Assembly: GCA_024403035.1 (NCBI GenBank)
Contig: JAKSSP010000002.1
Span: 1-64,000, forward strand
Length of the DNA stretch: 64,000 bases
Origin: Mogibacterium sp.
GTDB taxonomy: Bacteria > Bacillota > Clostridia > Peptostreptococcales > Anaerovoracaceae
Direction of reading: 5' to 3'
Each line of letters starts with the position of its first letter. Position 1 is the stretch's first letter. Shown here piece by piece: positions 1-64,000 of this stretch. Below the pieces are notes generated by a model, which was not told the DNA's origin, made no database searches, and saw nothing but the letters and a program-made list of their open reading frames with translations. The position numbers were made by a program, and so were the translations under genes.

Positions 1-1
1 A

Positions 2-280
2 TTACTTGTTGACAGCATCCTTAAGGGACTTGCCTGCCTTGAATACAGGAGCCTTGGAAGCCGGGATGGAGATAACTTTGTCTGGCTTCTGAGGGTTTCT
101 GCCTGTTCTGGCTTTTCTGCTTCTTGTCTCAAATGTTCCGAAACCGATCAGTCTTACGCTGTCGCCTGCAACGAGTGCTTCTTCGATTGTTCCGAGTACT
201 GCGTCAAGAGCGAGTTCTGCGTCTTTCTTCTTAAAACCAGTCTTATCTGCAACCTTTGCAACCAAATCTGCTTTATTCAT
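2..280 (-). CDS. hup: HU family DNA-binding protein
   Basis: Histone-like nucleoid protein of 92 residues, the normal HU length, that bends and compacts DNA as a dimer. The sequence shows the HU signature [18 protein letters not shown] followed by the arm region and a basic C-terminus. I chose the ATG at 280 because an AGGAGG lies 7 nt upstream (288-293); a longer reading frame to 310 would bypass it. A consensus promoter lies just upstream and the gene appears to be transcribed alone. The stop codon is at 2-4, so the gene is complete. Confidence 0.96.
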
Positions 281-321
281 AATTAATCCTCCTAAACGTA
301 GTGATATCAAATACTATGTAT

Positions 322-350
322 ATTATAGGTATCAATATATAGTATGTCAA
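322..350 (-). promoter_or_regulatory. Consensus sigma-A promoter of the HU gene
   Basis: TTGACA (345-350) and TATAAT (322-327) separated by exactly 17 nt on the minus strand, about 40 nt before the HU start. Both boxes are perfect, as expected for an abundant nucleoid protein. Confidence 0.88.
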
Positions 351-382
351 CCATAAAATCGTTGAAAATATAGGGTTTTGCC

Positions 383-2035
383 TTATTTTGCCACCTTCAT
401 CCTGACTGCCAGCCTGTATATAAGGTCACCCTTCGGTATTAGCTCGATCTCATCTTTAGTGACTGCTCCGGTCAGGAATGCGCTCACGAAATAGACCGCT
501 GCTGCAAACATTACCGCAATAAGTGTCGATACCGCGTTGCTTGACGTGATCAGGAACAGCAGCTTGTATGAGACTATGGCTGCAGCGCCCATTATCAGAG
601 CCGCTATAAGCGGTCTGAAGAATATGCTCTTCATGTCAAGCGAGACGTTTGTATACTTTTTGAGCGCCCTGAAGTTGAGTATGCCTGCCGTTACGTAAGC
701 CAGTACCGAGCCAATGGCCGCGCCGTTGATATTCACCGACGATATGCCCAGAAGTATGTACGAAGATGTCGCCTTCACTATAGCGCCTATAAACAGGTTG
801 TATACAGGAAGCATCATCTTGCCTATTCCCTGCAGGCACGACTGGAGCGTACGCATTATCGAAAGAGTGATTATCGACAGAGCGAGTATCTGAAGAGCCG
901 GGACCGCCAGCAGCGCTTCATCGTACTTTCTGTAATAGAGCATCGTAAGGATCGGCTTTGCCAGGACGATAAGTCCTATCGCGCACGGATAGGTGATTAT
1001 CATCATGGTCTTGAGACCGGTCTTTATGTGGTCATCCATGTCTTGCTTGTTATTAAGTGTGTAAGCTGTGGTGACCGCAGGCATCAGGCTGATGCAGATA
1101 GCGTCAATGAAAATATTAGGCAGGTTGATGATTGGATCGCAGAATCCTCCCATCAGACCGTACAGTTTCTTTGCCATGACAGGATCCCAGCCTGTCGCAA
1201 GGAGTCTTCTGACAATGATGCCGGCATCGATGTTGAACATTATAGGCATCACGGACGCGCCTATTGTTATAGGAATAAGGAAGGCAAACAGTTCCTTAAG
1301 GCGTTTTTTATCGGTCTCAGGTTTTACGACAGATCCCTCAAGGAGCTTGCTGCGCGGTTCCCTGTCGCGCGCATAGATCACCGCCATCGCGACAAGAGCA
1401 GCTATGATGCCGGCAGAAGCGCCGAATGTAGCTCCTGCTGCAGCGTACTTAAGGTTTGTCTTATAGAACATATACGCGAGCGTAAGTCCTACGGCTACTC
1501 TCATCATCTGCTCTATGACTTCAGTAACGCCCGTAGGCTTCATGTTTTGCCTGCCCTGATAGTAGCCTCTCATAGAAGCGACTACAGGAGTAAAGAGCAG
1601 CGCCACGGATATGGCTTTCATGGATGCTTCCGCGCCGGGATTCTTATAGGCGGCAGCTATCGCTCCCGCTCCGAAGAACATGACAATAAATGACACGATC
1701 CCAAGCGCCCAGGATACCTTCATGGCAAGCTTGTAGGACTTGTGAGCGTTGATGAAATCGCCCTCGGCTATCCTGGATGATACCATCCTTGATATAGCCA
1801 CCGGGAAGCCCGCAGTCGCTATTACAAACAGCAGATTATAAACCGCGTATGCCGCGCTGTAATAAGCCTGCCCTTCGGCGCCGATCATGTTGGTCAGCGG
1901 TATCCTGAAGATGGCACCGAAAATCTTGCTCACTATACCGGCTATTACCAGTATGGTGGCTCCTTTCATCAGAAGCGCGGATGTCTGCTGCCCTTCCTTT
2001 TTTTCTTCGTTGTTTCTGATATCTTCTTCTCTCAT
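383..2035 (-). CDS. murJ: MurJ/SpoVB-type lipid II flippase
   Basis: Polytopic membrane protein of 550 residues in the MVF/MATE-like superfamily, close in size to B. subtilis YtgP/MurJ (about 544). The start MLMKGATILVIAGIVSKIFG-type segment (about residues 22-42) and the motif IFRIPLTNMIGAEGQAYY are typical of SpoVB/YtgP proteins, and about 14 hydrophobic segments follow. The expected role is flipping lipid-linked peptidoglycan precursor across the membrane. The first 20 residues are a charged cytoplasmic tail. The start codon directly abuts the stop codon of the preceding amidohydrolase gene, so the two are probably co-transcribed. A sporulation-specific SpoVB role cannot be excluded from sequence. 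Confidence 0.9.
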   Translation of the reverse strand: MREEDIRNNEEKKEGQQTSALLMKGATILVIAGIVSKIFGAIFRIPLTNMIGAEGQAYYSAAYAVYNLLFVIATAGFPVAISRMVSSRIAEGDFINAHKSYKLAMKVSWALGIVSFIVMFFGAGAIAAAYKNPGAEASMKAISVALLFTPVVASMRGYYQGRQNMKPTGVTEVIEQMMRVAVGLTLAYMFYKTNLKYAAAGATFGASAGIIAALVAMAVIYARDREPRSKLLEGSVVKPETDKKRLKELFAFLIPITIGASVMPIMFNIDAGIIVRRLLATGWDPVMAKKLYGLMGGFCDPIINLPNIFIDAICISLMPAVTTAYTLNNKQDMDDHIKTGLKTMMIITYPCAIGLIVLAKPILTMLYYRKYDEALLAVPALQILALSIITLSIMRTLQSCLQGIGKMMLPVYNLFIGAIVKATSSYILLGISSVNINGAAIGSVLAYVTAGILNFRALKKYTNVSLDMKSIFFRPLIAALIMGAAAIVSYKLLFLITSSNAVSTLIAVMFAAAVYFVSAFLTGAVTKDEIELIPKGDLIYRLAVRMKVAK

Positions 2036-3325
2036 CTACAGTCTTTTAAGTATCTCCGCCTTGGCGTTCTCGGCCTCAGCGCATGTCTTTTCTATATCTA
2101 TGAATGTATATTCGCCGTCCCTGTAAAGAGTCATGCCGTCACACATCGTAAGACACACGTCCTTTCCGTCAGCAGAATATATCAGTCCGTTTGCGATGTC
2201 GTCGCAGGCTGTCCAGTTAGGACCGCTCTTGTCAACGACTATCAGGTCGGCCTTGAAGCCTTCCTTCACAAGACCGCAGTCCTCACGACCCTGAGAGAGC
2301 GCTCCGGCTCTTGTGGCGCTTCTGAGCACCTGCTGAGGAGTCATCGTCGCAGGATCCATCGAAGTCACCTTGCCGGTAAGCGCGAAGAACTTCATCTCCT
2401 CAAAGAAGTTGAGGCTGTTGTTGCTCGCAACGCTGTCTGTACCGATCGCCACGTTGATGCCCTTTTTATACATAGGAGGCACATTGCACATGCCGCTTGC
2501 CAGTTTCATGTTGCTGCATGGATTGCTGGCTACGGTCACGCCCTTTTCCTTAAAGATATCCAGGTCGCTGTCCGTTACCCACGTACAGTGCGCTGCAGTA
2601 CAAGGAACGTCGAACATTCCGGCTTCAAGGAATACTTCAGCAGGAGTCTTTCCATACTTTTCGATGCAGTTTTTGTGCTCGCTCTCCGTCTCTGACAGAT
2701 GTACATGCGTCCTGACATCATAGTGCTTGGCCATGTCGGCGATCGCCTTTATCATCTCGAAGTCGTTAGCATACTCGGCATGAGCGCTCGCGTCAACAAG
2801 GATGCGGCCGTCCTCAAATCCGTAATACATCTCTATGGCCTGAGCCGCCTCCTTCAAAGAAGCGCTCTCTGATACAGGTGTCCCGAAGTTGGCGACACCC
2901 CGCGAGATATTTGTCTTTACGCCAGAGTGAACGACTGCTCTCACCATGTCATCTATAAAATAGTACATGTCGGTTGTCGAGACTATGCCGAATCTTATCG
3001 ATTCCGCCATGGTAAGCATCGTTGCCCAGTACACGGCTTCGCTGTAAAGCTTGTCCTCGAACGGGAAGATCCTGTCGTTGAGCCATCTGTCGAGAGGCAG
3101 GTTCTCTCCGTAGCCTCTCATGAGGCTCATCGGGGAATGACCGTGCGCGTTATAGAATGCCGGCATAAGTACCTTTCCCCTGCCGTCGTATGTCTCAAAG
3201 AACACCTCCTCGTTTTCAGGAGGCTTGCTGTCTATGTACACGATCCTGTGGCAGTTGGTGCCCACATACATGTTTTCTTTATATTCGAAATTCTCGTCAA
3301 TGAGTCCTATGTTCTTAAAAAGCAT
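2036..3325 (-). CDS. mtaD: Amidohydrolase, MTA/SAH deaminase family
   Basis: Metal-dependent deaminase of the SsnA/MtaD branch, expected to deaminate 5'-methylthioadenosine or S-adenosylhomocysteine; related guanine or chlorohydrolase activities remain possible. Metal and active-site motifs, numbered from the ATG at 3325, are NAHGHSPMSLMRG (H61, H63), HVHLSETE (H207, H209), AAHCTW (H246) and GTDSVASNN (D297). I prefer the ATG at 3325 to the TTG two codons earlier because AAAGGGG sits 6 nt before this ATG and would touch the TTG. Its stop codon abuts the murJ start. Confidence 0.85.
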   Translation of the reverse strand: MLFKNIGLIDENFEYKENMYVGTNCHRIVYIDSKPPENEEVFFETYDGRGKVLMPAFYNAHGHSPMSLMRGYGENLPLDRWLNDRIFPFEDKLYSEAVYWATMLTMAESIRFGIVSTTDMYYFIDDMVRAVVHSGVKTNISRGVANFGTPVSESASLKEAAQAIEMYYGFEDGRILVDASAHAEYANDFEMIKAIADMAKHYDVRTHVHLSETESEHKNCIEKYGKTPAEVFLEAGMFDVPCTAAHCTWVTDSDLDIFKEKGVTVASNPCSNMKLASGMCNVPPMYKKGINVAIGTDSVASNNSLNFFEEMKFFALTGKVTSMDPATMTPQQVLRSATRAGALSQGREDCGLVKEGFKADLIVVDKSGPNWTACDDIANGLIYSADGKDVCLTMCDGMTLYRDGEYTFIDIEKTCAEAENAKAEILKRL

Positions 3326-3407
3326 TTTCAACCCCTTTGGTGCCTTTCAAAATCGACTTATTATACGGTATTAACATACCGATGTGAATAGACCTAAACA
3401 CTTATTT

Positions 3408-6400
3408 CTATTGTTCAAACTGCTTAGAGTCCTCTTTGGCTGCTCTTAAGAACCTCATGAGTCCAAGCAGCTTCTCCGTTTCTATAGTCTTCCCGCTGTG
3501 ATACTGAAGCATGGTCACCCTTCCGTCTGAAAGCGCCACCTGTTCTCCGTATTCGGACTTGGCCATTACAAAGACGTACGGATGCACTTTGACATTGTCC
3601 GCAAACCTTATCTGAGTCCATCTTTCCTTTTTACTGATGTTTGAAACACCTAGGTATTCCGCGTGAGCCCTTATCTCCGCAACGTTGATAAGGCTGAGCG
3701 CTTCATCAGGGAGATCTCCGTATCTGTCTGTGAGCTCATCAATGACGTCCATTGCGTCTTCGCTGTCGAGTATGCCCACGATGCGGCGGTAAGCCTCGAG
3801 CCTGAGTAACTCATCCGGTATGTAGGACGCAGGGATGGAAGCTTTCAGAGGAAGGTCGATGGTGATGGCTGCTCTTGATTCTCCTACATCTTCGCCTTTC
3901 AGCTGTCTGACCGCCCTGTCTATTTCCTTGCAGTAGAGTTCATATCCTATGCTCTCTATGTGTCCGCTCTGTGCCTCGCCGAGTATGTTGCCTGCGCCTC
4001 TGAGCTCCAGATCTCTCATCGCCAGCTTGAATCCAGCGCCGAATTCCGTGAATTCCCTGATTGCCGCGAGCCTCTTGCGGGCTATATCTGTCAGCACCTT
4101 GCCCGGCTGGTACATAAGATATGCGTATGCCAGCCTGCTTGATCTGCCGACCCTGCCCCTCAGCTGGTACAGCTGCGCCAGGCCAAACCTGTCGGCATTG
4201 AGTATTATCATCGTATTGGCATTAGGTATGTCGATGCCGTTCTCGATTATCGTAGTGGCTACCAGCACATTTATGCGCCCCTCTATGAAGTCGAACATGG
4301 TATTCTCCAGCACTTCTTCGTTCATACGCCCGTGACCGACACCAACTATCGCTTCAGGGACCAGCCTCTTGACCGTTTCCGCGACTGTTGAAATACCCGT
4401 GATCCTGTTGTTGACTACAAATACCTGTCCGCCTCTGGCCAGTTCGCGCGTGATTGCGTCACGCAGTATCTCCTCTTCGTAAGGAGTCACGTATGTGCGT
4501 ACCGGGAATCTGTCTCCCGGGGGCTCTTCTATAAGGCTTATATCCTTTATTCCGGTGAGCGACATGTTGAGCGTACGCGGTATAGGTGTAGCTGAGAGCG
4601 TAAGCACGTCTATGTTGCATCTCAGCTCTTTTATCTTCTCCTTGTGGCGGACACCAAAGCGCTGCTCCTCGTCGACTACCAGCAGACCGAGATCTTTGAA
4701 AGTGATGTCATCAGATAGCAGCCTGTGAGTGCCTATTACAAGATCTACCCTGCCGCTCTTTATGCCTTTTACCGTTGCCGTCTGGGCGGCCTTTGATCTG
4801 AACCTTGACAGTTCTTCTATCTCGAACGGGAAGTTGTCGAAGCGCTCTCTCAGATTGTGATAATGCTGATTGACCAGAAGAGTCGTAGGCGCAAGTATCG
4901 CCGCCTGCTTTCCCTCGGATATGCACTTGAATACTGCCCTCGCGGCAACTTCCGTTTTCCCGTATCCGACGTCACCGCAAAGCAGTCTGTCCATAGGAAG
5001 AGGCCTTTGCATGTCGGCTTTGATTTCAGCGGTCGCTCTGAGCTGATCGTCAGTTTCGGCATATGGGAAGGCGTCCTCGAATTCAGTCTGCCAAACTGTA
5101 TCTTCACCGAAGGCATAGCCTCCCTCTGCCTGGCGCTTTGCGTAGAGACGCACAAGGTCCTCGGCTATCTCCATTATGGCCTTTCTGGCGCGCTCTCTTG
5201 TGCGCTTCCAGCTGCTTCCGGACAATCTTGAAAGTGCCGGCGCGTTGCCTGAATTGCCTATGTATTTCTGTATCACGTCAAGCTGCTCTGTCGGTACATA
5301 CAGCATGTCTGATCCGGCGTAGCGGATCAGCAGGTAATCCCTGGTCGTTCCATCCGCAGTGACGGGGCTTATGCCCTCAAATCTGCCTATGCCGTGGGCT
5401 TCATGCACTACATAATCGCCCGGCTTGAGATCGGAGAAGCGTATGCTTTCCCTGGAACTCTTCTTTTTTTGTTTCCTGCGCGGCTGCTTTACGGCACCTG
5501 CAAATATATCTTTCTCCGAGATATAGCAGATCTTCTCATCATCCATAATGAATCCGTCCGACAGGCTTCCGGAACGGTATGAAATGTCACCGCTCACATC
5601 TGCTATCTCCAGATATTCACGCACCCTTTCATTGCGTTCATCTGATCCGGCAGCGATCACGATCCTGAATCCGGATGCCGCCAGCCTTCCTACTTCGGAC
5701 GCAAAGAGCTCTATATGTCCGTTGAACGGCGCTATCTGTCTGCTCTTTACATTGTCTATCCTGTCGAATCTGTCCGCTCCCGCCACTTTCTCAGGGAATG
5801 GAGTATAGATGTCGATATCGCGCTTTGAAACTGTGCCCGCGGCATCCTTATATATCTCAAACCACTCATCCTCTGTCCTGTTCTCAGGTATGGAGCTCAC
5901 TATCGAGGATGGATCAGATACCGCTATAGCGCAGCCGTCGGCGTAATCCCACAGTCTGCATTTTTCAACATCAAAGAATTCGATCATGTCCGCAAAGATC
6001 TGGGAGTTCCCGTCCTGAGCAAACAAATCTTTCATCCTGCCCCTGTGGCCTTCGACTACGTCTATGCGTCCATCGCTCACATCAGGATGCGCGTGCTCTT
6101 TCTTATATCTTTTCACCATGCGGTCGTACTCTTTCATTACGGCCGCAAGGGCTTTTTCTTTCTCTTTACTGTCCGGAATGAATTCCGAAGCAGGTACTAT
6201 GGTGACTTCATTCAAGGCTCCTGTGGACCTCTGCGTCTCTCTGTCATAGGTCCTGATAGAATCGACCTCGTCATCGAAGAACTCAATCCTGACCGGGGCA
6301 TCCATCGACGGGCTGAATATATCGAGTATTCCTCCGCGTGATGTATATTCTCCCGGAGATTCCGTAACATCCGAGGCCTTATAGCCCGCATCCGAAAGAG

Positions 6401-6821
6401 TCCTCCTCAGCAGCTGCGGATCTTTCCTTTCTCCGGTTTTGAGCGTGGTGAATGTAGACCTGAATCTTGACGGGCTTTCCGTAAGCTTCAAAGCCGCGCT
6501 TACAGGAGCTATAACAGCAATGAGGCCTTTTCCTTTTTCGGTATCCGCCTCATCAGACGGCTTTGAAGAAAGCGCGGTAAGCGCCTTGATACGGGTGACG
6601 AGCGAGCCTCTGTCACGCACCTCGTAAAGCACCCTTACGTCTTCTTCCTCAGAAAGAACTATAGGATCCAGTTCGGGCATATAAAAAACGAGGTCATCGG
6701 CCAGACGAGACGCCGCTTGTCCGGACGAGACCACCGCCAGAAGCTTTTTCTTCTCCCTTATCTTTTCGGCCAGCAGATAGGCTGTCCTGCTGCCGCTTAT
6801 GCCGCTGTGGTCAATTATCAT
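3408..6821 (-). CDS. mfd: Transcription-repair coupling factor Mfd
   Basis: DNA translocase of 1137 residues that removes stalled RNA polymerase and recruits UvrA. Visible parts: UvrB-like N-terminal region (SRGGILDIFSP, about 161-171), RNA-polymerase-interacting CarD-like domain (LKPGDYVVHEAHGIGRFEG, about 465-483), Walker A GDVGYGKTE (616-624), DEEQ box (717-720), SATPIPRT (743-750), a helicase C half with QLRGRVGRS, and the TRCF C-terminal domain. Length is normal for the family. The start overlaps the end of pth by 11 nt, indicating translational coupling within a pth-mfd unit. Confidence 0.97.
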   Translation of the reverse strand: MIIDHSGISGSRTAYLLAEKIREKKKLLAVVSSGQAASRLADDLVFYMPELDPIVLSEEEDVRVLYEVRDRGSLVTRIKALTALSSKPSDEADTEKGKGLIAVIAPVSAALKLTESPSRFRSTFTTLKTGERKDPQLLRRTLSDAGYKASDVTESPGEYTSRGGILDIFSPSMDAPVRIEFFDDEVDSIRTYDRETQRSTGALNEVTIVPASEFIPDSKEKEKALAAVMKEYDRMVKRYKKEHAHPDVSDGRIDVVEGHRGRMKDLFAQDGNSQIFADMIEFFDVEKCRLWDYADGCAIAVSDPSSIVSSIPENRTEDEWFEIYKDAAGTVSKRDIDIYTPFPEKVAGADRFDRIDNVKSRQIAPFNGHIELFASEVGRLAASGFRIVIAAGSDERNERVREYLEIADVSGDISYRSGSLSDGFIMDDEKICYISEKDIFAGAVKQPRRKQKKKSSRESIRFSDLKPGDYVVHEAHGIGRFEGISPVTADGTTRDYLLIRYAGSDMLYVPTEQLDVIQKYIGNSGNAPALSRLSGSSWKRTRERARKAIMEIAEDLVRLYAKRQAEGGYAFGEDTVWQTEFEDAFPYAETDDQLRATAEIKADMQRPLPMDRLLCGDVGYGKTEVAARAVFKCISEGKQAAILAPTTLLVNQHYHNLRERFDNFPFEIEELSRFRSKAAQTATVKGIKSGRVDLVIGTHRLLSDDITFKDLGLLVVDEEQRFGVRHKEKIKELRCNIDVLTLSATPIPRTLNMSLTGIKDISLIEEPPGDRFPVRTYVTPYEEEILRDAITRELARGGQVFVVNNRITGISTVAETVKRLVPEAIVGVGHGRMNEEVLENTMFDFIEGRINVLVATTIIENGIDIPNANTMIILNADRFGLAQLYQLRGRVGRSSRLAYAYLMYQPGKVLTDIARKRLAAIREFTEFGAGFKLAMRDLELRGAGNILGEAQSGHIESIGYELYCKEIDRAVRQLKGEDVGESRAAITIDLPLKASIPASYIPDELLRLEAYRRIVGILDSEDAMDVIDELTDRYGDLPDEALSLINVAEIRAHAEYLGVSNISKKERWTQIRFADNVKVHPYVFVMAKSEYGEQVALSDGRVTMLQYHSGKTIETEKLLGLMRFLRAAKEDSKQFEQ

Positions 6822-7443
6822 TCTTTTCTGTCGCTACATGATTGTGCCTGTTCATGGCATTATCCACTCCGATGGTGATTATATCTTTAACGGCAGCTGC
6901 AGCTTCGGCCGCCGCCTTCTGCAGCAGTTCGCGCTCAGCCTTTGGGACCTCGCCTATGACTCTGTCTACCAGATCCTCACCTGCTTCAGCCGCGCCTACT
7001 CCTATCCTTATGCGCACAAAGTCCTTGGTCCCCAGCTGCTCCACAACGCTCTTCATGCCGTTATGGGTGCCGGCTCCGCCTGACTTTCTGACCCTGATGG
7101 AGCCGCTTGGCAGATCGATGTCATCATATATTACAATGAGGTTCTCCGGAGCCACATTGAAGTACATTGCCACCTCTCTGACGGCGATACCGCTTCTGTT
7201 CATATATGTCTCCGGCTTTACAAGTATCACCTTCTTGCCGGCTATGCGTCCCTGTCCTATCAGGGAGTGGAATTTGTTTCTGCGTATTTCTATATTCTCA
7301 TCAGAAGAAAGCACATCTATGGCTTTATAACCCATATTGTGCCTTGTCTCCGCATACTCTTTGCCGGGATTGCCCAGGCCAACTATGACATAGCTGTCCT
7401 TTGCAAATCCCGGCTCATTTTTCTGTCTTCTGAAGAATCCCAT
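6811..7443 (-). CDS. pth: Peptidyl-tRNA hydrolase
   Basis: Hydrolyses the ester bond of peptidyl-tRNAs released from ribosomes. The product is 210 residues with GLGNPG (N25), the catalytic histidine in ETRHNMGY (H35), YMNRSG, the YDDIDLP aspartate (about D106) and GGAGTHNGMKS. About 16 extra residues precede the usual core. The gene follows prs by 9 nt and overlaps mfd by 11 nt, an arrangement common in Firmicutes. Confidence 0.96.
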   Translation of the reverse strand: MGFFRRQKNEPGFAKDSYVIVGLGNPGKEYAETRHNMGYKAIDVLSSDENIEIRRNKFHSLIGQGRIAGKKVILVKPETYMNRSGIAVREVAMYFNVAPENLIVIYDDIDLPSGSIRVRKSGGAGTHNGMKSVVEQLGTKDFVRIRIGVGAAEAGEDLVDRVIGEVPKAERELLQKAAAEAAAAVKDIITIGVDNAMNRHNHVATEKNDN

Positions 7444-7452
7444 TGAACAATA

Positions 7453-8418
7453 CTATGAATTGAACATTACGGATATCGCCTTGTTGGAGTAAACTCTTGA
7501 GATCGTCTCCGCAAAGATGTGTCCTGCAGAAAGTACTGTGATCTTCTTGAGCATCTTTTCCTCAGGAATAGGTATCGTATTCAGCAGTACCATTTCCTTG
7601 ATAGGAGCTGCCTGGATACGTTCGATCGCAGGTCCGGAAAGTACTGCGTGAGTAGCACATGCGTATACGCACTTTGCCCCAAGCTCATCAAGCGCCTTTG
7701 CGGCGTTACAGATAGTGCCCGCAGTGTCGATCAGGTCATCGAGTATGATGCAGTTTTTGCCTTCAACATCACCGATGATGTTCATTATCTCGCTCTTGTT
7801 TGGCTCCGGACGTCTCTTGTCGATGATGGCGATCGGGCAATTGAAAGGTTTTGCCATGTTGCGGGCTCTTGATACCGAGCCATGGTCCGGAGAAACGATG
7901 ACCAGGTCTTCAAGATCTTTGAGCTTAAAGTAATCTGTCAGCATAGGCTGGCCAAGCATGTGATCCACAGGAATATCAAAGAAGCCCTGCTCCTGTGAAG
8001 CGTGAAGATCCATGGTTATGACTCTGTCTATGCCTGCGGCTGTGATCATATTTGCAGTCAGCTTCGCTGTGATCGGATCTCTCGCCTTTGCTTTACGGTC
8101 CTGCCTGGCATATCCGTAATAAGGCATTACTGCTGTCACGCTGTTGCATGATGCCCTTTTGAGAGCATCCGTCATGATCAGAAGCTCCATAAGGTTGTCG
8201 TTTACAGGGTCACATGTCGACTGGACTATGAAGCAATCTTTACCTCTTACCGATTCCCAGATGCTTACGCTTGTCTCTCCATCGCTGAACTTTGTGACCG
8301 TGGATTTTCCCAATTCTACCCCCATGTGCTCAGCGATTTCCTGCGCGAGTTCCGGATGGGAATTGCAGGTAAACAGCTTGAGATTTGAAAATGCTTCACT
8401 TGTCATATTGCGTATCAT
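7453..8418 (-). CDS. prs: Ribose-phosphate pyrophosphokinase
   Basis: PRPP synthetase of 321 residues, supplying PRPP for nucleotide, histidine and tryptophan synthesis. Visible motifs are FSDGE near the N-terminus, the ATP-site RQDRK, MDLHASQEQGFF (catalytic histidine region), SPDHGSVSRA and the PRPP-binding loop ILDDLIDTAGT. The ATG at 8418 is preceded by GGGAG at about 10 nt. It lies between murC (34 nt upstream) and pth (9 nt downstream), so a murC-prs-pth-mfd operon is likely. Confidence 0.95.
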   Translation of the reverse strand: MIRNMTSEAFSNLKLFTCNSHPELAQEIAEHMGVELGKSTVTKFSDGETSVSIWESVRGKDCFIVQSTCDPVNDNLMELLIMTDALKRASCNSVTAVMPYYGYARQDRKAKARDPITAKLTANMITAAGIDRVITMDLHASQEQGFFDIPVDHMLGQPMLTDYFKLKDLEDLVIVSPDHGSVSRARNMAKPFNCPIAIIDKRRPEPNKSEIMNIIGDVEGKNCIILDDLIDTAGTICNAAKALDELGAKCVYACATHAVLSGPAIERIQAAPIKEMVLLNTIPIPEEKMLKKITVLSAGHIFAETISRVYSNKAISVMFNS

Positions 8419-8451
8419 GGCGCTCTTACTCCCTTCGTGCCGCTGAAATAA

Positions 8452-9834
8452 TTACTGTTCGTCTTTGTGCAGAAGCATGTCTCCTACTTTGTAGACATCT
8501 CCCGCGCCCATTGTCATCACTATGTCGTCCTTGCCGGCAAACTTCTCGATGTACTTGGCTATATCCTCAAAGTCTTTGACATAATAGACAGGCTTTTCCG
8601 GATGTTTTGCCTTTATGGCATTCACAAGCTTATATGATGAGATATTGTATACGTCTTTCTCGCGCGCAGCGTATATATCCGTGAGTATCACTACATCGGT
8701 ATCCATGAAAGCATCGACAAACTCATTGAACAAGGCTTTTGTTCTCGTATATGTGTGAGGCTGGAATATGAGCCAAAGCTTGTTGTGCTTCACGTTCCGC
8801 GCCGCCGCAAGAGTTGCCTTGATCTCCGTAGGATGATGAGCATAGTCATCGATCACCTTGACACCCTTACCTGTAGTGCCGATGTAGTCGAACCTGCGGT
8901 TCGTACCGCTGTACTCGTACAGAGTCGAAGCTATCGTTTTGGCATCTACTCCCAGATACGATGTTGTTACAAACGCAGCCATGGCGTTCAGCACATTATG
9001 CTCTCCCGGTACTTTGAGTTCCAGCTCAGCGACCTTGTTGCCTTCTTTCCAGATCTCGAAAATCGGATAACCGTTTTCATTGAACCTGATGTTCTCGGCG
9101 TAGTAGTCGTTGCTCTCGCTGTATCCATAAGTGATTTTGTTATCATGGTCTTTGAGGATACTGCGGACAAACGGATTGTCTCCGAAAGCTATTATGATGC
9201 CGTGAGGCGGTATCTGCTCTACAAATGTGCTGAATGACTTGACTATGTGCTCCATGTCCTTGAAATAATCAAGGTGATCGGAGTCGATATTAAGTATGAC
9301 ACCGATGCTCGGGCGCAGCTGAAGGAAGCTGTCCATGTACTCGCATGCTTCTGTCACGAAGTACTTGGTCCCGCCTATCTCGACGTTGCCGTTGATCTGA
9401 GGCAGATTGCCGCCGACCAGGATAGTCGGCTTGTAATTCGCGTTGCGCAGTATGAGCGAGGTCATCGATGTGACCGTGGTCTTTCCGTGCGTACCGCAGA
9501 TGGCCACCGAATTTTCGTAGTCATCCATTATCATGCCCAGCACTTCGGCTCTCGAAAACAGAGGGATGCCGAGTTCTTTCGCTCTCTTGACCTCCGGGTT
9601 CTCATCCGATACGGCTGCCGAATAAACGATGGCATCGACGCCCTCGACGTTTTCCGGCTCATGAGATGTGAATACTTTTATCCCCAGATATTCAAGATGC
9701 CTGGTGACCTTTGACGGATGTATGTCAGTACCGCTGACGATATACCCTCTGTCGAGTAGTATCTCGGCAACTGCAGACAGACCGATCCCGCCGATCCCCA
9801 GGCAATGTACGCGTTTATATTTACTGAAATCCAT
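8452..9834 (-). CDS. murC: UDP-N-acetylmuramate--L-alanine ligase
   Basis: Adds L-alanine to UDP-MurNAc, the first amino acid of the peptidoglycan stem peptide. The 460-residue protein has the N-terminal GIGGIGLSAVAE nucleotide fold, the ATP loop GTHGKT (114-119), and a C-terminal domain with IDDYAHHPTEIKA. CAGGAG lies 8 nt before the ATG. The gene sits apart from the dcw cluster at 36-47 kb, as is usual in Firmicutes, and has its own promoter. Confidence 0.96.
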   Translation of the reverse strand: MDFSKYKRVHCLGIGGIGLSAVAEILLDRGYIVSGTDIHPSKVTRHLEYLGIKVFTSHEPENVEGVDAIVYSAAVSDENPEVKRAKELGIPLFSRAEVLGMIMDDYENSVAICGTHGKTTVTSMTSLILRNANYKPTILVGGNLPQINGNVEIGGTKYFVTEACEYMDSFLQLRPSIGVILNIDSDHLDYFKDMEHIVKSFSTFVEQIPPHGIIIAFGDNPFVRSILKDHDNKITYGYSESNDYYAENIRFNENGYPIFEIWKEGNKVAELELKVPGEHNVLNAMAAFVTTSYLGVDAKTIASTLYEYSGTNRRFDYIGTTGKGVKVIDDYAHHPTEIKATLAAARNVKHNKLWLIFQPHTYTRTKALFNEFVDAFMDTDVVILTDIYAAREKDVYNISSYKLVNAIKAKHPEKPVYYVKDFEDIAKYIEKFAGKDDIVMTMGAGDVYKVGDMLLHKDEQ

Positions 9835-9873
9835 AAATGATAAACTCCTGAATTCGCATTATTTCGTAACATA

Positions 9874-9902
9874 ATTATAGGGAAAAGCCCCCTCATATTC
9901 AA
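9874..9902 (-). promoter_or_regulatory. Promoter of the murC-prs-pth-mfd unit
   Basis: On the minus strand TTGAAT (9897-9902), 17-nt spacer, TATAAT (9874-9879). The predicted start lies about 35 nt before murC. It is divergent from the promoter of the plus-strand aminotransferase. Confidence 0.7.
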
Positions 9903-9961
9903 CAAATCTGTTACTCTAAATTAAGTGCATAATATTATTGAGATTATCTATATCAGTTATG

Positions 9962-9990
9962 TTATCAATTGAACAACGCCGTATTATAAT
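9962..9990 (+). promoter_or_regulatory. Probable promoter of the class V aminotransferase gene
   Basis: Perfect TATAAT (9985-9990) with a weak -35 TTATCA (9962-9967) at 17-nt spacing, about 40 nt before the ATG at 10032. The rest of the 197-bp murC/aminotransferase spacer is AT-rich with no other structure that I can see. Confidence 0.5.
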
Positions 9991-10031
9991 GGATATGTAT
10001 AAACTGGCACTGCTCTTTAGAAGGAGTTTTA

Positions 10032-11189
10032 ATGGAAAAGATTTATCTGGATAACGGCGCGACTTCGTTCCCAAAGCCAAAGGAAGTGGCCGATGCCGTA
10101 TATGAGTACATGACAAGCATAGGCGCCAATATCAACCGCGGCGGCTATCAGGTTGCTTACGATCTTGAAGGAACGGTGTTTGAGACCCGCGAGATGCTGA
10201 CAGAACTGTTTGGAGCTTCGGACTGCAAGAACGTGGTGTTCACAAAGAACGTTACCGAGTCGCTCAACGTTGTGTTGAAGGGATTTCTGAAGCCGGGCGA
10301 TCACATACTATGCTCTTCTATGGAGCATAACGCTGTGATGAGGCCTTTGGTACAGCTGTCTAAGAAAGGCAGCGAATTCGACAGGATACCGGGCACTGAG
10401 ACCGGCGAGCTTGTTCTTGATGCAGTAGAAAGCATGATTAAGGAAAACACAGTTGCCATAGTCATGACACACGCAAGCAATCTGGTCGGAACAGTCAATC
10501 CTATTAAAGAGGTCGGCAGGATCTGCCAAAAACACGGTCTTAAATTCATTGTCGATTCCGCCCAAAGCGCAGGCATCATCCCTATCAACATGAAAGAGAT
10601 GCATATCGACGCCCTCTGCTTTACAGGTCATAAATCGCTTCTGGGGCCTCAGGGAATAGGCGGTTTCATACTCGATGAAGGTATGATAGATCTCATAGAT
10701 CCCCTTCTTTCCGGCGGGACCGGCTCCATAAGTCATACCGAAGAGATCCCGGATTTCATGCCTGACAGATTCGAGCCGGGCACCATGAACATCCCGGGCA
10801 TAGTAGGACTGCACGCCGGACTCAAATGGATAAAAGAAAAAGGGCTCGATGCCATACGTGAGCACGAGCTTGGTCTTACAAAGAGATTCCTTGACGGTAT
10901 CCTTCCTTTCGAGGATGCCGGCAAACTTAAGATAATCGGTCTGAAAGGAATCGAGGGACGTACGGGAGTAGTTTCCATACAGACACTTGGAGTGGACTGC
11001 GCTGATGCCGCGTTCAGGCTTGACTTTGACTACGGCATTGAGACGAGAGTCGGTCTGCACTGCGCGCCTAACGCTCACAAGACTCTGGGCACCTATCCGA
11101 CCGGAACGATACGTTTCAGCTTCGGAAATTTCAACACCGAAGCCGATGTGGATGCCGCCATTACAGCTCTGAACGAGATTTGCGGCTGA
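10032..11189 (+). CDS. Cysteine desulfurase family protein (class V aminotransferase)
   Basis: PLP enzyme of 385 residues in the SufS/CsdA-like branch often annotated as cysteine desulfurase family protein. The Schiff-base lysine is K201 in FTGHKSLLGPQG, and C344 in GLHCAPNAHKTLGT is in the position of the sulfur-accepting cysteine. The N-terminus IYLDNGATSFPKP is typical. AAGGAG lies 6 nt before the ATG. No IscU/SufU, rhodanese or selD neighbour is present, so it could mobilise sulfur or selenium or act as a cysteine/selenocysteine lyase; the window does not decide. It is transcribed alone and closed by a strong terminator. Confidence 0.85.
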   Translation: MEKIYLDNGATSFPKPKEVADAVYEYMTSIGANINRGGYQVAYDLEGTVFETREMLTELFGASDCKNVVFTKNVTESLNVVLKGFLKPGDHILCSSMEHNAVMRPLVQLSKKGSEFDRIPGTETGELVLDAVESMIKENTVAIVMTHASNLVGTVNPIKEVGRICQKHGLKFIVDSAQSAGIIPINMKEMHIDALCFTGHKSLLGPQGIGGFILDEGMIDLIDPLLSGGTGSISHTEEIPDFMPDRFEPGTMNIPGIVGLHAGLKWIKEKGLDAIREHELGLTKRFLDGILPFEDAGKLKIIGLKGIEGRTGVVSIQTLGVDCADAAFRLDFDYGIETRVGLHCAPNAHKTLGTYPTGTIRFSFGNFNTEADVDAAITALNEICG

Positions 11190-11201
11190 TGATGAAAAAT
11201 C

Positions 11202-11240
11202 AAGGCCGGCGCTTAAGCGCCGGCCTTATTTCATTTTCGA
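11202..11240. terminator. Bidirectional rho-independent terminator
   Basis: An 11-bp perfect stem AAGGCCGGCGC (11202-11212) / GCGCCGGCCTT (11217-11227) with a TTAA loop. A T-rich run follows on the plus strand and GATTTTTC follows on the minus strand, so it can end both the plus-strand aminotransferase and the convergent aldolase gene. Confidence 0.9.
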
Positions 11241-11259
11241 TCGTACTTATAACTCCGTT

Positions 11260-12327
11260 TTAATTGTTTATCTGCTTGGAGTACTTTGTAAGATATATGG
11301 TCCTCTGAAGCCTTGCGTCCACGCGGTCCAGCGGCTTTGCGTATTTCGCATAACATGCCGCAGCGCAGTTTTTGCTGACTATCATGGCTATGGCTTCAGC
11401 GTCACCCTTTGTCTTGCCCGCACAAACAGCCCCTACTCCCTTTACGAGAACGGCATTGCGGCCTATGGTCGAATTGAGGGCCGGCTGCTGTCCGCCCATG
11501 CGGTCAAGAGCGCCTGTCATTGGCATCTTTCCGAGGAAGCCCATCAGTGCTTTGTTAGTGGAATATCCAAGAAGCGCCCTTTCGGCTGCCCACTCGTCAT
11601 TTGAAACTACCTGCATGTCTGGCCCGACTATCTGCGCAAAATCGTCTATGTATGACCCGACCGTTTTACCCTTTTCACAGCATTTCATGATATACGGGTC
11701 ACTCACCACTCTGATGAAAGGGAGAGCTTTTATATCGATCTTTGATGTATCGAACCCGGCTGTCGCATCACTGTCGGCTGCCGCCACTCTGCGTTCCACC
11801 AATTTCCTGCAGCTGTCTTCAAGCGACTCTGCGCGGGAGAAAGCATCTTCCATGTCTGAACCGAGGATGAGTGTGCCGTGTCTGGCCATAAGGAAGGCTT
11901 TATCATAAGGATTGTTTCTTATGCAAGCTTCAACATGTCTCCTGAGCTTTGCGGTTCCCGGCAAAGCATAGTCCGCGCATGGAGCTGCGCTTATGCCTCT
12001 GCACTCAGCCGCTACAGCAGACGCGTAGTACTGGTGAGTGTGGATGATGAATCCAACATGGCTTCTCAGCAAATACGCGGCAGCGTGTACGCCCTTCTCG
12101 CTGCTCGGCTTGATACTTCCAGTATAAGAACAGTCTTTTATTCTGACCTTTACGAGATCAGACGGAGACAGTCTGTCATATGCCCTGCCGCTCGGAGTGA
12201 TTATGAATTCATCATCACTTATCCTTGCGCTTATATTGCCCCATGTTCTGGCAATGAGCTTGTTCTCAAGGAGTCTCAGCCCTGCCTCTATCACTATCTT
12301 TCTTGCTTCAGTCTCGCTGTAATACAT
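11260..12327 (-). CDS. Tandem class II aldolase/adducin domain protein
   Basis: Protein of 355 residues. The N-terminal half (about 1-190) is a complete class II aldolase domain: NISAR, the SSE glutamate (E77), HTHQ (H96, H98) and the third metal histidine ARHG (H150). It is expected to act on a phosphorylated or free sugar, such as fuculose-1-phosphate or a ribulose derivative, but the substrate is unknown. The C-terminal half (about 195-345) resembles a second aldolase fold (AVLVKGVGAVCAGKTKGDAEA) without the metal histidines. There are no sugar kinase or isomerase genes beside it. It sits alone between the gap terminator and the convergent terminator. Confidence 0.78.
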   Translation of the reverse strand: MYYSETEARKIVIEAGLRLLENKLIARTWGNISARISDDEFIITPSGRAYDRLSPSDLVKVRIKDCSYTGSIKPSSEKGVHAAAYLLRSHVGFIIHTHQYYASAVAAECRGISAAPCADYALPGTAKLRRHVEACIRNNPYDKAFLMARHGTLILGSDMEDAFSRAESLEDSCRKLVERRVAAADSDATAGFDTSKIDIKALPFIRVVSDPYIMKCCEKGKTVGSYIDDFAQIVGPDMQVVSNDEWAAERALLGYSTNKALMGFLGKMPMTGALDRMGGQQPALNSTIGRNAVLVKGVGAVCAGKTKGDAEAIAMIVSKNCAAACYAKYAKPLDRVDARLQRTIYLTKYSKQINN

Positions 12328-12390
12328 AGTCCTTACCTCTATTTTCAGCAGTTTTCTCTACCGCTAATAATACCATATCTTCGCCATAAG

Positions 12391-12420
12391 AAAACTCCGG
12401 TATGAACCGGAGTTTATCTT
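12391..12420 (-). terminator. Terminator of gap
   Basis: Stem AAACTCCGGT / ACCGGAGTTT with a 4-nt loop (12392-12415), followed on the minus strand by TTTTCTTATGG. It separates gap from the downstream aldolase gene. Confidence 0.8.
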
Positions 12421-12438
12421 TTGTTGGTCTGTTATCGA

Positions 12439-13449
12439 CTAGCCGAGCGATACCATGTGCTTCAGAGTTCTTACGAGCTGGCTTACATAGCTCATCTCGT
12501 TGTCGTACCATGATGTGACTCTTACCTCGAATAGGTGGTCTGCGCACTTCATAACGAGAGTCTGTGTAGCGTCGAAGAGCGAGCCGTAGCTCATTCCAAT
12601 GATGTCGCTGGAAACGATCTCTTCATCGCAGTATCCGTAGGAATCTGTAACTGCAGCCTTCATTACAGCGTTGACTTCCTCTGCTGTGATTGTGTCGGAT
12701 TCATCCTTTACGATAGCGTCGAGGATCGTGATGGAGCCTGATGGAACAGGTACTCTCATGGCGTTTCCTGTCAGCTTGCCTGAGAGTTCAGGGATTACCA
12801 GGCCGATAGCCTTGGCAGCGCCTGTGCTGTTAGGAACGATATTGACAGCGCCGGCTCTTGCTCTTCTGAGGTCGCCCTTTCTCTGCGGTCCGTCGAGGAT
12901 CATCTGATCGCCTGTGTAAGCGTGGATGGTTGTCATGAATCCTGTCTGGATAGGCTTATAATCGTTGAGTGCCTTTGTCATAGGAGCAAGGCAGTTTGTT
13001 GTGCAGGAAGCACCGGATACGATGGTGTCTTCTTTTGTCAGGATGTCATGGTTTGTGCCGTATACGATGGTCGGGAGATCATTGCCTGCAGGAGCAGAAA
13101 TGATTACCTTCTTGGCGCCGGCATCAATGTGAGCCTGGCTCTTTGCTTTCGATGTATAGAAGCCTGTGCACTCGAGGACGATGTCTACGTCGAGGTCGCC
13201 CCAAGGAAGCTTGCTGGCATCAGCCTCAGCATAGATCTTGATCTTCTTGCCATCTACTACGATGCCGTCTTCAACCGCCTCGACCTTAGCGTCGAATTTC
13301 TTCTGTACGCTGTCGTACTTCAGCAGATGAGCAAGCATTACAGGGCTTGTAAGGTCATTGATCGCTACAACGTCGATGTCCTTGTCAGTGTAGATCTTTC
13401 TGAACGCCAGTCTTCCGATACGTCCGAATCCGTTGATTGCTACTCTCAT
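12439..13449 (-). CDS. gap: Glyceraldehyde-3-phosphate dehydrogenase
   Basis: Glycolytic NAD-dependent dehydrogenase of 336 residues. NAD fold [10 protein letters not shown]32 in INDL (NAD preference), catalytic cysteine C149 in [13 protein letters not shown] and H176 in TIHAYTG. I chose the ATG at 13449 because the protein then starts [10 protein letters not shown] and an AGGAGG lies 9 nt upstream (13459-13464); the reading frame extends 8 codons further without a ribosome site. A TATAAT at 13491-13496 is a candidate -10 box but lacks a clear -35. Pgk and Tpi are not adjacent, so gap is monocistronic here. Confidence 0.97.
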
Positions 13450-13578
13450 TATTCGATTCCTCCTTTGGATCATTCCGATCCCTGTAAATCATTATAAAAA
13501 AGCTATGGTTTGCTTACCGATTTATTTTACCATTACAAAGCCCTTTTACTCAACGAAAAGAGCCAAAAATAGCAATCA

Positions 13579-13803
13579 TTATTCTCCGAGATCGCTTCGT
13601 ATCACCTTACCGAGGTTCCAGACGTAAGCGGCCCTGCGCGCGGCTGCTTTCCTGGACTCATCATCAGTGAACGCAAATTCTCCTGTCTGCGAACCGCAGT
13701 CCATACAGGTGACAGTCCAGCACCATCCGCTGCCGTCATCAAGAAGTCCCGCTCCGCCGCAATACGGGCAGCCCGAAAGATCTATCTCGTCATATATATC
13801 CAT
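13579..13803 (-). CDS. Small zinc-ribbon protein, Lar-family-like
   Basis: 74-residue protein with CPYCGG at residues 12-17 and a second CMDCGS about 20 residues later, forming a four-cysteine zinc ribbon, then a C-terminal stretch rich in Ala and Arg ending AAYVWN. This order (CPxCGG, CxxCG, alanine-rich helix, WN) is that of the Lar restriction-alleviation family, normally found in prophages, but similar mini-ribbons occur in unrelated hypothetical proteins. AAGGAG lies 10 nt before the ATG. It follows mnmA by 20 nt and is likely co-transcribed with it; there are no phage genes nearby. Confidence 0.7.
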   Translation of the reverse strand: MDIYDEIDLSGCPYCGGAGLLDDGSGWCWTVTCMDCGSQTGEFAFTDDESRKAAARRAAYVWNLGKVIRSDLGE

Positions 13804-13823
13804 AACCCATCTTCTCCTTTATT

Positions 13824-14906
13824 TTATTGTATATCCGGCTGTATTATGCCGCCGCCCATGACCCGGTTTTCGCTGTCATAGAAGACCGCTGACTGTCCCG
13901 GGGCAGGTGCTTTGACCGGCTTATCAAACACTACTGATATTGTATTATCGTCAATGCGCTCAAGATGTGCCTCTGAAGCCGCGTGATGATACCTTATTTT
14001 AACAAAAGCCCGGAGCTTTTCTCCCTTTTCAATGTCTTCTATCGACATGAAATCAAGATCTCTGACCAGGATGCGGCTTGTCATCACCGAATCCTCGTTA
14101 CCAAGCACTACTGTGTTGTTATCGGGATCAATGCGCTTTACATAAGCAGGATAACCCAGCGCTATTCCAAGACCTTTGCGCTGTCCTACAGTGTAGTGGA
14201 TTATTCCTTTATGCTTTCCGAGGACATTGCCCTCTTCGTCGACAAAATCTCCCGGAGGAGGCAGTTTCCCTTCCACATGCGCGTCTATGTAATCGGCATA
14301 TCCGCCGTCCAGTACAAAGCATATTTCCTGAGAGTCCTGTTTATCTGCTACGTAAAGGCCTGCTTTTTTAGCGATCTCTCTTACCTCTTCCTTTGTAAGG
14401 TCAGCGAGAGGCATGAGCGTACGGGAAAGATGTTCCTGGCTCAGCTGATACAGCATGTATGTCTGGTCCTTTGCGGCATAAGCAGCCTGCTTAACGGTGT
14501 ATCTTCCGCTTTCTGTCCTGGCGATCCGCGCGTAATGACCTGTAGCAACATATTCAGCGTTTATCTCATCGGCAAATGACAGAAGTCTCTCCCACTTGAT
14601 ATGTTTATTGCAGGCGACACACGGATTCGGAGTCAGACCGCTCAGATATGCCTTCACGAACGGTTCCGTGACATGTTCCTTGAATTCAGGCAGACTGTTC
14701 ACGTTATAGAAAGGTATGTCAAGCTGCATGGCCGTACGGCGGGCGTCGCTTATGTCACAGCAGCGGCTGTAAGCTCCGCTTTCAGCCTGCCATGTCCTGA
14801 GCGTCACGCCTATTACCTGATAGCCCTGCTCTTTAAGCAAATATGCAGCGACTGCGCTGTCGACTCCGCCTGAGAGTCCAACTACTACTCTTGGAATACC
14901 GTCCAC
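13824..14906 (-). CDS. mnmA: tRNA-specific 2-thiouridylase MnmA
   Basis: Thiolates U34 of tRNA-Lys, -Glu and -Gln using sulfur relayed from a cysteine desulfurase. The 360-residue protein has the PP-loop SGGVDS (12-17), the first catalytic cysteine C96 in TPNPCVACN, and the second C196 in SQEICFV. The start is a GTG at 14906 with only a weak ribosome site (GAAAG). A desulfurase-like gene lies 3 kb away at 10032-11189 but in the opposite orientation. Confidence 0.95.
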   Translation of the reverse strand: MDGIPRVVVGLSGGVDSAVAAYLLKEQGYQVIGVTLRTWQAESGAYSRCCDISDARRTAMQLDIPFYNVNSLPEFKEHVTEPFVKAYLSGLTPNPCVACNKHIKWERLLSFADEINAEYVATGHYARIARTESGRYTVKQAAYAAKDQTYMLYQLSQEHLSRTLMPLADLTKEEVREIAKKAGLYVADKQDSQEICFVLDGGYADYIDAHVEGKLPPPGDFVDEEGNVLGKHKGIIHYTVGQRKGLGIALGYPAYVKRIDPDNNTVVLGNEDSVMTSRILVRDLDFMSIEDIEKGEKLRAFVKIRYHHAASEAHLERIDDNTISVVFDKPVKAPAPGQSAVFYDSENRVMGGGIIQPDIQ

Positions 14907-14958
14907 CTGCTTTCAGAATTACACCTTCCGTATTTTATCACAGACTTATGTTCAGACA

Positions 14959-14988
14959 AAATAAGATCCCCGCATTTCTACGGGGATC
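14959..14988 (-). terminator. Terminator of the 20-residue-repeat protein gene
   Basis: Stem GATCCCCG / CGGGGATC with an 8-nt loop (14965-14988), followed on the minus strand by TTATTTTG. It lies between the repeat protein gene and mnmA. Confidence 0.75.
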
Positions 14989-15010
14989 AGGTCAGCAATT
15001 ATTGAAGCTT

Positions 15011-15487
15011 TTAGAAACCGAGCTCCTTATTGATCCATTTCTGGAAAGCTTTGAATGTCTCAGGGCCAGCTACTCCGTCAGCTGTAACGCCGAGGAATTT
15101 CTGGAGAGCCTTGGATGTCTCTGTGCCCCAGATTCCGTCCTCTGCAGCACCAACCTTCTTCTGGATGGCCTTGATCGTCTCAGGTCCGCAAATGCCGTCC
15201 TCAGCTACGCCGAGAATATGCTGAGCAGCCTTGATGGACAGAGGTCCCCACTTGCCGTCAACGTCAAGCTTGAACGCCTCGTTAGCTGCGAGCTTTTCCT
15301 CAACGGCCTTCTTGACCTCAGCTACCTTTGCTTCCTGCTGCTTCTTTACTTCAGTCATGTTTTTCTCAAAAGCTGCCTTTTTTTCTGCTGCGGCTTTTTC
15401 AGCTGCTGCCTTTACCTCTGCTGCCTTGGCTTCAGCTTCTGCTTTTGCCTTGGCTTCCTTACCGGTGATCTTGTCAAAAATACCCAT
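15011..15487 (-). CDS. Coiled-coil protein with four 20-residue peptidoglycan-binding-like repeats
   Basis: 158-residue protein without signal peptide or membrane segment. Residues 10-70 are a highly charged Ala/Lys/Glu coiled coil. Residues 77-150 hold four repeats with exact 20-residue period, each beginning DGxxG(P/T)xT/S, at 77 (DGKWGPLS), 97 (DGICGPET), 117 (DGIWGTET) and 137 (DGVAGPET), each followed by KAxQ and usually LGV. The repeat resembles the second half of the PG_binding_1 domain but is much shorter than that domain (about 60 residues). AAGGAG lies 6 nt before the ATG. It is a single-gene unit with a good promoter and terminator. Function unknown; the lack of an export signal makes a cell-wall role uncertain. 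Confidence 0.85.
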   Translation of the reverse strand: MGIFDKITGKEAKAKAEAEAKAAEVKAAAEKAAAEKKAAFEKNMTEVKKQQEAKVAEVKKAVEEKLAANEAFKLDVDGKWGPLSIKAAQHILGVAEDGICGPETIKAIQKKVGAAEDGIWGTETSKALQKFLGVTADGVAGPETFKAFQKWINKELGF

Positions 15488-15547
15488 ATTACACTCCTTT
15501 TCTGTATGCCTTTTTCCGGCACGAAGCTATAATTGCTTAACACATTT

Positions 15548-15576
15548 ATTATAGATTCAAACCAATATGCGGTCAA
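15548..15576 (-). promoter_or_regulatory. Sigma-A promoter of the repeat protein gene
   Basis: TTGACC (15571-15576), 17-nt spacer, TATAAT (15548-15553) on the minus strand, 60 nt before the ATG at 15487. An inverted repeat ATAATCGG/CCGATTAT (about 15581-15610) lies just upstream and spans the larC stop codon. Confidence 0.75.
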
Positions 15577-15590
15577 TCGATAATCGGTAT

Positions 15591-16352
15591 TTACTCCGCA
15601 GTGCCGATTATTGCCCTGACACAGTTGGCTGTATCAAAATCCTTTTTACCCATCCCGTGGCCTTCAGTCTCAATGGTCATTGATGGCATATCTACGTACT
15701 CATCAACGAAGTAATTGAGAAGAGCCGCGCCTGTAGGCGTGCAAAGTTCGCTCTTTATGTCACCTGAATAATAAGGGATTCCCTCAAGTATGAACGCCGT
15801 AGCGGGAGCAGGCACCGGGAGAATGCCGTGCGCGCATTTGACGGTGCCTCCGCCGACATTCACAGGAGATGCCGTAACACGTTCCGCTCCTATCCTGTCC
15901 ATCAGCATGCATACAGCGCTTACATCAGCGATAGCGTCCATGGCCCCCACTTCGTGAAAATGGACTTCCGCAACAGTTACGCCGTGCGCCTTGCTCTCAG
16001 CATCCGCAATGATCTTATATACGTTCATCACATCATCTCTGACCTTTTCGGACAATCCCTCAAAATGGTTTACGATATGTTCTATTTCCTCCATGCCCCG
16101 GTGTTCGTGATGATGAGCACCATGGCCATGTGTATGCCCTTCCTCCTGTCCATGTACTCTTACCCGGATATGCGTTCCGCTCACTCCACACTTTACAGAA
16201 GGTTCCGCTTCCACAGAGACACCCGGGATACCCAGCTTGTTGAGCGATTCAACAAAATCATCACGTTCATTGGCAGGGATAAGTTCCAGCAGAGCGGCCG
16301 AAAGCATGTCGCCCGCAGCTCCCATGCTGCAGTCGATATACATCACTCTCAT
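15591..16352 (-). CDS. larC: LarC N-terminal domain protein (LarC1), nickel insertion
   Basis: 253-residue protein matching the N-terminal part of LarC, which inserts nickel into the pyridinium dithiocarboxylate cofactor of lactate racemase-type enzymes. YIDCSMGAAGDMLSAAL opens the protein; a His-rich loop (residues 67-92, with HTHGHGAHHHEH) is the nickel-binding segment; EVHFHEVGAMDAIAD and CTPTGAALL follow. The LarC2 C-terminal domain (about 150 residues) is missing: the frame stops at 15591 and only a promoter and another gene follow. ATG overlaps the larB stop by 4 nt. The inactive half alone, or a LarC2 elsewhere, are both possible. Confidence 0.85.
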   Translation of the reverse strand: MRVMYIDCSMGAAGDMLSAALLELIPANERDDFVESLNKLGIPGVSVEAEPSVKCGVSGTHIRVRVHGQEEGHTHGHGAHHHEHRGMEEIEHIVNHFEGLSEKVRDDVMNVYKIIADAESKAHGVTVAEVHFHEVGAMDAIADVSAVCMLMDRIGAERVTASPVNVGGGTVKCAHGILPVPAPATAFILEGIPYYSGDIKSELCTPTGAALLNYFVDEYVDMPSMTIETEGHGMGKKDFDTANCVRAIIGTAE

Positions 16353-17104
16353 TTTTTAGCCTCCATGTGGTTTATGCGGCTGGCCATATAGCCTGCTCCA
16401 AACCCGTTGTCTATGTTGACGCAAGCGACACCGCTCGCGCATGAATTGAGCATCGATAGAAGCGCGGAAAGACCGCCGAACGAGGCACCGTAACCCACGC
16501 TTGTAGGTACGGCTATGATAGGACAGTCTGCCAGGCCTCCCACTACGCTCGCGAGAGCGCCTTCCATACCGGCTACCGTGATGATGACAGAGGCGTTCAT
16601 TATGTATTCTTTATTAGCGAGCAGCCTGTGTATGCCGGCTACACCCACGTCGTAGAGTCTGACAACTTCATTGCCCAGCGTCTCAGCGGTTATCGCAGCT
16701 TCCTCTGCAACAGGAATGTCGCTCGTTCCGCCGGTGGCGATAACTATAAGTCCGAGTCCGTCAGGTTCAGGCTTTTTGCCAACTACAGCCAGACGCGCTT
16801 CTTTGCTGTAATCTATCTTGTGGTGCTCAGCAAGGGCTTCGGCCTTTTTCTCATCAAGCCTGGTCACGAGAATAGGCTCCTGCTCCTTTTTGACCATGGC
16901 ATCCACTATCCCGATGATCTGCTCTGCCGTTTTTCCTTCGCCGTAAATGACTTCAGCAGAACCCTGCCTGACCCTGCGGTGCAGGTCGAGCTTGGCGTAT
17001 CCGATGTCCTCGAACGGTTCTAATTTTAAACGCTCCAGCGCTTCTTCGGCTTTTATCCTGCCTTCTTCCAGTGCTTTGAGCACTTCCTTGATGTTACTGT
17101 TCAT
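16349..17104 (-). CDS. larB: LarB, nicotinate dinucleotide carboxylase/hydrolase
   Basis: 251-residue protein of the AIR-carboxylase-like LarB family, which carboxylates and hydrolyses nicotinic acid adenine dinucleotide in the first step of nickel-pincer cofactor synthesis. Signatures: an N-terminal helical region with FEDIGYAKLDLHRRVRQG (about 31-48), ATGGTSDIPVAEEA, and GYGASFGGLSALLSMLNSC near the C-terminus. It overlaps ykvI by 11 nt and larC by 4 nt. larE and a racemase gene (larA) are not in the window. Confidence 0.92.
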   Translation of the reverse strand: MNSNIKEVLKALEEGRIKAEEALERLKLEPFEDIGYAKLDLHRRVRQGSAEVIYGEGKTAEQIIGIVDAMVKKEQEPILVTRLDEKKAEALAEHHKIDYSKEARLAVVGKKPEPDGLGLIVIATGGTSDIPVAEEAAITAETLGNEVVRLYDVGVAGIHRLLANKEYIMNASVIITVAGMEGALASVVGGLADCPIIAVPTSVGYGASFGGLSALLSMLNSCASGVACVNIDNGFGAGYMASRINHMEAKK

Positions 17105-18167
17105 TTAGCATTCCCCTGCTTTCCCTTTTTCTGATGATCTCTCTCGAGAAGTTGATGATTATAAGGAATATGAATACGATGCCGATGTATCCCTGCGCCG
17201 GATACAGAAATTCAACCAGCTTCTTGAACCCTGTGAGTCCAAGCAGAAATCCTGCTGCAGCACCGCCGGTTATTATCCATTTCTTGTACCGTCCCGGTTT
17301 CAGCTTGGTGCTGAACCCGTAGTATGTGCTGGCTCCCGTAGAGTATACCGCTCCGTAGAGGATCACAGCGTAGATGATGCTGAGAACAGGTGACAGCCTG
17401 CCGGCAAAACCCAGCATCGGAAGATCAAGGCCCGAGCTGAATGCCATGTCTGTCAGCAGAGCTCTAAGCAGCAGTATCGTGAGTGCTCCGAGGCAGAGCG
17501 CTCCGGATATGGCTCCGGCATAAGCATTTTTACTGTCTATGGCATTGATGGCCGAGTTGCCTGACATGGTAGTCATTCCCAGCGTGTTATATGCCATGAA
17601 TACCAGAGCAGATACCGGCCAGTTAGGCGACATGCGACCCGGCTGATAGCCCTCAGCCGCACCGCTCTGCGGGAAGTCAGCGTGTATAGTCAGGATTATC
17701 GTTACTACACCTACTGCAAACAGCACCGGCACGATCAGTCTGAACACCTTCGATACTCTCTCGAAGTCCCCCAGCACAGTTACTATGCACAGCAACGCGA
17801 TAATGATCCCTCCGATGACTTTGCTGATACCGAACCGCTGGTTCAGAAGTGATCCTCCCGCGGCAGTCATTGCGATTATCATGGAATAATAGATCGCCGC
17901 CAGCACCCAGCCTATGATCTCATCGACAAGCTTGCTGTCGAATGGTGAAATCAGCTTGCCAAGGTCTGAGGTTCCCTTGCTCCTGGCGATATATGTGAGC
18001 ATGCAGGCTATAAGCACAAAGCACAGAGTGCTTCCGACTGCTCCGAAATAGCCCTTGCTGCCAAATACACCGAAAAACTGCCAGCACTCACGCCCTGACG
18101 CGAATCCGGCACCCATTATCACGCCGATATATAAACTAGTTATCTCTATCCAGTTGAGTTTTTTCAT
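17094..18167 (-). CDS. YkvI-family membrane transporter
   Basis: 357-residue integral membrane protein with about 10 hydrophobic segments. The start IEITSLYIGVIMGAGFASGRE matches the YkvI family, distant relatives of LeuT-fold amino-acid or sodium symporters; the GAGFASG loop resembles the substrate/sodium-binding unwound helix 1 of that fold. Substrate unknown. It overlaps larB by 11 nt, so it heads a ykvI-larB-larC operon. The ATG has no visible Shine-Dalgarno: only GTTTTAGTTTT separates it from a palindrome (18179-18207). Confidence 0.8.
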   Translation of the reverse strand: MKKLNWIEITSLYIGVIMGAGFASGRECWQFFGVFGSKGYFGAVGSTLCFVLIACMLTYIARSKGTSDLGKLISPFDSKLVDEIIGWVLAAIYYSMIIAMTAAGGSLLNQRFGISKVIGGIIIALLCIVTVLGDFERVSKVFRLIVPVLFAVGVVTIILTIHADFPQSGAAEGYQPGRMSPNWPVSALVFMAYNTLGMTTMSGNSAINAIDSKNAYAGAISGALCLGALTILLLRALLTDMAFSSGLDLPMLGFAGRLSPVLSIIYAVILYGAVYSTGASTYYGFSTKLKPGRYKKWIITGGAAAGFLLGLTGFKKLVEFLYPAQGYIGIVFIFLIIINFSREIIRKRESRGMLNEQ

Positions 18168-18178
18168 AAAACTAAAAC

Positions 18179-18207
18179 GTGGTAAACCCGTGTTTCAAGT
18201 TTACCAC
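18179..18207 (-). promoter_or_regulatory. Palindrome before the ykvI-lar operon (terminator or operator)
   Basis: Perfect 9-bp arms GTGGTAAAC / GTTTACCAC around an 11-nt centre. On the minus strand GTTTTAGTTTT follows, so it could terminate the upstream aminopeptidase gene. It ends only 11 nt before the ykvI ATG, so it could equally be an operator or leader hairpin of the next operon. Confidence 0.6.
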
Positions 18208-18263
18208 ATTTCTTTCTGTTTCAATATTCAAAGTTGCGGTCTTAAGTCCGAGCCGGCTTATCT

Positions 18264-19496
18264 CTAAAACACGAAATTGCCGTTCCTGAATACCGGAATC
18301 TCCTCACCGTCATGAGTGATTCCGGTGATTTCAAGATCAGCGGAACCGACCATAAAGTCGACATGTGTCATCGAAGAATTGACGCCCTTTGCTTTGAAAT
18401 CATCCTCGGTCATGGTATCAACTCCCTCTATGCAAGGATATGCCTCGCCGAACGCAAAATGGCATGCAGCGTTCTCATCGAACAAAGTGTTGAGGAAGAG
18501 CACACCTGACTTGTTGATAGGCGAATCATATGGCACAAGAGCTACCTCTCCGAAATATGAAGCTCCCTCATCAACAGCGATGGCTTCCTTCAGGATATCC
18601 TCGCCCTTTTCTGCATGCACCTCAACGATCTTTCCGTCCTTTACTTTGAAACTGAATCCATCAACTAAAGATCCATTGAGGCTGAGCGGCTTGGTTGCAA
18701 CAAGAGTGCCGTTCATTGTGCGTCTGTCCGGAACCGTGAATACTTCTTCTGTAGGTATGTTGGCAGCAAACATTGTGCCGTTCGGTCCCTTCTCCTCCCC
18801 GCCGGTCCAGATATGTCCTTCCGCGAGATCGAAAGTCACATCAGTACCTGCGGAGTTCTTATATTTCAGTGTCTTGAATCTGTATCCGTTCATGATGTCG
18901 ACGTGCCTTTTGATCTCATCGACATGATTCTTCCAGTTTTTGATGGCATCTCCTCCATCAACTCTGCAGGCCTTCAGTATCTCTTTCCATAATCTTTCAA
19001 CTGCATCATCCTCGCTGAGTTCAGGAAAAACAGCCTTTGCCCAGGCCCTTGAAGGTACCGAGCATACGGTCCACGGGCACTCGCTCCTCATCATCCTCTT
19101 GCGGTATGCCTCCAGAGGTTTTGCGGCACTTTTCTGCGCTCTCGTGATACGGTCAGGATCTACGCCATTCAGGAGTTCCGGATCATCAGCGTCTATGTGC
19201 AGAAAAGCGGCTCCTTCCTCAGACAAAGTGTTGCGGAAATCTACATACCACGAGTCGACCTTGTCGAACACTTCATCAGCAGCACGCAGGTACTTCATGC
19301 GCTTGAGCTCTTCATCTTCCCACCACATTACAACTTCTTTGCAGCCCGCGTCATACGCTACCGAAGCGCAGAGTCTCGCGAAATCAGCATTTTCTATGTT
19401 GCATGTTATAACCAACCTCTGCCCCTTCTGAATATTCATGCAGGATTTTACAACAAGTTCAGCATAGTCCCTCTTAAGTTTTTCCAGTTCAGCCAT
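18264..19496 (-). CDS. M29 family aminopeptidase (AmpS/PepS type)
   Basis: Metal-dependent leucyl-type aminopeptidase of about 410 residues, cytoplasmic. Family features: YAELVVKSCMNIQKGQRLVI at the start, NSAGTDVTFDLAEGHIWTGGEE in the middle, a metal-site segment FGEVALVPYDSPI, FGEAYPCI and MTHVDFMVGS near the end. The ATG at 19496 fits the family N-terminus but has a distant ribosome site (AAAGGA 14 nt away); a TTG start at 19538 is possible and would add 14 residues. It releases N-terminal residues from peptides, in line with the peptide-use genes at 24-27 kb. Confidence 0.9.
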   Translation of the reverse strand: MAELEKLKRDYAELVVKSCMNIQKGQRLVITCNIENADFARLCASVAYDAGCKEVVMWWEDEELKRMKYLRAADEVFDKVDSWYVDFRNTLSEEGAAFLHIDADDPELLNGVDPDRITRAQKSAAKPLEAYRKRMMRSECPWTVCSVPSRAWAKAVFPELSEDDAVERLWKEILKACRVDGGDAIKNWKNHVDEIKRHVDIMNGYRFKTLKYKNSAGTDVTFDLAEGHIWTGGEEKGPNGTMFAANIPTEEVFTVPDRRTMNGTLVATKPLSLNGSLVDGFSFKVKDGKIVEVHAEKGEDILKEAIAVDEGASYFGEVALVPYDSPINKSGVLFLNTLFDENAACHFAFGEAYPCIEGVDTMTEDDFKAKGVNSSMTHVDFMVGSADLEITGITHDGEEIPVFRNGNFVF

Positions 19497-19542
19497 TACG
19501 TTATTTATATTCCTTTCAAGTGATAATTTATTATTCAAACGG

Positions 19543-20214
19543 CTACAGTGCGGTGCTTATTACTATAAGAAGCAGCCCCGTAAAGTACGTCAGGCTGTTG
19601 AACCTGACAAGCCATTTGTTGTTATTGAAAACATATCTGTACAGATTCAGATCGATATCCGAGACCATGAACAGGAACGAGCCGAGACCCAACAGCGCGT
19701 AATTTGCCCCCGGCATCATCAGCATGATAGCCAGTCCTGTTATGCCATGCATGAATATCGATGAAAGATAAAATGTCATAGGCCAGCGCATCTTGCCCAT
19801 TTTGATCTTATCCGGCCAGCGGCCGCTGGCAAATATGACAAAAGCAAGCATAACAGCCGCCACGGCATAAGTCCAGGCAAAATCCCTGAACCCGTATCCT
19901 CCGCGGTCCACAAGTACTATCTGTTCGTACAGTACGAAGCATATGTTGCCCGCAAGAAAGAAATCACCTCCTCTGCCGAAGTCAAATACCAGAAAGATAT
20001 CCCCCAGCCACGCGAGTATCAGCGCTGCCATCAGAAGCGTCTGATAGCTTGCAAAATCATATCTTTTGAAGAAGATCACGATGGCAAACACGAGGTACAT
20101 GGTTGCCATCAGGTATTTGTTTAATGCTCTGGCTTTTATATTGCCCGATGTTCTGGTCTTGAAATAGCAGCACAGAGCCAACAGGTATATTACTATAAAA
20201 ACGGTCATATTCAT
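19543..20214 (-). CDS. YhhN family membrane protein
   Basis: 223-residue protein with about eight hydrophobic segments. LAWLGDIFLVF, the glycine and aromatic pattern AGNICFVLYEQ and GLGSFLFMVSDIDLN correspond to the conserved blocks of YhhN/TMEM86 proteins, whose animal members are lysoplasmalogenases. An enzymatic role on plasmalogen lipids is plausible in an anaerobic clostridium but is inference. It lies 6 nt after the lipid-kinase remnant, so a lipid-related gene pair is suggested. Confidence 0.8.
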   Translation of the reverse strand: MNMTVFIVIYLLALCCYFKTRTSGNIKARALNKYLMATMYLVFAIVIFFKRYDFASYQTLLMAALILAWLGDIFLVFDFGRGGDFFLAGNICFVLYEQIVLVDRGGYGFRDFAWTYAVAAVMLAFVIFASGRWPDKIKMGKMRWPMTFYLSSIFMHGITGLAIMLMMPGANYALLGLGSFLFMVSDIDLNLYRYVFNNNKWLVRFNSLTYFTGLLLIVISTAL

Positions 20215-20220
20215 ACTCCC

Positions 20221-21230
20221 TTATGGATTCATGATAGGAATATCGATTATCATGTCTGGCTCAGGATATGTCGAGCACGGATGTATGTAATTGAATTTGC
20301 GGTCCGCCAGTCTGCGGAAATCATCTTTTTTGGCGATATAGTAATTACCGTGAACTACCCTGCTGTGACAGAATCCGCAGGATCCGTTGCGGCATCTGAC
20401 TACCGCAGGAATGCCCGCGCGTTCCAGAGCCGTGATCAGAGTCTCATTATTGTTTGCGACAAGCTCATAGACCGCGTCATGTATATGAACAGTGAGCCTG
20501 AACTTCTTCAGGACGTGCTCGCCTTTATTTAGCGACGGGAATCTCATAAGAGTCACCAACCTGTTCTTTTTATACAGGGTGACGACTGATACTGTGCCGT
20601 CTTCTTTGAAGCGGTCCTGAGCCGGAGCTACCATCATACCTCCGCCATAGAAGCGTCCCTTCATGGTGGAAGCCATCCATACATTCTCAAAGGTGCTTAC
20701 CTTTCCATCGACATCAGCAGTCGCTTTCTTGAGCTTATAGCTGCCCAGAAGGAGTTTGATGGCGATGTTGGAATAGCTTACAGGCTTATCTGAAGTAGCT
20801 CTCTGAATGTCACCTATCCTGCAGGTCTCACCATCGATGCCGTATCCTATACCGTTCACGAATCTTCTCTGTATTCCCTTGACAGTGATCAGCGGCAGAT
20901 TCTTCATCATCGGTCTGATGTCGATCTTCCGTCAACAGCAAGGTGCTCGTTGTCGCGGTAGAAGTCATTTCCGCTGCCGCATTTGACGTAGTATACTGGA
21001 TTTTTCAACTCATAACCGTACAAGTCATTGGCAAAGCGGTTGATCGTTCCGTCTCCGCCTGTAAGAATGACTTCATCATTCTCTTTCAGACCATCAAAGA
21101 AAGCTTTCATATCCTTGATATCCAGAAGACTAGTGAATTCACATTCAACATTGTTCTCAGCGGCTCACTGCCTGGCGTCCTGTTCGCCTTTGGAGTTATT
21201 GGTCAGCGGATTAAGTAACAGATAAATCAT
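20221..21230 (-). pseudogene. Broken lipid kinase (DAGK type) fused to a 2Fe-2S ferredoxin domain
   Basis: Translating from the ATG at 21230 (GGGAGGAG 9 nt upstream) gives a diacylglycerol-kinase-like N-terminus, LLNPLTNNSKG, then an in-frame TGA at 21165-21167. The same frame resumes with LTGGDGTINRFANDLYG (ATP-site GGDGT) and CGSGNDFYRD, and is then shifted by one base near 20925-20932. The second frame continues with FVNGIGYGIDGETCR and the kinase C-terminal lobe, then a plant-type 2Fe-2S ferredoxin with CRNGSCGFC and a fourth cysteine in IHPCSTYP. The intact gene would encode about 336 residues. Two separate lesions argue for a pseudogene rather than one read error. Confidence 0.85.
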
Positions 21231-21266
21231 TGACGTCTCCTCCCTTTTCCTCAGCTGCTTTAATAT

Positions 21267-21737
21267 TCAAATCGATTTCAGATCGGCAATGCATCTGCCG
21301 TTCTCTATTGTCATCACTGCATAGGATGGATAATAGCCCCTTCCGATCGATCCCGGATTCAGAAGCGTGATTCCCCGGCTTTCAGACAGCTGCTGACAGT
21401 GTGTATGTCCGAAGAGAGCAATATCCGCTCCGGCTTCTGCCGCCTGAGATGTCAGGGTCTCAAGATCATAGTCATACTTCACGCGTGACAAATGGCCGTG
21501 AGTAGCGTATATTGTGACTCCGCCGATTTCGCAGCAAATTGTGCTGCTTAATTCTGTCCTGAAATCACAGTTACCGCTTACCGCATAGACCGGCAGATCC
21601 GGATACTCTTCGATCACTCTTGCGATATCCCTTTCGCCGTCTCCAAGAAAGAAGCAAAGATCCGGCTTTTCCAGCTCTATCGCGGCTATCATATTTCCGG
21701 CATAGCCGTGGGAATCAGAAAAAACACATATCTTCAT
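21267..21737 (-). CDS. YfcE/MJ0936-type metallophosphoesterase
   Basis: 156-residue calcineurin-like phosphodiesterase. Metal motifs are FSDSHG (residues 6-11), GDGERD, SGNCDFR, YATHGH and GHTHC, in family order and spacing. It probably hydrolyses small phosphodiesters; the substrate is unknown. It abuts the HAD phosphatase gene with no spacer, so the two are translated together. Confidence 0.88.
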   Translation of the reverse strand: MKICVFSDSHGYAGNMIAAIELEKPDLCFFLGDGERDIARVIEEYPDLPVYAVSGNCDFRTELSSTICCEIGGVTIYATHGHLSRVKYDYDLETLTSQAAEAGADIALFGHTHCQQLSESRGITLLNPGSIGRGYYPSYAVMTIENGRCIADLKSI

Positions 21738-22565
21738 TCAGTCAATAAGTCCAAGTTTGCGGAATCCCCACTCTATTCCGTCTTCTTCTACAGCCGGGCA
21801 GACCAGATCGCTCATCTTCTTGAGCCTAGGACTGCCGTTGTCCATGCACACGCTTGTTCCAACAGCTTCTATCATCTCTAAATCCAGCATGCTGTCGCCA
21901 AAGCCAACAGTATCGGCTATATCGTAGTCGAGTTTTTTCGCAACAAGCCGGACAGCACTGCCCTTATCTATCATGCGGCTTATGACCTCGCCGAACTTGC
22001 AGTCCGGCTCTGAAAAGTCATGCGCTATGAACATAAGCTTATCACCAAGCTCCTCTTTCGCGGCTTTAAGCTGGTCATCGCTTTCATATACGTATACCAG
22101 TTTGTACACGGGTCTTCCGTCATATTCTTCAAGAGGATGCGGATCAAGTTCTACCCACACGGCCTTTATCATGCGAAGCAGGTGGATGTTTCTGCCCTGT
22201 TTCTCTTCGAGAAAACGCTTTGCTCTGTCGTCACAGTAACTGTCATCTTTTGATTCAAGTTCGATGGATACACCGTTCTCTTCAAACAGAGTTATCAGTC
22301 TGTTCTTCTGGTCTTCAGGCATCGGGCAGTCATGCAAAACGGTTTCACCCGCAAACACATAGCCTCCGCAGCTTGCTATGCCTCCGTCAAAGCCGTATTT
22401 ATACAAAGGTTCCATCATGGCATTATTGCGTCCGGAGCACAGAAAAACCTTATGCCCTCTCTCCTGAGCCGTTTTTATAGCTCTGACAGCGCTTTCAGGC
22501 GGCTCCTGGCCACCCGGAGCTGTGAGCGTACCATCTACATCCAGAAATATAAGTTTACTGTTCAT
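21738..22565 (-). CDS. Cof-type HAD hydrolase
   Basis: 275-residue phosphatase. Motif I FLDVDGTLT (nucleophile D9, acid D11), motif II FLCSGRN, C2-type cap domain in the middle, and motif IV VGFGDSMLDLEMI. The family dephosphorylates sugar phosphates or flavin/pyridoxal phosphates. It immediately precedes the phosphoesterase gene in the same transcript. Confidence 0.9.
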   Translation of the reverse strand: MNSKLIFLDVDGTLTAPGGQEPPESAVRAIKTAQERGHKVFLCSGRNNAMMEPLYKYGFDGGIASCGGYVFAGETVLHDCPMPEDQKNRLITLFEENGVSIELESKDDSYCDDRAKRFLEEKQGRNIHLLRMIKAVWVELDPHPLEEYDGRPVYKLVYVYESDDQLKAAKEELGDKLMFIAHDFSEPDCKFGEVISRMIDKGSAVRLVAKKLDYDIADTVGFGDSMLDLEMIEAVGTSVCMDNGSPRLKKMSDLVCPAVEEDGIEWGFRKLGLID

Positions 22566-22635
22566 CGTTTCCCTTCTGATCGGAACAAAGTCTGTTATAG
22601 TGATTGTATCATTTACTGCCTGTTTTCCAAAGACA

Positions 22636-23268
22636 TCAATCGGTTGCTGATACGAGCATCACTACATATCTGCTCAGGGTCTTATCATAGACACTCCAGC
22701 AGCATGTTCCATACCATTCATGTCCGGCGTCAAAATAATCTGACCAGTCTATTGTCCATTCATATATGTCAAGCGCATTTGTACCGTTTGGAAACAGAAC
22801 CTCATTTACTTTTTTGAAGTCCTCAGGCTTATTCCCTCTGCTTTGCACCGGTTCCATGACAGCATACCAGTAAGGGACTGTAGTTCCACAGTTCTCGTCA
22901 TTTGGTACCCACTCGGCGTCATACCAGACGTTGCCATAATAATCTGTCTTTACAATATTCGGACAGTAGAAAAACACCTGCGGATCCAGCGGTGAAAACT
23001 GTGCCTTATCGATGTCATAAACCAAAGGAAGAATCCGATCTGCAAGGTCATCACCAAACATTGACCGGTAGCTATCTTTATCTTCTATACTTTCTTCCAC
23101 CAGCCATTCAAAAGCAGAACGCAATGCTTCCCTGTGAGATTTCGCCCCTTCATAAGGTTTATCATCACATAGCAGATGATAGTCGACCTCACCGACAAAA
23201 TGGCGTTCTCTGTCCGAATCATATTTTTTTATAAACTCGTAGAAAGAGTCATTGTCTATTCTTTTCAT
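22636..23268 (-). CDS. Uncharacterised acidic, aromatic-rich protein
   Basis: 210-residue soluble protein without signal peptide or membrane segment. It is rich in Asp, Glu, Trp and Tyr, with an N-terminal helical part (1-70) and a C-terminal half ending with WSDYFDAGHEWYGTCCWSVYD and YVVMLVSATD. I do not recognise a characterised family, though the C-terminal pattern seems to recur in clostridial hypothetical proteins. It is separated from the tRNA operon terminator by about 80 bp and probably transcribed alone. A role as an immunity-type or house-keeping protein cannot be judged. Confidence 0.7.
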   Translation of the reverse strand: MKRIDNDSFYEFIKKYDSDRERHFVGEVDYHLLCDDKPYEGAKSHREALRSAFEWLVEESIEDKDSYRSMFGDDLADRILPLVYDIDKAQFSPLDPQVFFYCPNIVKTDYYGNVWYDAEWVPNDENCGTTVPYWYAVMEPVQSRGNKPEDFKKVNEVLFPNGTNALDIYEWTIDWSDYFDAGHEWYGTCCWSVYDKTLSRYVVMLVSATD

Positions 23269-23349
23269 AATTCATACCTGCAATATTGAGTTTATCATTC
23301 TCATTTAGCTTTCTTAGGTTTCTTTTCCGGCAGTTCTTCCCTGAAAACG

Positions 23350-23390
23350 CAAAAAAGTTGCCTGATTTATCTGGTAGACAAATCAGGCAA
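23350..23390 (-). terminator. Terminator of the tRNA operon
   Basis: Perfect 11-bp stem TTGCCTGATTT / AAATCAGGCAA with an 11-nt loop (23358-23390), then CTTTTTTGCG on the minus strand. It starts 6 nt after the initiator tRNA. Confidence 0.92.
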
Positions 23391-23396
23391 TCTATC

Positions 23397-23472
<76 letters not shown>

Positions 23473-23490
23473 TCATTAAATTGTTCGAAG

Positions 23491-23579
23491 TGGTACCGGA
23501 GACCGGACTCGAACCGGTACGGGTATCACTACCCATAGGATTTTAAGTCCCAGGTGTCTACCAATTCCACCACTCCGGC
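23491..23579 (-). tRNA. tRNA-Leu (TAA)
   Basis: 89 nt with encoded CCA and a long variable arm, typical of class II tRNA-Leu. The anticodon loop is CTTAAAA (anticodon TAA) and the T arm reads GGTTCGAGTCC. The first acceptor pair is a G-U wobble. Confidence 0.95.
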
Positions 23580-23594
23580 ATAATCTGTTAAAAA

Positions 23595-23669
23595 TGGCTC
23601 CGAGGGTGGGGCTCGAACCCACAACCTACCGGTTAACAGCCGGTTGCTCTGCCATTGAGCTACCTCGGA
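23595..23669 (-). tRNA. tRNA-Asn (GTT)
   Basis: 75 nt with encoded CCA. Acceptor TCCGAGG pairs with CCTCGGA, discriminator G, anticodon loop CTGTTAA (GTT), T arm GGTTCGAGCCC. It is the first gene of the three-tRNA transcript (Asn-Leu-fMet). Confidence 0.96.
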
Positions 23670-23697
23670 ACAGTTGCCGCTTGATTGCGACTTTGAC

Positions 23698-23738
23698 ATT
23701 ATAGTGGATTTGGGGTGTTGATGTCAACACCCCAAATC
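23698..23738 (-). promoter_or_regulatory. tRNA operon promoter embedded in a 15-bp palindrome
   Basis: TTGACA (23722-23727) and TATAAT (23698-23703) with an 18-nt spacer, about 22 nt before the first likely transcript base of tRNA-Asn. The -35 box lies at the centre of a perfect inverted repeat, GATTTGGGGTGTTGA (23707-23721) and its complement (23724-23738), with a 2-nt centre. The palindrome is not directly followed by a T run on the minus strand, so an operator or cruciform function competes with a terminator role for the upstream gene. Confidence 0.8.
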
Positions 23739-23761
23739 ACTCATTTTTCAGAAACTTTTTC

Positions 23762-24247
23762 TTACTCGGAAGCTTTGGCGAAATCCACTTCATTGCCTCT
23801 GTATCCAAGACGTATGCCTCCGTCGGTGAGAGCGTAATCGAGGATGGCGTACTTGCCCTTCCCCTCCGGCTCCCAGCCGTCAGGCATGCCGCTGTACAGA
23901 TCTTCATCGATTTCTACAATGACTATCCCCTTCTTGAGATACATGATGCGGCCTTCAAAACCGGTCCCTCCGTCCTTCAGGGACATGTATGGGCCCTTAT
24001 CCCGGAAGTCCTCATCGATCAGAAGATGCCACTGGCCTTTTTCCGCATCAAAATCACCCAGAAGAGTCTTGAGCTCTTTCATGTCTATGTCCTTCTGCCT
24101 CTGGTTGGTCAGATAAGTAGATGACTGAGCTTCTGTCTCTTCCTTCTGCTTCTCATTTTTGACGGTAAGCCCGGCAAAGGTACCTATACCTATCGCCATG
24201 ATCAGAGTTAATATAAGCCATTTTGCGATATGTCTGCTGGATCTCAT
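23762..24247 (-). CDS. Membrane-anchored hypothetical protein
   Basis: 161-residue protein with one N-terminal hydrophobic segment (about 9-28, WLILTLIMAIGIGTFAGL) preceded by arginines, so it is predicted to be anchored with an external C-terminal domain. The rest is acidic and beta-rich (GRIMYLKKGIVIVEID). I do not recognise a family. It follows the VanX-type dipeptidase gene by 7 nt and is the last gene of that operon, suggesting an accessory role at the cell surface. Confidence 0.75.
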   Translation of the reverse strand: MRSSRHIAKWLILTLIMAIGIGTFAGLTVKNEKQKEETEAQSSTYLTNQRQKDIDMKELKTLLGDFDAEKGQWHLLIDEDFRDKGPYMSLKDGGTGFEGRIMYLKKGIVIVEIDEDLYSGMPDGWEPEGKGKYAILDYALTDGGIRLGYRGNEVDFAKASE

Positions 24248-24254
24248 CCGGGTA

Positions 24255-25109
24255 CTATCCTCTCATCACCGAAGCGACTTCATCATCCAGAGCCTTGCAT
24301 TTTTCCCTGAGATCCTTGATCTCCTTTACCATCTTCATCTGCTCGGCATTTGACTTCCTTACAAGTTCCATATTGTTGTAAGGGACAGTGTTTCTTACTT
24401 CAGCGTCAAGAACTCCGCCATAGATTGGCGCGTTGTCAGTGAAGAGCCCCCACTTCTCGTCGCCGTAATCGAAGTGCCACCACTCTGACGGGAAGTTAGT
24501 GAATCCGACTTCCGTCATGACATTGTAGAGCATCCTGCGGTTGTCTCTTGCGGTGTCGTTGACGCCTTCACCTTCTCCGCCCTCTTCGTAGTATGTCGTC
24601 CATGCTCTGTTGGTGAACTCATCAAAATCGCTTCCCATGTCGAGTTCTTTTCCGTCCGGTCCTACTATAGTCAGATCGACTGCTCCGCCCGTGTTGTGGA
24701 GCGAAGGCAGCAGGATGTTGTACGACGGGAACGAGACGCAGAACATCGTCTGGTAATCGATCTCCTCAGGCGTAGCGTCAGGGAACTGCTCGACCTTTTT
24801 AGCCCTGTAATAGTCCCATAAGGCCTGCTGGACCGCTACCGGTCTGTAAGCGTCGTAAATCGAGAATTTATAGCCCTCAGGCAGCAATGCTTCGGCCTTC
24901 TCCACCATCTCGAAGACGGTCTTGCGGCACATGATGCTTGGACTTGAACCCGGAAGCGGATTCATGTTGTCCTCAGGCCATTTGTTGTACCACGAATTAA
25001 GAATGAACCTGCCATCCATGTAGACCATAGGCTCATCCGACGGGTCTGCTACAGGCAGCTTGTTGGAAAGGAATTCTATATTCGGGATAGGTTTTTTGTA
25101 ATCTACCAT
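24255..25109 (-). CDS. D-alanyl-D-alanine dipeptidase (M15, VanX/DdpX type)
   Basis: 284-residue zinc dipeptidase. Active-site residues: R89 in DAYRP, H138 and D145 in SLHNTGGAVDL, E209 and H212 in SEWWHFDYG. It cleaves D-Ala-D-Ala or similar D-dipeptides. A C-terminal coiled coil of about 40 residues (from LVRKSNAEQMKMVKEI) is an extra. No vanH or vanA/B ligase is present, so this is peptide recycling or catabolism, not glycopeptide resistance. It lies 30 nt after the M19 dipeptidase gene and before the membrane-anchored protein. Confidence 0.88.
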   Translation of the reverse strand: MVDYKKPIPNIEFLSNKLPVADPSDEPMVYMDGRFILNSWYNKWPEDNMNPLPGSSPSIMCRKTVFEMVEKAEALLPEGYKFSIYDAYRPVAVQQALWDYYRAKKVEQFPDATPEEIDYQTMFCVSFPSYNILLPSLHNTGGAVDLTIVGPDGKELDMGSDFDEFTNRAWTTYYEEGGEGEGVNDTARDNRRMLYNVMTEVGFTNFPSEWWHFDYGDEKWGLFTDNAPIYGGVLDAEVRNTVPYNNMELVRKSNAEQMKMVKEIKDLREKCKALDDEVASVMRG

Positions 25110-25139
25110 GATATTTCCTCCTTTTGTGAAATCAGATGT

Positions 25140-26123
25140 CTATCCGACAACTTCTTTTACGATCCTGTGGAAGTTCCTGAACGCGATCTTCTCGATCTCG
25201 TCTTCACGCATTCCTCTTGCTCTGAGAATATCAAAGAGGTGCGGGATCTTGCTTGAATCTTCGAGTCCGGCTGTGACTGCATCCATTCCCGAGTATACTT
25301 CAGGGTCATTAGGATCTCCGAGGAATCCGCAGAAGTCGAATCCGCAGCCTACATGGTCGATACCCATGATATCGATCATGTGCTCACAGTGATCTGCCAG
25401 CCTGTTGATATCGCCCTTTGCAGGATCTTCATCGAGGAATTCATTCCATGCGTTGAGTCCGACGCAGCCGTTTGCGTCCCTGATGGCTCTGAGCTGGTCG
25501 TCAGTCAGGTTTCTCGGATGCGAGCTGAACTTCTTGCAGTCTGAGTGCGAAGCAATGAACGGACGGCCGTCCATGATCTTAGCGATGTCCCAGAAACCTG
25601 CCTCGTTGAGGTGGGATGTGTCTACGATCATCTTCTTGTCGATCATGTGCAGAACAGCCTTCTTTCCGAGATCGCTGAGTCCTTCGGTGCTTCCCGATGC
25701 CGCGCTGTGTCCGAAGCCGTTTTCTTCATTCCATGTCAGCATGCCGTGCCTTGCACCGAAGTCATAGTACTCATCGAGTTTGGCGAATGTCGGGTCATAC
25801 GAAGCGTATGCCATGCCTTCTACTCCGATCATTATATAGAAAACTCCGTCTTCCCTGGCCTTCATCATCTCATCGTAAGTCTTTACGATCCTGAAGTCCT
25901 TAGCCTCTGCAATCTCATCGGATACACAGCTGAAGATCTCGCGAGTCCTTTTTGCGTAATCTCTGATATGAGGAGGATCCACCCAAAGTACGAATATGGA
26001 GCCCTCTACTTCACCCTTCTGAAGTCTTTCAAAATGTTGGTTGTGAAACACGTTGGTCTCACCTTTCAGTCTCTTTATAGTTACATCTGTCCAGATGTCG
26101 CTGTGTGCGTCAAAACACTTCAT
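25140..26123 (-). CDS. Membrane dipeptidase family (M19) peptidase
   Basis: 327-residue renal-dipeptidase-type zinc enzyme. FDAHSDIW supplies the first metal histidine and aspartate (H7, D9), IGVEGMAY the bridging glutamate, VDTSHLNEAGF and ASHSDCKKF later histidines, and VGCGFDF the catalytic region. M19 enzymes cleave dipeptides, often with a C-terminal D residue. I chose the ATG at 26123 because AGGAG lies 8 nt upstream; the frame runs 13 codons further without support. It is the second gene of the DUF819 operon. Confidence 0.92.
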   Translation of the reverse strand: MKCFDAHSDIWTDVTIKRLKGETNVFHNQHFERLQKGEVEGSIFVLWVDPPHIRDYAKRTREIFSCVSDEIAEAKDFRIVKTYDEMMKAREDGVFYIMIGVEGMAYASYDPTFAKLDEYYDFGARHGMLTWNEENGFGHSAASGSTEGLSDLGKKAVLHMIDKKMIVDTSHLNEAGFWDIAKIMDGRPFIASHSDCKKFSSHPRNLTDDQLRAIRDANGCVGLNAWNEFLDEDPAKGDINRLADHCEHMIDIMGIDHVGCGFDFCGFLGDPNDPEVYSGMDAVTAGLEDSSKIPHLFDILRARGMREDEIEKIAFRNFHRIVKEVVG

Positions 26124-26195
26124 TTCTTTTCTCCTGTAAAAACGGGCAGGCGCTCCGGGCATGGCCCAAAGCGCCTGTCTTTGATCAGTATTCAG

Positions 26196-27446
26196 CTATA
26201 GTCCAAGCGATACAGCTACGATGGTTCCGAGATAGTTACCGATAACGTAGCCGAATGTACCTGTGAGCATTGCCGGTCCGACGAGGTCGACCCAGCCCTG
26301 CGAGATAGCCATACCTGCAGCTGTGGTAGGTCCGCCGATGTTCGCGTTCGAAGCGATGATAGCGTCCTCAAGGTTGAACTTGAAGAGCTTGGCAGCTCCG
26401 AAGCAGAAGATCATGTTGACGAATACCATGATAGCTGTGAGTACAAGGAAGAGCGGGCTCTTTGTAACAACGGTGTAGATGTTTGCAGGAACACCGATTA
26501 CGAAGAGGAACAGGTAGATGAAGTAAGTACCGATCTCCTGAGATCCGTGCATTTCCTTTACTGTCTTTGTCATGAACGTAGCAACAAGTACGGAGAATGT
26601 TGTGATCCATACGTACTGGGATCCGAGGAACCTTACTACGAAGTTCATGAATACGCCGTTTGGCTCAAATCCGCCGAACAGTCCTGCAACCAGTCTGGAA
26701 ACCCAAACTACTGTGGAAGCATATGCGATATTGATCGCGATGTCCTTGAGGGAGATGTCCTTGCGGCTCCAGAACTGAGCAGCAAGTGTCTTTGCCTCTT
26801 CGAGATCTACTGCGCCGGACTCGACTTCCTCGATCAGAGGATGCTTGAAGTTCTTGCGGAACCAGCTGTTTCCTGCGAAGAAGATAAGTACGAAGAAGTA
26901 GATAGCCATCAGCAGGTTATCCGCTACTGTAGCAGCAGCTGTTACGTCCTCACCTGCAGCATACTGAGAAGCCATGGCAGCGAAGTTTACACCACCGCCG
27001 ATGTATGAACCTGTCATCATCGAAGCTACTCTTGCGAGGTCCTGAGCGTTTCCGTAAGGTCCCTTGAGCAGGAAGTAAGCGAGATATGCGCCGCAGACGG
27101 TACCCACAGCACCTATCAGGAAGATAACCAACATTCGTCCAGTCTCAGCCCAGATCTTCTTCATGTTGCACTGGAGAAGCAGCATAGGGATACCGAGAGG
27201 AACGATCACGCCCCATACGATGTCATCATAGAGTACGCATGAAGTCGGGATTACTCCCAGGTTGGCAAGGACCATAGCGATGATCAGAGCGATGATAGCG
27301 CCGGAAACCTTGGAAGCCCATGTGTATTTCTGCTCCAGCCAGATGGAGAAGAATACGCCAACGGTCATGACTACAAGAAGTCCCCACATGTCATCGGCTG
27401 CGATCAGGGACTCACGTCCTACCAATCCCATCCATAAACCAGTCAT
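26196..27446 (-). CDS. DUF819 family membrane permease (YjcL-like)
   Basis: 416-residue integral membrane protein with 10-12 hydrophobic segments. MTGSYIGGGVNFAAMA and the late segment ASNANIGGPTTAAGMAISQGW form an internal repeat typical of DUF819 transport proteins. AGGAGG lies 7 nt before the ATG. As first gene of an operon with two dipeptidases acting on D-containing dipeptides, it is a good candidate importer for such peptides or an exporter of product; this is inference. Confidence 0.85.
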   Translation of the reverse strand: MTGLWMGLVGRESLIAADDMWGLLVVMTVGVFFSIWLEQKYTWASKVSGAIIALIIAMVLANLGVIPTSCVLYDDIVWGVIVPLGIPMLLLQCNMKKIWAETGRMLVIFLIGAVGTVCGAYLAYFLLKGPYGNAQDLARVASMMTGSYIGGGVNFAAMASQYAAGEDVTAAATVADNLLMAIYFFVLIFFAGNSWFRKNFKHPLIEEVESGAVDLEEAKTLAAQFWSRKDISLKDIAINIAYASTVVWVSRLVAGLFGGFEPNGVFMNFVVRFLGSQYVWITTFSVLVATFMTKTVKEMHGSQEIGTYFIYLFLFVIGVPANIYTVVTKSPLFLVLTAIMVFVNMIFCFGAAKLFKFNLEDAIIASNANIGGPTTAAGMAISQGWVDLVGPAMLTGTFGYVIGNYLGTIVAVSLGL

Positions 27447-27503
27447 AATAAAACCTCCTTATTTATGACACAGTTGCCCGTTTTCGGGTATATTGACGAC
27501 CTA

Positions 27504-27531
27504 ATTATAACACTCTTCTTCACATATTCAA
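27504..27531 (-). promoter_or_regulatory. Promoter of the DUF819-dipeptidase operon
   Basis: TTGAAT (27526-27531), 16-nt spacer, TATAAT (27504-27509), followed by a 58-nt leader to the ATG at 27446. The leader contains the short hairpin CCCGAAAACGGG (27478-27489), of unknown meaning. Confidence 0.7.
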
Positions 27532-27540
27532 CACATATCT

Positions 27541-27573
27541 GATAAGAAAATAACGGAGTCATATGGCTCCGTT
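27541..27573 (-). terminator. Terminator overlapping the end of the TPR gene
   Basis: Stem AACGGAG / CTCCGTT (27552-27573) followed by ATTTTCTTATC on the minus strand. The 5' arm encodes the last codons of the TPR protein and the loop contains its TGA stop codon. Confidence 0.8.
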
Positions 27574-28620
27574 TTCTTCTTCTCTGTTGCTATTGACTAT
27601 ACCGATCTTATTGCGGTATTTTGCGGCGTTTTCCTTATCCCCTGTTGCTTCATACAAATGGACAAGTTCATCCATTGCGTCCGTATTGCTCGGTGAAAGT
27701 GTCAGGACTTTTTTGAAGTCTGCGATCGCTTCATCCGCGTTGCCAAGGGATGCCTCAGCTACCCCGAGATAATACCAGAGCGGCCACCACTGCGAGTATC
27801 TGCCTTCAGTATACTTCATCAGAGTGTCCTTTCCTCCGACAAAGTCTCCGCCCATGATGCTGTTGCATCCAAGCTCTATCTGGACAGGCTCTTCAAGTTC
27901 TTCCACCCTTTCGGATATCTCTTCTCTGAGAGATGCCAGCAGCTCATCATCCATCTCATGGATCTCGGTCTCGCTTCCTGCGGACAGTCTGAGGAAGTCC
28001 TGCCATGTGAGCCTTGCCTTGAGGTAGAGGCCCATGTTTAGATAAGCATATCCAAGGAAATAATATCCCATCGCGAAATCCGGATGGATCATAGTCAGGA
28101 GTTCGAATGTCTCGGAAGACTCGGCCTTGAATAGACCTATCCTCTCCTCATCGCCCATGCCGTCATCTGCCGCGGCCGCTTCCGTCTCATATGCCTCCTT
28201 GCAGGCCCTGGCATAAAGGTAAAGAGCATCTCTTGACTTAGGGTCAAGCCTGAGAGCTGCTCTCAGCTGCATGCAGGCATCCTCAAAATCGCCCATGTCA
28301 GCTGAATGTGCTCCTTCGGACACCAGCATAGCTACAGCGTTCTCTCCTACCGCGTGTTTGATGAAATTCGCGTATTTATCCGCGTAGAGGAAGAGCGGGT
28401 CGCCTCCCATGATTCTCGCCATGTTGAGGACGATGTTTTTAAGGTCGATAGTTCCTTTGGCGTCGCTCCCCTCTATCCCGACAGGAACGGGGATCCCGCT
28501 GAGGATCTCAGCCGCGTTGGTCCTCTCAAGGTAGTCAGGCGAAAGCTCCGCGAACATCATATTCTGAATTCGCGGAGAGAGGTATTTGCTTATTCTGTCT
28601 TTGTTTTCTGCTTCGTTCAA
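27559..28620 (-). CDS. Tetratricopeptide repeat protein
   Basis: 353-residue soluble protein. TPR-like helical pairs are visible at about 108-130 (GDFEDACMQLRAALRLDPKS), 180-205 (YYFLGYAYLNMGLYLKA) and 283-330 (YLGVAEASLGNADEAIADF then LTLSPSNTDAMDELVHLYEATG). The N-terminal 90 residues are of unknown fold. The start overlaps the stop of the preceding radical-SAM-like gene by 4 nt (ATGA), so the two products are made together and probably interact. Function unknown. Confidence 0.85.
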   Translation of the reverse strand: MNEAENKDRISKYLSPRIQNMMFAELSPDYLERTNAAEILSGIPVPVGIEGSDAKGTIDLKNIVLNMARIMGGDPLFLYADKYANFIKHAVGENAVAMLVSEGAHSADMGDFEDACMQLRAALRLDPKSRDALYLYARACKEAYETEAAAADDGMGDEERIGLFKAESSETFELLTMIHPDFAMGYYFLGYAYLNMGLYLKARLTWQDFLRLSAGSETEIHEMDDELLASLREEISERVEELEEPVQIELGCNSIMGGDFVGGKDTLMKYTEGRYSQWWPLWYYLGVAEASLGNADEAIADFKKVLTLSPSNTDAMDELVHLYEATGDKENAAKYRNKIGIVNSNREEENGAI

Positions 28621-30137
28621 TCTATATCCCAGCCTTTTATATCGAACTTCTTGATCGCTTCTTCCGAGATCATTGTCTCAAGATCCGCGTAAATGACGTC
28701 CTTGAGGATGTCGAGCTTCACAGGATCGGCGAGGTCGTCGTACAGACCGCCGGCGAACGCGAAGAGTATGCGTGCCAGATGCTCTTTCTTGCGGGTCTTG
28801 CTGCCAAGACCTTTCTTTGTGATGAATGAGGAAAGCCTGCTGAACAGATCGTACGGTTTGATACCCGTGTCATTCAGCACTCTTGGGATGGACTTCTTGA
28901 ATCCGCCGTCACCTACATAGCTTTCGACCGTGCGGGCAATGCCTCTGATCCTCAGCATCTCTTCCGCGGTCATATGGCTCGTCGCGATGACCTCATAAGG
29001 AGAATCATACGCGAATACATAGCCGTACGCGTTAGAATCTGCTCTGAGATCGGTGCCCTTGCTTATATAAAGCCCATCGATGTGGACCGGCATTCCCTCT
29101 GCCATTCCGAAGGCCTTGTTGAAGGATCTCGCGAACATCGCCTCTGTCTCAAGAGGCAGTCCGGCCTTCACGTGTATCTCCGTCACGATATTGCCTGCCT
29201 GCAGAAGCTTTGTGGTGTTGTACATGAGGCGGTAGATGTTCTCTCCCCTGCCAATGGCTGCCAGAACTTCCGCGTTTGTGCTCGCGATATCTATGTTGAA
29301 TATGATCTGCCCGTCTCTGGCTTCAGAAAGCAACCTTATGGTCTCTTCATCAAGTTCATCACCGTTTACATTGAACTCGAAAGATGTCACGCCGTTGTCG
29401 TTGTTGATGATGTACTCAAATATCCTGTACGCTCTCTCACTGTTGTAGTTGAAGAACCTGTCGAGGAATACCACGCGGCTCACTTCCTTGGCGAGGAAGT
29501 ATCTGAGCTCTGTGCAGACTCTGCCGAGGCTGAGAGCCCTTACTCTTGCATCCGGAAGATGCTGCGAATAGACGGTCCTGTCCGAAGTTCCCCTTATCGT
29601 CTCGTAATAGACAGTACCCTTGCCCGCTTCAAACTTCTCATAAGGGAAAGGCAATGATTCTACATCTACAGGCGCGTCATACGGATTGACGATTATCTCA
29701 TCGTTTTCTCTGTATGCAAGGCCGGCTATGTTCTCGAAGTCGAATTCATAGTCGAGGATAGACTTGAGGAAGTTGAACATCACGCTCTCTCCCTCACCTC
29801 TGATCACATAGTCGACAAAAGGAAATTCCATCATGAAACTGCGTGTCTCGAACGACACCTGCATGCCGCCGAAAAGCACCGCGATGCTCGGTACAGCTTT
29901 CTTGACCATTTCAGCCACGTGCCTGAGCTTTGCTTCGTTTTCATCATTGGCATGGAAATAGACCATGTTGTACTGGCCTGTAGCGATATCTTCAAATATG
30001 TCCGCGTAGAGGTCAGTACGTTCATAGGTCCTGATCTGTACGTCCACCGGTGAATCGGTGACCACGCTGAACAGATACTTGAGTTCGAGGTCGGTTCTTT
30101 TGTTGTCCGATTTGATCGTTGTCAGCAGGAGTTTCAT
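28617..30137 (-). CDS. Radical SAM-like protein (DUF4080 type) lacking the cluster cysteines
   Basis: 506-residue protein with an N-terminal cobalamin-binding-like Rossmann domain (about 1-130, VLFGGMQVSFETR, VDYVIRGEGESV), a radical SAM barrel and a DUF4080-like C-terminus. In relatives the barrel opens with RGCxxxCxYC. Here the corresponding segment is RGTSDRTVYS: T184, T188 and S191 replace all three cysteines that bind the 4Fe-4S cluster. The codons are ACT, ACC and TCG, so single read errors cannot explain it. The rest of the barrel (FLDRFFNYN, VHIDGLYISKGTDLR) is well preserved. Classical radical SAM chemistry is therefore unlikely; a binding or regulatory role with the TPR partner is plausible. 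Confidence 0.85.
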   Translation of the reverse strand: MKLLLTTIKSDNKRTDLELKYLFSVVTDSPVDVQIRTYERTDLYADIFEDIATGQYNMVYFHANDENEAKLRHVAEMVKKAVPSIAVLFGGMQVSFETRSFMMEFPFVDYVIRGEGESVMFNFLKSILDYEFDFENIAGLAYRENDEIIVNPYDAPVDVESLPFPYEKFEAGKGTVYYETIRGTSDRTVYSQHLPDARVRALSLGRVCTELRYFLAKEVSRVVFLDRFFNYNSERAYRIFEYIINNDNGVTSFEFNVNGDELDEETIRLLSEARDGQIIFNIDIASTNAEVLAAIGRGENIYRLMYNTTKLLQAGNIVTEIHVKAGLPLETEAMFARSFNKAFGMAEGMPVHIDGLYISKGTDLRADSNAYGYVFAYDSPYEVIATSHMTAEEMLRIRGIARTVESYVGDGGFKKSIPRVLNDTGIKPYDLFSRLSSFITKKGLGSKTRKKEHLARILFAFAGGLYDDLADPVKLDILKDVIYADLETMISEEAIKKFDIKGWDID

Positions 30138-30181
30138 TTGTTCTTCCTTTCGTATCCGGTCGTCCGGGTTCGATTATATCG

Positions 30182-31909
30182 TTACATGCGTTCAGGAGCA
30201 GCTATGCCAAGCAGCCCCAGACAATTTGCAATCACGGTCTTTGAAGCCTTTACGAGAGACAGTTTTGCTGCCCTTTCCTTCTCATCATCAACAAGGATGT
30301 GCTCATCATGATAGAACTTGTTAAACGACTGGGCGATATCCACCAGGTGGCGTGTGACTATCGAAGGCTCATACTTTTCAGCCGCCTCGATGACCACCTC
30401 AGGCACTCTGTAAAGGAGTTTCGCGAGAGCGTAAGCGCTGTCGCTTCCGAGGTATGAAGCATCGATGCTTCCGAGTGAATCTACATCGACGCCGGCAGCT
30501 GCCGCCTTTCTGAGTACGCTTGACGCTCTTGCGTGTGTGTACTGTACATACGGGCCTGTCTCGCCGTCAAAGTTGAGGACCTTGTCCCATGAGAACACGT
30601 AGTCCTTGATCTTATTGTTTGAGAGTTCCTGGAAAATGACAGCTCCGATACCGACTTCCCTGGATACCTCGTCGATGTCCACTCCCTGCACTTCCTTCTC
30701 ACGCATTATATCAGCCGTCTTGGCGACTGCCGTATTGAGAACGTCTTCAAGGAACACGACTCTGCCCTCGCGTGTCGACATCATCTTGATGTCATCTCCA
30801 TCGGACAGGCTCACCAGACCGAACGGTACATGGACACAATCCTTCTCCCACTCGTAACCCATGAGCTGGAGGACCTTCTTCCACTGCTTGAAGTGCAGGT
30901 TCTGCTGCGATGCCACGACGTAGATGCACTTGTAGAAGTCGTAGTGCTCTTTGCGGTATACCGCGGCCGCGATGTCTCTTGTGACATAAAGGCTGGATCC
31001 GTCAGATTTGGTGATCATGGCGGCTCCGAGGCCGTAAGGCTCAAGATCAACGATCTGTGCGCCCTGTGATTCCACCAGGAGACCCGTGTCCTTGAGTTCC
31101 TGTATGAATCTCGGCATCTTGTCGGAATAGAAGCTTTCTCCCGCATACGAGTCAAAAGTGATGCCCAGCATGTCATAGACACGGTTGAACTCTTCAAGGC
31201 TCAGTTTCCTGAACTTCTCCCAAAGCTCCAGCTCTGCGGGTTCGCCGGCTTCGAGTCTTACGAAGGTCTCCCTGGCCTCGTCTTCGAGTTCAGGATGCTC
31301 TTTTGCTTCTTCATGGAACCTTGTATAGTAGCCCAGAAGCGCTTTTATAGGCTCTTTGGCAAGTTCTTCTTCGCTTCCCCACTTGCGGTAAGCGACTATC
31401 ATCTTGCCGAACTGTGTGCCGTAGTCTCCAAGGTGGTTGATCCTTGTGACATCATAGCCTACAGCATCATAGAGCTTGTAAAGAGCGTTTCCGATGACCG
31501 TGCTCCTGATATGGCCTATATGAAACGGCTTAGCGATGTTAGGCGATGAGTATTCGACGATTACCTTGCGTCCCTGACCGCAGTCAGATCTGCCGTATTC
31601 AGGGCCCAGCTTGTTTACTTCTTCTACGACTTCACCTGCAAAATAGGCTCTGTCGATAAAGAAGTTGACATAGGCATTGACGTTCTCAACCTTTGCAAAG
31701 GCTTCAGAACCGCCGGCTTTGGCGGCGATATCCGCAGCGATGAGCTGCGGAGCCTTGCGAAGAACCTTCGCAAGCCTGAAGCACGGAAAGGCGTAATCGC
31801 CCATTTTCTCGTCTGCAGGTATCTCTATCATGCCCTTTATGTCCTGTTGCGACAATCCGAGCGACTCATCATATATTTTCTCAGCAATTATTTCTTTGAA
31901 ATCTGTCAT
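30182..31909 (-). CDS. argS: Arginyl-tRNA synthetase
   Basis: Class I synthetase of 575 residues. HIGH motif at 130-133 in AKPFHIGHIRS, preceded by the family pattern VEYSSPNIA; the KMSK loop is replaced by MMSTREG, as usual for ArgRS; DALR-type anticodon domain at the C-terminus. AAAGGA lies 6 nt before the ATG. A TATAAT at about 31964-31969 could be a -10 box but has no good -35. The gene is followed by the radical-SAM-like/TPR pair after 44 nt. Confidence 0.97.
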   Translation of the reverse strand: MTDFKEIIAEKIYDESLGLSQQDIKGMIEIPADEKMGDYAFPCFRLAKVLRKAPQLIAADIAAKAGGSEAFAKVENVNAYVNFFIDRAYFAGEVVEEVNKLGPEYGRSDCGQGRKVIVEYSSPNIAKPFHIGHIRSTVIGNALYKLYDAVGYDVTRINHLGDYGTQFGKMIVAYRKWGSEEELAKEPIKALLGYYTRFHEEAKEHPELEDEARETFVRLEAGEPAELELWEKFRKLSLEEFNRVYDMLGITFDSYAGESFYSDKMPRFIQELKDTGLLVESQGAQIVDLEPYGLGAAMITKSDGSSLYVTRDIAAAVYRKEHYDFYKCIYVVASQQNLHFKQWKKVLQLMGYEWEKDCVHVPFGLVSLSDGDDIKMMSTREGRVVFLEDVLNTAVAKTADIMREKEVQGVDIDEVSREVGIGAVIFQELSNNKIKDYVFSWDKVLNFDGETGPYVQYTHARASSVLRKAAAAGVDVDSLGSIDASYLGSDSAYALAKLLYRVPEVVIEAAEKYEPSIVTRHLVDIAQSFNKFYHDEHILVDDEKERAAKLSLVKASKTVIANCLGLLGIAAPERM

Positions 31910-32000
31910 TTTTAGTCCTTTACTGTAATGTTTTATCTGCCACTTTATTATTCAGGCAGGTAATTATATCAAATCGGGCCGTTTATTACTATATTTCAGT

Positions 32001-34412
32001 TTATTTACGGTCCTTAAGTTCCACTATCGTGCATCCGTCGCCGCCTTCATTGTACGGAGCGGACTTGAATGACTTCACATGCTTGTTGTGTGACAGTTCC
32101 TGTCTTACTCCGCTTCTGAGTATCCCCTCTCCGCGTCCGTGTATCACGTGGACGGTCTTGAGTCCTGCGAGGAATGCGTCGTCGATGTACTTGCTGACCA
32201 GATCACACGCTTCTTCAAGGTTCTTTCCTATAACATTGATCTCGGTCTTTATGGTCTTGGATTTGCTTAACGACAGATCGCCGTATCTTGCTCTGTTTTT
32301 CTCCTTATGGCCCTGAGGCTCCGACTCGGCTATAACCAGATCCCTGACGTTGACATCCATCCTGATGGATCCGAGTCTCAGCTTCACATTGCCTCTTGAA
32401 TCAGGCAGGCTTTCCACGTCTCCGGTCTGACCCAGCTTCATATACTTGACTCTCATGCCCACCTTGATATCTTCAGGCTCAGGCGTCTTGCCGGTCTGTA
32501 TGGTCTGTACCTCCGGCGCTTTTTCAGGCTTGAGCGCGGACTCAGCCTGTCTTAGTTTTCTGCGTCCGTCTGCAGCTCCGCCCGCTATGTGGCCCTCGTT
32601 GAACCCGGCATCTTTCTTCTTATGCTGGATATCCCTGAGTTCTGCGGTTATCTCGTCGATGGTTCCCTGGGCGTCTCTCAGCATGCCGCCGGCCTTTTTA
32701 CGGGCCTCTTCCACGATCCTGGCGGCCTCTGCCCTGGCCTTTGCAAGTTCTTTCTCCGCCTCTGTCTTGACTTCATGAGCGGCTTCTATCTCTCTGCCCG
32801 CTTCCGCGAGTCTTTCTTCCGCCCTTGCCTGGTCGGCTTCGACTCTGCTGACGGCTTCTTCGAATTCGAGCTGCTCTTCACCAAGCAGTTCAGTAGCCCT
32901 GTCGATTATGGTCTTGTCCAGGCCCAGCTTTTCGGATATCTCAAAGGCATTCGATTTGCCCGGAAGACCAACTCTCAGCCTGTATGTAGGCGAGAGCGTC
33001 TCAACGTCGAATTCCATTGATGCGTTCTCCACTCCGGGCGTCGAAAGAGCGTATTTCTTCAGTTCGGTATAGTGAGTGGTAGCCGCAACAAGAGCGCCGG
33101 CTTCCTTGAGCCTTTCAAGCTCCGCTATGCCAAGCGCTGCTCCTTCAAGAGGGTCCGTGCCTGCTCCCAGCTCGTCCAGGAGCACCAGGCTGCCCTCTCC
33201 CGCGCTCTCAAAAATCTCGATTATGTTCTTCATGTGCGATGAGAAGGTACTGAGGCTCTGCTCTATGCTCTGCTCATCACCGATGTCGGCGAATACTTCC
33301 TTGAGAACAGGCAGGCTGCTTTTCTCATCTGCAGGTATGTGAAGTCCGCTCTGCGCCATAAGACACAGAAGACCTATCGTCTTAAGAGTGACCGTCTTGC
33401 CGCCTGTGTTAGGGCCGGTTATGAGGAGCGTCGTCCAGTCATGCCCAAGCTCAACATTGATCGGAACCACCCTTTCCGCAGGTATCAGCGGATGGCGTCC
33501 GGTCCTTATATCTATGTAGTTATCTTCGTTCAGAAGCGGTTCAGCGCCGTCCATAAGGCAGGACAGCTTGCCTTTGGCGTTTATGAAATCCAGTTCGGCC
33601 ATCAGCCTCTGGTCGTTCAGAAGGCTCTGGTGATGTTCGCCGACCCTGCTGCTGAAGAGTTCCAGTATCCTTACGATCTCCGCCTGTTCGTCCAGCTCAA
33701 GCTGCCTCAGCTCGTTGTTCAGATTGACAACTGACTGAGGTTCCACGAAGAGCGTGGCTCCCGTCGATGACTGGTCGTGCACCATTCCCGGAAAAAGGCT
33801 TATGTATTCTCTCTTGACCGGTATGACATATCTGCCGTTACGCATGGTGACTATCGCGTCCTGCAGGTGTGTTTTGGCAGATCCCGAACTTATCATCTTC
33901 TGCAAACGGGATTTTATGAGATCGTTTTTGTTGCGTATATCGCGTCTTATGGCTCTCAGTGCGGGAGAGGCGTTGTCCGACATCTCGTCCTCACTGATTA
34001 TCGCATTGGAAATGTCCTGTTCTAGCTTCGTTACCGGATCGAGCAGTCCCGCGATCTCAGGTATCACCTTGAGTCCTTCAGGCATGTCGCTGTTCAGGAA
34101 GGTCTTCACCTGGCGGGCCGAAGCAATGCTGACCCTTATCTGAAGGAGTTCCCTCATGCTGAGGCATCTGCCTCTCCTGGCCATTGACACTATGCCGCTT
34201 ATATCTCCGATCTCTCCTACCGGAATGCTTCCCTTATAGGAAATAACGGAAACCGCTTCCGTAGTTTCCGTTAGTGCATCCTTTGCCATGCGCGTATTGG
34301 TCATAGGCTCAAGACTGTCTATTCTTTCTTTAGCCAGACCCGAGCCTGCCTGATCGCGCAGAAGCCCAAGTATTTTATTTAATTCGAGGAGTGTGAGTAT
34401 CTTAGAATTCAT
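32001..34412 (-). CDS. mutS2: Endonuclease MutS2
   Basis: 803-residue MutS paralogue without mismatch-recognition domain. MutS core with Walker A GPNTGGKT (333-340), LVLLDELGAGTDPLEGAAL (Walker B), a coiled-coil clamp region (about 515-620), a KOW-like segment (VKYMKLGQTGDVESL) and a C-terminal Smr nuclease domain (VIHGRGEGILR). MutS2 acts on branched DNA or, in B. subtilis, on collided ribosomes. It overlaps zapA by 11 nt. Confidence 0.96.
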   Translation of the reverse strand: MNSKILTLLELNKILGLLRDQAGSGLAKERIDSLEPMTNTRMAKDALTETTEAVSVISYKGSIPVGEIGDISGIVSMARRGRCLSMRELLQIRVSIASARQVKTFLNSDMPEGLKVIPEIAGLLDPVTKLEQDISNAIISEDEMSDNASPALRAIRRDIRNKNDLIKSRLQKMISSGSAKTHLQDAIVTMRNGRYVIPVKREYISLFPGMVHDQSSTGATLFVEPQSVVNLNNELRQLELDEQAEIVRILELFSSRVGEHHQSLLNDQRLMAELDFINAKGKLSCLMDGAEPLLNEDNYIDIRTGRHPLIPAERVVPINVELGHDWTTLLITGPNTGGKTVTLKTIGLLCLMAQSGLHIPADEKSSLPVLKEVFADIGDEQSIEQSLSTFSSHMKNIIEIFESAGEGSLVLLDELGAGTDPLEGAALGIAELERLKEAGALVAATTHYTELKKYALSTPGVENASMEFDVETLSPTYRLRVGLPGKSNAFEISEKLGLDKTIIDRATELLGEEQLEFEEAVSRVEADQARAEERLAEAGREIEAAHEVKTEAEKELAKARAEAARIVEEARKKAGGMLRDAQGTIDEITAELRDIQHKKKDAGFNEGHIAGGAADGRRKLRQAESALKPEKAPEVQTIQTGKTPEPEDIKVGMRVKYMKLGQTGDVESLPDSRGNVKLRLGSIRMDVNVRDLVIAESEPQGHKEKNRARYGDLSLSKSKTIKTEINVIGKNLEEACDLVSKYIDDAFLAGLKTVHVIHGRGEGILRSGVRQELSHNKHVKSFKSAPYNEGGDGCTIVELKDRK

Positions 34413-34887
34413 CTTCGCTGCTGTTCAGTCTCTTGATCGACTTCAGCTCGTTCTTGAGATTGACGTTCTCCATCTGCAGGTCGAAATATGCGTTTTCCAT
34501 CTCGACAAGCTTCTCCTGAAGTTTCTTATGATCTTCGGAATTCTGGGTCTGCCTGTCGACCTCGGATGACATCTTGTCCTTAAGGTCTGTTACCTGTTTC
34601 TTGGACTGCTCCCATAACTGGATGTAGTGCTTGACGTCATTGTCAAGCTGGTAATTTTCGGTCTGGAGCTTGAGCGTCATGTCTGTATTGTCCATGAGTT
34701 TCTCCGCGATATTGAGCGCTGTCAGTACCGCAGCCTTGTAATTCGGATTGACATTGAGCGCCTTGCTTGTAGCTCTGAGCTCTTCATCTACCATCTTTGC
34801 GATCTCCTTAATGCGCTCCTCGCTCTTCTCGCTGGAAAGCACATAATTGGCTCCGCATATCATTACATCGGCTCTGTTCTTTTCCAT
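34402..34887 (-). CDS. zapA: Cell division protein ZapA with long coiled coil
   Basis: 161-residue protein. The N-terminal 90 residues are the ZapA domain (ICGANYVLSSEKSEERIKEIA, then VLTALNIAEKL), which stabilises FtsZ bundles. Residues 95-155 form a coiled coil longer than in short ZapA proteins. It is coupled to mutS2 by an 11-nt overlap and lies 1 kb downstream of ftsZ in the same direction. Confidence 0.85.
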   Translation of the reverse strand: MEKNRADVMICGANYVLSSEKSEERIKEIAKMVDEELRATSKALNVNPNYKAAVLTALNIAEKLMDNTDMTLKLQTENYQLDNDVKHYIQLWEQSKKQVTDLKDKMSSEVDRQTQNSEDHKKLQEKLVEMENAYFDLQMENVNLKNELKSIKRLNSSEDEF

Positions 34888-34910
34888 TTCTTACCTCGCG
34901 TTGTTCTTTC

Positions 34911-35711
34911 TCATTCTCTGCCGCGCACAGTCTCATACATCAGAATGGCTGCGGCGACTGCCGCGTTGAGCGATTCGATCCTGCCTTTCATCGGAAGCGT
35001 CACCCTTACATCTGCCATCTCCATAAGAGCGTCAGATACGCCGCTTCCCTCGTTGCCTATGATAAGGGCTATCCCCCTGCTCAGGTCTTCTTCGTAGTAC
35101 GGCACGCCGCCGTTCACGTCAGTAACGACGATGCGCCTTCCCGATCTTCCGAGTATGCCCGTCAAGGCTTCCTCGTCCGGGACATAAATGACCGGTATCT
35201 CAAATACCATGCCCGCGGTAGCCCTGAGCACTTTAGGTGAATATATGTCCACCGTACCGCTCATGGCAACTATGGCCTTATAGCCCGCAGCAACTGCAGT
35301 CCTTATAAGAGTGCCCATATTGCCCGGATCCTGGATGCGGTCAAGTACCAGAATATTGTCATCAGGCCTCAGACCGTCAAGAATTGAAGGGCTGTATTCA
35401 CGCAGTCTTATGACTGCCAGCATGCCTATTCCATTCTCGGCATCCGTGAGTCCGGCGAATTCACGCGCGGGGACCTCACAGACTGTTACATCCGGGGAAT
35501 CTATGCATTTCCTGATGAAGTCAGGGGCATCATCTGCCGTGCCGGCAGGTATCATTATGAATTCAACGGCAAGATCCCTGTCAAGGACCTCTGTGACGAG
35601 ATTCCTGCCTTCTACCGCAAAACGCCCTTCAGCAGCGCGTCCCTTGCGGGTCGCCAGCTTTCTGACGAGTCTGATCCTGCTGTTGTCTCCAGATGTTATC
35701 CTGATCAGCAT
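34911..35711 (-). CDS. SpoU/TrmH-family RNA 2'-O-methyltransferase
   Basis: 266-residue protein with an N-terminal substrate-binding domain (about 1-105) and a SPOUT domain: LVLDRIQDPGNMGTLIRTA (motif 1), IIGNEGSGVS (motif 2) and PMKGRIESLNAAVAAAI (motif 3). These are the RlmB/TrmH-type motifs for methylating a ribose in rRNA or tRNA; the target nucleotide is not determined. No Shine-Dalgarno is visible before the ATG. It sits between ftsZ and zapA. Confidence 0.9.
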   Translation of the reverse strand: MLIRITSGDNSRIRLVRKLATRKGRAAEGRFAVEGRNLVTEVLDRDLAVEFIMIPAGTADDAPDFIRKCIDSPDVTVCEVPAREFAGLTDAENGIGMLAVIRLREYSPSILDGLRPDDNILVLDRIQDPGNMGTLIRTAVAAGYKAIVAMSGTVDIYSPKVLRATAGMVFEIPVIYVPDEEALTGILGRSGRRIVVTDVNGGVPYYEEDLSRGIALIIGNEGSGVSDALMEMADVRVTLPMKGRIESLNAAVAAAILMYETVRGRE

Positions 35712-35740
35712 GGCATTACGGCCGGGTCGGATCGTCCGGC

Positions 35741-36880
35741 TTATTTAAGGAATTCTGGAATATCGAATTCGTCAGCTTGCGCAGGAGCGTTGTTGTCGTC
35801 ATCGAAGAGCTGGTCGAGCTCGACCTCTACAGCATCGAGACCGTCAACAGTTATCCTTCTGACAGCGGCCATGGTGTCTTTCTCGCCAAGCGGTGTAGCG
35901 ATCACAGGCTCAACGCCCGTGCCGCCAAAGTCAGTAGCGATAATGGTGACCGATATCTTGTTCTGCATGTCTTCGCTGATGGTAGCACCGAAGATGATGT
36001 TGGCGTCTGCATCTGCCTCGCTCTGTACTCTGTCTGCGATCGTGTTGATATCCAGCATTCCCATGTCATATCCGCCCGTAACATAGAGCAGGATGGACTT
36101 TGCGCCGGAGATCGATGTCTCGAGCAGCGGGCTGTGAATAGCATTCTGGATAGCTTCTTCGATCTTGTCGTCGCCCTCGCCTGTACCAACGCCCATGTGA
36201 GCGATGCCACGGCCTTCCATGACAGTCCTTACGTCAGCGAAGTCAACATTGACGAGTCCGTACTCGGAGATCAGATCGGAGATGCCCTGCACGCCCCTTC
36301 TTAGAACGTCGTCAGCCATTGCGAATGCCTCGAGCATGGATGTGGTCTTGTCGCTTGTGTCGATCAGCTTGTCATTAGGGATGACTACGAGCGAGTCAAC
36401 AAAATTGCTGAGATACTGTATGCCCTTTGCGGCGCGGTTCCAGCGCTTCTTTCCCTCGAAAGTGAACGGCTTGGTAACTACGGCAACTGTAAGAGCTCCG
36501 CAGTCCATCGATGCTTTCGCAATGATAGGTGCTGCGCCTGTACCTGTGCCGCCGCCCATACCGGCTGTAATGAATACCATATCGGCATCCTGAATGTTTG
36601 CGATAACCTCGTCGATGCTTTCCTCGGCTGCCTTCTGACCGATCTCAGGGTTTGCGCCTGCTCCGCGGCCTCCGGTGATCTTCTCTCCCAGCTGGATCTT
36701 GATCTCTGCCTTGCATCTTGAGAGTGCCTGTCTGTCTGTATTGACACCGATGAATGAGACACCCTGCAGTCCGGCATCAACCATGCGGTTTATAGCATTG
36801 CATCCGCCGCCGCCGATACCGACGACCTTAATGATCGCGGCATTATCCGGTTCGGAAACAAAGTCGGAAACAAATTCCAT
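35741..36880 (-). CDS. ftsZ: Cell division protein FtsZ
   Basis: Tubulin-like GTPase of 379 residues that forms the Z ring. [10 protein letters not shown] near residue 24, GTP signature GGGTGTG (109-115), T7-loop region NVDFADV, and the conserved C-terminal tail EFDIPEFLK that binds FtsA/SepF-type partners. AGGAGG lies 7 nt before the ATG. ftsA is not adjacent. A 139-bp AT-rich spacer upstream, with an extended -10 TGCTATTAT (36926-36934), suggests a separate promoter. Confidence 0.98.
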
Positions 36881-36925
36881 AATGAAGTCCTCCTCAAAAT
36901 AATATACTTATAAACATATATGGTA

Positions 36926-36934
36926 ATAATAGCA
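36926..36934 (-). promoter_or_regulatory. Candidate extended -10 element for ftsZ
   Basis: TGCTATTAT on the minus strand 45 nt before the ftsZ ATG; the -35 region (TGCATT) is weak. The ftsQ-ftsZ spacer is long for an operon, which supports an internal promoter, but this remains a guess from sequence. Confidence 0.4.
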
Positions 36935-37019
36935 CAATGAAACCGTGAATGCATTAGTTTTCAGCAAGAACCACAACATTTAGGGTGTATTTGCTTTACG
37001 AGACACAATTACTTGTAAA

Positions 37020-38222
37020 CTAGATTGCCGGCATGAACGAGGCTGAACCGTCTTCCTCGAAGGTTATGGTGCCCCTTTCTATGCCCTCGGAGAACAGTTT
37101 CTCGACCACAAGATGCAGTCTACCGTTCTCCAGATTGGTCATCAGCGTGTCGCAATCCGTCTTAACGGTCAGCGTTTCGTATATGTACGCTTTTATTTTG
37201 CTCTCTTTTTCCATGTCGATCTTTACAAAGTAAAGATCCGCGTCTGATGTCGCCCTGATGAGTTCGAGAGCCTTGTCAAGGCGGTCGCCGTTCTCGGCGC
37301 CTACCTTTTCACCAAGTTTGATCTTATTGACGACTATGCCCTCTACGAGCGTGGTTTTGGGGATATTCCTTGTCTTTTTCAGCAGTATTCCTTCACCGTC
37401 CATGACCAGATAATCATCATCATATCTGAACGCCATTTTTTCCTTTCTTTCAGTGACTTGTATCACCATGGTAGACGGAAGTTTTCTTGATACTCTTGCG
37501 CTCTTGATATACGGATTCTGCTCCAGATACTCCTCTGTCTCCTTCTTGTTGAGCCCGTAGAACAGATTCCTTCCCGGGACCGCGTGTCCCATGTTGATGA
37601 TCTCTTCCGCAGTGTAGTGCTTGTTTCCCCTTACTTCTATGGAGTCCACGGTAAATATGCTGGACACCGACAGGACCGCGAAGAACGCTCCCATTATCAG
37701 AACGGTAGCAATGATGTAGAATCTCGCCCTGAATCTGCGTTTTTTCCTTTCGTTGTAACGGCGGCGGGCTGCTATCCTCTTGTTCAGCTCGCCGATCTCA
37801 ACGTGCCCTTCAGGGAGTCCGTATTCGGTTTCAGTCTTTTCTTCTTCAGAAGCTTCCTCTTCTTCAGCCTCTTCACCTGCCTCAGCCTCTTCCGGAGAGC
37901 CTTCTTTCTCTCCCGGTTCCACAGCCCTTTCAAGCACGGCTGCCGCAGGCTCGGGTGTAGGCAGGACAACAGTAAGATCAGGGGCTTCATGGACAAGCAA
38001 AGTGTACTCGATATCTTCAGGTATCGAGTCTTCTTTAGTTTCGGTTTCAGCTTCAGCTTTGGTTTCAGCTTCGGTCCCGGCCTCAGTTTCTGCTTCGGCT
38101 TCCATTTCTGCTTCGCTTTCAGCCTCTTCCTTTGCTTTTGCCTGCGCTTCAGCTACCTCAGCTTCAAGAGCTTCGGATTCTTCCTTATTCAAAACTATGG
38201 TGTCCTGATAATCTTCCTGCAA
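37020..38222 (-). CDS. ftsQ: Cell division protein FtsQ/DivIB with long acidic N-terminus
   Basis: 400-residue bitopic membrane protein of the divisome. One membrane segment (about 165-187, FYIIATVLIMGAFFAVLSV) precedes the POTRA domain (FTVDSIEVRGNKHYTAEEII) and the FtsQ domain. The cytoplasmic tail is about 160 residues, far longer than usual; residues 15-65 are a near-perfect Glu/Ala/Thr repeat (AEAETEAGTEAETKAEAETE) and residues 105-130 are Glu-rich, before a very basic stretch (AARRRYNERKKRRFRARF). It follows murG by 3 nt. Confidence 0.92.
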   Translation of the reverse strand: MQEDYQDTIVLNKEESEALEAEVAEAQAKAKEEAESEAEMEAEAETEAGTEAETKAEAETETKEDSIPEDIEYTLLVHEAPDLTVVLPTPEPAAAVLERAVEPGEKEGSPEEAEAGEEAEEEEASEEEKTETEYGLPEGHVEIGELNKRIAARRRYNERKKRRFRARFYIIATVLIMGAFFAVLSVSSIFTVDSIEVRGNKHYTAEEIINMGHAVPGRNLFYGLNKKETEEYLEQNPYIKSARVSRKLPSTMVIQVTERKEKMAFRYDDDYLVMDGEGILLKKTRNIPKTTLVEGIVVNKIKLGEKVGAENGDRLDKALELIRATSDADLYFVKIDMEKESKIKAYIYETLTVKTDCDTLMTNLENGRLHLVVEKLFSEGIERGTITFEEDGSASFMPAI

Positions 38223-38225
38223 ATC

Positions 38226-39326
38226 TTACCTGTATGTCTCCATTACCGTTTTGTATATGATATCCGTCGCCTCGGTAGGCGCGACTTTTCTGCTTGCTTC
38301 CGACATGTTTTTAAGGATATCCCTGTCGGAGTCGAGTTCTCTCACTATGGAAAGGATCCTGTCTGTGATATCGTCGCTTTCTCTGACTATGATCGCTCCG
38401 CCTTCATCAGCCACCGCTTTGGCATTGTAATACTGATGGTCCGCGGTCACGTTAGGTGACGGGATGAATATCGCAGCCTTTCCGGCCATTGTTGTTTCTG
38501 CCGTAGAAAGTGCGCCGCTGCGGCTTATAAGAAGGTCGCTGGCTGAAAGCTGCAGCGGCATGTCGTTAATGAACGCGCTGATCCTTACGTTTCCCGGCGC
38601 GAATCCTTCCTCATCCAGCCTTTCCTTTATCTTGTCGTAATAAATTTTGCCGGTGCCCCATATGACCGTGTATCCGTCTTTATCCGCATACTCTCTGGCT
38701 ATGGCCTCACCTACCTGATTTGTAGTCTCAGAGCCCAGGCTTCCGCCAAACACCAGTATGACAAGGTCATCATCAGGGATCCCCAGAGCTTTTCTGTCTT
38801 CAGCGATATCCCTGCCGGCAAATTCCGGTCTTACGGGATTGCCGCTGTATATTATGTTTTCTGTGCTTTTGAAATACTGGCGGGCTGACTCGAATCCGAG
38901 GAAGACCTTTCTTGCCTTTCCGGCTGCCATCCTGTTGGATACACCGGGAAAACCGTTCTGCTCATGCAGATAGACAGGTATCCTCAGTCTCTGAGCGGCA
39001 AGTACGACAGGAACGCTCACAAAGCTGCCCGTGCTTATTACGGCATCGGGCCTGAATTTCTTAAGTATCTTAAAGGCATCGCGGGTGCCTTTCATCGTTC
39101 TCCTCAGCGTGGTCACGAGTCTTTTGGGATCGCTTCTGTCCAGCCATGTCGAATCGACTTCATACAGCGGGTAGCCGTGAGCCGGTATTATCTGTTTTTC
39201 AAGTGGTTCGCCCTTGGCAATAAAAATGATCTCGCAGGACGGATCCTCCGCCTTGAATTTATCTCCTATGGCAAGCGCAGGATAAATATGGCCGCCTGTT
39301 ATTCCACCTGTCAGCACTATCCTCAT
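38226..39326 (-). CDS. murG: MurG, lipid II synthase
   Basis: GT28 glycosyltransferase of 366 residues that adds GlcNAc to lipid I at the inner membrane face. GGITGGHIYPALA is the N-terminal donor/acceptor loop, HEQNGFPGVSNR the lipid-site motif, and FGGSLGSE plus TTMAGKAAIFIPSP form the UDP-GlcNAc pocket. The start overlaps the ftsW stop by 4 nt (ATGA). Confidence 0.96.
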   Translation of the reverse strand: MRIVLTGGITGGHIYPALAIGDKFKAEDPSCEIIFIAKGEPLEKQIIPAHGYPLYEVDSTWLDRSDPKRLVTTLRRTMKGTRDAFKILKKFRPDAVISTGSFVSVPVVLAAQRLRIPVYLHEQNGFPGVSNRMAAGKARKVFLGFESARQYFKSTENIIYSGNPVRPEFAGRDIAEDRKALGIPDDDLVILVFGGSLGSETTNQVGEAIAREYADKDGYTVIWGTGKIYYDKIKERLDEEGFAPGNVRISAFINDMPLQLSASDLLISRSGALSTAETTMAGKAAIFIPSPNVTADHQYYNAKAVADEGGAIIVRESDDITDRILSIVRELDSDRDILKNMSEASRKVAPTEATDIIYKTVMETYR

Positions 39327-40534
39327 TTCTTTGCCGTCCTTTGTTTACGTGATACGTTGAGCGCTATGCCTATAGCAATCATGAACGACCACATGGATGT
39401 GCCTCCGTAACTGATGAACGGAAGTGTGATGCCGGTGGCCGGCATGGATGATGTTACTACCGCGACATTGATGATGACCTGCAGCCCCAGCATGACGGCG
39501 ACTCCCGTAGCAAGGTAGAAACCCAGTTTGTCTCTTGCCTTGAGCGCTACCATGAACAGCCTGCAGATAAGTATGATATATACCAGCATCAATAATACGA
39601 AGCCTATATATCCGAGTTCCTCGCCTATTACAGCAAGGATGAAGTCATTCTGAGGGTCAGGCAGGTACAGAGTCTTGGCAACACTGCGTCCGAATCCGAG
39701 TCCCTTAAGTCCTCCGTTGCCCAGTGCAATGAGGCCCTGTGTTACCTGGTATCCGCTTCCCTGTCTGTCTGCGAAAGGATCCATGAAACTGTTGATCCTG
39801 TTGTACCAGTGTTCCGGTACTTTTGCAGTGATTATGTAGAAGTATCCGGCAACAGCGCCTGCCGCAGGCAGTGCCATGAACAGTATATTCAGACCTGCCA
39901 CCAGCATGATGGATATCATGATGGCGACCAGTACGATAGCTGTAGAGAGGTTAGGCTGCCTTACGATGAGATAGAAGTGCAGACCCATTACGATCAGCAG
40001 AACTCCGAGACCCTTTGCAGACCTGATGGCTGAAGGATCCTTGACCAGATAGCATGACGTGAATACGATGATAGCGACCTTTGAGAATTCGCTCGGCGTG
40101 ATATTAAGTCCGAAAAGTCCTCTCTGAGCTCCGCCTACAGTGGAACTCGTAAGGATAACGGCTACAAGCAGGCCCAGGCTTATGATCATTATCAGATTGC
40201 CGATCTTCATATATACATGGTAATCGATATTGGCGACTACCAGCATGATGAACAGTCCGCTCACTACCCATACCGCCTGTCTGACAAGATAGTATGTCGG
40301 ATTAGGATTGGCGGTGTTGATCGTCTGATAATACCCCGCGCTGAATACCATCGCTATGCCGAACAGCGAGAGCACCAGAACAAAGACCACAACTCCGAAG
40401 TCGTAGCCTGAAACTACTCTGCCCAGCCCGCGTCCGAAGTTTCTGGTCTCATCGACAACGTTAGTGACGCTCATCTTGTTCTGACCGCGTCTTTCCCGTC
40501 TGATGGCTCTTCTGGTCGCTGCCTTTTCGGCCAT
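39323..40534 (-). CDS. ftsW: FtsW, septal peptidoglycan glycosyltransferase
   Basis: SEDS-family polymerase of about 403 residues with 10 membrane segments. TPSEFSKVAIIVFTS-like motif, the large loop with QGSGYQVTQGLIALGNGG, and GITLPFISYGGTSMWS are family hallmarks. I prefer the ATG at 40534 (AGGAAG 5 nt upstream), which avoids overlap with murD; an ATG at 40573 would add 13 residues but has its only AAGGA touching the start codon. It works with the FtsI transpeptidase encoded upstream. Confidence 0.93.
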   Translation of the reverse strand: MAEKAATRRAIRRERRGQNKMSVTNVVDETRNFGRGLGRVVSGYDFGVVVFVLVLSLFGIAMVFSAGYYQTINTANPNPTYYLVRQAVWVVSGLFIMLVVANIDYHVYMKIGNLIMIISLGLLVAVILTSSTVGGAQRGLFGLNITPSEFSKVAIIVFTSCYLVKDPSAIRSAKGLGVLLIVMGLHFYLIVRQPNLSTAIVLVAIMISIMLVAGLNILFMALPAAGAVAGYFYIITAKVPEHWYNRINSFMDPFADRQGSGYQVTQGLIALGNGGLKGLGFGRSVAKTLYLPDPQNDFILAVIGEELGYIGFVLLMLVYIILICRLFMVALKARDKLGFYLATGVAVMLGLQVIINVAVVTSSMPATGITLPFISYGGTSMWSFMIAIGIALNVSRKQRTAKK

Positions 40535-40548
40535 GCTCTTCCTATTCT

Positions 40549-41934
40549 TTACTTCAGCATCTCCTTTACGCATTCCTTGAAGTGTCTGCCTCTCTGTTCA
40601 AAGTTGTCATACATGTCCCAGCTGGCGCACGCAGGCGACAGCAATACTTTCTGCCCCGGTTTCGCAAGCTCGGCCGCTTTGCGGACGCAGGCAGGCATGT
40701 CCTTGCAGTTGTAAATGTTTGTGAAGCCGGCCTTTCTTGCCGCTTCTTCTATGATCGGCGCATCCCTTCCCAGCAGCACCAGAGCCTCTACACATCCTTT
40801 GAAGTGGTTTGCGAGTTCTGTGAAGTCCTGGCTTTTGCCGTCTCCTCCTGCTATAAGGATAACACCGTCCTTAAGGGCCTTGAGCGCAATGACAGCCGCG
40901 TCTACATTGGTGCCCTTTGAATCATTGAAATAGTCTACTCCATCGACATTGCCGCTGAATTCTATCCTGTGCTCCACGCCCGGGAACTCTCTGACAGCTG
41001 CGGATATCACTTCAGGATCGATGCCGGCGAAAAATGCTATCGCGGACGCGGCAAGCACGTTCTCCACGTTGTGGTCGCCTATGATCTTCAGCTCCGATCT
41101 GTCACAGATGAAGTGATCGCTTCCGTCGAGTCCCCTGACCATGATCTTTGTGCCATCAAGATAAGCTCCGGCAGCAGGGATCTTCTTTCTGCTGAACGGT
41201 ATGACTGTTGCAGCGGTGCTTTCCGCGAGCGCGTAAGCCTGCGGATCATCGAGATTGATGATCAAAAACTCATCAGGACCCTGCTCTGCAGCTATGCGCG
41301 TCTTTGCAGCTCCGTAAGCTTCCATGGTACCGTGTCTGTTAAGATGGTCCGGTGTGAGATTCAGGATCGAGGACACCACCGGTTTGAACCAGGATGTGGT
41401 CTCGAGCTGGAAGGAAGATACCTCTGTAACGAGCCATTTGTCTTCCCTGCTGCCTGCCGCTTCGGCTACTACCGGGCTTCCGATGTTGCCCACAACGGCC
41501 GTATCACGTCCCGCAGCTTTGAATATCTCCCCAACGAGTGTAGTAGTTGTTGTCTTTCCGTTGGTGCCTGTGATGGCTATGAACTGCCCTTCTCCGAGCC
41601 TGTATGCAATCTCGAGCTCGCCTGTTATCTCTATGCCTGCCTTGCGGGCCTCCTCTATATGAGCAAGCGTCGGCGGCACTCCCGGACTCAGCACCAGCAT
41701 GTCGAAGGCCGTCATGTCTTCAGGGACGCTGCCCATATATGCTGTAATGCCCTCATTCTGCATATACTGGATGAACTGTGTATCGAGCTTGTCAGAGGTC
41801 TTTGAATCCTGCACGGAAACTTTGGCGCCGGCCTCATTGAGAGCTTTGGCGGCAGCTTTTCCGGATTTACCCAGACCTACTATAAGCACCTTTTTATCTT
41901 TAAGTGTCTGTATGTATTCTTTTCCTCTTTTCAT
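40549..41934 (-). CDS. murD: UDP-N-acetylmuramoylalanine--D-glutamate ligase
   Basis: Mur ligase of 461 residues adding D-Glu to UDP-MurNAc-L-Ala. N-terminal Rossmann domain (VLIVGLGKSGKAAA), ATP loop GTNGKT (123-128), LNLTPDHLNRHGTMEAY and the C-terminal domain with FNDSKGTNVDAA. It lies between mraY and ftsW with short spacers, in the standard dcw order. Confidence 0.96.
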   Translation of the reverse strand: MKRGKEYIQTLKDKKVLIVGLGKSGKAAAKALNEAGAKVSVQDSKTSDKLDTQFIQYMQNEGITAYMGSVPEDMTAFDMLVLSPGVPPTLAHIEEARKAGIEITGELEIAYRLGEGQFIAITGTNGKTTTTTLVGEIFKAAGRDTAVVGNIGSPVVAEAAGSREDKWLVTEVSSFQLETTSWFKPVVSSILNLTPDHLNRHGTMEAYGAAKTRIAAEQGPDEFLIINLDDPQAYALAESTAATVIPFSRKKIPAAGAYLDGTKIMVRGLDGSDHFICDRSELKIIGDHNVENVLAASAIAFFAGIDPEVISAAVREFPGVEHRIEFSGNVDGVDYFNDSKGTNVDAAVIALKALKDGVILIAGGDGKSQDFTELANHFKGCVEALVLLGRDAPIIEEAARKAGFTNIYNCKDMPACVRKAAELAKPGQKVLLSPACASWDMYDNFEQRGRHFKECVKEMLK

Positions 41935-41969
41935 TTTCTAATCTATCCTTTATGAATTTCGCGCATGCG

Positions 41970-42956
41970 TTATCTCACCGAGAAATACGCTATGATGCAG
42001 CAGATGAACGTGAACAGGCAGAAAACCCTGACGACCTTTGTCTCGTGCCATCCGCCGAGTTCGAAATGATGGTGTATAGGCGCCATTCTGAACACTCTTT
42101 TGCCGCCTGATTTCTTGAAATATGTTACCTGTATTATTACTGACAGGGCTTCTATCACATATATCAGTCCCGCTATCGGAAGCAGCCATTCCATGTGTCC
42201 CACTATCGCCATCGCCGAGAGCACTCCGCCCAGAGCCATCGATCCGGTATCTCCCATGAATATCTGTGCCGGAAAATGGTTGTAAAGGAAGAATCCGACC
42301 AGAGCGCCAAACAGTGCCTGTCCGGCGACTGCCATCGGCTCGCTTCCTCCCCTGACACTCATGCCGATTATCGCAAATGTGCACGCTACGATGGCGGAAT
42401 TGCTGGACGCGAGTCCGTCGAGCCCGTCTGTGAGGTTTACCGCGTTAGCCATGGCGATCTCTATGAACACGACGAACGGGATATACAGGATGCCGATGTC
42501 CACTGTCTTGCGGAAGAACGGGATGAACATGGCCGTTCCTTCTTTGGACATCATGAATATCGCGAGCGCCAGGCCGAAAACGGCCTGCAGTATCAGTTTC
42601 TGCTTAGGTGTAAGCCCCTCGTTCTGCTTTTTGGCTATCTTGTTGTAGTCATCGATGAAGCCGACGGCGCCAAACGCGTACATGCTCAGAAGTATCGCTA
42701 TCTTGCCCATGGTATCGCTTCCCGGCATGAACATGCTTGCTATGACTGCGACGGTAGTACCCAGTATGAAGGCTATGCCTCCCATCGTAGGAGTCCCCGC
42801 TTTGCTAAGATGCTCCTTTGGCCCTTCTTCCCTTATATACTGGCCAAACTGTTTCTGCTTCATGAAAGGGATCATGCGTGCCGTGACGAGCATCGAAACG
42901 GCAAATCCTATGGCGGCTATTAATGCGTATGTACCTGTTCCGTGAGAATTAATCAT
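41970..42956 (-). CDS. mraY: MraY, phospho-MurNAc-pentapeptide transferase
   Basis: 328-residue membrane enzyme making lipid I. GTPTMGGIAFI near residue 55, the DDYNKIAKKQNEGLTPKQKL aspartate motif, NLTDGLDGLA and MGDTGSMALGG are all present; about 10 membrane segments. Its ATG lies 1 nt after the ftsI stop codon, without a separate ribosome site, indicating termination-reinitiation coupling. Confidence 0.97.
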   Translation of the reverse strand: MINSHGTGTYALIAAIGFAVSMLVTARMIPFMKQKQFGQYIREEGPKEHLSKAGTPTMGGIAFILGTTVAVIASMFMPGSDTMGKIAILLSMYAFGAVGFIDDYNKIAKKQNEGLTPKQKLILQAVFGLALAIFMMSKEGTAMFIPFFRKTVDIGILYIPFVVFIEIAMANAVNLTDGLDGLASSNSAIVACTFAIIGMSVRGGSEPMAVAGQALFGALVGFFLYNHFPAQIFMGDTGSMALGGVLSAMAIVGHMEWLLPIAGLIYVIEALSVIIQVTYFKKSGGKRVFRMAPIHHHFELGGWHETKVVRVFCLFTFICCIIAYFSVR

Positions 42957-42957
42957 A

Positions 42958-45006
42958 TTATTCGCTGTATATATAAACTATCGATCCTTTATCTACTTTA
43001 GTATCCGCCTTAGGGTACTGGTCGACTACTACGAACGACTGACCCTTAAGGCTCTCAGGCATGACTGTGTATTTGAGCCCGTAAGATTCTATTCTGCTGA
43101 TAGCGTCAAGGCTGTCCATACCTGTGATGTCCGGCACCTTTACTTTGTTTTTCTTTGCTGCCTTAGCTTCTTCTTTCGTATACCTGCGCTCCACGCCGAG
43201 ATACTCCAGAGATTTTTCCGTTATCTCCTTGACGATAGGTCCGGCTGTGTTTGATCCGTACATCTTTTTGGTAGGTCTGTACACGATACATATCATAGAT
43301 ATGACCGGATCATCCATTGGAGCCATGACTACGAATGATGTGTTCGTTTCATCGCTGTAGCGTTTGCCGGATACACGGTTAGCCGTACCTGTCTTTCCGC
43401 CCACTCTGTAGCCCGGAATATATGCAGTCGTACCCATTGCGTCAGAAACGTAGTATTCCATTATATCGGCCATCTTGGCTGCGGTCTCTTCGGAAACCAC
43501 CTGTCTGACCTTGACATCCTTCATCTCCTCGACAGTATTGCCTTCGGAGTCTACGATCCTGCTCACGATCTTTGGCTTCATAAGCACTCCGCCGTTACCG
43601 AAGGTATTTACCGCGCAGAGCAGCTGCAGCGGTGTTACGGCTATTCCCTGGCCATATCCGGTGGTGGCAAGATCTACTCTTGTCATGTTGTCAGGATCCT
43701 TGACGATCGAATAACCCTCGCCCGGGAGATCCACTCCGGTCTGATCGTTGAATCCGAAGAGATCAATGTAGTTGTAGAAAGTCTTGGCGCCCATGTCGAG
43801 CGAGACCTTGGCAAGAGCCGGGTTACATGAGTTTCCTACGGCCTCCTTGAGCGACTGCTTGCCGTGTGTGGCCAGACAATGGAGGGTATAGTCATCAACA
43901 CGGATACCACCCGTGCACTTGTATCTTGAATTTTCGTCTGCGCTCCCGGATTCAAGAGCCGCGGCGGCGGCGATGAGCTTGAAAGTTGAACCAGGCTCAT
44001 ATATATCGCTCACGGCGTTGATCTTCCACATGCCGCTGAGATAATCGGTCTTCTCTTCATCAGTCATGGCCTGGAACGCCTTTAGAGCTTCCGGATCGGA
44101 AGGCTGTGATGAGTTGTTCGGATCGTATTCCGGAGTCGTCGCCATAGCGAGTATGTTTCCCGTCTTAGGCTCCATCACTATGCATGTGATGGCGTCCGCA
44201 CCGGTCTTTTTCATACCGGTGACAAGAGCGTCCTCCACAAAGTGCTGGATTACCGAATCGATCGTAGTCACTATGCTGTATCCGTCCTGAGGCTTGTAGT
44301 ATCTGGTCTTTCCGTTTGAAAGAGTATTGCCGTTGTTGTCTGTTACTCTTACGGCCCTTCCCTTGATTCCCGCGAGCCGCGAGTTGTACTCGTATTCAAG
44401 GCCTGAGCGTCCGACATTATCCGAATTGACGCCTCCCAGCACCTGAGCCGCAAACGCGCCGTTAGGATAATACCTGGCAGCCTTTGTCTTTATAACTACA
44501 TTGCTGCCGAATAACTGCTGGGCTCTTTCCACCTGTTCTCTTGTCAGACCATCCGCGACCAGCACAAGGTTTTCCTCGCCCTCAAGAAGCGCCTGCATCT
44601 CCGCGGCGTCCTTTCCTGTAACATTGGATAGGCTGAGTATCGCCTTGGCTTTGTCGTCATTGCTTATACTTTCATCCTTATAGATATATTGTGTGTACGC
44701 GTAGAGTTCATATTCGGTCACTGACTCCGCGAGCGTGTTCATGCGCGAATCGTAAATGGCTCCCCTGACAGGATCGATCTCGGTATCGACCTTCTGCATC
44801 TCGGCTGCCATTATCTTCAGCTCGTCTGACTTGTATATCTGCCAGTATCCCATTCGAAGCATCAGCGCAAACATCAAAAGAAGCATAACGCCAAAACCCG
44901 CAGCAAGTCTGTTGCGGTTTTTTGAGGTGATCACTTTAGGATTGTCTTCAAGTGCTCTTCTTCTTATTCTTTCTCTCTTCTTGTCGCTTCTTTTACTTGT
45001 GTCCAT
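42958..45006 (-). CDS. ftsI: FtsI/SpoVD-type division transpeptidase with PASTA domain
   Basis: Class B penicillin-binding protein of 682 residues. Cytoplasmic basic tail, membrane segment (about 33-52), pedestal domain, then transpeptidase domain with SxxK at S340-K343 (EPGSTFKL), SCN at 393-395 and KTGT in GGKTGTANR. One PASTA domain (about 618-682, KVPDITGMDSLDAISRIESYG). The PASTA is typical of SpoVD and of some vegetative Gram-positive PBPs. Its position before mraY makes it the dcw septal enzyme; a sporulation paralogue is not excluded. GAGGAAG lies before the ATG. Confidence 0.94.
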   Translation of the reverse strand: MDTSKRSDKKRERIRRRALEDNPKVITSKNRNRLAAGFGVMLLLMFALMLRMGYWQIYKSDELKIMAAEMQKVDTEIDPVRGAIYDSRMNTLAESVTEYELYAYTQYIYKDESISNDDKAKAILSLSNVTGKDAAEMQALLEGEENLVLVADGLTREQVERAQQLFGSNVVIKTKAARYYPNGAFAAQVLGGVNSDNVGRSGLEYEYNSRLAGIKGRAVRVTDNNGNTLSNGKTRYYKPQDGYSIVTTIDSVIQHFVEDALVTGMKKTGADAITCIVMEPKTGNILAMATTPEYDPNNSSQPSDPEALKAFQAMTDEEKTDYLSGMWKINAVSDIYEPGSTFKLIAAAAALESGSADENSRYKCTGGIRVDDYTLHCLATHGKQSLKEAVGNSCNPALAKVSLDMGAKTFYNYIDLFGFNDQTGVDLPGEGYSIVKDPDNMTRVDLATTGYGQGIAVTPLQLLCAVNTFGNGGVLMKPKIVSRIVDSEGNTVEEMKDVKVRQVVSEETAAKMADIMEYYVSDAMGTTAYIPGYRVGGKTGTANRVSGKRYSDETNTSFVVMAPMDDPVISMICIVYRPTKKMYGSNTAGPIVKEITEKSLEYLGVERRYTKEEAKAAKKNKVKVPDITGMDSLDAISRIESYGLKYTVMPESLKGQSFVVVDQYPKADTKVDKGSIVYIYSE

Positions 45007-45038
45007 ACTTCCTCATTCAAGCACAGTCATACGGATAT

Positions 45039-45047
45039 AGTATACCA
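45039..45047 (-). promoter_or_regulatory. Candidate extended -10 promoter for ftsI
   Basis: TGGTATACT on the minus strand 33 nt before the ftsI start, in a spacer that also holds a terminator. No good -35 at 16-18 nt; a TTGCCT lies 23 nt upstream. The sequence GCACAATATGTGG overlaps its upstream edge. Confidence 0.5.
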
Positions 45048-45100
45048 CATATTGTGCCGGAATTTAAAGGCAAATACTGTATTTAGATGCCTTAGTTCTA

Positions 45101-45136
45101 ATAAAAATGCCACCGAGCCGTGACCGGTCAGTGGCA
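45101..45136 (-). terminator. Hairpin with T-run between ftsL and ftsI
   Basis: Outer stem TGCCAC / GTGGCA (45108-45136) with an inner TGACCGGTCA palindrome, followed on the minus strand by TTTTTATT. It looks like an intrinsic terminator or attenuator inside the dcw cluster, splitting mraZ-rsmH-ftsL from ftsI onwards. Confidence 0.75.
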
Positions 45137-45156
45137 CCTTATAACGCGTGCCATAA

Positions 45157-45516
45157 TCAATTGTATGCTTCGCTGATTATTATAGACGCCAGATTGCTTA
45201 TTTCAGCCTGCACGGAGCTGAGAACAACCGTGTTTTCGGCTGACGGATAGACCATGCCGTACTTCTTTGTCGCTACCTGCTCTATCTTTGTTACCTTTGT
45301 TTCCTCGGTTATCTGGCTGCTCAGGGAGTCTATCTCCGCCTGAAGATATTCGTTCTGCATCTGCAGCACGTTGTTCTCATGCTGAATGATCGCCGCATAA
45401 GACCTCATACCAACGAGTACGAATATGCCTATCATTACTACAGCCAGAAGTCTGGCCAGGCTCCTTCTGTCCGCCTTTATTCTGTCGGCTCTGATCCTCT
45501 CTGCTCTGCTTTCCAT
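45157..45516 (-). CDS. ftsL: FtsL-type cell division protein
   Basis: 119-residue bitopic protein: basic Arg-rich cytoplasmic tail (1-20), one membrane segment (about 22-42, LARLLAVVMIGIFVLVGM) and an external coiled coil (about 45-75) ending with KKYGMVYPSAENTVVL, the DivIC/FtsL-like tail. Sequence conservation in this family is poor; position between rsmH and ftsI is the main evidence. AGGGA lies just before the ATG. Confidence 0.85.
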   Translation of the reverse strand: MESRAERIRADRIKADRRSLARLLAVVMIGIFVLVGMRSYAAIIQHENNVLQMQNEYLQAEIDSLSSQITEETKVTKIEQVATKKYGMVYPSAENTVVLSSVQAEISNLASIIISEAYN

Positions 45517-45548
45517 GGTTCCCTGTGTCCTGTAAGTGTGTTTCTGTC

Positions 45549-46481
45549 CTATAACTTTTCGAGAACTCTCAGCTTTGCGCTTCTGGCTCTCGGATTGGTT
45601 TCGGTCTCTTCTTCAGAAGGAACGACCGGTTTCTTTGTGACTCTCTTCACATCGGCTACTTTGCCGCAGACGCATACCGGAAGTTCTTTCGGACAAGTGC
45701 AAGGATCGAGTCTTCTTTCGAACTCCGTCTTTACGATCCTGTCCTCCAGCGAGTGGAATGTGATGACCGCTATCCTGCCTCCGCTTTCGAGCAGGTCCGG
45801 GAGTTTTTCGACTGCGTCCCTCAGATGTCCCAGCTCATCATTCACTTCTATGCGTATCGCCTGGAATGTCCTCTTGGCAGGGTGCGGTCCGGTACGCCTG
45901 GCCTTGGCAGGTATCGCTGCCTTTATCACTTCAGTCAGCTTTCCTGTCGACTCTATCGGCGACTCTGCCCTCTCCCTGACTATGAATTCGGCTATCCTGG
46001 ATGCCCAGCGCTCTTCTCCATAGTCCCTGATGATCCTTGTAAGCTCATCCCGGGAGTATCCGTTCACGATGTCGTAGGCGCTTAGCCTGTCGGTATCGTC
46101 CATCCGCATGTCCAGCGGAGCGTCCTGCATGTACGAGAAGCCTCTTTCCGGATTGTCCAGCTGGTAAGAGCTGACTCCCAGATCGAGGAGTATGCCCTGT
46201 ACCTTTCTGCCGGCGGCTGCGGCTATCGCTTCGACATCGCTGTAATTCGCGTGTACGAATCTCTTTTCGCATCCGTATCCGGCGAGTCTTTGCTCAGCCG
46301 CGGCCAGAGCCTCACGGTCCCTGTCCACCGCTATCAGCACCCCGCCTTCCGTGAGTCTCCGGCAGATTCCTTCGGAATGTCCGCCGCCTCCCACGGTCCC
46401 GTCGACGTATATGCCGTCCGGTTCTATATCCAGGGCGTCCATCACTTCGCTAAACAGTACGGGTACGTGTTCGAATTCCAT
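45549..46481 (-). CDS. rsmH: 16S rRNA m4C1402 methyltransferase RsmH
   Basis: 310-residue SAM-dependent enzyme methylating N4 of C1402 in the ribosomal P site. [13 protein letters not shown] start, SAM motif [32 protein letters not shown] and [10 protein letters not shown] are all present. A C-terminal pair of CxC motifs ([13 protein letters not shown]) is a common extension. AAGGGG precedes the ATG. It follows mraZ by 9 nt. Confidence 0.97.
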
Positions 46482-46490
46482 GATGTCCCC

Positions 46491-46922
46491 TTAGATACCG
46501 TACTCTCTGAGTTTGTCGGTGAACTTCTTGTCTTTCATCTTCTTGGCGATGTCGAAGTCCGCCTTTGCCTCAGCGCTCCAGATCTCCACCTTATCCATGG
46601 CTCCCGTAGTGATCAGATCCTTAGTGATACGCGCGTACTCTCTTAGGTTCTGCGGTATCTTGATCCTTCCCTGGCCATCGAGTTCGCAAAGCTCTGAATT
46701 TCCGAAGAAGTCTCTGATGAACTCACGGAAGTCGGCGTCCGACTGAGGAAGCGCTGATATCTTAGCGGCCATCTCCTCAAAGTCCTCCATCGTGTAGATG
46801 TAAAGACATTCATCGAAGCCTTTGGTGAGCATGCACCTGCCGCCAAGCTGATCCCTGAATTTCGCAGGGACCGCCATACGGTTTTTATCATCTATTTTGT
46901 TCTGATAAGTGCCTAGAAACAT
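46491..46922 (-). CDS. mraZ: Transcriptional regulator MraZ
   Basis: 143-residue AbrB-like dodecameric DNA-binding protein that controls the dcw cluster. Two half-repeats each with the DxxxR signature: KIDDKNRMAVPAKFRDQL and ELDGQGRIKIPQNLREYA. Known family members bind direct repeats in their own promoter; matching boxes are seen at 46993-47050. AAGGAA lies close to the ATG. Confidence 0.97.
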   Translation of the reverse strand: MFLGTYQNKIDDKNRMAVPAKFRDQLGGRCMLTKGFDECLYIYTMEDFEEMAAKISALPQSDADFREFIRDFFGNSELCELDGQGRIKIPQNLREYARITKDLITTGAMDKVEIWSAEAKADFDIAKKMKDKKFTDKLREYGI

Positions 46923-46992
46923 TTCCTTGGAATTGCAGGCTTTGCAGCCTCTTTTCAGTCAGTTTTCATCTTTTGTGTCAAGTCGATTTTAC

Positions 46993-47050
46993 CCCACTTT
47001 TCCCCACCATTCAAACGTTTTCCCTTATTTTTTGTTATGAATTCCCCACT
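46993..47050 (-). promoter_or_regulatory. MraZ operator boxes
   Basis: On the minus strand GTGGGG occurs at 46993-46998, 47003-47008 and 47045-47050, with a weaker GGGAA at 47021-47025. The first two are spaced exactly 10 bp, and two are preceded by AAA as in the AAAGTG-type MraZ box described in Mollicutes. Position upstream of mraZ fits autoregulation. Confidence 0.65.
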
Positions 47051-47104
47051 TTTTTGTGTAAAGTTGTCTTTACAAATGAAAAATTTGCAAAAAATAAAAA
47101 ACAG

Positions 47105-47170
47105 GCACAATATGTAGTGTCTGCTTTACATTTTTGCACAATATGTAGGTAAAGATATCTTTACATTTTT
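47105..47170. repeat. Two imperfect direct repeats with CTTTACA palindromes
   Basis: GCACAATATGTAG occurs at 47105-47117 and 47136-47148, each followed 7-10 nt later by CTTTACATTTTT. The second copy encloses the palindrome GTAAAGATATCTTTAC. A close variant, GCACAATATGTGG, occurs on the minus strand in the ftsI promoter region (about 45045-45057). Confidence 0.7.
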
Positions 47171-47245
47171 TATGCTTGTGTCTGCCCTTCCGGCATGCCA
47201 CAAGATATGGAAACGAACCCCTCAGGATCCGCGTTTACATGCTTA

Positions 47246-47962
47246 TTATATGATCAGTCCACCGTTCACGGCTATCACCTGCCCGGTAATGAACGACGCG
47301 TCATCTGATGCCAGAAAGAGCATCGCCTTTGCCACCTCCGCGGGATCTCCGATCCTGCACAGCGGCGTCTCCTCCTTTATGGCCTCCACTGCTGCCTCAT
47401 CGACTGCAGCGTTCATCTCCGTGTCTATCATTCCCGGCGATACGCAGTTGACTCTGACTCCGGAAGGCCCCGCTTCCTTTGCAAGTGCCTTTGTGAGCCC
47501 TATAACGCCCGCCTTAGCGGCGGAATACGCGACTTCGCATGAAGCGCCCACCTGGCCCCACATCGACCCTACGGTGATGATACAGCCGTCCTTACGGCTG
47601 ATCATGGAAGGCAGCACGTATCTGATGCAATAGAACACTCCGTTCAGGTCGGTATCGATTATCTCTTCCCACCTGCTCTCCTCTATCTCATGTATCAGGT
47701 TGAAGTCTGCTATAGCGGCATTGCAGATAAGGACATCTATCTGCCCCAGAACGCTCACAGCTTTTTCCACGGCTATCCTGACGGAATCAGAATACTTCAC
47801 ATCGCACCTTACAGGGGTCGCACCGGTCTCCTGCCTGAGCGCGTCAGCGTCGAGCTCAGATTTGTGAAACGTGAACACGACATCGTGTCCGGCGGCTTTG
47901 AACTGCCTTACAGCCTCCGCTCCTATCCCGCGTGATCCGCCTATTATCAGGACCTTACTCAT
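47246..47962 (-). CDS. Short-chain dehydrogenase/reductase (FabG-like)
   Basis: 238-residue classical SDR. Cofactor motif GGSRGIGAEAVRQF (residues 8-21), NAAIADF (NAG-like motif), catalytic Ser in SMWGQVGASCEVAYSAAKAG with YxxxK, and VSPGMIDTEM. A FabG-type ketoacyl reductase is the nearest well-known group, but no fatty-acid synthesis gene is adjacent, so the substrate is open. It overlaps the upstream membrane-protein gene by 8 nt. Confidence 0.88.
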   Translation of the reverse strand: MSKVLIIGGSRGIGAEAVRQFKAAGHDVVFTFHKSELDADALRQETGATPVRCDVKYSDSVRIAVEKAVSVLGQIDVLICNAAIADFNLIHEIEESRWEEIIDTDLNGVFYCIRYVLPSMISRKDGCIITVGSMWGQVGASCEVAYSAAKAGVIGLTKALAKEAGPSGVRVNCVSPGMIDTEMNAAVDEAAVEAIKEETPLCRIGDPAEVAKAMLFLASDDASFITGQVIAVNGGLII

Positions 47963-48341
47963 TTTTCTCTTCCTTCAAAAGATCGCCGACCTTATCCTTT
48001 GCCTTGCCGGCCGCCTCGCTGATGTCGGACATCTCGAGCTTGCCATTGCCCAGCGAGCTTGGTGTCCCGCCGGCGGCTACGATCTCAGCTTCGAACTTTT
48101 CTCTTTCGATCCTTTCTTTTTCTTTCTCCTTCTCTTTTCTGGCTTTCCTGATGCGGTGCCTTATCATCAGGAAGAGCATCAGAAGCACCGCGATGACCAC
48201 CGCGACGACGGTAAAGCCAAAACTCGCTTCCGCCTTAAAGCGCCTCCAGTTGAGTTTTATGAACAGAAACGCGATCGCTATCACCAGGATCGCTATGACG
48301 GCAAGATATATGGTCGCACCGCCTTTTTTATGATTTTTCAT
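47955..48341 (-). CDS. Small membrane protein with charged coiled coil
   Basis: 128-residue protein with two membrane segments (about 9-28 and 41-61, counted from the ATG at 48341) and a long charged helix (RKARKEKEKEKERIEREKF) followed by a Gly/Ser linker and another charged helix. The ATG at 48341 has AGGAGG 7 nt upstream; a GTG at 48362 overlapping the kinase stop is less likely. Family not recognised. It is sandwiched between the nucleoside kinase and the SDR gene. Confidence 0.75.
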   Translation of the reverse strand: MKNHKKGGATIYLAVIAILVIAIAFLFIKLNWRRFKAEASFGFTVVAVVIAVLLMLFLMIRHRIRKARKEKEKEKERIEREKFEAEIVAAGGTPSSLGNGKLEMSDISEAAGKAKDKVGDLLKEEKNE

Positions 48342-48358
48342 GCGATTCCTCCTCTCTG

Positions 48359-49891
48359 TCACTTACGCGGACCTATGAATTCTCTCAGTATCGCGTTGTC
48401 AGGCACAGCCTCGTCAGACTCGATCCTGTCAAAGTACTTCATGAAACGGAGTATCCTTTTTGCCTCTGCATACTGCTCGCTTGACTCATCTATAGCCAGA
48501 AGCAGCGGCTCCGCGTATGTCTTGAGCAGGTTTGTCTCATATACAGTGCTGGAGTTGAAGACCACGTCTGCGGAGGAACTGTAAGGGAATATGTTTACGC
48601 TCTCGCCGGCTCTTACCTTAGGCCACGAGGCAAGTGTAGCCTCGGCATTGTAGCCTCTGAACTGGTTGTCTCTTACCATGCGTCTCAGCAGTCTTGCGTC
48701 AGCGGTTGAGACTCTGTTATGTCTGTCGACCGCGATCTGCGTGAGCGGGCTGATGTATATCTTGAACTTGTCCGCTCTTGGTATGTTCTCTGTCAGTATG
48801 TCATTCAGACTGTGGATGCCCTCTATCACGAGCACCTGGCGCTCCTTCAGGCTGGTGATCCTCTTGCCGAACACCTTAGTGCCGTTTATAAAGTCAAATT
48901 CAGGCAGGTCGACGGTCTCGCCCTTCAGAAGGTCTTCCATCTGCTTGTTGAACAAAGGCAGATCTACCGCGCCGAGTCCTTCGAAATCCGGCTTTCCGTC
49001 CGGTCCCAGCGGAGTGTGTTCCCTCTCTACAAAGTAATCGTCCGTACCGAGGTAAAGCGGATCTTCTCCGGTAAGCCTTTCTATCTCCAGACATATCCGC
49101 TTTGCCGTAGTGGTCTTGCCGCTGCTGGACGGGCCGGCTATCAGCACCACCTTTTTTCGCTCTTCCACTATTCCGGCGGCAAACTCCTCAAGCTGTCTTG
49201 ACTGCAGCCACTCACTCTCTTCTATGACCTCGTTTATATTGCCAAGCTTTATCTGCTCATTGAGATCCGCCAGATAATCTATGCGCGTGTATCTGCGTAT
49301 GCGTCTGCACTCGGCGTAAGCCTCATAGAGCTTGTCATCGTCTCTGTACTTTGGTATGGCATGTCCGTGCAGGGCGTTAGGCAGTCTCAGCAAAAGGCCC
49401 TGCCTGTAAGGTCTGATGTCATAGAGATCTATATATCCCGATGACGGCAGCAGGTCTGAGTACAGACAGTTCCGGTAGTTGTGAAGATTCGCTATCTCGA
49501 TAGGCTCATCGTCCGGCCTGCCTTCAAGCAGTTTTGCCTTCTCCGGATAACCGAGAGAAGCCCACTTTGCTTTCGCATGGCCCACAGTGTCATTCTCTAT
49601 CACAATCTCAAGGTCCTGGGCAATGAACTTGTCCATCATATCCCTGATCTTATGTATATCAGATGTGGTCAGCTGGGCTCCGCCTTTATTTATGTAACTG
49701 TAATACCCCTGATTGAGAGAATTGCCTATCGTCACATCAACGTCTCCAAGCGCCGCCTTAACGGCCTTAAGATAAATCAGGATCGCGGTATTGTGATACG
49801 CTCTTTCGTCCGTAAAAGTCTTTATCATGAAATCGTAAGCCATGTCATATCTCTTCTTTCTTATCCCGCCCGTAATGCGGTCAAGTCCCAT
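48359..49891 (-). CDS. Uridine kinase-like nucleoside kinase with ThrRS-type N-terminal domain
   Basis: 510-residue protein. The first 200 residues resemble the second additional domain of threonyl-tRNA synthetase (IPKYRDDDKLYEAYAECRR at its end is typical of this kinase group). The C-terminal part is a P-loop kinase: IAGPSSSGKTTTAKRI (Walker A), DDYFVEREHTPLG, EGIHSLND and RRMVRDNQFRG. It is expected to phosphorylate uridine or cytidine. The ATG at 49891 has no ribosome site and lies about 6 nt from the predicted transcript start; an ATG at 49843 with AAGAAGAG nearby may be the real start. Confidence 0.85.
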   Translation of the reverse strand: MGLDRITGGIRKKRYDMAYDFMIKTFTDERAYHNTAILIYLKAVKAALGDVDVTIGNSLNQGYYSYINKGGAQLTTSDIHKIRDMMDKFIAQDLEIVIENDTVGHAKAKWASLGYPEKAKLLEGRPDDEPIEIANLHNYRNCLYSDLLPSSGYIDLYDIRPYRQGLLLRLPNALHGHAIPKYRDDDKLYEAYAECRRIRRYTRIDYLADLNEQIKLGNINEVIEESEWLQSRQLEEFAAGIVEERKKVVLIAGPSSSGKTTTAKRICLEIERLTGEDPLYLGTDDYFVEREHTPLGPDGKPDFEGLGAVDLPLFNKQMEDLLKGETVDLPEFDFINGTKVFGKRITSLKERQVLVIEGIHSLNDILTENIPRADKFKIYISPLTQIAVDRHNRVSTADARLLRRMVRDNQFRGYNAEATLASWPKVRAGESVNIFPYSSSADVVFNSSTVYETNLLKTYAEPLLLAIDESSEQYAEAKRILRFMKYFDRIESDEAVPDNAILREFIGPRK

Positions 49892-49903
49892 GCTACAAGC
49901 AGT

Positions 49904-49932
49904 ATTCTAACATATTATCCACACATATTGAA
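49904..49932 (-). promoter_or_regulatory. Promoter of the nucleoside kinase operon
   Basis: TTCAAT (49927-49932), 17-nt spacer, TAGAAT (49904-49909) on the minus strand, divergent from the flavoenzyme promoter 50 bp away. Confidence 0.55.
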
Positions 49933-49982
49933 TGCATGCCCTGTCATGTTCTTCACAATCCCTGTTTAAGGCCATTATTCAA

Positions 49983-50037
49983 TTGACTAAAAACGCCGGT
50001 TGAACTAAAATGAAACTGATATGTAGCAACCAGTTTC
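49983..50037 (+). promoter_or_regulatory. Strong promoter and leader hairpin of the flavoenzyme gene
   Basis: TTGACT (49983-49988), 17-nt spacer, TAAAAT (50006-50011). The transcript is expected to begin close to the inverted repeat GAAACTG (50012-50018) / CAGTTTC (50031-50037), which leaves a leader of about 90 nt before the ATG at 50109. The hairpin may stabilise the mRNA or be an operator. Confidence 0.75.
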
Positions 50038-50108
50038 TTTCGGTGTGCATTTTATCATTTGAAAGTAATGAGGGCAGTTATTTTTATTTCTTAGGGAGGG
50101 ATAAATTA

Positions 50109-52181
50109 ATGAAAAAGGAATATGAACCTCTATTCACTCCTTGGAAGATCGGTAACGTAGAGATTCCTAACAGGATCGTACAGACTTCCATGGGCGGAAC
50201 ATCCCTGTTCGGCTGGCTCGAGCCTTGCCATTTCGACAAAGAGGCAGCTCACCACATCCTCGGCCGTGCTCAGGATGGCGTAGGTCTGGTACTCCCGGGC
50301 ATGCAGTGCGTCAGAGACACAATGGGCAGAAGATGGCTCTATCAGAACAAGAAGATGTTCAAGGATCTCGCTGAGTGGATGCCTGAGTTCCACAAGACAG
50401 GCTCCAAGCTGTTCATTCAGCTCGCCGGCGGATTCGGACGTTCGATGGCTATCAACGACATGTTCGTAAAGATGCTTGAGAACAAGGCTCTCGGCGCAGT
50501 CTCGAAGCCATTCGTAGACATCGAGTACTGCTGCGCTTCCGCAGGTGAGACTCCAAACAGATGGTATCCTTCGATCAAGTCGAGAATGATGACCATCGAG
50601 GAGATCCAGGAAATGGTTGAGGCTTTCGCAAAGACAGCCAAGCTCTGCAAGGACGCAGGTGTCGACGGTGTTGAGATCCACGCTGTACATGAGGGTTACC
50701 TCCTCGACCAGTTCACGCTCGCGAACATGAACTACAGAACTGACCAGTACGGCGGTTCGTTCGAGAACAGATTCAGATTCCCTGTCGAGATAGTTCAGGC
50801 TATCAAGAGAGAGTGCGGACAGGACTTCCCTGTTGCTCTGAGATACTCCGTAGTATCGAAGACAAAGGGCTGGCTCCAGGGCGCACAGCCGGGCGAAGAA
50901 TTCGAAGAGTTCGGACGTGACATGGCTGAATCCGAGAAGGCCATCAAGTACCTCGGCGACATGGGATATGACATGTTCAACTGCGACAACGGTACATACG
51001 ACGCATGGTACTGGGCTCATCCGCCTGTCTACATGCCTGACAACTGCAACTTCGAAGATGTAGCTCACATCAAGAAGTTCACTGACAAGCCTGTAGTCTG
51101 CGCAGGAAAGATGGACATCAAGTTTGCTGCAGAGGCTATCAAGAAGGGTGAGATCGACGCTCTCGGTATCGCCCGTCAGAACCTCGTTGACCCTGAATGG
51201 GTAACCAAGATCAAGGAAGACAGAGAAGAAGAGATCAAGCCTTGCATCAGATGCCACAACGCATGCTTCAACTTCGCGAAGTCGAAACACACAGCCAACA
51301 CACAGCCTCTGTTCGACTCGCTCCAGCTGGCGCGCTGCGCTCTGACACCTTCGACGATGCAGCACAACAAGTACAAGATCGTTCCTACCAACAAGCCTAA
51401 GAAAGTCGCCATCGTAGGCGCCGGCTTCGGAGGGCTCGAGGCAGCTCTGGTACTCAAGAAGAGAGGCCACAACCCTGTAGTCTTCGAGAAGAGCGACAAG
51501 ATCTTCGGTCTGTACAACACAGCTTCCGCAATGTCCTTCAAGGATGCTGACAAGCAGCTCATGAAGTGGTATGAGAGAGAGCTCAAGAAGTGGGATATCG
51601 ACATCAGACTCAACTCCGAGATCAAGGATATCAACGCCCTGCTCAAGGCATACGATGATGTTATCGTATCGGTAGGTACATTCCCTAAGGCTCTCAACAT
51701 CAAGGGATTCGATAAGGCCATCACATTCACGGATCTCCTGATCGGACCTAACGCCAAGAAGTATAAGAAGATCGTCTTCCTCGGCGGCGGACTTTCATCC
51801 TGCGAAGCTGCGTATGACGCGGTACTCGCCGGCAAGAAGCCTGTAGTTGTTGAATTCCTTGACGACCTGATCGCAGCTCCCGGCACATGCCTTGCAAACT
51901 CCTCGTTCCTGAGAGAGGCTCTGCCGTTCAAGGGAGTTCCTGTACATCTGAGAAGCTCTGTCACAGAGATCGGCGACGGCTTCTGCATGATCAAGAACTT
52001 CGAGACAGGCGAAGAGTGGAAGGAAGAGTGCGACTGCGTAGTAAACGGTATCGGATTCGTTCCGAACGACCAGTTCGCGTCAGTCAAGAACAAGCACCTC
52101 CACAGAGTCGGAACCTGCGTCAAGTGGGGAGCTCTGAGAGAAGTAATCTGGAGCGCTTGGGACGTAGCAATGAAGATCTAA
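50109..52181 (+). CDS. OYE-family NADH:flavin oxidoreductase (BaiCD/2,4-dienoyl-CoA reductase type)
   Basis: 690-residue flavoenzyme with three modules: an Old Yellow Enzyme FMN barrel (1-370; EIHAVHEGYLLDQF, YRTDQYGGSFENRF), a 4Fe-4S site (C379, C382, C386, then C410) and an FAD/NAD domain (VAIVGAGFGGLEAAL, about 433-447). Such enzymes reduce enoates, dienoyl-CoAs, steroids or aryl acrylates. The spacing from the third to fourth cysteine is 23 residues, about twice the usual. ATG at 50109 follows GGGAGG; the frame begins earlier (50010) without support. Codon use is strongly biased (almost all Lys AAG), indicating high expression. It is monocistronic. Confidence 0.92.
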   Translation: MKKEYEPLFTPWKIGNVEIPNRIVQTSMGGTSLFGWLEPCHFDKEAAHHILGRAQDGVGLVLPGMQCVRDTMGRRWLYQNKKMFKDLAEWMPEFHKTGSKLFIQLAGGFGRSMAINDMFVKMLENKALGAVSKPFVDIEYCCASAGETPNRWYPSIKSRMMTIEEIQEMVEAFAKTAKLCKDAGVDGVEIHAVHEGYLLDQFTLANMNYRTDQYGGSFENRFRFPVEIVQAIKRECGQDFPVALRYSVVSKTKGWLQGAQPGEEFEEFGRDMAESEKAIKYLGDMGYDMFNCDNGTYDAWYWAHPPVYMPDNCNFEDVAHIKKFTDKPVVCAGKMDIKFAAEAIKKGEIDALGIARQNLVDPEWVTKIKEDREEEIKPCIRCHNACFNFAKSKHTANTQPLFDSLQLARCALTPSTMQHNKYKIVPTNKPKKVAIVGAGFGGLEAALVLKKRGHNPVVFEKSDKIFGLYNTASAMSFKDADKQLMKWYERELKKWDIDIRLNSEIKDINALLKAYDDVIVSVGTFPKALNIKGFDKAITFTDLLIGPNAKKYKKIVFLGGGLSSCEAAYDAVLAGKKPVVVEFLDDLIAAPGTCLANSSFLREALPFKGVPVHLRSSVTEIGDGFCMIKNFETGEEWKEECDCVVNGIGFVPNDQFASVKNKHLHRVGTCVKWGALREVIWSAWDVAMKI

Positions 52182-52200
52182 TTGCTAATCACATCAAAAG

Positions 52201-52233
52201 AAAAAGACTGCCGGTAAAACGGCAGTCTTTTTT
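52201..52233. terminator. Bidirectional terminator between the flavoenzyme gene and the structured RNA
   Basis: Stem AAAAAGACTGCCG / CGGCAGTCTTTTT with a 6-nt loop. On the plus strand a T run ends the flavoenzyme mRNA; on the minus strand TTTTTCTTTT follows, so it also forms the 3' end of the minus-strand RNA. Confidence 0.92.
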
Positions 52234-52236
52234 ATA

Positions 52237-52436
52237 GCGCCGGCAGAATAAGTCCTTCCGCTCGTGCCTCGTCGTCACGAAGCACAATCCGTTTCATCGG
52301 CCCTCCAATGGCCCCCGGAAATGAGCCCACTGCGCGGTCTCTAGTTTCCGGGGTTCCTTCTGTCGTCGGTCCGCTGCTCCGGTGTGACTTCAGTTCCTCC
52401 TCGGGCCATCTCGCTCAGGACTTATTCCGCCGGCGC
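52237..52436 (-). ncRNA. Structured RNA of about 200 nt, family unassigned
   Basis: The ends form a 20-bp helix (52417-52436 with 52237-52256) with one G-U pair. Inside are CCCCGGAAA/TTTCCGGGG (52313-52353), a 9-bp hairpin with GTGC ends (52264-52285), and further complementary blocks (ATGGCCC with GGGCCAT). The wobble pairs are G-U only if the minus strand is transcribed; on the plus strand they would be A-C mismatches. A terminator lies directly 3'. The 5' arm contains the last codons and TAA of the DUF4015 gene, so the RNA is either processed from that mRNA or has a promoter inside the gene. raiA-motif RNA or 6S RNA are possible identities; I could not confirm either. Confidence 0.7.
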
Positions 52437-54215
52437 GTTCCAGATAGCCTTGTACTCTTTGTATTTTTCAATGTTGTTTGTGACGTTCCACGGTATGAAG
52501 CCTCCGTCCAGGCCGGCATCCTCCAGACCTTTGATCTGGGCCTTCAGCTCTGCCTCGCCGTAATTTACGGTCGGAGCCCAGTACGGGGTGTTATAGCCGG
52601 TGATCCATGTGCGTGCCGCTGCAGGGCTAAGAAGCATGTCCTGTTTTTTCTTTGCCCTCTTTCCCCAGTTTTTCATTGTACCGTAAGGATCTTCCCACGC
52701 GCCCGGCCCTCCCGTGTGATCGGTATAAGGCATTGCGCTGATAGCGTCGACTATATTTGAAATGCCCGGCCAGTACTGACCGTAAGCCGTCATGTAGCCG
52801 TACACGCTCTCGCCAAATACATCAACGGAGAAATACGCTCCCGCCTCATGTATCTGGTCCGCAGCGTAGAAGCAGAAATTCTGAACAGCCTGCCCTTTCT
52901 CCTCTCCGTACGTGTTACGGAAATCAGCCACTCCGGATCCGGACATTGTGTATGTATTCTCAGGGAATCTTACATAGTCGAACTGTATCTCGTTGAATCC
53001 GAATTCCTTTACAGCCTCCTGAGCCAGCCTGACATTGTACTCCCAGGCCTTGCGTGAATACGCGCTCGGCCATCCCGTGTTTGAGCCGTAGACGATGCAT
53101 TCTTCAGGATGGTCCTTTCCGTATATCGGATCATTGAAAACGACGATGCGCCCTATCAGGTATACACCTGTCTCTCTCAGAGCGTCTATGCCCTTCCTAT
53201 AGTCCTCTAAGGACGCATATGCCGTTTTGTATGAGTACGGCGAGAGTTCCTTTGCCGTTTCCGACTTGTACGCCAGCACTCCGTCCTTTATGTCCACGAC
53301 CACGGCGTTGCAGCCGGTATCTTCGATGATCTTGATATAGCTCTTGGGTTTCACGGCTGCCGCGCAGTTCAGATACATCGCGCGCGCGTGCGAACAGAAC
53401 TCGTTCCCTTCTATAACAGGTTTTTCATACGGATAATAATCCAGATGACTGGCCTTGCCTCCGTGAAGGTCTATGCCGTATTTATCCTTCTTGGCTTTGT
53501 CGTATACGCTGTTATCGTTAAATACAGCATCGGCTTTTTCCTGAGTATCCGTCATGTACTTGCCGTACACATAACCCTCTGCGACACTGTCTCCGTCCTG
53601 GTATTCCACCTTGTATTTATTGACATATCCGTTCGCGTCAAGGTTGTCATATCCTGTTACCTTAAGACATGTGCTCTTAGGCGCGAATGAGGCTATCGCC
53701 GGGCCTGTTTCCTCGGCATATATAGTCACAGGAGTCCTCACATAGACCTCTGTTTCCTTTACTATGCCCTCAGGCGACGCCGCGAGATTATCTTCGCGAA
53801 CGTACTTCGGCACCCTGCTGAGGATATCAGGGTTTTCTTCAGAGGAAAGGCTCCCCTCTTTGTTCTCGATGGCGACATACCTTACTCCATCGACCTCCAC
53901 TATCCTGTTTGTTCTGTATACCGGAGTGCCTCGAACCAGTCTGTCGATTTCCTTTGCTGTTACGGTACCCGTGCCGGCCTGCTCCCCTTCACTATCCTCT
54001 TCAGTAAGAGGCTTACCTATCAGGTATACGGCCGTATCGTTCGAAGTGCCGGCAACATAAGCATCCATATGACCGGATGCGGATCTGCCGCATGTGACAG
54101 CAAGCACGGCGGCCAGTATCAGCGCAACAAAAATGACGGCAATATCCTTTTTATCGAACATGCCGGCGATCTTTTCCGCATCCTGTTTGATTTTATGTTT
54201 ATACGTATCTGACAC
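52422..54215 (-). CDS. Membrane-anchored putative glycoside hydrolase (DUF4015)
   Basis: 597-residue protein. Basic N-terminus, one membrane segment (about 26-43, AVIFVALILAAVLAVTCG), an SH3-like region (about 75-230), then a TIM-barrel-like DUF4015 domain (about 250-590) with VVVDIKDG, GIDALRETGVYLIGRIVVF, FGFNEIQFDYVRFP, FSVDVFGESV and ISAMPYTDH, where acidic residues at strand ends suggest glycosidase catalysis. It is predicted to act outside the membrane on cell-wall or environmental glycans. The start is GTG at 54215. Its stop codon lies within the closing helix of the adjacent RNA. Confidence 0.85.
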   Translation of the reverse strand: MSDTYKHKIKQDAEKIAGMFDKKDIAVIFVALILAAVLAVTCGRSASGHMDAYVAGTSNDTAVYLIGKPLTEEDSEGEQAGTGTVTAKEIDRLVRGTPVYRTNRIVEVDGVRYVAIENKEGSLSSEENPDILSRVPKYVREDNLAASPEGIVKETEVYVRTPVTIYAEETGPAIASFAPKSTCLKVTGYDNLDANGYVNKYKVEYQDGDSVAEGYVYGKYMTDTQEKADAVFNDNSVYDKAKKDKYGIDLHGGKASHLDYYPYEKPVIEGNEFCSHARAMYLNCAAAVKPKSYIKIIEDTGCNAVVVDIKDGVLAYKSETAKELSPYSYKTAYASLEDYRKGIDALRETGVYLIGRIVVFNDPIYGKDHPEECIVYGSNTGWPSAYSRKAWEYNVRLAQEAVKEFGFNEIQFDYVRFPENTYTMSGSGVADFRNTYGEEKGQAVQNFCFYAADQIHEAGAYFSVDVFGESVYGYMTAYGQYWPGISNIVDAISAMPYTDHTGGPGAWEDPYGTMKNWGKRAKKKQDMLLSPAAARTWITGYNTPYWAPTVNYGEAELKAQIKGLEDAGLDGGFIPWNVTNNIEKYKEYKAIWNAPAE

Positions 54216-54241
54216 TTAGTCTTCCACCCCTTCCGTACCCA

Positions 54242-54270
54242 ATTAAACACCATTTGTCATGGTCATTCAA
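54242..54270 (-). promoter_or_regulatory. Promoter of the DUF4015 gene
   Basis: TTGAAT (54265-54270), 17-nt spacer, TTTAAT (54242-54247) on the minus strand. It overlaps the plus-strand promoter of the alpha-galactosidase gene. Confidence 0.6.
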
Positions 54271-54283
54271 CCTAATGTATAAT
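54254..54283 (+). promoter_or_regulatory. Promoter of the alpha-galactosidase operon
   Basis: TTGTCA (54254-54259), 18-nt spacer, TATAAT (54278-54283), 25 nt before the ATG at 54309. It shares 17 bp with the divergent DUF4015 promoter, so the two may exclude each other. Confidence 0.7.
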
Positions 54284-54308
54284 CATATGGATAAAAAAGG
54301 AGGATGCT

Positions 54309-55784
54309 ATGAGCAAAATAGATCTTACGCCATTCATAAAGGAAGACAAGGGTTCAGAGATCATAATAGAACTGCCGTGTAAAGAGAATGAAAGAGCATT
54401 CTTTAACGGATATCAGACATGGACACCTTCATTTGAGGTAGCTCCGACAGACACTCACATCGGTGTAAAGAGAATCTTCAGATTTCTCGGAGCCCCTTGG
54501 GGCACAACCAAATACGGCGATGTTTTTTTTATGAACTACAGCGGCAAGCCGGGACGTTTCCACGGCTTTACGTATTTCTATAAAAGACATGACGATGAAT
54601 ACCTCTTCATAGGTTCTACTGACGAGACCAACGGCTATACGATCTTCGAATACGACATGATCAAGGGCGAGCTCAAGATAAGTAAGGACGCCGGCAGTGA
54701 AAGGTTCGATCAGAACGTTCACATCGCCGCTTTTGAGGGCGCACATGATGAAGTATTTGATGAATGGTTCGAAGCATCCGGGATCAAACGCATCCCTGCT
54801 GAGCCTCTTGCGGGCTACGGAAGCTGGTACAATCATTATGACAAGATCAGCGACGAGACCATCACTACGGATCTTGAGGGGGCCGCGGGCATCCTGAAAC
54901 CCGGCGACCTCTTCCAGATCGATGACGGCTGGCAGGTGCAGGTCGGCGACTGGGACTGCAATATGCAGCGTTTCCCTCGCGGCATGAAAGCTTCTGTGGA
55001 CGACATCCATGACAAAGGCTTCAAGGCCGGACTATGGCTTGCCCCGTATTCAGCCCAGTGCAAGTCCCAGCTGGTGAAGAACCACCCTGACTGGCTTCTC
55101 AGACATCACGGAAAGCCTTGGTACGCGGGATGCAACTGGGGCGGATTTTTCGCTCTGGATTTTGATCATCCGGGCGTCCGCGATTACCTGAAGCGCACTT
55201 TCGATACGGTGCTCAGTGACTGGGGATTTGATCTGGTAAAACTGGACTTCCTGTACGGAGCAGCTCCATGGCCGACTGCCGGAGGAGAATTCGACGGCGA
55301 GAGCCGCGGAGGACGCATGTGCCGCGCGATGGACTTCCTGAGGGAACTATGCGGCGACAAGCAGATACTCGGATGCGGTGTACCTCTCGGACCTGCCTCT
55401 GGAAAAGTCGAGTACTGCAGGATAGGCTGCGACGCGAGCCTCGACTGGAACAACGTTCCGTACATGAGGAACGTCAGCAGAGAATATCCGTCCACAAAGC
55501 ACGCTTTGCTCAACACATTCTACAGAAGAGGCCTGGATGGCAGAGCTTTCCTGAACGATCCGGATGTCTTCTTCCTGAGAAGGGACAATATAAAGCTCTC
55601 AGAGGAGCAGAAAGACCTCCACGCTAAAGTGCTGGCACAGTACGGCAGTTTCTTCCTCACATCGGACAACATGGGCGATTACGATGAAGAACAGCGCGTG
55701 CACTATGATAAGCTCAGGGAACTGTGGAATAAGAAAGACTGGACAGACAGGCATTTCCTCGACTGGATCAGAAAATATGAGTAA
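54309..55784 (+). CDS. GH36-type alpha-galactosidase
   Basis: 491-residue cytoplasmic glycoside hydrolase, shorter than classical GH36 (about 700). N-terminal beta domain (1-165), then a barrel with GSWYNHYDKI, QIDDGWQ, LWLAPYSA, the nucleophile D313 in VKLDFLYGA and the likely acid/base D375 in CDASLDWNN. It should release terminal alpha-galactose from imported oligosaccharides such as melibiose or raffinose; related alpha-N-acetylgalactosaminidase activity is possible. GGAGG precedes the ATG. No signal peptide, consistent with substrate import by the following transporter. Confidence 0.88.
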   Translation: MSKIDLTPFIKEDKGSEIIIELPCKENERAFFNGYQTWTPSFEVAPTDTHIGVKRIFRFLGAPWGTTKYGDVFFMNYSGKPGRFHGFTYFYKRHDDEYLFIGSTDETNGYTIFEYDMIKGELKISKDAGSERFDQNVHIAAFEGAHDEVFDEWFEASGIKRIPAEPLAGYGSWYNHYDKISDETITTDLEGAAGILKPGDLFQIDDGWQVQVGDWDCNMQRFPRGMKASVDDIHDKGFKAGLWLAPYSAQCKSQLVKNHPDWLLRHHGKPWYAGCNWGGFFALDFDHPGVRDYLKRTFDTVLSDWGFDLVKLDFLYGAAPWPTAGGEFDGESRGGRMCRAMDFLRELCGDKQILGCGVPLGPASGKVEYCRIGCDASLDWNNVPYMRNVSREYPSTKHALLNTFYRRGLDGRAFLNDPDVFFLRRDNIKLSEEQKDLHAKVLAQYGSFFLTSDNMGDYDEEQRVHYDKLRELWNKKDWTDRHFLDWIRKYE

Positions 55785-55813
55785 GTTATAACAAGTATTA
55801 TAGGTGTAAAAAC

Positions 55814-57325
55814 ATGAGCAAAAACAAAGAAGCTGCCGTGGAATATACCGGCATCACAGAAAAACAGGCTAAGCGAAATCTTTGGTTCTTCCCTCTCGGT
55901 ACTTTCGGAAGGGATATGATCTACAACCTGTTTACGAACTTCATTCTGGTCTATGTACTCTTCACGCACAATCTGACGCCTGCACAGCTGATGGCCATCA
56001 CGGGCATCATGATAGGCGCCAGAGTATTTGACGCTCTGAACGACCCGCTCATGGGAAATATCATAGAGCGTACAAGGACCCGCTGGGGCAAGTACAAACC
56101 ATGGCTGGTCATAGGTATCCTCAGCACATCCATCGTGGTCTATCTGGCGTTCAACGTCAGGCTTGAGGGCTGGGCATTCATATGGTTCTTCGGGATCATC
56201 TACTTCGCGTACAGCATTGCCTACACGATGCACGATATTTCATACTGGGGCATGATCCCATCGCTCAGCAAGGACGGAAGCACCCGTGACAAGCTAACTG
56301 CCATGACCAACCTCGCAGCCGGTATCGGCGGAGGCCTCGCGGGACTCTTCATACCAATGCTGACTACAGGATCCGGAGCCATAGGAGGAAACGCTCAGAC
56401 TGCTTACGGAGTGGTCGCTCTCATATTCTGCATCCTCGCTCCTCTCTTCCTCTGTATCACAATCTTCGGAGTCAGAGAAGACAGATCGTACATGGATACC
56501 ACACCGCCTCCTGTCAGCTTCAAGAAGATCATCTCGACGATCACCAATAACGATCAGCTGTCATGGATGTGCCTCATATTCCTGCTCCATCAGATCGGCG
56601 CAGACCTGATAGTCGGTGGCATAGGCTCCACATACATCTACTTCACATATGGATATAAGGGAGGCCTCTACTCACTCTTCTCTACCATAGGTCTGTCCGC
56701 ATCCGGAATACTTCTGATCGCCTATCCGTGGCTCTCGTCCAGGTGGAACAGAAAGACGCTGATGAAAGGTTTCGGAGTGATAATGGCTGTTGGATTCGCG
56801 ATGATGCTGGCTGCCGGATTCCTGATGCCGGCAGAGATGCCTTCGTTCTGGATCACTACTGTCGGCTACATGCTGGCTCAGCTTGGAATGAACTGCTACT
56901 ACGTGATCATGATGCTCTCCGTCTTCAATACAGTCGAATACAACGAGTATAAGAACGGCACCAGAGACGAAGCCATAATCGCCTCGATCAGACCGTTCTT
57001 CACCAAGTTCGGAAGCGCCCTCTGCGTACTGCTCACAACAGTTTCGTACCTGATCTTCGGAGTCACAAATTACACAAATCAGATCAGTTCGCTGGAGCAG
57101 GCCGCAAACATGGGAACGATCACAGAGGCCGACAAGCTGGCTCAGATCGACACCGTCATCAATTCGGTAACTGCCGGCCAGAGCCATGGCATACTGCTGG
57201 TGATGGTCCTGATACCGTTCATCATGATGATAGGCGCTTACCTGCTCTACAAGAAGCACTACATACTCGATGAGGACGAATACGACCGCATCGTCAGAGA
57301 ACTCGCGGAAAAGAACGCCAAATAA
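55814..57325 (+). CDS. GPH-family sugar symporter (MelB-like)
   Basis: 503-residue permease with about 12 membrane segments of the glycoside-pentoside-hexuronide:cation symporter family. GTFGRDMIYNLF near the start, RTRWGKYKPWLVIG in the first cytoplasmic loop, and YGVVALIFCILAPL later are typical MelB/GPH blocks. It starts 29 nt after the alpha-galactosidase stop codon and most likely imports the galactoside that enzyme cleaves, with sodium or protons. The ribosome site (AGGTG) is weak. Confidence 0.9.
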   Translation: MSKNKEAAVEYTGITEKQAKRNLWFFPLGTFGRDMIYNLFTNFILVYVLFTHNLTPAQLMAITGIMIGARVFDALNDPLMGNIIERTRTRWGKYKPWLVIGILSTSIVVYLAFNVRLEGWAFIWFFGIIYFAYSIAYTMHDISYWGMIPSLSKDGSTRDKLTAMTNLAAGIGGGLAGLFIPMLTTGSGAIGGNAQTAYGVVALIFCILAPLFLCITIFGVREDRSYMDTTPPPVSFKKIISTITNNDQLSWMCLIFLLHQIGADLIVGGIGSTYIYFTYGYKGGLYSLFSTIGLSASGILLIAYPWLSSRWNRKTLMKGFGVIMAVGFAMMLAAGFLMPAEMPSFWITTVGYMLAQLGMNCYYVIMMLSVFNTVEYNEYKNGTRDEAIIASIRPFFTKFGSALCVLLTTVSYLIFGVTNYTNQISSLEQAANMGTITEADKLAQIDTVINSVTAGQSHGILLVMVLIPFIMMIGAYLLYKKHYILDEDEYDRIVRELAEKNAK

Positions 57326-57357
57326 GAGTTGCATATAAACAGGCAATCGACAAAAAG

Positions 57358-57390
57358 AGGCCGGAGTACATCTCCGGCCTTTGTTTTGCC
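57358..57390. terminator. Bidirectional terminator between transporter gene and queT
   Basis: Stem AGGCCGGAG / CTCCGGCCT with a 5-nt loop (57358-57380), then TTGTTTTG on the plus strand and CTTTTTGTCG on the minus strand. Confidence 0.88.
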
Positions 57391-57398
57391 TTTTACTG

Positions 57399-57902
57399 TC
57401 ACATGCTGTCGGCGTTACTGTCGAATATCTGTCTGCGCTTTAGAATAGCGCCGCATAAGATCTCTCCCAGCACATAGCATCCCAGTAATTCTCCGCCCAG
57501 GATCTGGATCATCAGGATAGGGATGGCGGTATCCACAACGCCGTAGCCGTACTTCAGGACGAACGGCACTATGAGAGCGTTGGCGATCACGGCAGGGATA
57601 GGTACCAGCCAGCGGTTATTGCGGAGAAGGTAGCCCAGCGCCGCGCCAATGAGCGTTGCGAGGCTGCCGAATATAACGTCAAGTATGACGCCTCCTCCAA
57701 TGAGGTTTGCCAGCAGACATCCAATAAAAAGACCCGGTATCGCCGCCGGCGTGAACATAGGCAGTATGCAAAGCGCTTCTGCTATCCTCAGCTGTATCGG
57801 CCCGAAAGATATCGGGGCAAAAACGAGTGTAAGGACCACGTAAAGCGCCGCGATGGCAGCTCCCTGCGTGAGCCTCTGCACCTTTGGATCGGTGTTTTTC
57901 AT
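57399..57902 (-). CDS. queT: QueT-family transporter (queuosine precursor, ECF-type)
   Basis: 167-residue membrane protein with five or six hydrophobic segments, the size of ECF substrate-binding (S) components. LYVVLTLVFAPISFGPIQLRIAEAL (split here: LVFAPISFGPIQLRIAEA) is the QueT signature. It imports a queuosine precursor such as preQ1, presumably with a shared ECF module encoded elsewhere. I chose the ATG at 57902 because AAAGGAG lies 9 nt upstream; a longer frame to 57989 would cover the riboswitch-like leader. Confidence 0.88.
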   Translation of the reverse strand: MKNTDPKVQRLTQGAAIAALYVVLTLVFAPISFGPIQLRIAEALCILPMFTPAAIPGLFIGCLLANLIGGGVILDVIFGSLATLIGAALGYLLRNNRWLVPIPAVIANALIVPFVLKYGYGVVDTAIPILMIQILGGELLGCYVLGEILCGAILKRRQIFDSNADSM

Positions 57903-57918
57903 TATTTCTTTCTCCTTT

Positions 57919-57963
57919 GGTTTTGATATTTTAGAAGCAGGATATCGGACCCGAACTGCTTCA
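57919..57963 (-). promoter_or_regulatory. Possible preQ1-I riboswitch upstream of queT
   Basis: On the minus strand a 7-bp stem GAAGCAG / CTGCTTC (57934-57962) whose loop begins TTCGGG, followed by an A-rich tail with AAAACC that could pair with the loop G residues to form an H-type pseudoknot, directly before the ribosome site. This is the layout of a translational preQ1-I switch, and the gene is right. The loop does not match the consensus well by eye. Confidence 0.4.
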
Positions 57964-58014
57964 GACGTCTGTTTTCTGCGGGCGTCCACGCGTGATGATA
58001 CAACAATCGTTTTC

Positions 58015-59178
58015 TTATGTCCAGTAATGATTCAGTCTGTGCTTTCCTTCGCGGGCATCCTTATATTCCCTGAAGAACTTAAGCGCTGCGTCGTAATACA
58101 GCTCTTCCGCTCTCTCCATCGCCTCTTCAGGGCTTATGCTGCCGTGCGCCAGAGGTATGATCTTTCCGATACCGCAGTCAAAGAGTCCTTCCCAGCCTTC
58201 CCCCAGGCATCCGACTATCGCGGTGACCGTCACCTCTTTCTCCTTTGCCCTTTTGCCAATGCCCTGCATGGCCTTTCCGTGCAGGCTCTGGAAGTCGGCT
58301 CTGCCCTCGCCCGTTATGACCATGTCGGCTCCGGCGAGCGCTTTATCGAACCCCGTAAGGTCAAGCATTATTTCTATTCCCGGCCTAAGCTCTGCGCCAA
58401 GCAATGCATACAGCGCGGCACCTATGCCTCCCGCGGCACCGGCTCCGGCCACCCTGTCGCAGTCGATGCCGGTAAGATCCAGTATCACATCTCTGTAATT
58501 GCGCATGCCTCTTTCCAGCTCTGCAAGAGTTTCTTCATCCGCGCCTTTCTGCGGTCCGTATACATATGTTGCTCCGTTTTCTCCCGTGAGCGGATTGTCT
58601 ACGTCGCACATCACGCTTAGGCGCGCTTCCGCAAGCCTCTTGTCAAGGCATGAAAGATCGATATGGGACACATCCGCAAGGTCTCGCCCCCTGCCCTCAA
58701 GCTCATTGCCGTCTTCGTCAAAAAAAGCAGCGCCCAGGGCTCTCATAAATCCCATTCCGCCGTCATTGGTAGCGGAGCCGCCTATGGCTATTGTTATGTC
58801 TTCCGCTCCCTTTTCAAGAGCATCAAGCAGAAGCTCTCCGGTGCCGGAGGAAATAGCCTCCATCGGATCTCTTCTGTCTTCAGGGACCAGAGTCAGGCCC
58901 GATGCGGACGCCATTTCTATCACAGCTCTGCCTTCATCGAAGAGAGCGTACTTCGCATAAGCCGGTTCCATCAGCGGTCCGTGCACTTCTACAGTCACAG
59001 CTTTTGCATACGAAGAAGCGAGCACAGCGTCTACCGTGCCCTCTCCTCCGTCCGCCAGCGGTATGCTGACAGTTTCTATTTCACCGAACACTTCGCGGGC
59101 GGCAGCTTTGAGCAGCTCCGCTGCGCGTGATGAGTCGATGCTTCCTTTGAAAGAATCGCTTGCGAATATAAGTTTCAT
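58015..59178 (-). CDS. Glycerate kinase
   Basis: 387-residue kinase of the GarK/GlxK family, phosphorylating D-glycerate. SDSFKGS at the N-terminus, LADGGEGTVDA, IGGSATNDGGMGFMRALG (phosphate loop region), VMCDVDNPL and ITGEGRADFQSLHGKA are the family blocks. It follows the D-2-hydroxyacid dehydrogenase gene by 3 nt, so the two are one operon; the dehydrogenase could reduce hydroxypyruvate to glycerate for this kinase. Confidence 0.94.
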   Translation of the reverse strand: MKLIFASDSFKGSIDSSRAAELLKAAAREVFGEIETVSIPLADGGEGTVDAVLASSYAKAVTVEVHGPLMEPAYAKYALFDEGRAVIEMASASGLTLVPEDRRDPMEAISSGTGELLLDALEKGAEDITIAIGGSATNDGGMGFMRALGAAFFDEDGNELEGRGRDLADVSHIDLSCLDKRLAEARLSVMCDVDNPLTGENGATYVYGPQKGADEETLAELERGMRNYRDVILDLTGIDCDRVAGAGAAGGIGAALYALLGAELRPGIEIMLDLTGFDKALAGADMVITGEGRADFQSLHGKAMQGIGKRAKEKEVTVTAIVGCLGEGWEGLFDCGIGKIIPLAHGSISPEEAMERAEELYYDAALKFFREYKDAREGKHRLNHYWT

Positions 59179-59181
59179 TCT

Positions 59182-60153
59182 TTAATTCACCACGTTCACC
59201 GGTTTGCCCCCGGCCCAGGCGCGGATATTGTCCGCTGTGATGTCCATTATCCTCTGTCTGGCCTCTTTTGCCGCCCAGGATATATGAGGTGTTATGATGC
59301 AGTTTTTTGCCTTCAGAAGCGGATTATCCGCCTTTATAGGCTCAGTCGAGACCACATCCACTGCAGCCGCGTAAACCTTGCCGCTGTCCAGCGCGTCAGC
59401 GAGATCCTGCTCGTTGACCAGTGGCCCCCTGCTGTTGTTGATCAGTATGACACCGTCCTTCATCTTCGCTATGTTGTCCCTGTTTATTATCCCTTCTGTC
59501 TCAGGGAAAAGCGGACAGTGCAGGAATATGATATCCGAGCGGCTGAGGAGTTCGTCCAGCTCCACATATTTGGCAAGCGCTGCTCCTTCATCCGACTTGA
59601 AAGAGCCATAAGCCAGCACCTCAAGATGCAGCGCGCCAAGTATCCTCGCAGTCTCCTTGCCTATCCTTCCGAGGCCTATGATGCCCGCCGTCTTGCCGGC
59701 AAGTTCCATCATAGGGTAATCCCAGAAACACCAATCGATGTTGTTCTGCCATCTGCCGGCCTTGACTTCCCTGTCGTGGTGTCCGATATGCGAACATATT
59801 TCCATAAGCAGGCTGACGGCATACTGGCTCACGATGTGAGTGCCGTATGTCGGCACATTGACCACGTCTATCCCCTTGCTGCGGGCATACTTGACGTCGA
59901 CTACGTTGTATCCGGTCGCCAGTACGAATACCGCCCTGAGTTCAGGGCACTTGTCGATAGTGGCGGCGCTGACCGGCGTCTTGTTTATCACCGCGATATC
60001 AGCATCTCCAATCCTCTCTGCTATCAGGTCTGATTCCGCATAAGCCGTGCGGTCATATACCGTTACTTCTCCGAATTCCTCAAGCTGAGTCCAGCTGAGA
60101 TCCCCCGGGTTTTCCGTATATCCGTCAAGCACCACTATTTTATGTTTTTCCAT
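59182..60153 (-). CDS. D-2-hydroxyacid dehydrogenase (glycerate/hydroxypyruvate type)
   Basis: 323-residue NAD-dependent enzyme. NAD motif GIIGLGRIGKE, catalytic Arg in INNSRGPLVNEQ, Glu in STEP and His in ITPHISWA. ATG at 60153 has GGAGG 5 nt upstream and gives the usual N-terminus; the frame runs 11 codons further without a ribosome site. Adjacent glycerate kinase suggests hydroxypyruvate reductase activity as part of glycerate or serine catabolism. Confidence 0.9.
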   Translation of the reverse strand: MEKHKIVVLDGYTENPGDLSWTQLEEFGEVTVYDRTAYAESDLIAERIGDADIAVINKTPVSAATIDKCPELRAVFVLATGYNVVDVKYARSKGIDVVNVPTYGTHIVSQYAVSLLMEICSHIGHHDREVKAGRWQNNIDWCFWDYPMMELAGKTAGIIGLGRIGKETARILGALHLEVLAYGSFKSDEGAALAKYVELDELLSRSDIIFLHCPLFPETEGIINRDNIAKMKDGVILINNSRGPLVNEQDLADALDSGKVYAAAVDVVSTEPIKADNPLLKAKNCIITPHISWAAKEARQRIMDITADNIRAWAGGKPVNVVN

Positions 60154-60168
60154 AAGGCACCTCCGCCT

Positions 60169-60209
60169 TAAACAAACAGCCGCCACACCGGGCGGCTGCA
60201 GGTTTGTTT
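60169..60209 (-). terminator. Terminator of the 11-mer repeat protein gene
   Basis: Two-part stem AAACAAAC...AGCCGCC / GGCGGCT...GTTTGTTT with a CTGC bulge, ending in GTTTGTTTAAGG on the minus strand. It lies between the repeat protein gene and the dehydrogenase gene. Confidence 0.75.
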
Positions 60210-60221
60210 CAGTTTAAAATA

Positions 60222-60860
60222 TTATTCTCCTGTTTCAGGAGCCTCGATATCCTCTCCAAGATCCTTCAGGATCTCTCTTGCCTTTGTGCATGCAGGGCAG
60301 TCGCAGAACTGTTTGCCTTCAGCCTTCATGGCCTCAGCGTGTTTTCTGATCTGCTCAGCTGCTTCCTCACCGAAATTCTCTTTCACTTCAGGCTTGCTGA
60401 ATGTGTCGATAACTTCGTCAAGGGATGAGATACCGGCCTTGAGCTGCTTGATGAATTCGCTCTCTGTAACCTTGTCAACTACCGGAGCTGCCTTGCCCTT
60501 GAGCTCATCAAGTGCCGGAGCTGCCTTTTCTTTGAGTTCATCGATCTTAGGAGCTGCTTTCTCCTTCAGCTCATCGATCTTAGGAGCTGCCTTATCGGAG
60601 AATTTCTCAACTGCGTCTGTAAACTTCTCGCCAGCCTTTGTCAGCTTTTCATTGGCTTCTATCGATTTCTCGGAGAATTTCTCAGCCGACTCATTCAGCT
60701 TGTCCCATGCTTCGCTGCCCTTTTCCTTCAGTTCATCAAACTTGTCGCCGTACTTTTCATCTGCTTCTGCGAGCCACTTTTCAGCTGCGTCCTTGAGCGG
60801 AGCATATACATGACCGTCGAGCAGTTCTTTTACCTTATCTACCGTTTTCTTATCTGCCAT
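60222..60860 (-). CDS. Charged helical protein with 11-residue repeats and CxCxxC tail
   Basis: 212-residue Lys/Glu/Ala-rich protein without signal or membrane segment. Residues 91-134 hold four 11-residue repeats (AAPKIDELKEK twice, AAPALDELKGK, AAPVVDKVTES), an amphipathic pattern like LEA or apolipoprotein helices; residues 30-90 are a looser version. The C-terminus has C186, C188 and C191 (FCDCPACTKARE), a possible metal site. A good ribosome site precedes the ATG, and a terminator follows. Function unknown; stress protection or lipid/metal association are guesses. Confidence 0.82.
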   Translation of the reverse strand: MADKKTVDKVKELLDGHVYAPLKDAAEKWLAEADEKYGDKFDELKEKGSEAWDKLNESAEKFSEKSIEANEKLTKAGEKFTDAVEKFSDKAAPKIDELKEKAAPKIDELKEKAAPALDELKGKAAPVVDKVTESEFIKQLKAGISSLDEVIDTFSKPEVKENFGEEAAEQIRKHAEAMKAEGKQFCDCPACTKAREILKDLGEDIEAPETGE

Positions 60861-60922
60861 TTTGTTACCCTCCTGTAAATAAGAAATATCACGACATTTG
60901 AATTATATCATCCTTTAAAAAA

Positions 60923-62530
60923 CTAGTACAGACTCTTTACGAGCGTAAGTATATTGGCGCCGTCCTTGTATTCGTAAATTACATCGTCCATGGACTGCTT
61001 TACCATGAAAATACCCAGTCCTCCTACCGGACGTTCATCTGCTGAGAGTGTAACGTCCGGATCCTCTTTAGCAAGCGGGTCATAAGGCTTGCCGTGGTCG
61101 AGGAAGGTGATCTTCACCTGAACAGGATCATCGTTCACTTCTACCCTGACAGTAGCTCTGCCTTTGTCCGGCTTGTAAGCGTACTTGGCTATGTTTATGA
61201 AAATCTCTTCAACAGCAAGGTCTATCTGCATCTGTGACTTCGTTGAGCAGCCTACCTTTTCAAGGCGCTCATCCACGAATGCGGTGACTGTGTCCAGATT
61301 TTCTTCAGTGGCTTCTATATCGAGCTCATCCTTTGGCGCTTCTCTCTTAAGATCCACATCGAAAAGCAAAGTATCGTACTTGTCAAGGAGTTCGATGAGT
61401 TCTTTCGTCCAGAGGTCGATCTCCGCCTTGCGTGCCGGATCCTCAAGACCTTTGCGCCTGATCGATCGTCTGATGAGCCTTGTGTATCCTACTATGCGCG
61501 CCTTGTCTTCCACGCTTTTGATGACCTCTTCATCATCGGTCTCAAGATAAGTACTCAAAGTCTTCTGCCAGAACTTATGCGCTGTCTCAAGGTCAAATCC
61601 CTGGAATTTCTTGATGGCCTCATGATCGATCTCGAAGAATCCGGAGTAAGCGTTGAACATCGAAGCAAGTTCGAATACCGGGTTGCCGACAGCCAGTGTA
61701 TCCATGTCGATGAGCAGCACCTCGTCGTTCTGGAGCTCCAGATTCTTTGTGTGGTAGTCGCCGTGGATCATGTGATTGTCCTGAGGTACGGCTTCTATCA
61801 TGGAAAGCAGTTTCTTTGCCTTGTCTTCAGGCAGGTAGTCCTGCATGAATTTTGCCCAGCCAACGACAGTCTCCTTCATGTCAGGCAGCTTGCCTTCAGG
61901 AACCAGCGTCGAGTGTATGAGCTTGAGCATCTTGACGTACTCCTGTACGCACCAGTCGAGCTTCTCAGGCTCATCGGCGATCATCCTTGAGAAAGACGTC
62001 GCGTTGAGAAACTCGAATACTGAGCCGTAGCTGTCGCCCACGCGCACCACGTCATATGAGATGGCAGTCGGGATCCCGAGTATCAGGGCAAGCCTCGCCA
62101 CCTCACGCTCATGCTGTATGTCATCCAGTGAATCCGGATCATTGAATACCTTGACAACGTTGTCCTTGTCGACACGGTAGATGGTACCGTTTGCGCCGCG
62201 TCCTATCTCCTCGCACCCTTCTACGGATACCTGACGGTAGGCTTTTTCCACGCTCATCATCTCGGTAAATCCTGTCATTTCGAAAACCTCGAACACTTCG
62301 GATGAAACATTTATCACGCGAAGCGTAGGGTTATCCTTTCTGAGCCGCAAGATCACGCGAAGACCGGCACTCGAGATATACTCGAGCGCTGATGCATCAA
62401 GAATAACTGAAACCGGCTTCTTATCGCCTATGGCTTCGTGTATTTCATTCTCGACATCACCGGAATTGCCTGAGTCTATGCGTCCCTCAAGCGCGATCGT
62501 GACGATGTCATTGTCCCATTTGATATTCAT
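60923..62530 (-). CDS. STAS - APH-fold kinase - HATPase fusion regulator
   Basis: 535-residue soluble protein with three modules. (1) STAS anti-sigma-antagonist domain (1-98) with LEYISSAGLRVIL, phosphorylatable serine S54. (2) Aminoglycoside-phosphotransferase-fold kinase (about 103-390): glycine loop EIGRGANGTIY (108-118), K127, catalytic HGDYHTKNL (256-264), metal IDMDT (D275/D277). (3) RsbW/SpoIIAB-like ATPase (about 405-535): N box EEIFINIAKYAY (441-452), DHGKPYDP (478-485), GGLGIF (503-508). The C-terminal domain could phosphorylate STAS serines while the middle kinase acts on an unknown target. The gene follows the free STAS gene by 11 nt. Not an antibiotic-resistance gene. Confidence 0.92.
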   Translation of the reverse strand: MNIKWDNDIVTIALEGRIDSGNSGDVENEIHEAIGDKKPVSVILDASALEYISSAGLRVILRLRKDNPTLRVINVSSEVFEVFEMTGFTEMMSVEKAYRQVSVEGCEEIGRGANGTIYRVDKDNVVKVFNDPDSLDDIQHEREVARLALILGIPTAISYDVVRVGDSYGSVFEFLNATSFSRMIADEPEKLDWCVQEYVKMLKLIHSTLVPEGKLPDMKETVVGWAKFMQDYLPEDKAKKLLSMIEAVPQDNHMIHGDYHTKNLELQNDEVLLIDMDTLAVGNPVFELASMFNAYSGFFEIDHEAIKKFQGFDLETAHKFWQKTLSTYLETDDEEVIKSVEDKARIVGYTRLIRRSIRRKGLEDPARKAEIDLWTKELIELLDKYDTLLFDVDLKREAPKDELDIEATEENLDTVTAFVDERLEKVGCSTKSQMQIDLAVEEIFINIAKYAYKPDKGRATVRVEVNDDPVQVKITFLDHGKPYDPLAKEDPDVTLSADERPVGGLGIFMVKQSMDDVIYEYKDGANILTLVKSLY

Positions 62531-62541
62531 TTACCGTGCTC

Positions 62542-62841
62542 CTACTCAATCGTCAGGATACCTGAAAAGCCCGTTACATCAAAAATCTCGCGGATCTCGT
62601 CGGAGACATTCCTTACTGTCATGCTGCCTTTTACGTTCATGTTCTTCTGTGCTGAAAGCAGCACGCGAAGTCCGGCACTTGAAATATACTCAAGTTCAGT
62701 AAAGTCGAACACCAGACAGCTTGCGCCCTCTGTTGCTGAGTTGAGTTCTTCCTCCAGCTGAGGCGCGGTAAGTGTGTCCAGTCTTCCTTTAAGGGCTATT
62801 ACCATTTCCGTATCATTTGGGGTTTTATTAATATCAAGCAT
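62542..62841 (-). CDS. STAS-domain anti-sigma factor antagonist
   Basis: 99-residue single STAS domain, the size of SpoIIAA/RsbV. ELEYISSAGLRVLL carries the regulatory serine, and the C-terminal half ends with FDVTGFSGILTIE. It is closely similar in sequence to the STAS domain of the next gene, so the pair probably arose by duplication. ATG at 62841 has AGGAGG 8 nt upstream. It likely switches partners with the ATPase domain encoded 11 nt downstream. Confidence 0.92.
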   Translation of the reverse strand: MLDINKTPNDTEMVIALKGRLDTLTAPQLEEELNSATEGASCLVFDFTELEYISSAGLRVLLSAQKNMNVKGSMTVRNVSDEIREIFDVTGFSGILTIE

Positions 62842-62865
62842 ATACAGTTCCTCCTTATCCTGTAT

Positions 62866-62871
62866 ATTATA
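62866..62871 (-). promoter_or_regulatory. Candidate -10 box of the STAS operon
   Basis: TATAAT on the minus strand 25 nt before the STAS start codon; the -35 position (ATACAG) is poor, so the promoter may need an activator or a different sigma factor. Confidence 0.45.
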
Positions 62872-62907
62872 CAATAAATCAGCGAATTCTGTATCTGTTT
62901 AGAGATA

Positions 62908-63999
62908 CTAGAATATAAGTGTTTTATCGCCGGAAGCCGATCTTTCTATGCGGTGAACGCCTCCCTTTCTGTCGGTCAGCGTTTTTTCGGCTACCGGATG
63001 CTCGCTTATCATTAGCGGGATGCCCCTCTCGTCTGAGACACCGGTCTCATGAGAAGGCATGTACAGCTTTACTCCAAGTTCCTTGTACGCAAGTCTCGCC
63101 TGTTCATTGAAGACGTTGAGCCCGTAATCTCCAAAGACCTTGACACCCGCATGACTGAACTTCTCTATCCATCCGAGGTTGCCTATCAGTATGCCACACT
63201 CCATGCACGCGTCTGCTATCTCATCAAAGTGTTCTTCAATGTATCTGTCGAGTTTCCCCTTCGACACGTTCAGTATGTACGGAACTGTGCCCGGTACGAA
63301 TTCCTTTCCTTCGGCCTTTGCCGCCATGAAATCCTCTATCGCGACAGGTCTGATGCCGCTAGCGTCCACCTTGCTCTGCCACTCAGCCGCATCCAGCACA
63401 GATATTCCGAGATCCTCATCATCTCTTATTACGGCGGCCGCATTTCTGCTCAGCGCAGGCGCTCTGTTCTCGATCACCTGCCTTTTGCGGCGTCTGATAA
63501 GTTCTTCAGCCGCTTCGCGTCTCATCCTGTTGACGATGGAAAGAGGCATCATGATGTCATCATCCATCTGTATGTCTATACCGGTAAGTCCGGTGCTGAA
63601 CGGCGTTTCTCCCAGCCTGTCGAGGGAAGATTCTATCCTCTCCCTGTCCGTCGCGACCTTGACCGCGCGCTTTATCACATGGTCCGCGTTTATCTCTACG
63701 CTGCTGTTTGCCCTTACGTCAGTCATGATCAGCACAGGGAACTGTCCCTCTCTTGCGGTGAACGCCATGGTCACAGGCAGCTTCTTTTCAGGTGTCTCAA
63801 GAGCGGTCTCGAGCAGTTTTTTGTCTGTCACCTTGTAGACAGCATCACCCGTGAATGCTCCTCTGGCGAAATCGCCCGCGAGTATGCAGCCGTCTCCTAT
63901 ATCCTTCACGTACGTGACCACTCCGCCAGCAGGCGAATTGACCAGATAGTCATCTTCCTCGCATATGAACTCTATGCCGTCACCCAGATCAAGCATCAT
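62908..63999 (-). CDS. Peptidase U32 family protein, C-terminal part
   Basis: The reading frame is open to the window edge, so this is the 3' portion (at least 363 residues) of a larger gene. The DUF3656-like segment MPLSIVNRMRREAAEELI and the U32 C-terminal barrel part with DRKGGVHRIER match the large U32 proteins, which in E. coli (RlhA, YhbUV) modify or act on RNA rather than simply cleaving collagen. The catalytic N-terminal U32 domain lies outside the window. The ATG near 63999 is probably internal. Confidence 0.8.
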   Translation of the reverse strand: MMLDLGDGIEFICEEDDYLVNSPAGGVVTYVKDIGDGCILAGDFARGAFTGDAVYKVTDKKLLETALETPEKKLPVTMAFTAREGQFPVLIMTDVRANSSVEINADHVIKRAVKVATDRERIESSLDRLGETPFSTGLTGIDIQMDDDIMMPLSIVNRMRREAAEELIRRRKRQVIENRAPALSRNAAAVIRDDEDLGISVLDAAEWQSKVDASGIRPVAIEDFMAAKAEGKEFVPGTVPYILNVSKGKLDRYIEEHFDEIADACMECGILIGNLGWIEKFSHAGVKVFGDYGLNVFNEQARLAYKELGVKLYMPSHETGVSDERGIPLMISEHPVAEKTLTDRKGGVHRIERSASGDKTLIF

Positions 64000-64000
64000 G

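Follow-up and report, generated by a model that had tools for sequence, protein, structure and literature searches.

What does a protein do when it keeps the domains of a radical SAM enzyme and loses the cysteine triad that is the defining feature of such enzymes? The question is raised by a 506-residue open reading frame on the reverse strand (28617..30137) of the window, the 64,000-nucleotide stretch of Mogibacterium sp. DNA that we analyzed. The preliminary description had aligned the protein with B12-binding radical SAM proteins of the DUF4080 type, and Pfam bears this out, finding three domains above their cut-offs in the order B12-binding, radical SAM, DUF4080: PF02310 at residues 8–120 (40.4 bits against 32.1), PF04055 at residues 199–334 (33.2 bits against 29.5), and PF13311 at residues 370–489 (65 bits against a gathering score of 22.9, E 1.4e-17). 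Together with a column comparison, these matches delimit a B12-binding-like domain (approximately residues 1–125; 29763..30137), a radical SAM barrel region (approximately residues 176–366; 29040..29612) and the C-terminal DUF4080 domain (28671..29030), all on the reverse strand. Both this domain composition and an orthologous MutS2-ArgS-...-TPR locus place the protein in the DUF4080 family, with whose canonical members it shares 27–39% identity. Where CxxxCxxC is expected, however, the former cluster loop (residues 184–191; 29565..29588, reverse strand) reads T184-SDR-T188-VY-S191, encoded at the three cysteine positions by ACT, ACC and TCG and flanked by R182-G183 and FLDRFFNYN, exactly as first described. 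The PF04055 alignment covers positions 25–158 of the 166-position profile and leaves the loop end outside, and C208 is the only cysteine of the protein. The gene is single-copy in its genome, where 13 other Radical_SAM matches indicate that the organism has apparently retained ordinary radical SAM enzymes.

There is next to no chance that this loop is an artefact of reading, assembly or alignment. The genome of the window is a 57-contig assembly, 77% complete, but the same state recurs across numerous assemblies, in 55 distinct proteins, of which 26 are in named public records (Mogibacterium sp., Clostridiales and Candidatus Crickella caballi assemblies; Candidatus Crickella is placed in Anaerovoracaceae). 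Of the genus's 47 genomes, 44 have the gene and the remaining three, in which no match was found, are 59–74% complete; read error, which the preliminary description had discounted, is excluded because all 44 gene-holding genomes lack the triad.

The loss extends beyond the genus. DUF4080 homologues occur in 103 of the 197 sampled Anaerovoracaceae genomes, the other 94 having no match; the fragmentary matches of five of the 103 (G059, G144, G151, G152 and G167) were not fetched, and L166, a different radical SAM protein at 23% identity, was excluded from every count. The Cys-less set comprises 44 proteins from the window's genus and 11 copies from five further Anaerovoracaceae genera, spread over ten genomes. 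In the alignment, a complete triad is found in none of these 55 proteins versus all 83 other family homologues examined: the third loop cysteine is lost from every clade member, the first from 51 (kept in four) and the second from 42 (kept in 13). Two members, L025 and L097, retain the first two cysteines as CPDRC. L097 is one of two Cys-deficient copies in genome G136, the other being L024, and each lies beside an ArgS match and a TPR match. Outside the family, the triad is kept in all 66 loci sampled from other families of the order (drawn from 295 genomes with a match; two are fragments spanning the loop), and the set of 96 loci used for the order-level reading includes re-fetched family loci besides these. 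With the loop columns left out, the 55 proteins fall on one side of one branch in a first, quick tree containing them and 42 of the 83 canonical rows (SH-aLRT 100), and do so again with SH-aLRT 100 in a second quick tree to which rows from other families of the order were added (114 rows, two of them duplicates). In a third, careful tree of 34 rows, the 18 clade members are united with bootstrap 100 and SH-aLRT 100. Homologue search and loop alignment thus establish a Cys-less clade on a single supported branch.

Cys-less and canonical genes are positional orthologues, because ArgS (and MutS2, where the stretch reaches that far) precedes both and a TPR gene follows both. In the window, ArgS (30182..31909, reverse strand; named from conserved position and sequence, without a family scan) is separated from the DUF4080 gene by 44 bases, and upstream of it lies a gene that, by its sequence and without a family scan, we take to be MutS2 (32001..34412, reverse strand), the conserved neighbour that marks the orthologous locus. 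The order is MutS2-ArgS-partner-DUF4080-TPR for the catalytic version and MutS2-ArgS-DUF4080-TPR for the clade. The partner is a 290-residue radical SAM protein with a CX4CX2C loop and a PF04055 match. Its gene immediately precedes DUF4080, in the same orientation, in 72 of the 83 canonical loci, 69 of which have ArgS upstream of the partner, and in none of the 55 Cys-less loci, the window's included. For six of the 11 canonical loci without an adjacent partner, the contig begins within ~300 bases upstream, and a partner orthologue with 63–70% identity is found elsewhere in the genome for L107, L162, L163 and L165. Searches for the partner returned best matches of only 36% identity in the 47 genus genomes (E ≤ 1e-5) and 37% in the ten other clade genomes (E ≤ 1e-20).

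The partner/DUF4080/TPR set has been dismantled differently in different family genomes. L106 and 71 other canonical loci carry the partner upstream; G172, G206 and G233 (L162, L163 and L165) have partner and TPR together and a divergent DUF4080 protein elsewhere; and in 20 DUF4080-less genomes, hand-picked among those with a listed TPR match, MutS2-ArgS and TPR are kept in all 20 and the partner in 13. Further downstream in the window, at 24255–27446, Pfam identifies genes for an M15 (D-Ala-D-Ala dipeptidase type) protein, an M19 dipeptidase and a DUF819 membrane protein, which adjoin the TPR gene in some relatives only.

The cysteines are not the only residues to have gone. In the B12-like domain, W66 falls from 80/83 canonical proteins to 0/55 in the clade, P92 of the GGPE motif from 82/83 to 1/55 and H14 from 79/83 to 6/55; not all sites are lost, because E93 (82/83 canonical) is retained in 29/55. 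In the barrel, H254, E256, E281, G283 and Q285 (each 82/83 canonical) and H320 and D322 (each 81/83) are absent from all 55, and, to judge from where they lie on the strands and from what is generally known of radical SAM proteins, these residues would face SAM. Replaced likewise are the canonical N-terminal N-x-x-Y-x-H-S-N (KYxHSN), E-x-T-I-N (37–41) and C-F-S-C-Y-I-W-N (60–67) motifs and the QLGFLK segment; L096 has unread bases, so 54 of the 55 sequences are readable in the N-terminal columns. R182-G183, F229-N230, D247-N248-G249, G326-L327-P328 and G361 are among the residues that the clade retains. The canonical Trp aligns with W76 of TokK, and Trp76 of TokK and Trp75 of CysS sit below the cobalt of cobalamin, a site at which other cobalamin-dependent radical SAM enzymes use other residues (PMC9692996, PMC13331322, PMC12846815). 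The two family-level marks of a cobalamin-dependent radical SAM protein, this Trp and the GGP motif, are therefore missing from nearly the whole clade.

These counts bear on a reading in which the protein would still bind cobalamin, as a sensor or carrier without radical SAM chemistry. CarH exemplifies that kind of mechanism. The PF02310 score and the GG at 90–91 and N67, mostly retained in the clade, speak for such a role, but it is improbable given the fate of W66, P92 and H14. The Cys-less protein is, moreover, the sole PF02310 match in the window's genome, whose 77% completeness leaves room for more. The same holds for G009, G010, G012, G021, G031, G034 and G039, all of them 90% complete or better, so that in some hosts no second PF02310 protein is seen. 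Loss of B12 use was also considered as a general cause of the change and set aside, many genus genomes carrying strong PF02310 proteins besides the Cys-less one. The preliminary description had proposed a new non-catalytic use, as sensor, scaffold or cobalamin-binding protein; the clade does look non-catalytic, but the cobalamin-binding role is unlikely because the cobalamin-side residues were lost too, and the window protein probably does not bind cobalamin.

Nor do other cysteines offer a convincing home for a cluster. C208 is kept in 50/55 clade members, and three cysteines of the TPR protein are common in the clade (48/55, 49/55 and 42/55), which might suggest a cluster bound elsewhere or shared between the two proteins. 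The window protein, however, has its single cysteine only, and TPR Cys140 is equally common in the clade, beside canonical DUF4080 (69/76) and without DUF4080 (17/20). Cys116 also occurs in 39/76 and 16/20 of these two groups, and Cys252 alone is commoner in the clade (42/55 versus 16/76 and 9/20). A cluster bridged by TPR cysteines finds no support in this distribution, and we give any cluster held by other cysteines scarcely more credence than an artefact. We infer that the protein holds no radical SAM [4Fe-4S] cluster and makes no 5'-deoxyadenosyl radical. Because the defining triad was looked for and is absent, we do not count it among functional radical SAM enzymes.

Two loci outside the clade show related changes. 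L139 (G094) keeps the three cysteines, but K occupies positions 254 and 256, G position 320 and N position 322; it lacks the N-terminal motif, the GGP motif and the adjacent partner, no orthologue of which was found in its genome. It is sister to the 55 in the second quick tree (SH-aLRT 82) and apart from them in the first quick tree and the careful 34-row tree, its long branch shifting between trees; for the 34-row tree an AU test does not reject its grouping with the Cys-less proteins (p = 0.37). L139 may be either an intermediate or a separate case of decay; with its position shifting and that AU value, we do not adopt it as an evolutionary intermediate, and we claim no order for the loss of partner, pocket residues and cysteines because its placement differs between trees. 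L211 (G439; L211:1501-2976) is a 491-residue frame in which RRRSVG is all that is left of the loop and T and R stand at 254 and 256; it keeps W66, GGPE, an adjacent partner (75%) and TPR. L186, its nearest row, is canonical, and the loop loss in L211 is a second, independent one. It happened while the partner gene stayed in place, so the loop can be lost without loss of the partner, which weakens the idea that partner loss was the sole cause of the loss of the cysteines.

The TPR-repeat protein was identified as the ancestral neighbour of the DUF4080 gene from its reading frame, Pfam and locus comparison (27559..28620, reverse strand); its frame starts with TTG and overlaps the DUF4080 stop codon by 4 bases (TTGA). 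The proposal that a Cys-less gene is always next to the TPR gene holds for 55/55 clade loci, but it is not special to them: TPR also follows the catalytic DUF4080 gene in 77 of the 83 canonical loci, with contigs ending within 160 bases accounting for four of the other six, and is present in 182/197 family genomes versus 103/197 for DUF4080. TPR is the stable part of the locus, and its link to the Cys-less protein is one of position; a TPR gene next door is thus hardly informative about the Cys-less state, and we reject it as a marker of that state, since it follows the catalytic version and persists without DUF4080. Nearly all of 40 columns conserved in TPR proteins beside canonical DUF4080 stay conserved with or without DUF4080; columns 119 and 121, at 33% and 47% in the Cys-less clade versus 85% and 75% in DUF4080-less genomes, give a faint sign of a clade-specific TPR change. 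With ArgS as the given, distances in the Cys-less protein and in TPR correlated at 0.70 (52/55 loci), compared with 0.31 for canonical loci (63/83), which looked like co-evolution; a control with MutS2 replacing TPR gave 0.77 against 0.75 (36 loci). Because the control is equally high, the correlation is not specific to TPR and we discount it as evidence.

A gene that has lost so much might simply be decaying. In the NG86 comparison, in which many dS values are near saturation, dN/dS was 0.050 for the window gene and its nearest relative, 0.03–0.07 against six others of its kin with finite dS, 0.16 against L075, 0.02–0.08 in 11 other clade pairs (a twelfth was saturated) and 0.04–0.14 in canonical pairs (six of ten with finite dS). 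Among pairs at 45–60% overall identity, the barrel is 61% identical in the clade versus 59% in the canonical proteins; the B12-like domain is somewhat less conserved in the clade (49% versus 54%) and the DUF4080 domain slightly less (43% versus 45%), and loop identity is 43% versus 77%. Of the 44 genus genomes, 42 show no internal stop in the match; two have a TGA, but only at the last residues, which gives 504-residue proteins. All 18 good genus genomes retain the gene, versus 61/98 in the rest of the family sample (Fisher P = 0.0007, relatedness ignored), the latter figure being 71/108 minus the ten Cys-less genomes. It assumes that the clade has no members among the good genomes without a match, of which the listing gives only a part. 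That a dispensable gene is on its way to loss through relaxed decay is nonetheless suggested by its clean absence from many family genomes (the 94 without a match) and by the persistence of TPR at the locus without DUF4080 in 20/20 hand-picked genomes. Against this, which we judge very improbable, stand ratios of about 0.05, no higher than in canonical pairs except against L075, the intact frames, full retention in the good genus genomes, and new residues fixed in the clade. Judged by its sequence, the Cys-less gene is under strong purifying selection and not decaying.

The newly fixed residues fall partly in the former pockets. In the B12-like domain C60 has become Y in 54/55 members and S62 H in 51/55; in the barrel G283 has become D in 51/55 (D or E in all 55), E281 N in 46/55 (N or D in 50/55), position 256 is N or D in 52/55 and K223 has become V in 44/55. 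Further newly fixed residues are L8, L397, N409 and F429. In the window protein itself, E254, N256, N258, N281 and D283 replace H, E, C, E and G. The refixation at 256, 281 and 283, as opposed to drift, could mean that the protein is still an enzyme of a different kind, in which D226, E254, N256, N258, N281 and D283 would hold a metal or substrate for non-radical catalysis. We consider this unlikely, although it is the least improbable of the rivals to a pseudoenzyme: Pfam and NCBIfam return only B12- and radical SAM-type families, none above the NCBIfam cut-off, and such a site would require the polar residues to meet in space.

We think it likely that the window protein is a pseudoenzyme, inherited vertically and orthologous to a radical SAM protein of the DUF4080 type that is cobalamin-dependent-like; it has lost the cofactor residues and is under strong purifying selection. 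The ancestor would have been a catalytic DUF4080-type radical SAM protein encoded at the partner-containing locus. On the branch to the window's genus and five related genera, the partner, the SAM- and cobalamin-side residues and the three cluster cysteines would have been lost, the remainder of the protein being kept under strong purifying selection. The former pockets would have been rebuilt, as filled cavities or as a new ligand site, with Y60/H62 in the B12-like domain and N256/N258/N281/D283 in the barrel. The protein would then serve for binding or as a scaffold, without catalysis, and be co-translated with the TPR protein. From the rebuilt pockets we infer such a role less firmly than the loss of the cluster; binding is the most likely mode of work because the protein is selected, its pocket residues are refixed and it would be co-translated with TPR. 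A more specific proposal, possible yet rather doubtful, is that barrel and B12-type domain form a new ligand-binding module, with Y60/H62 in the place of cobalamin-side residues and an acidic and amide set (E254, N256, N258, N281 and D283) in that of SAM-side ones. Once the partner had been lost, the protein would have become a sensor or adaptor that needs no cofactor and works alongside TPR.

Canonical DUF4080 B12-binding radical SAM proteins (PF13311, PF02310 and PF04055) are the closest known counterparts, from which the clade differs in the triad, the SAM- and cobalamin-side residues and the partner. To our knowledge, the canonical family has been described only at the level of a domain of unknown function, and we found no paper naming DUF4080 in the open-access literature searched. 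The nearest solved sequences are TokK (PDB 7kdx) and CysS (PDB 9n1b), matched by the Cys-less profile with E values of 7e-11 and 3e-8 and by a canonical DUF4080 relative with 4e-23 and 1e-21; both are cobalamin-dependent radical SAM methylases holding the cluster, SAM products and cobalamin, whereas the Cys-less clade lacks the Trp and the cysteines. Pseudoenzymes are described as related to enzymes with catalytic function lost (PMC10754289), a general description that fits the clade. The Dph1-Dph2 pair is a radical SAM example in which the cysteines are arranged unusually; it differs from the clade in that both Dph subunits retain clusters that are bound by cysteines and required for function (PMC11048331). 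In the open-access literature, surveyed mostly at the level of listings, we found no named pseudoenzyme clade or cluster-less clade of radical SAM proteins.

By its sequence features, namely homology to an enzyme, loss of the catalytic set and purifying selection, the Cys-less group is a pseudoenzyme clade of the DUF4080 B12-radical SAM family. A clade spanning six genera has dropped the triad, the SAM- and cobalamin-side residues and the partner while its gene is still strongly selected, and it offers a graded natural series, from CCC in relatives through CPDRC in two early members to none in most, for the passage from a radical enzyme to a non-enzyme. It also advises caution: matches to the Radical_SAM and B12-binding domains do not prove such chemistry, and in the genome of the window the Cys-less protein is the one hit to PF02310 that was found.
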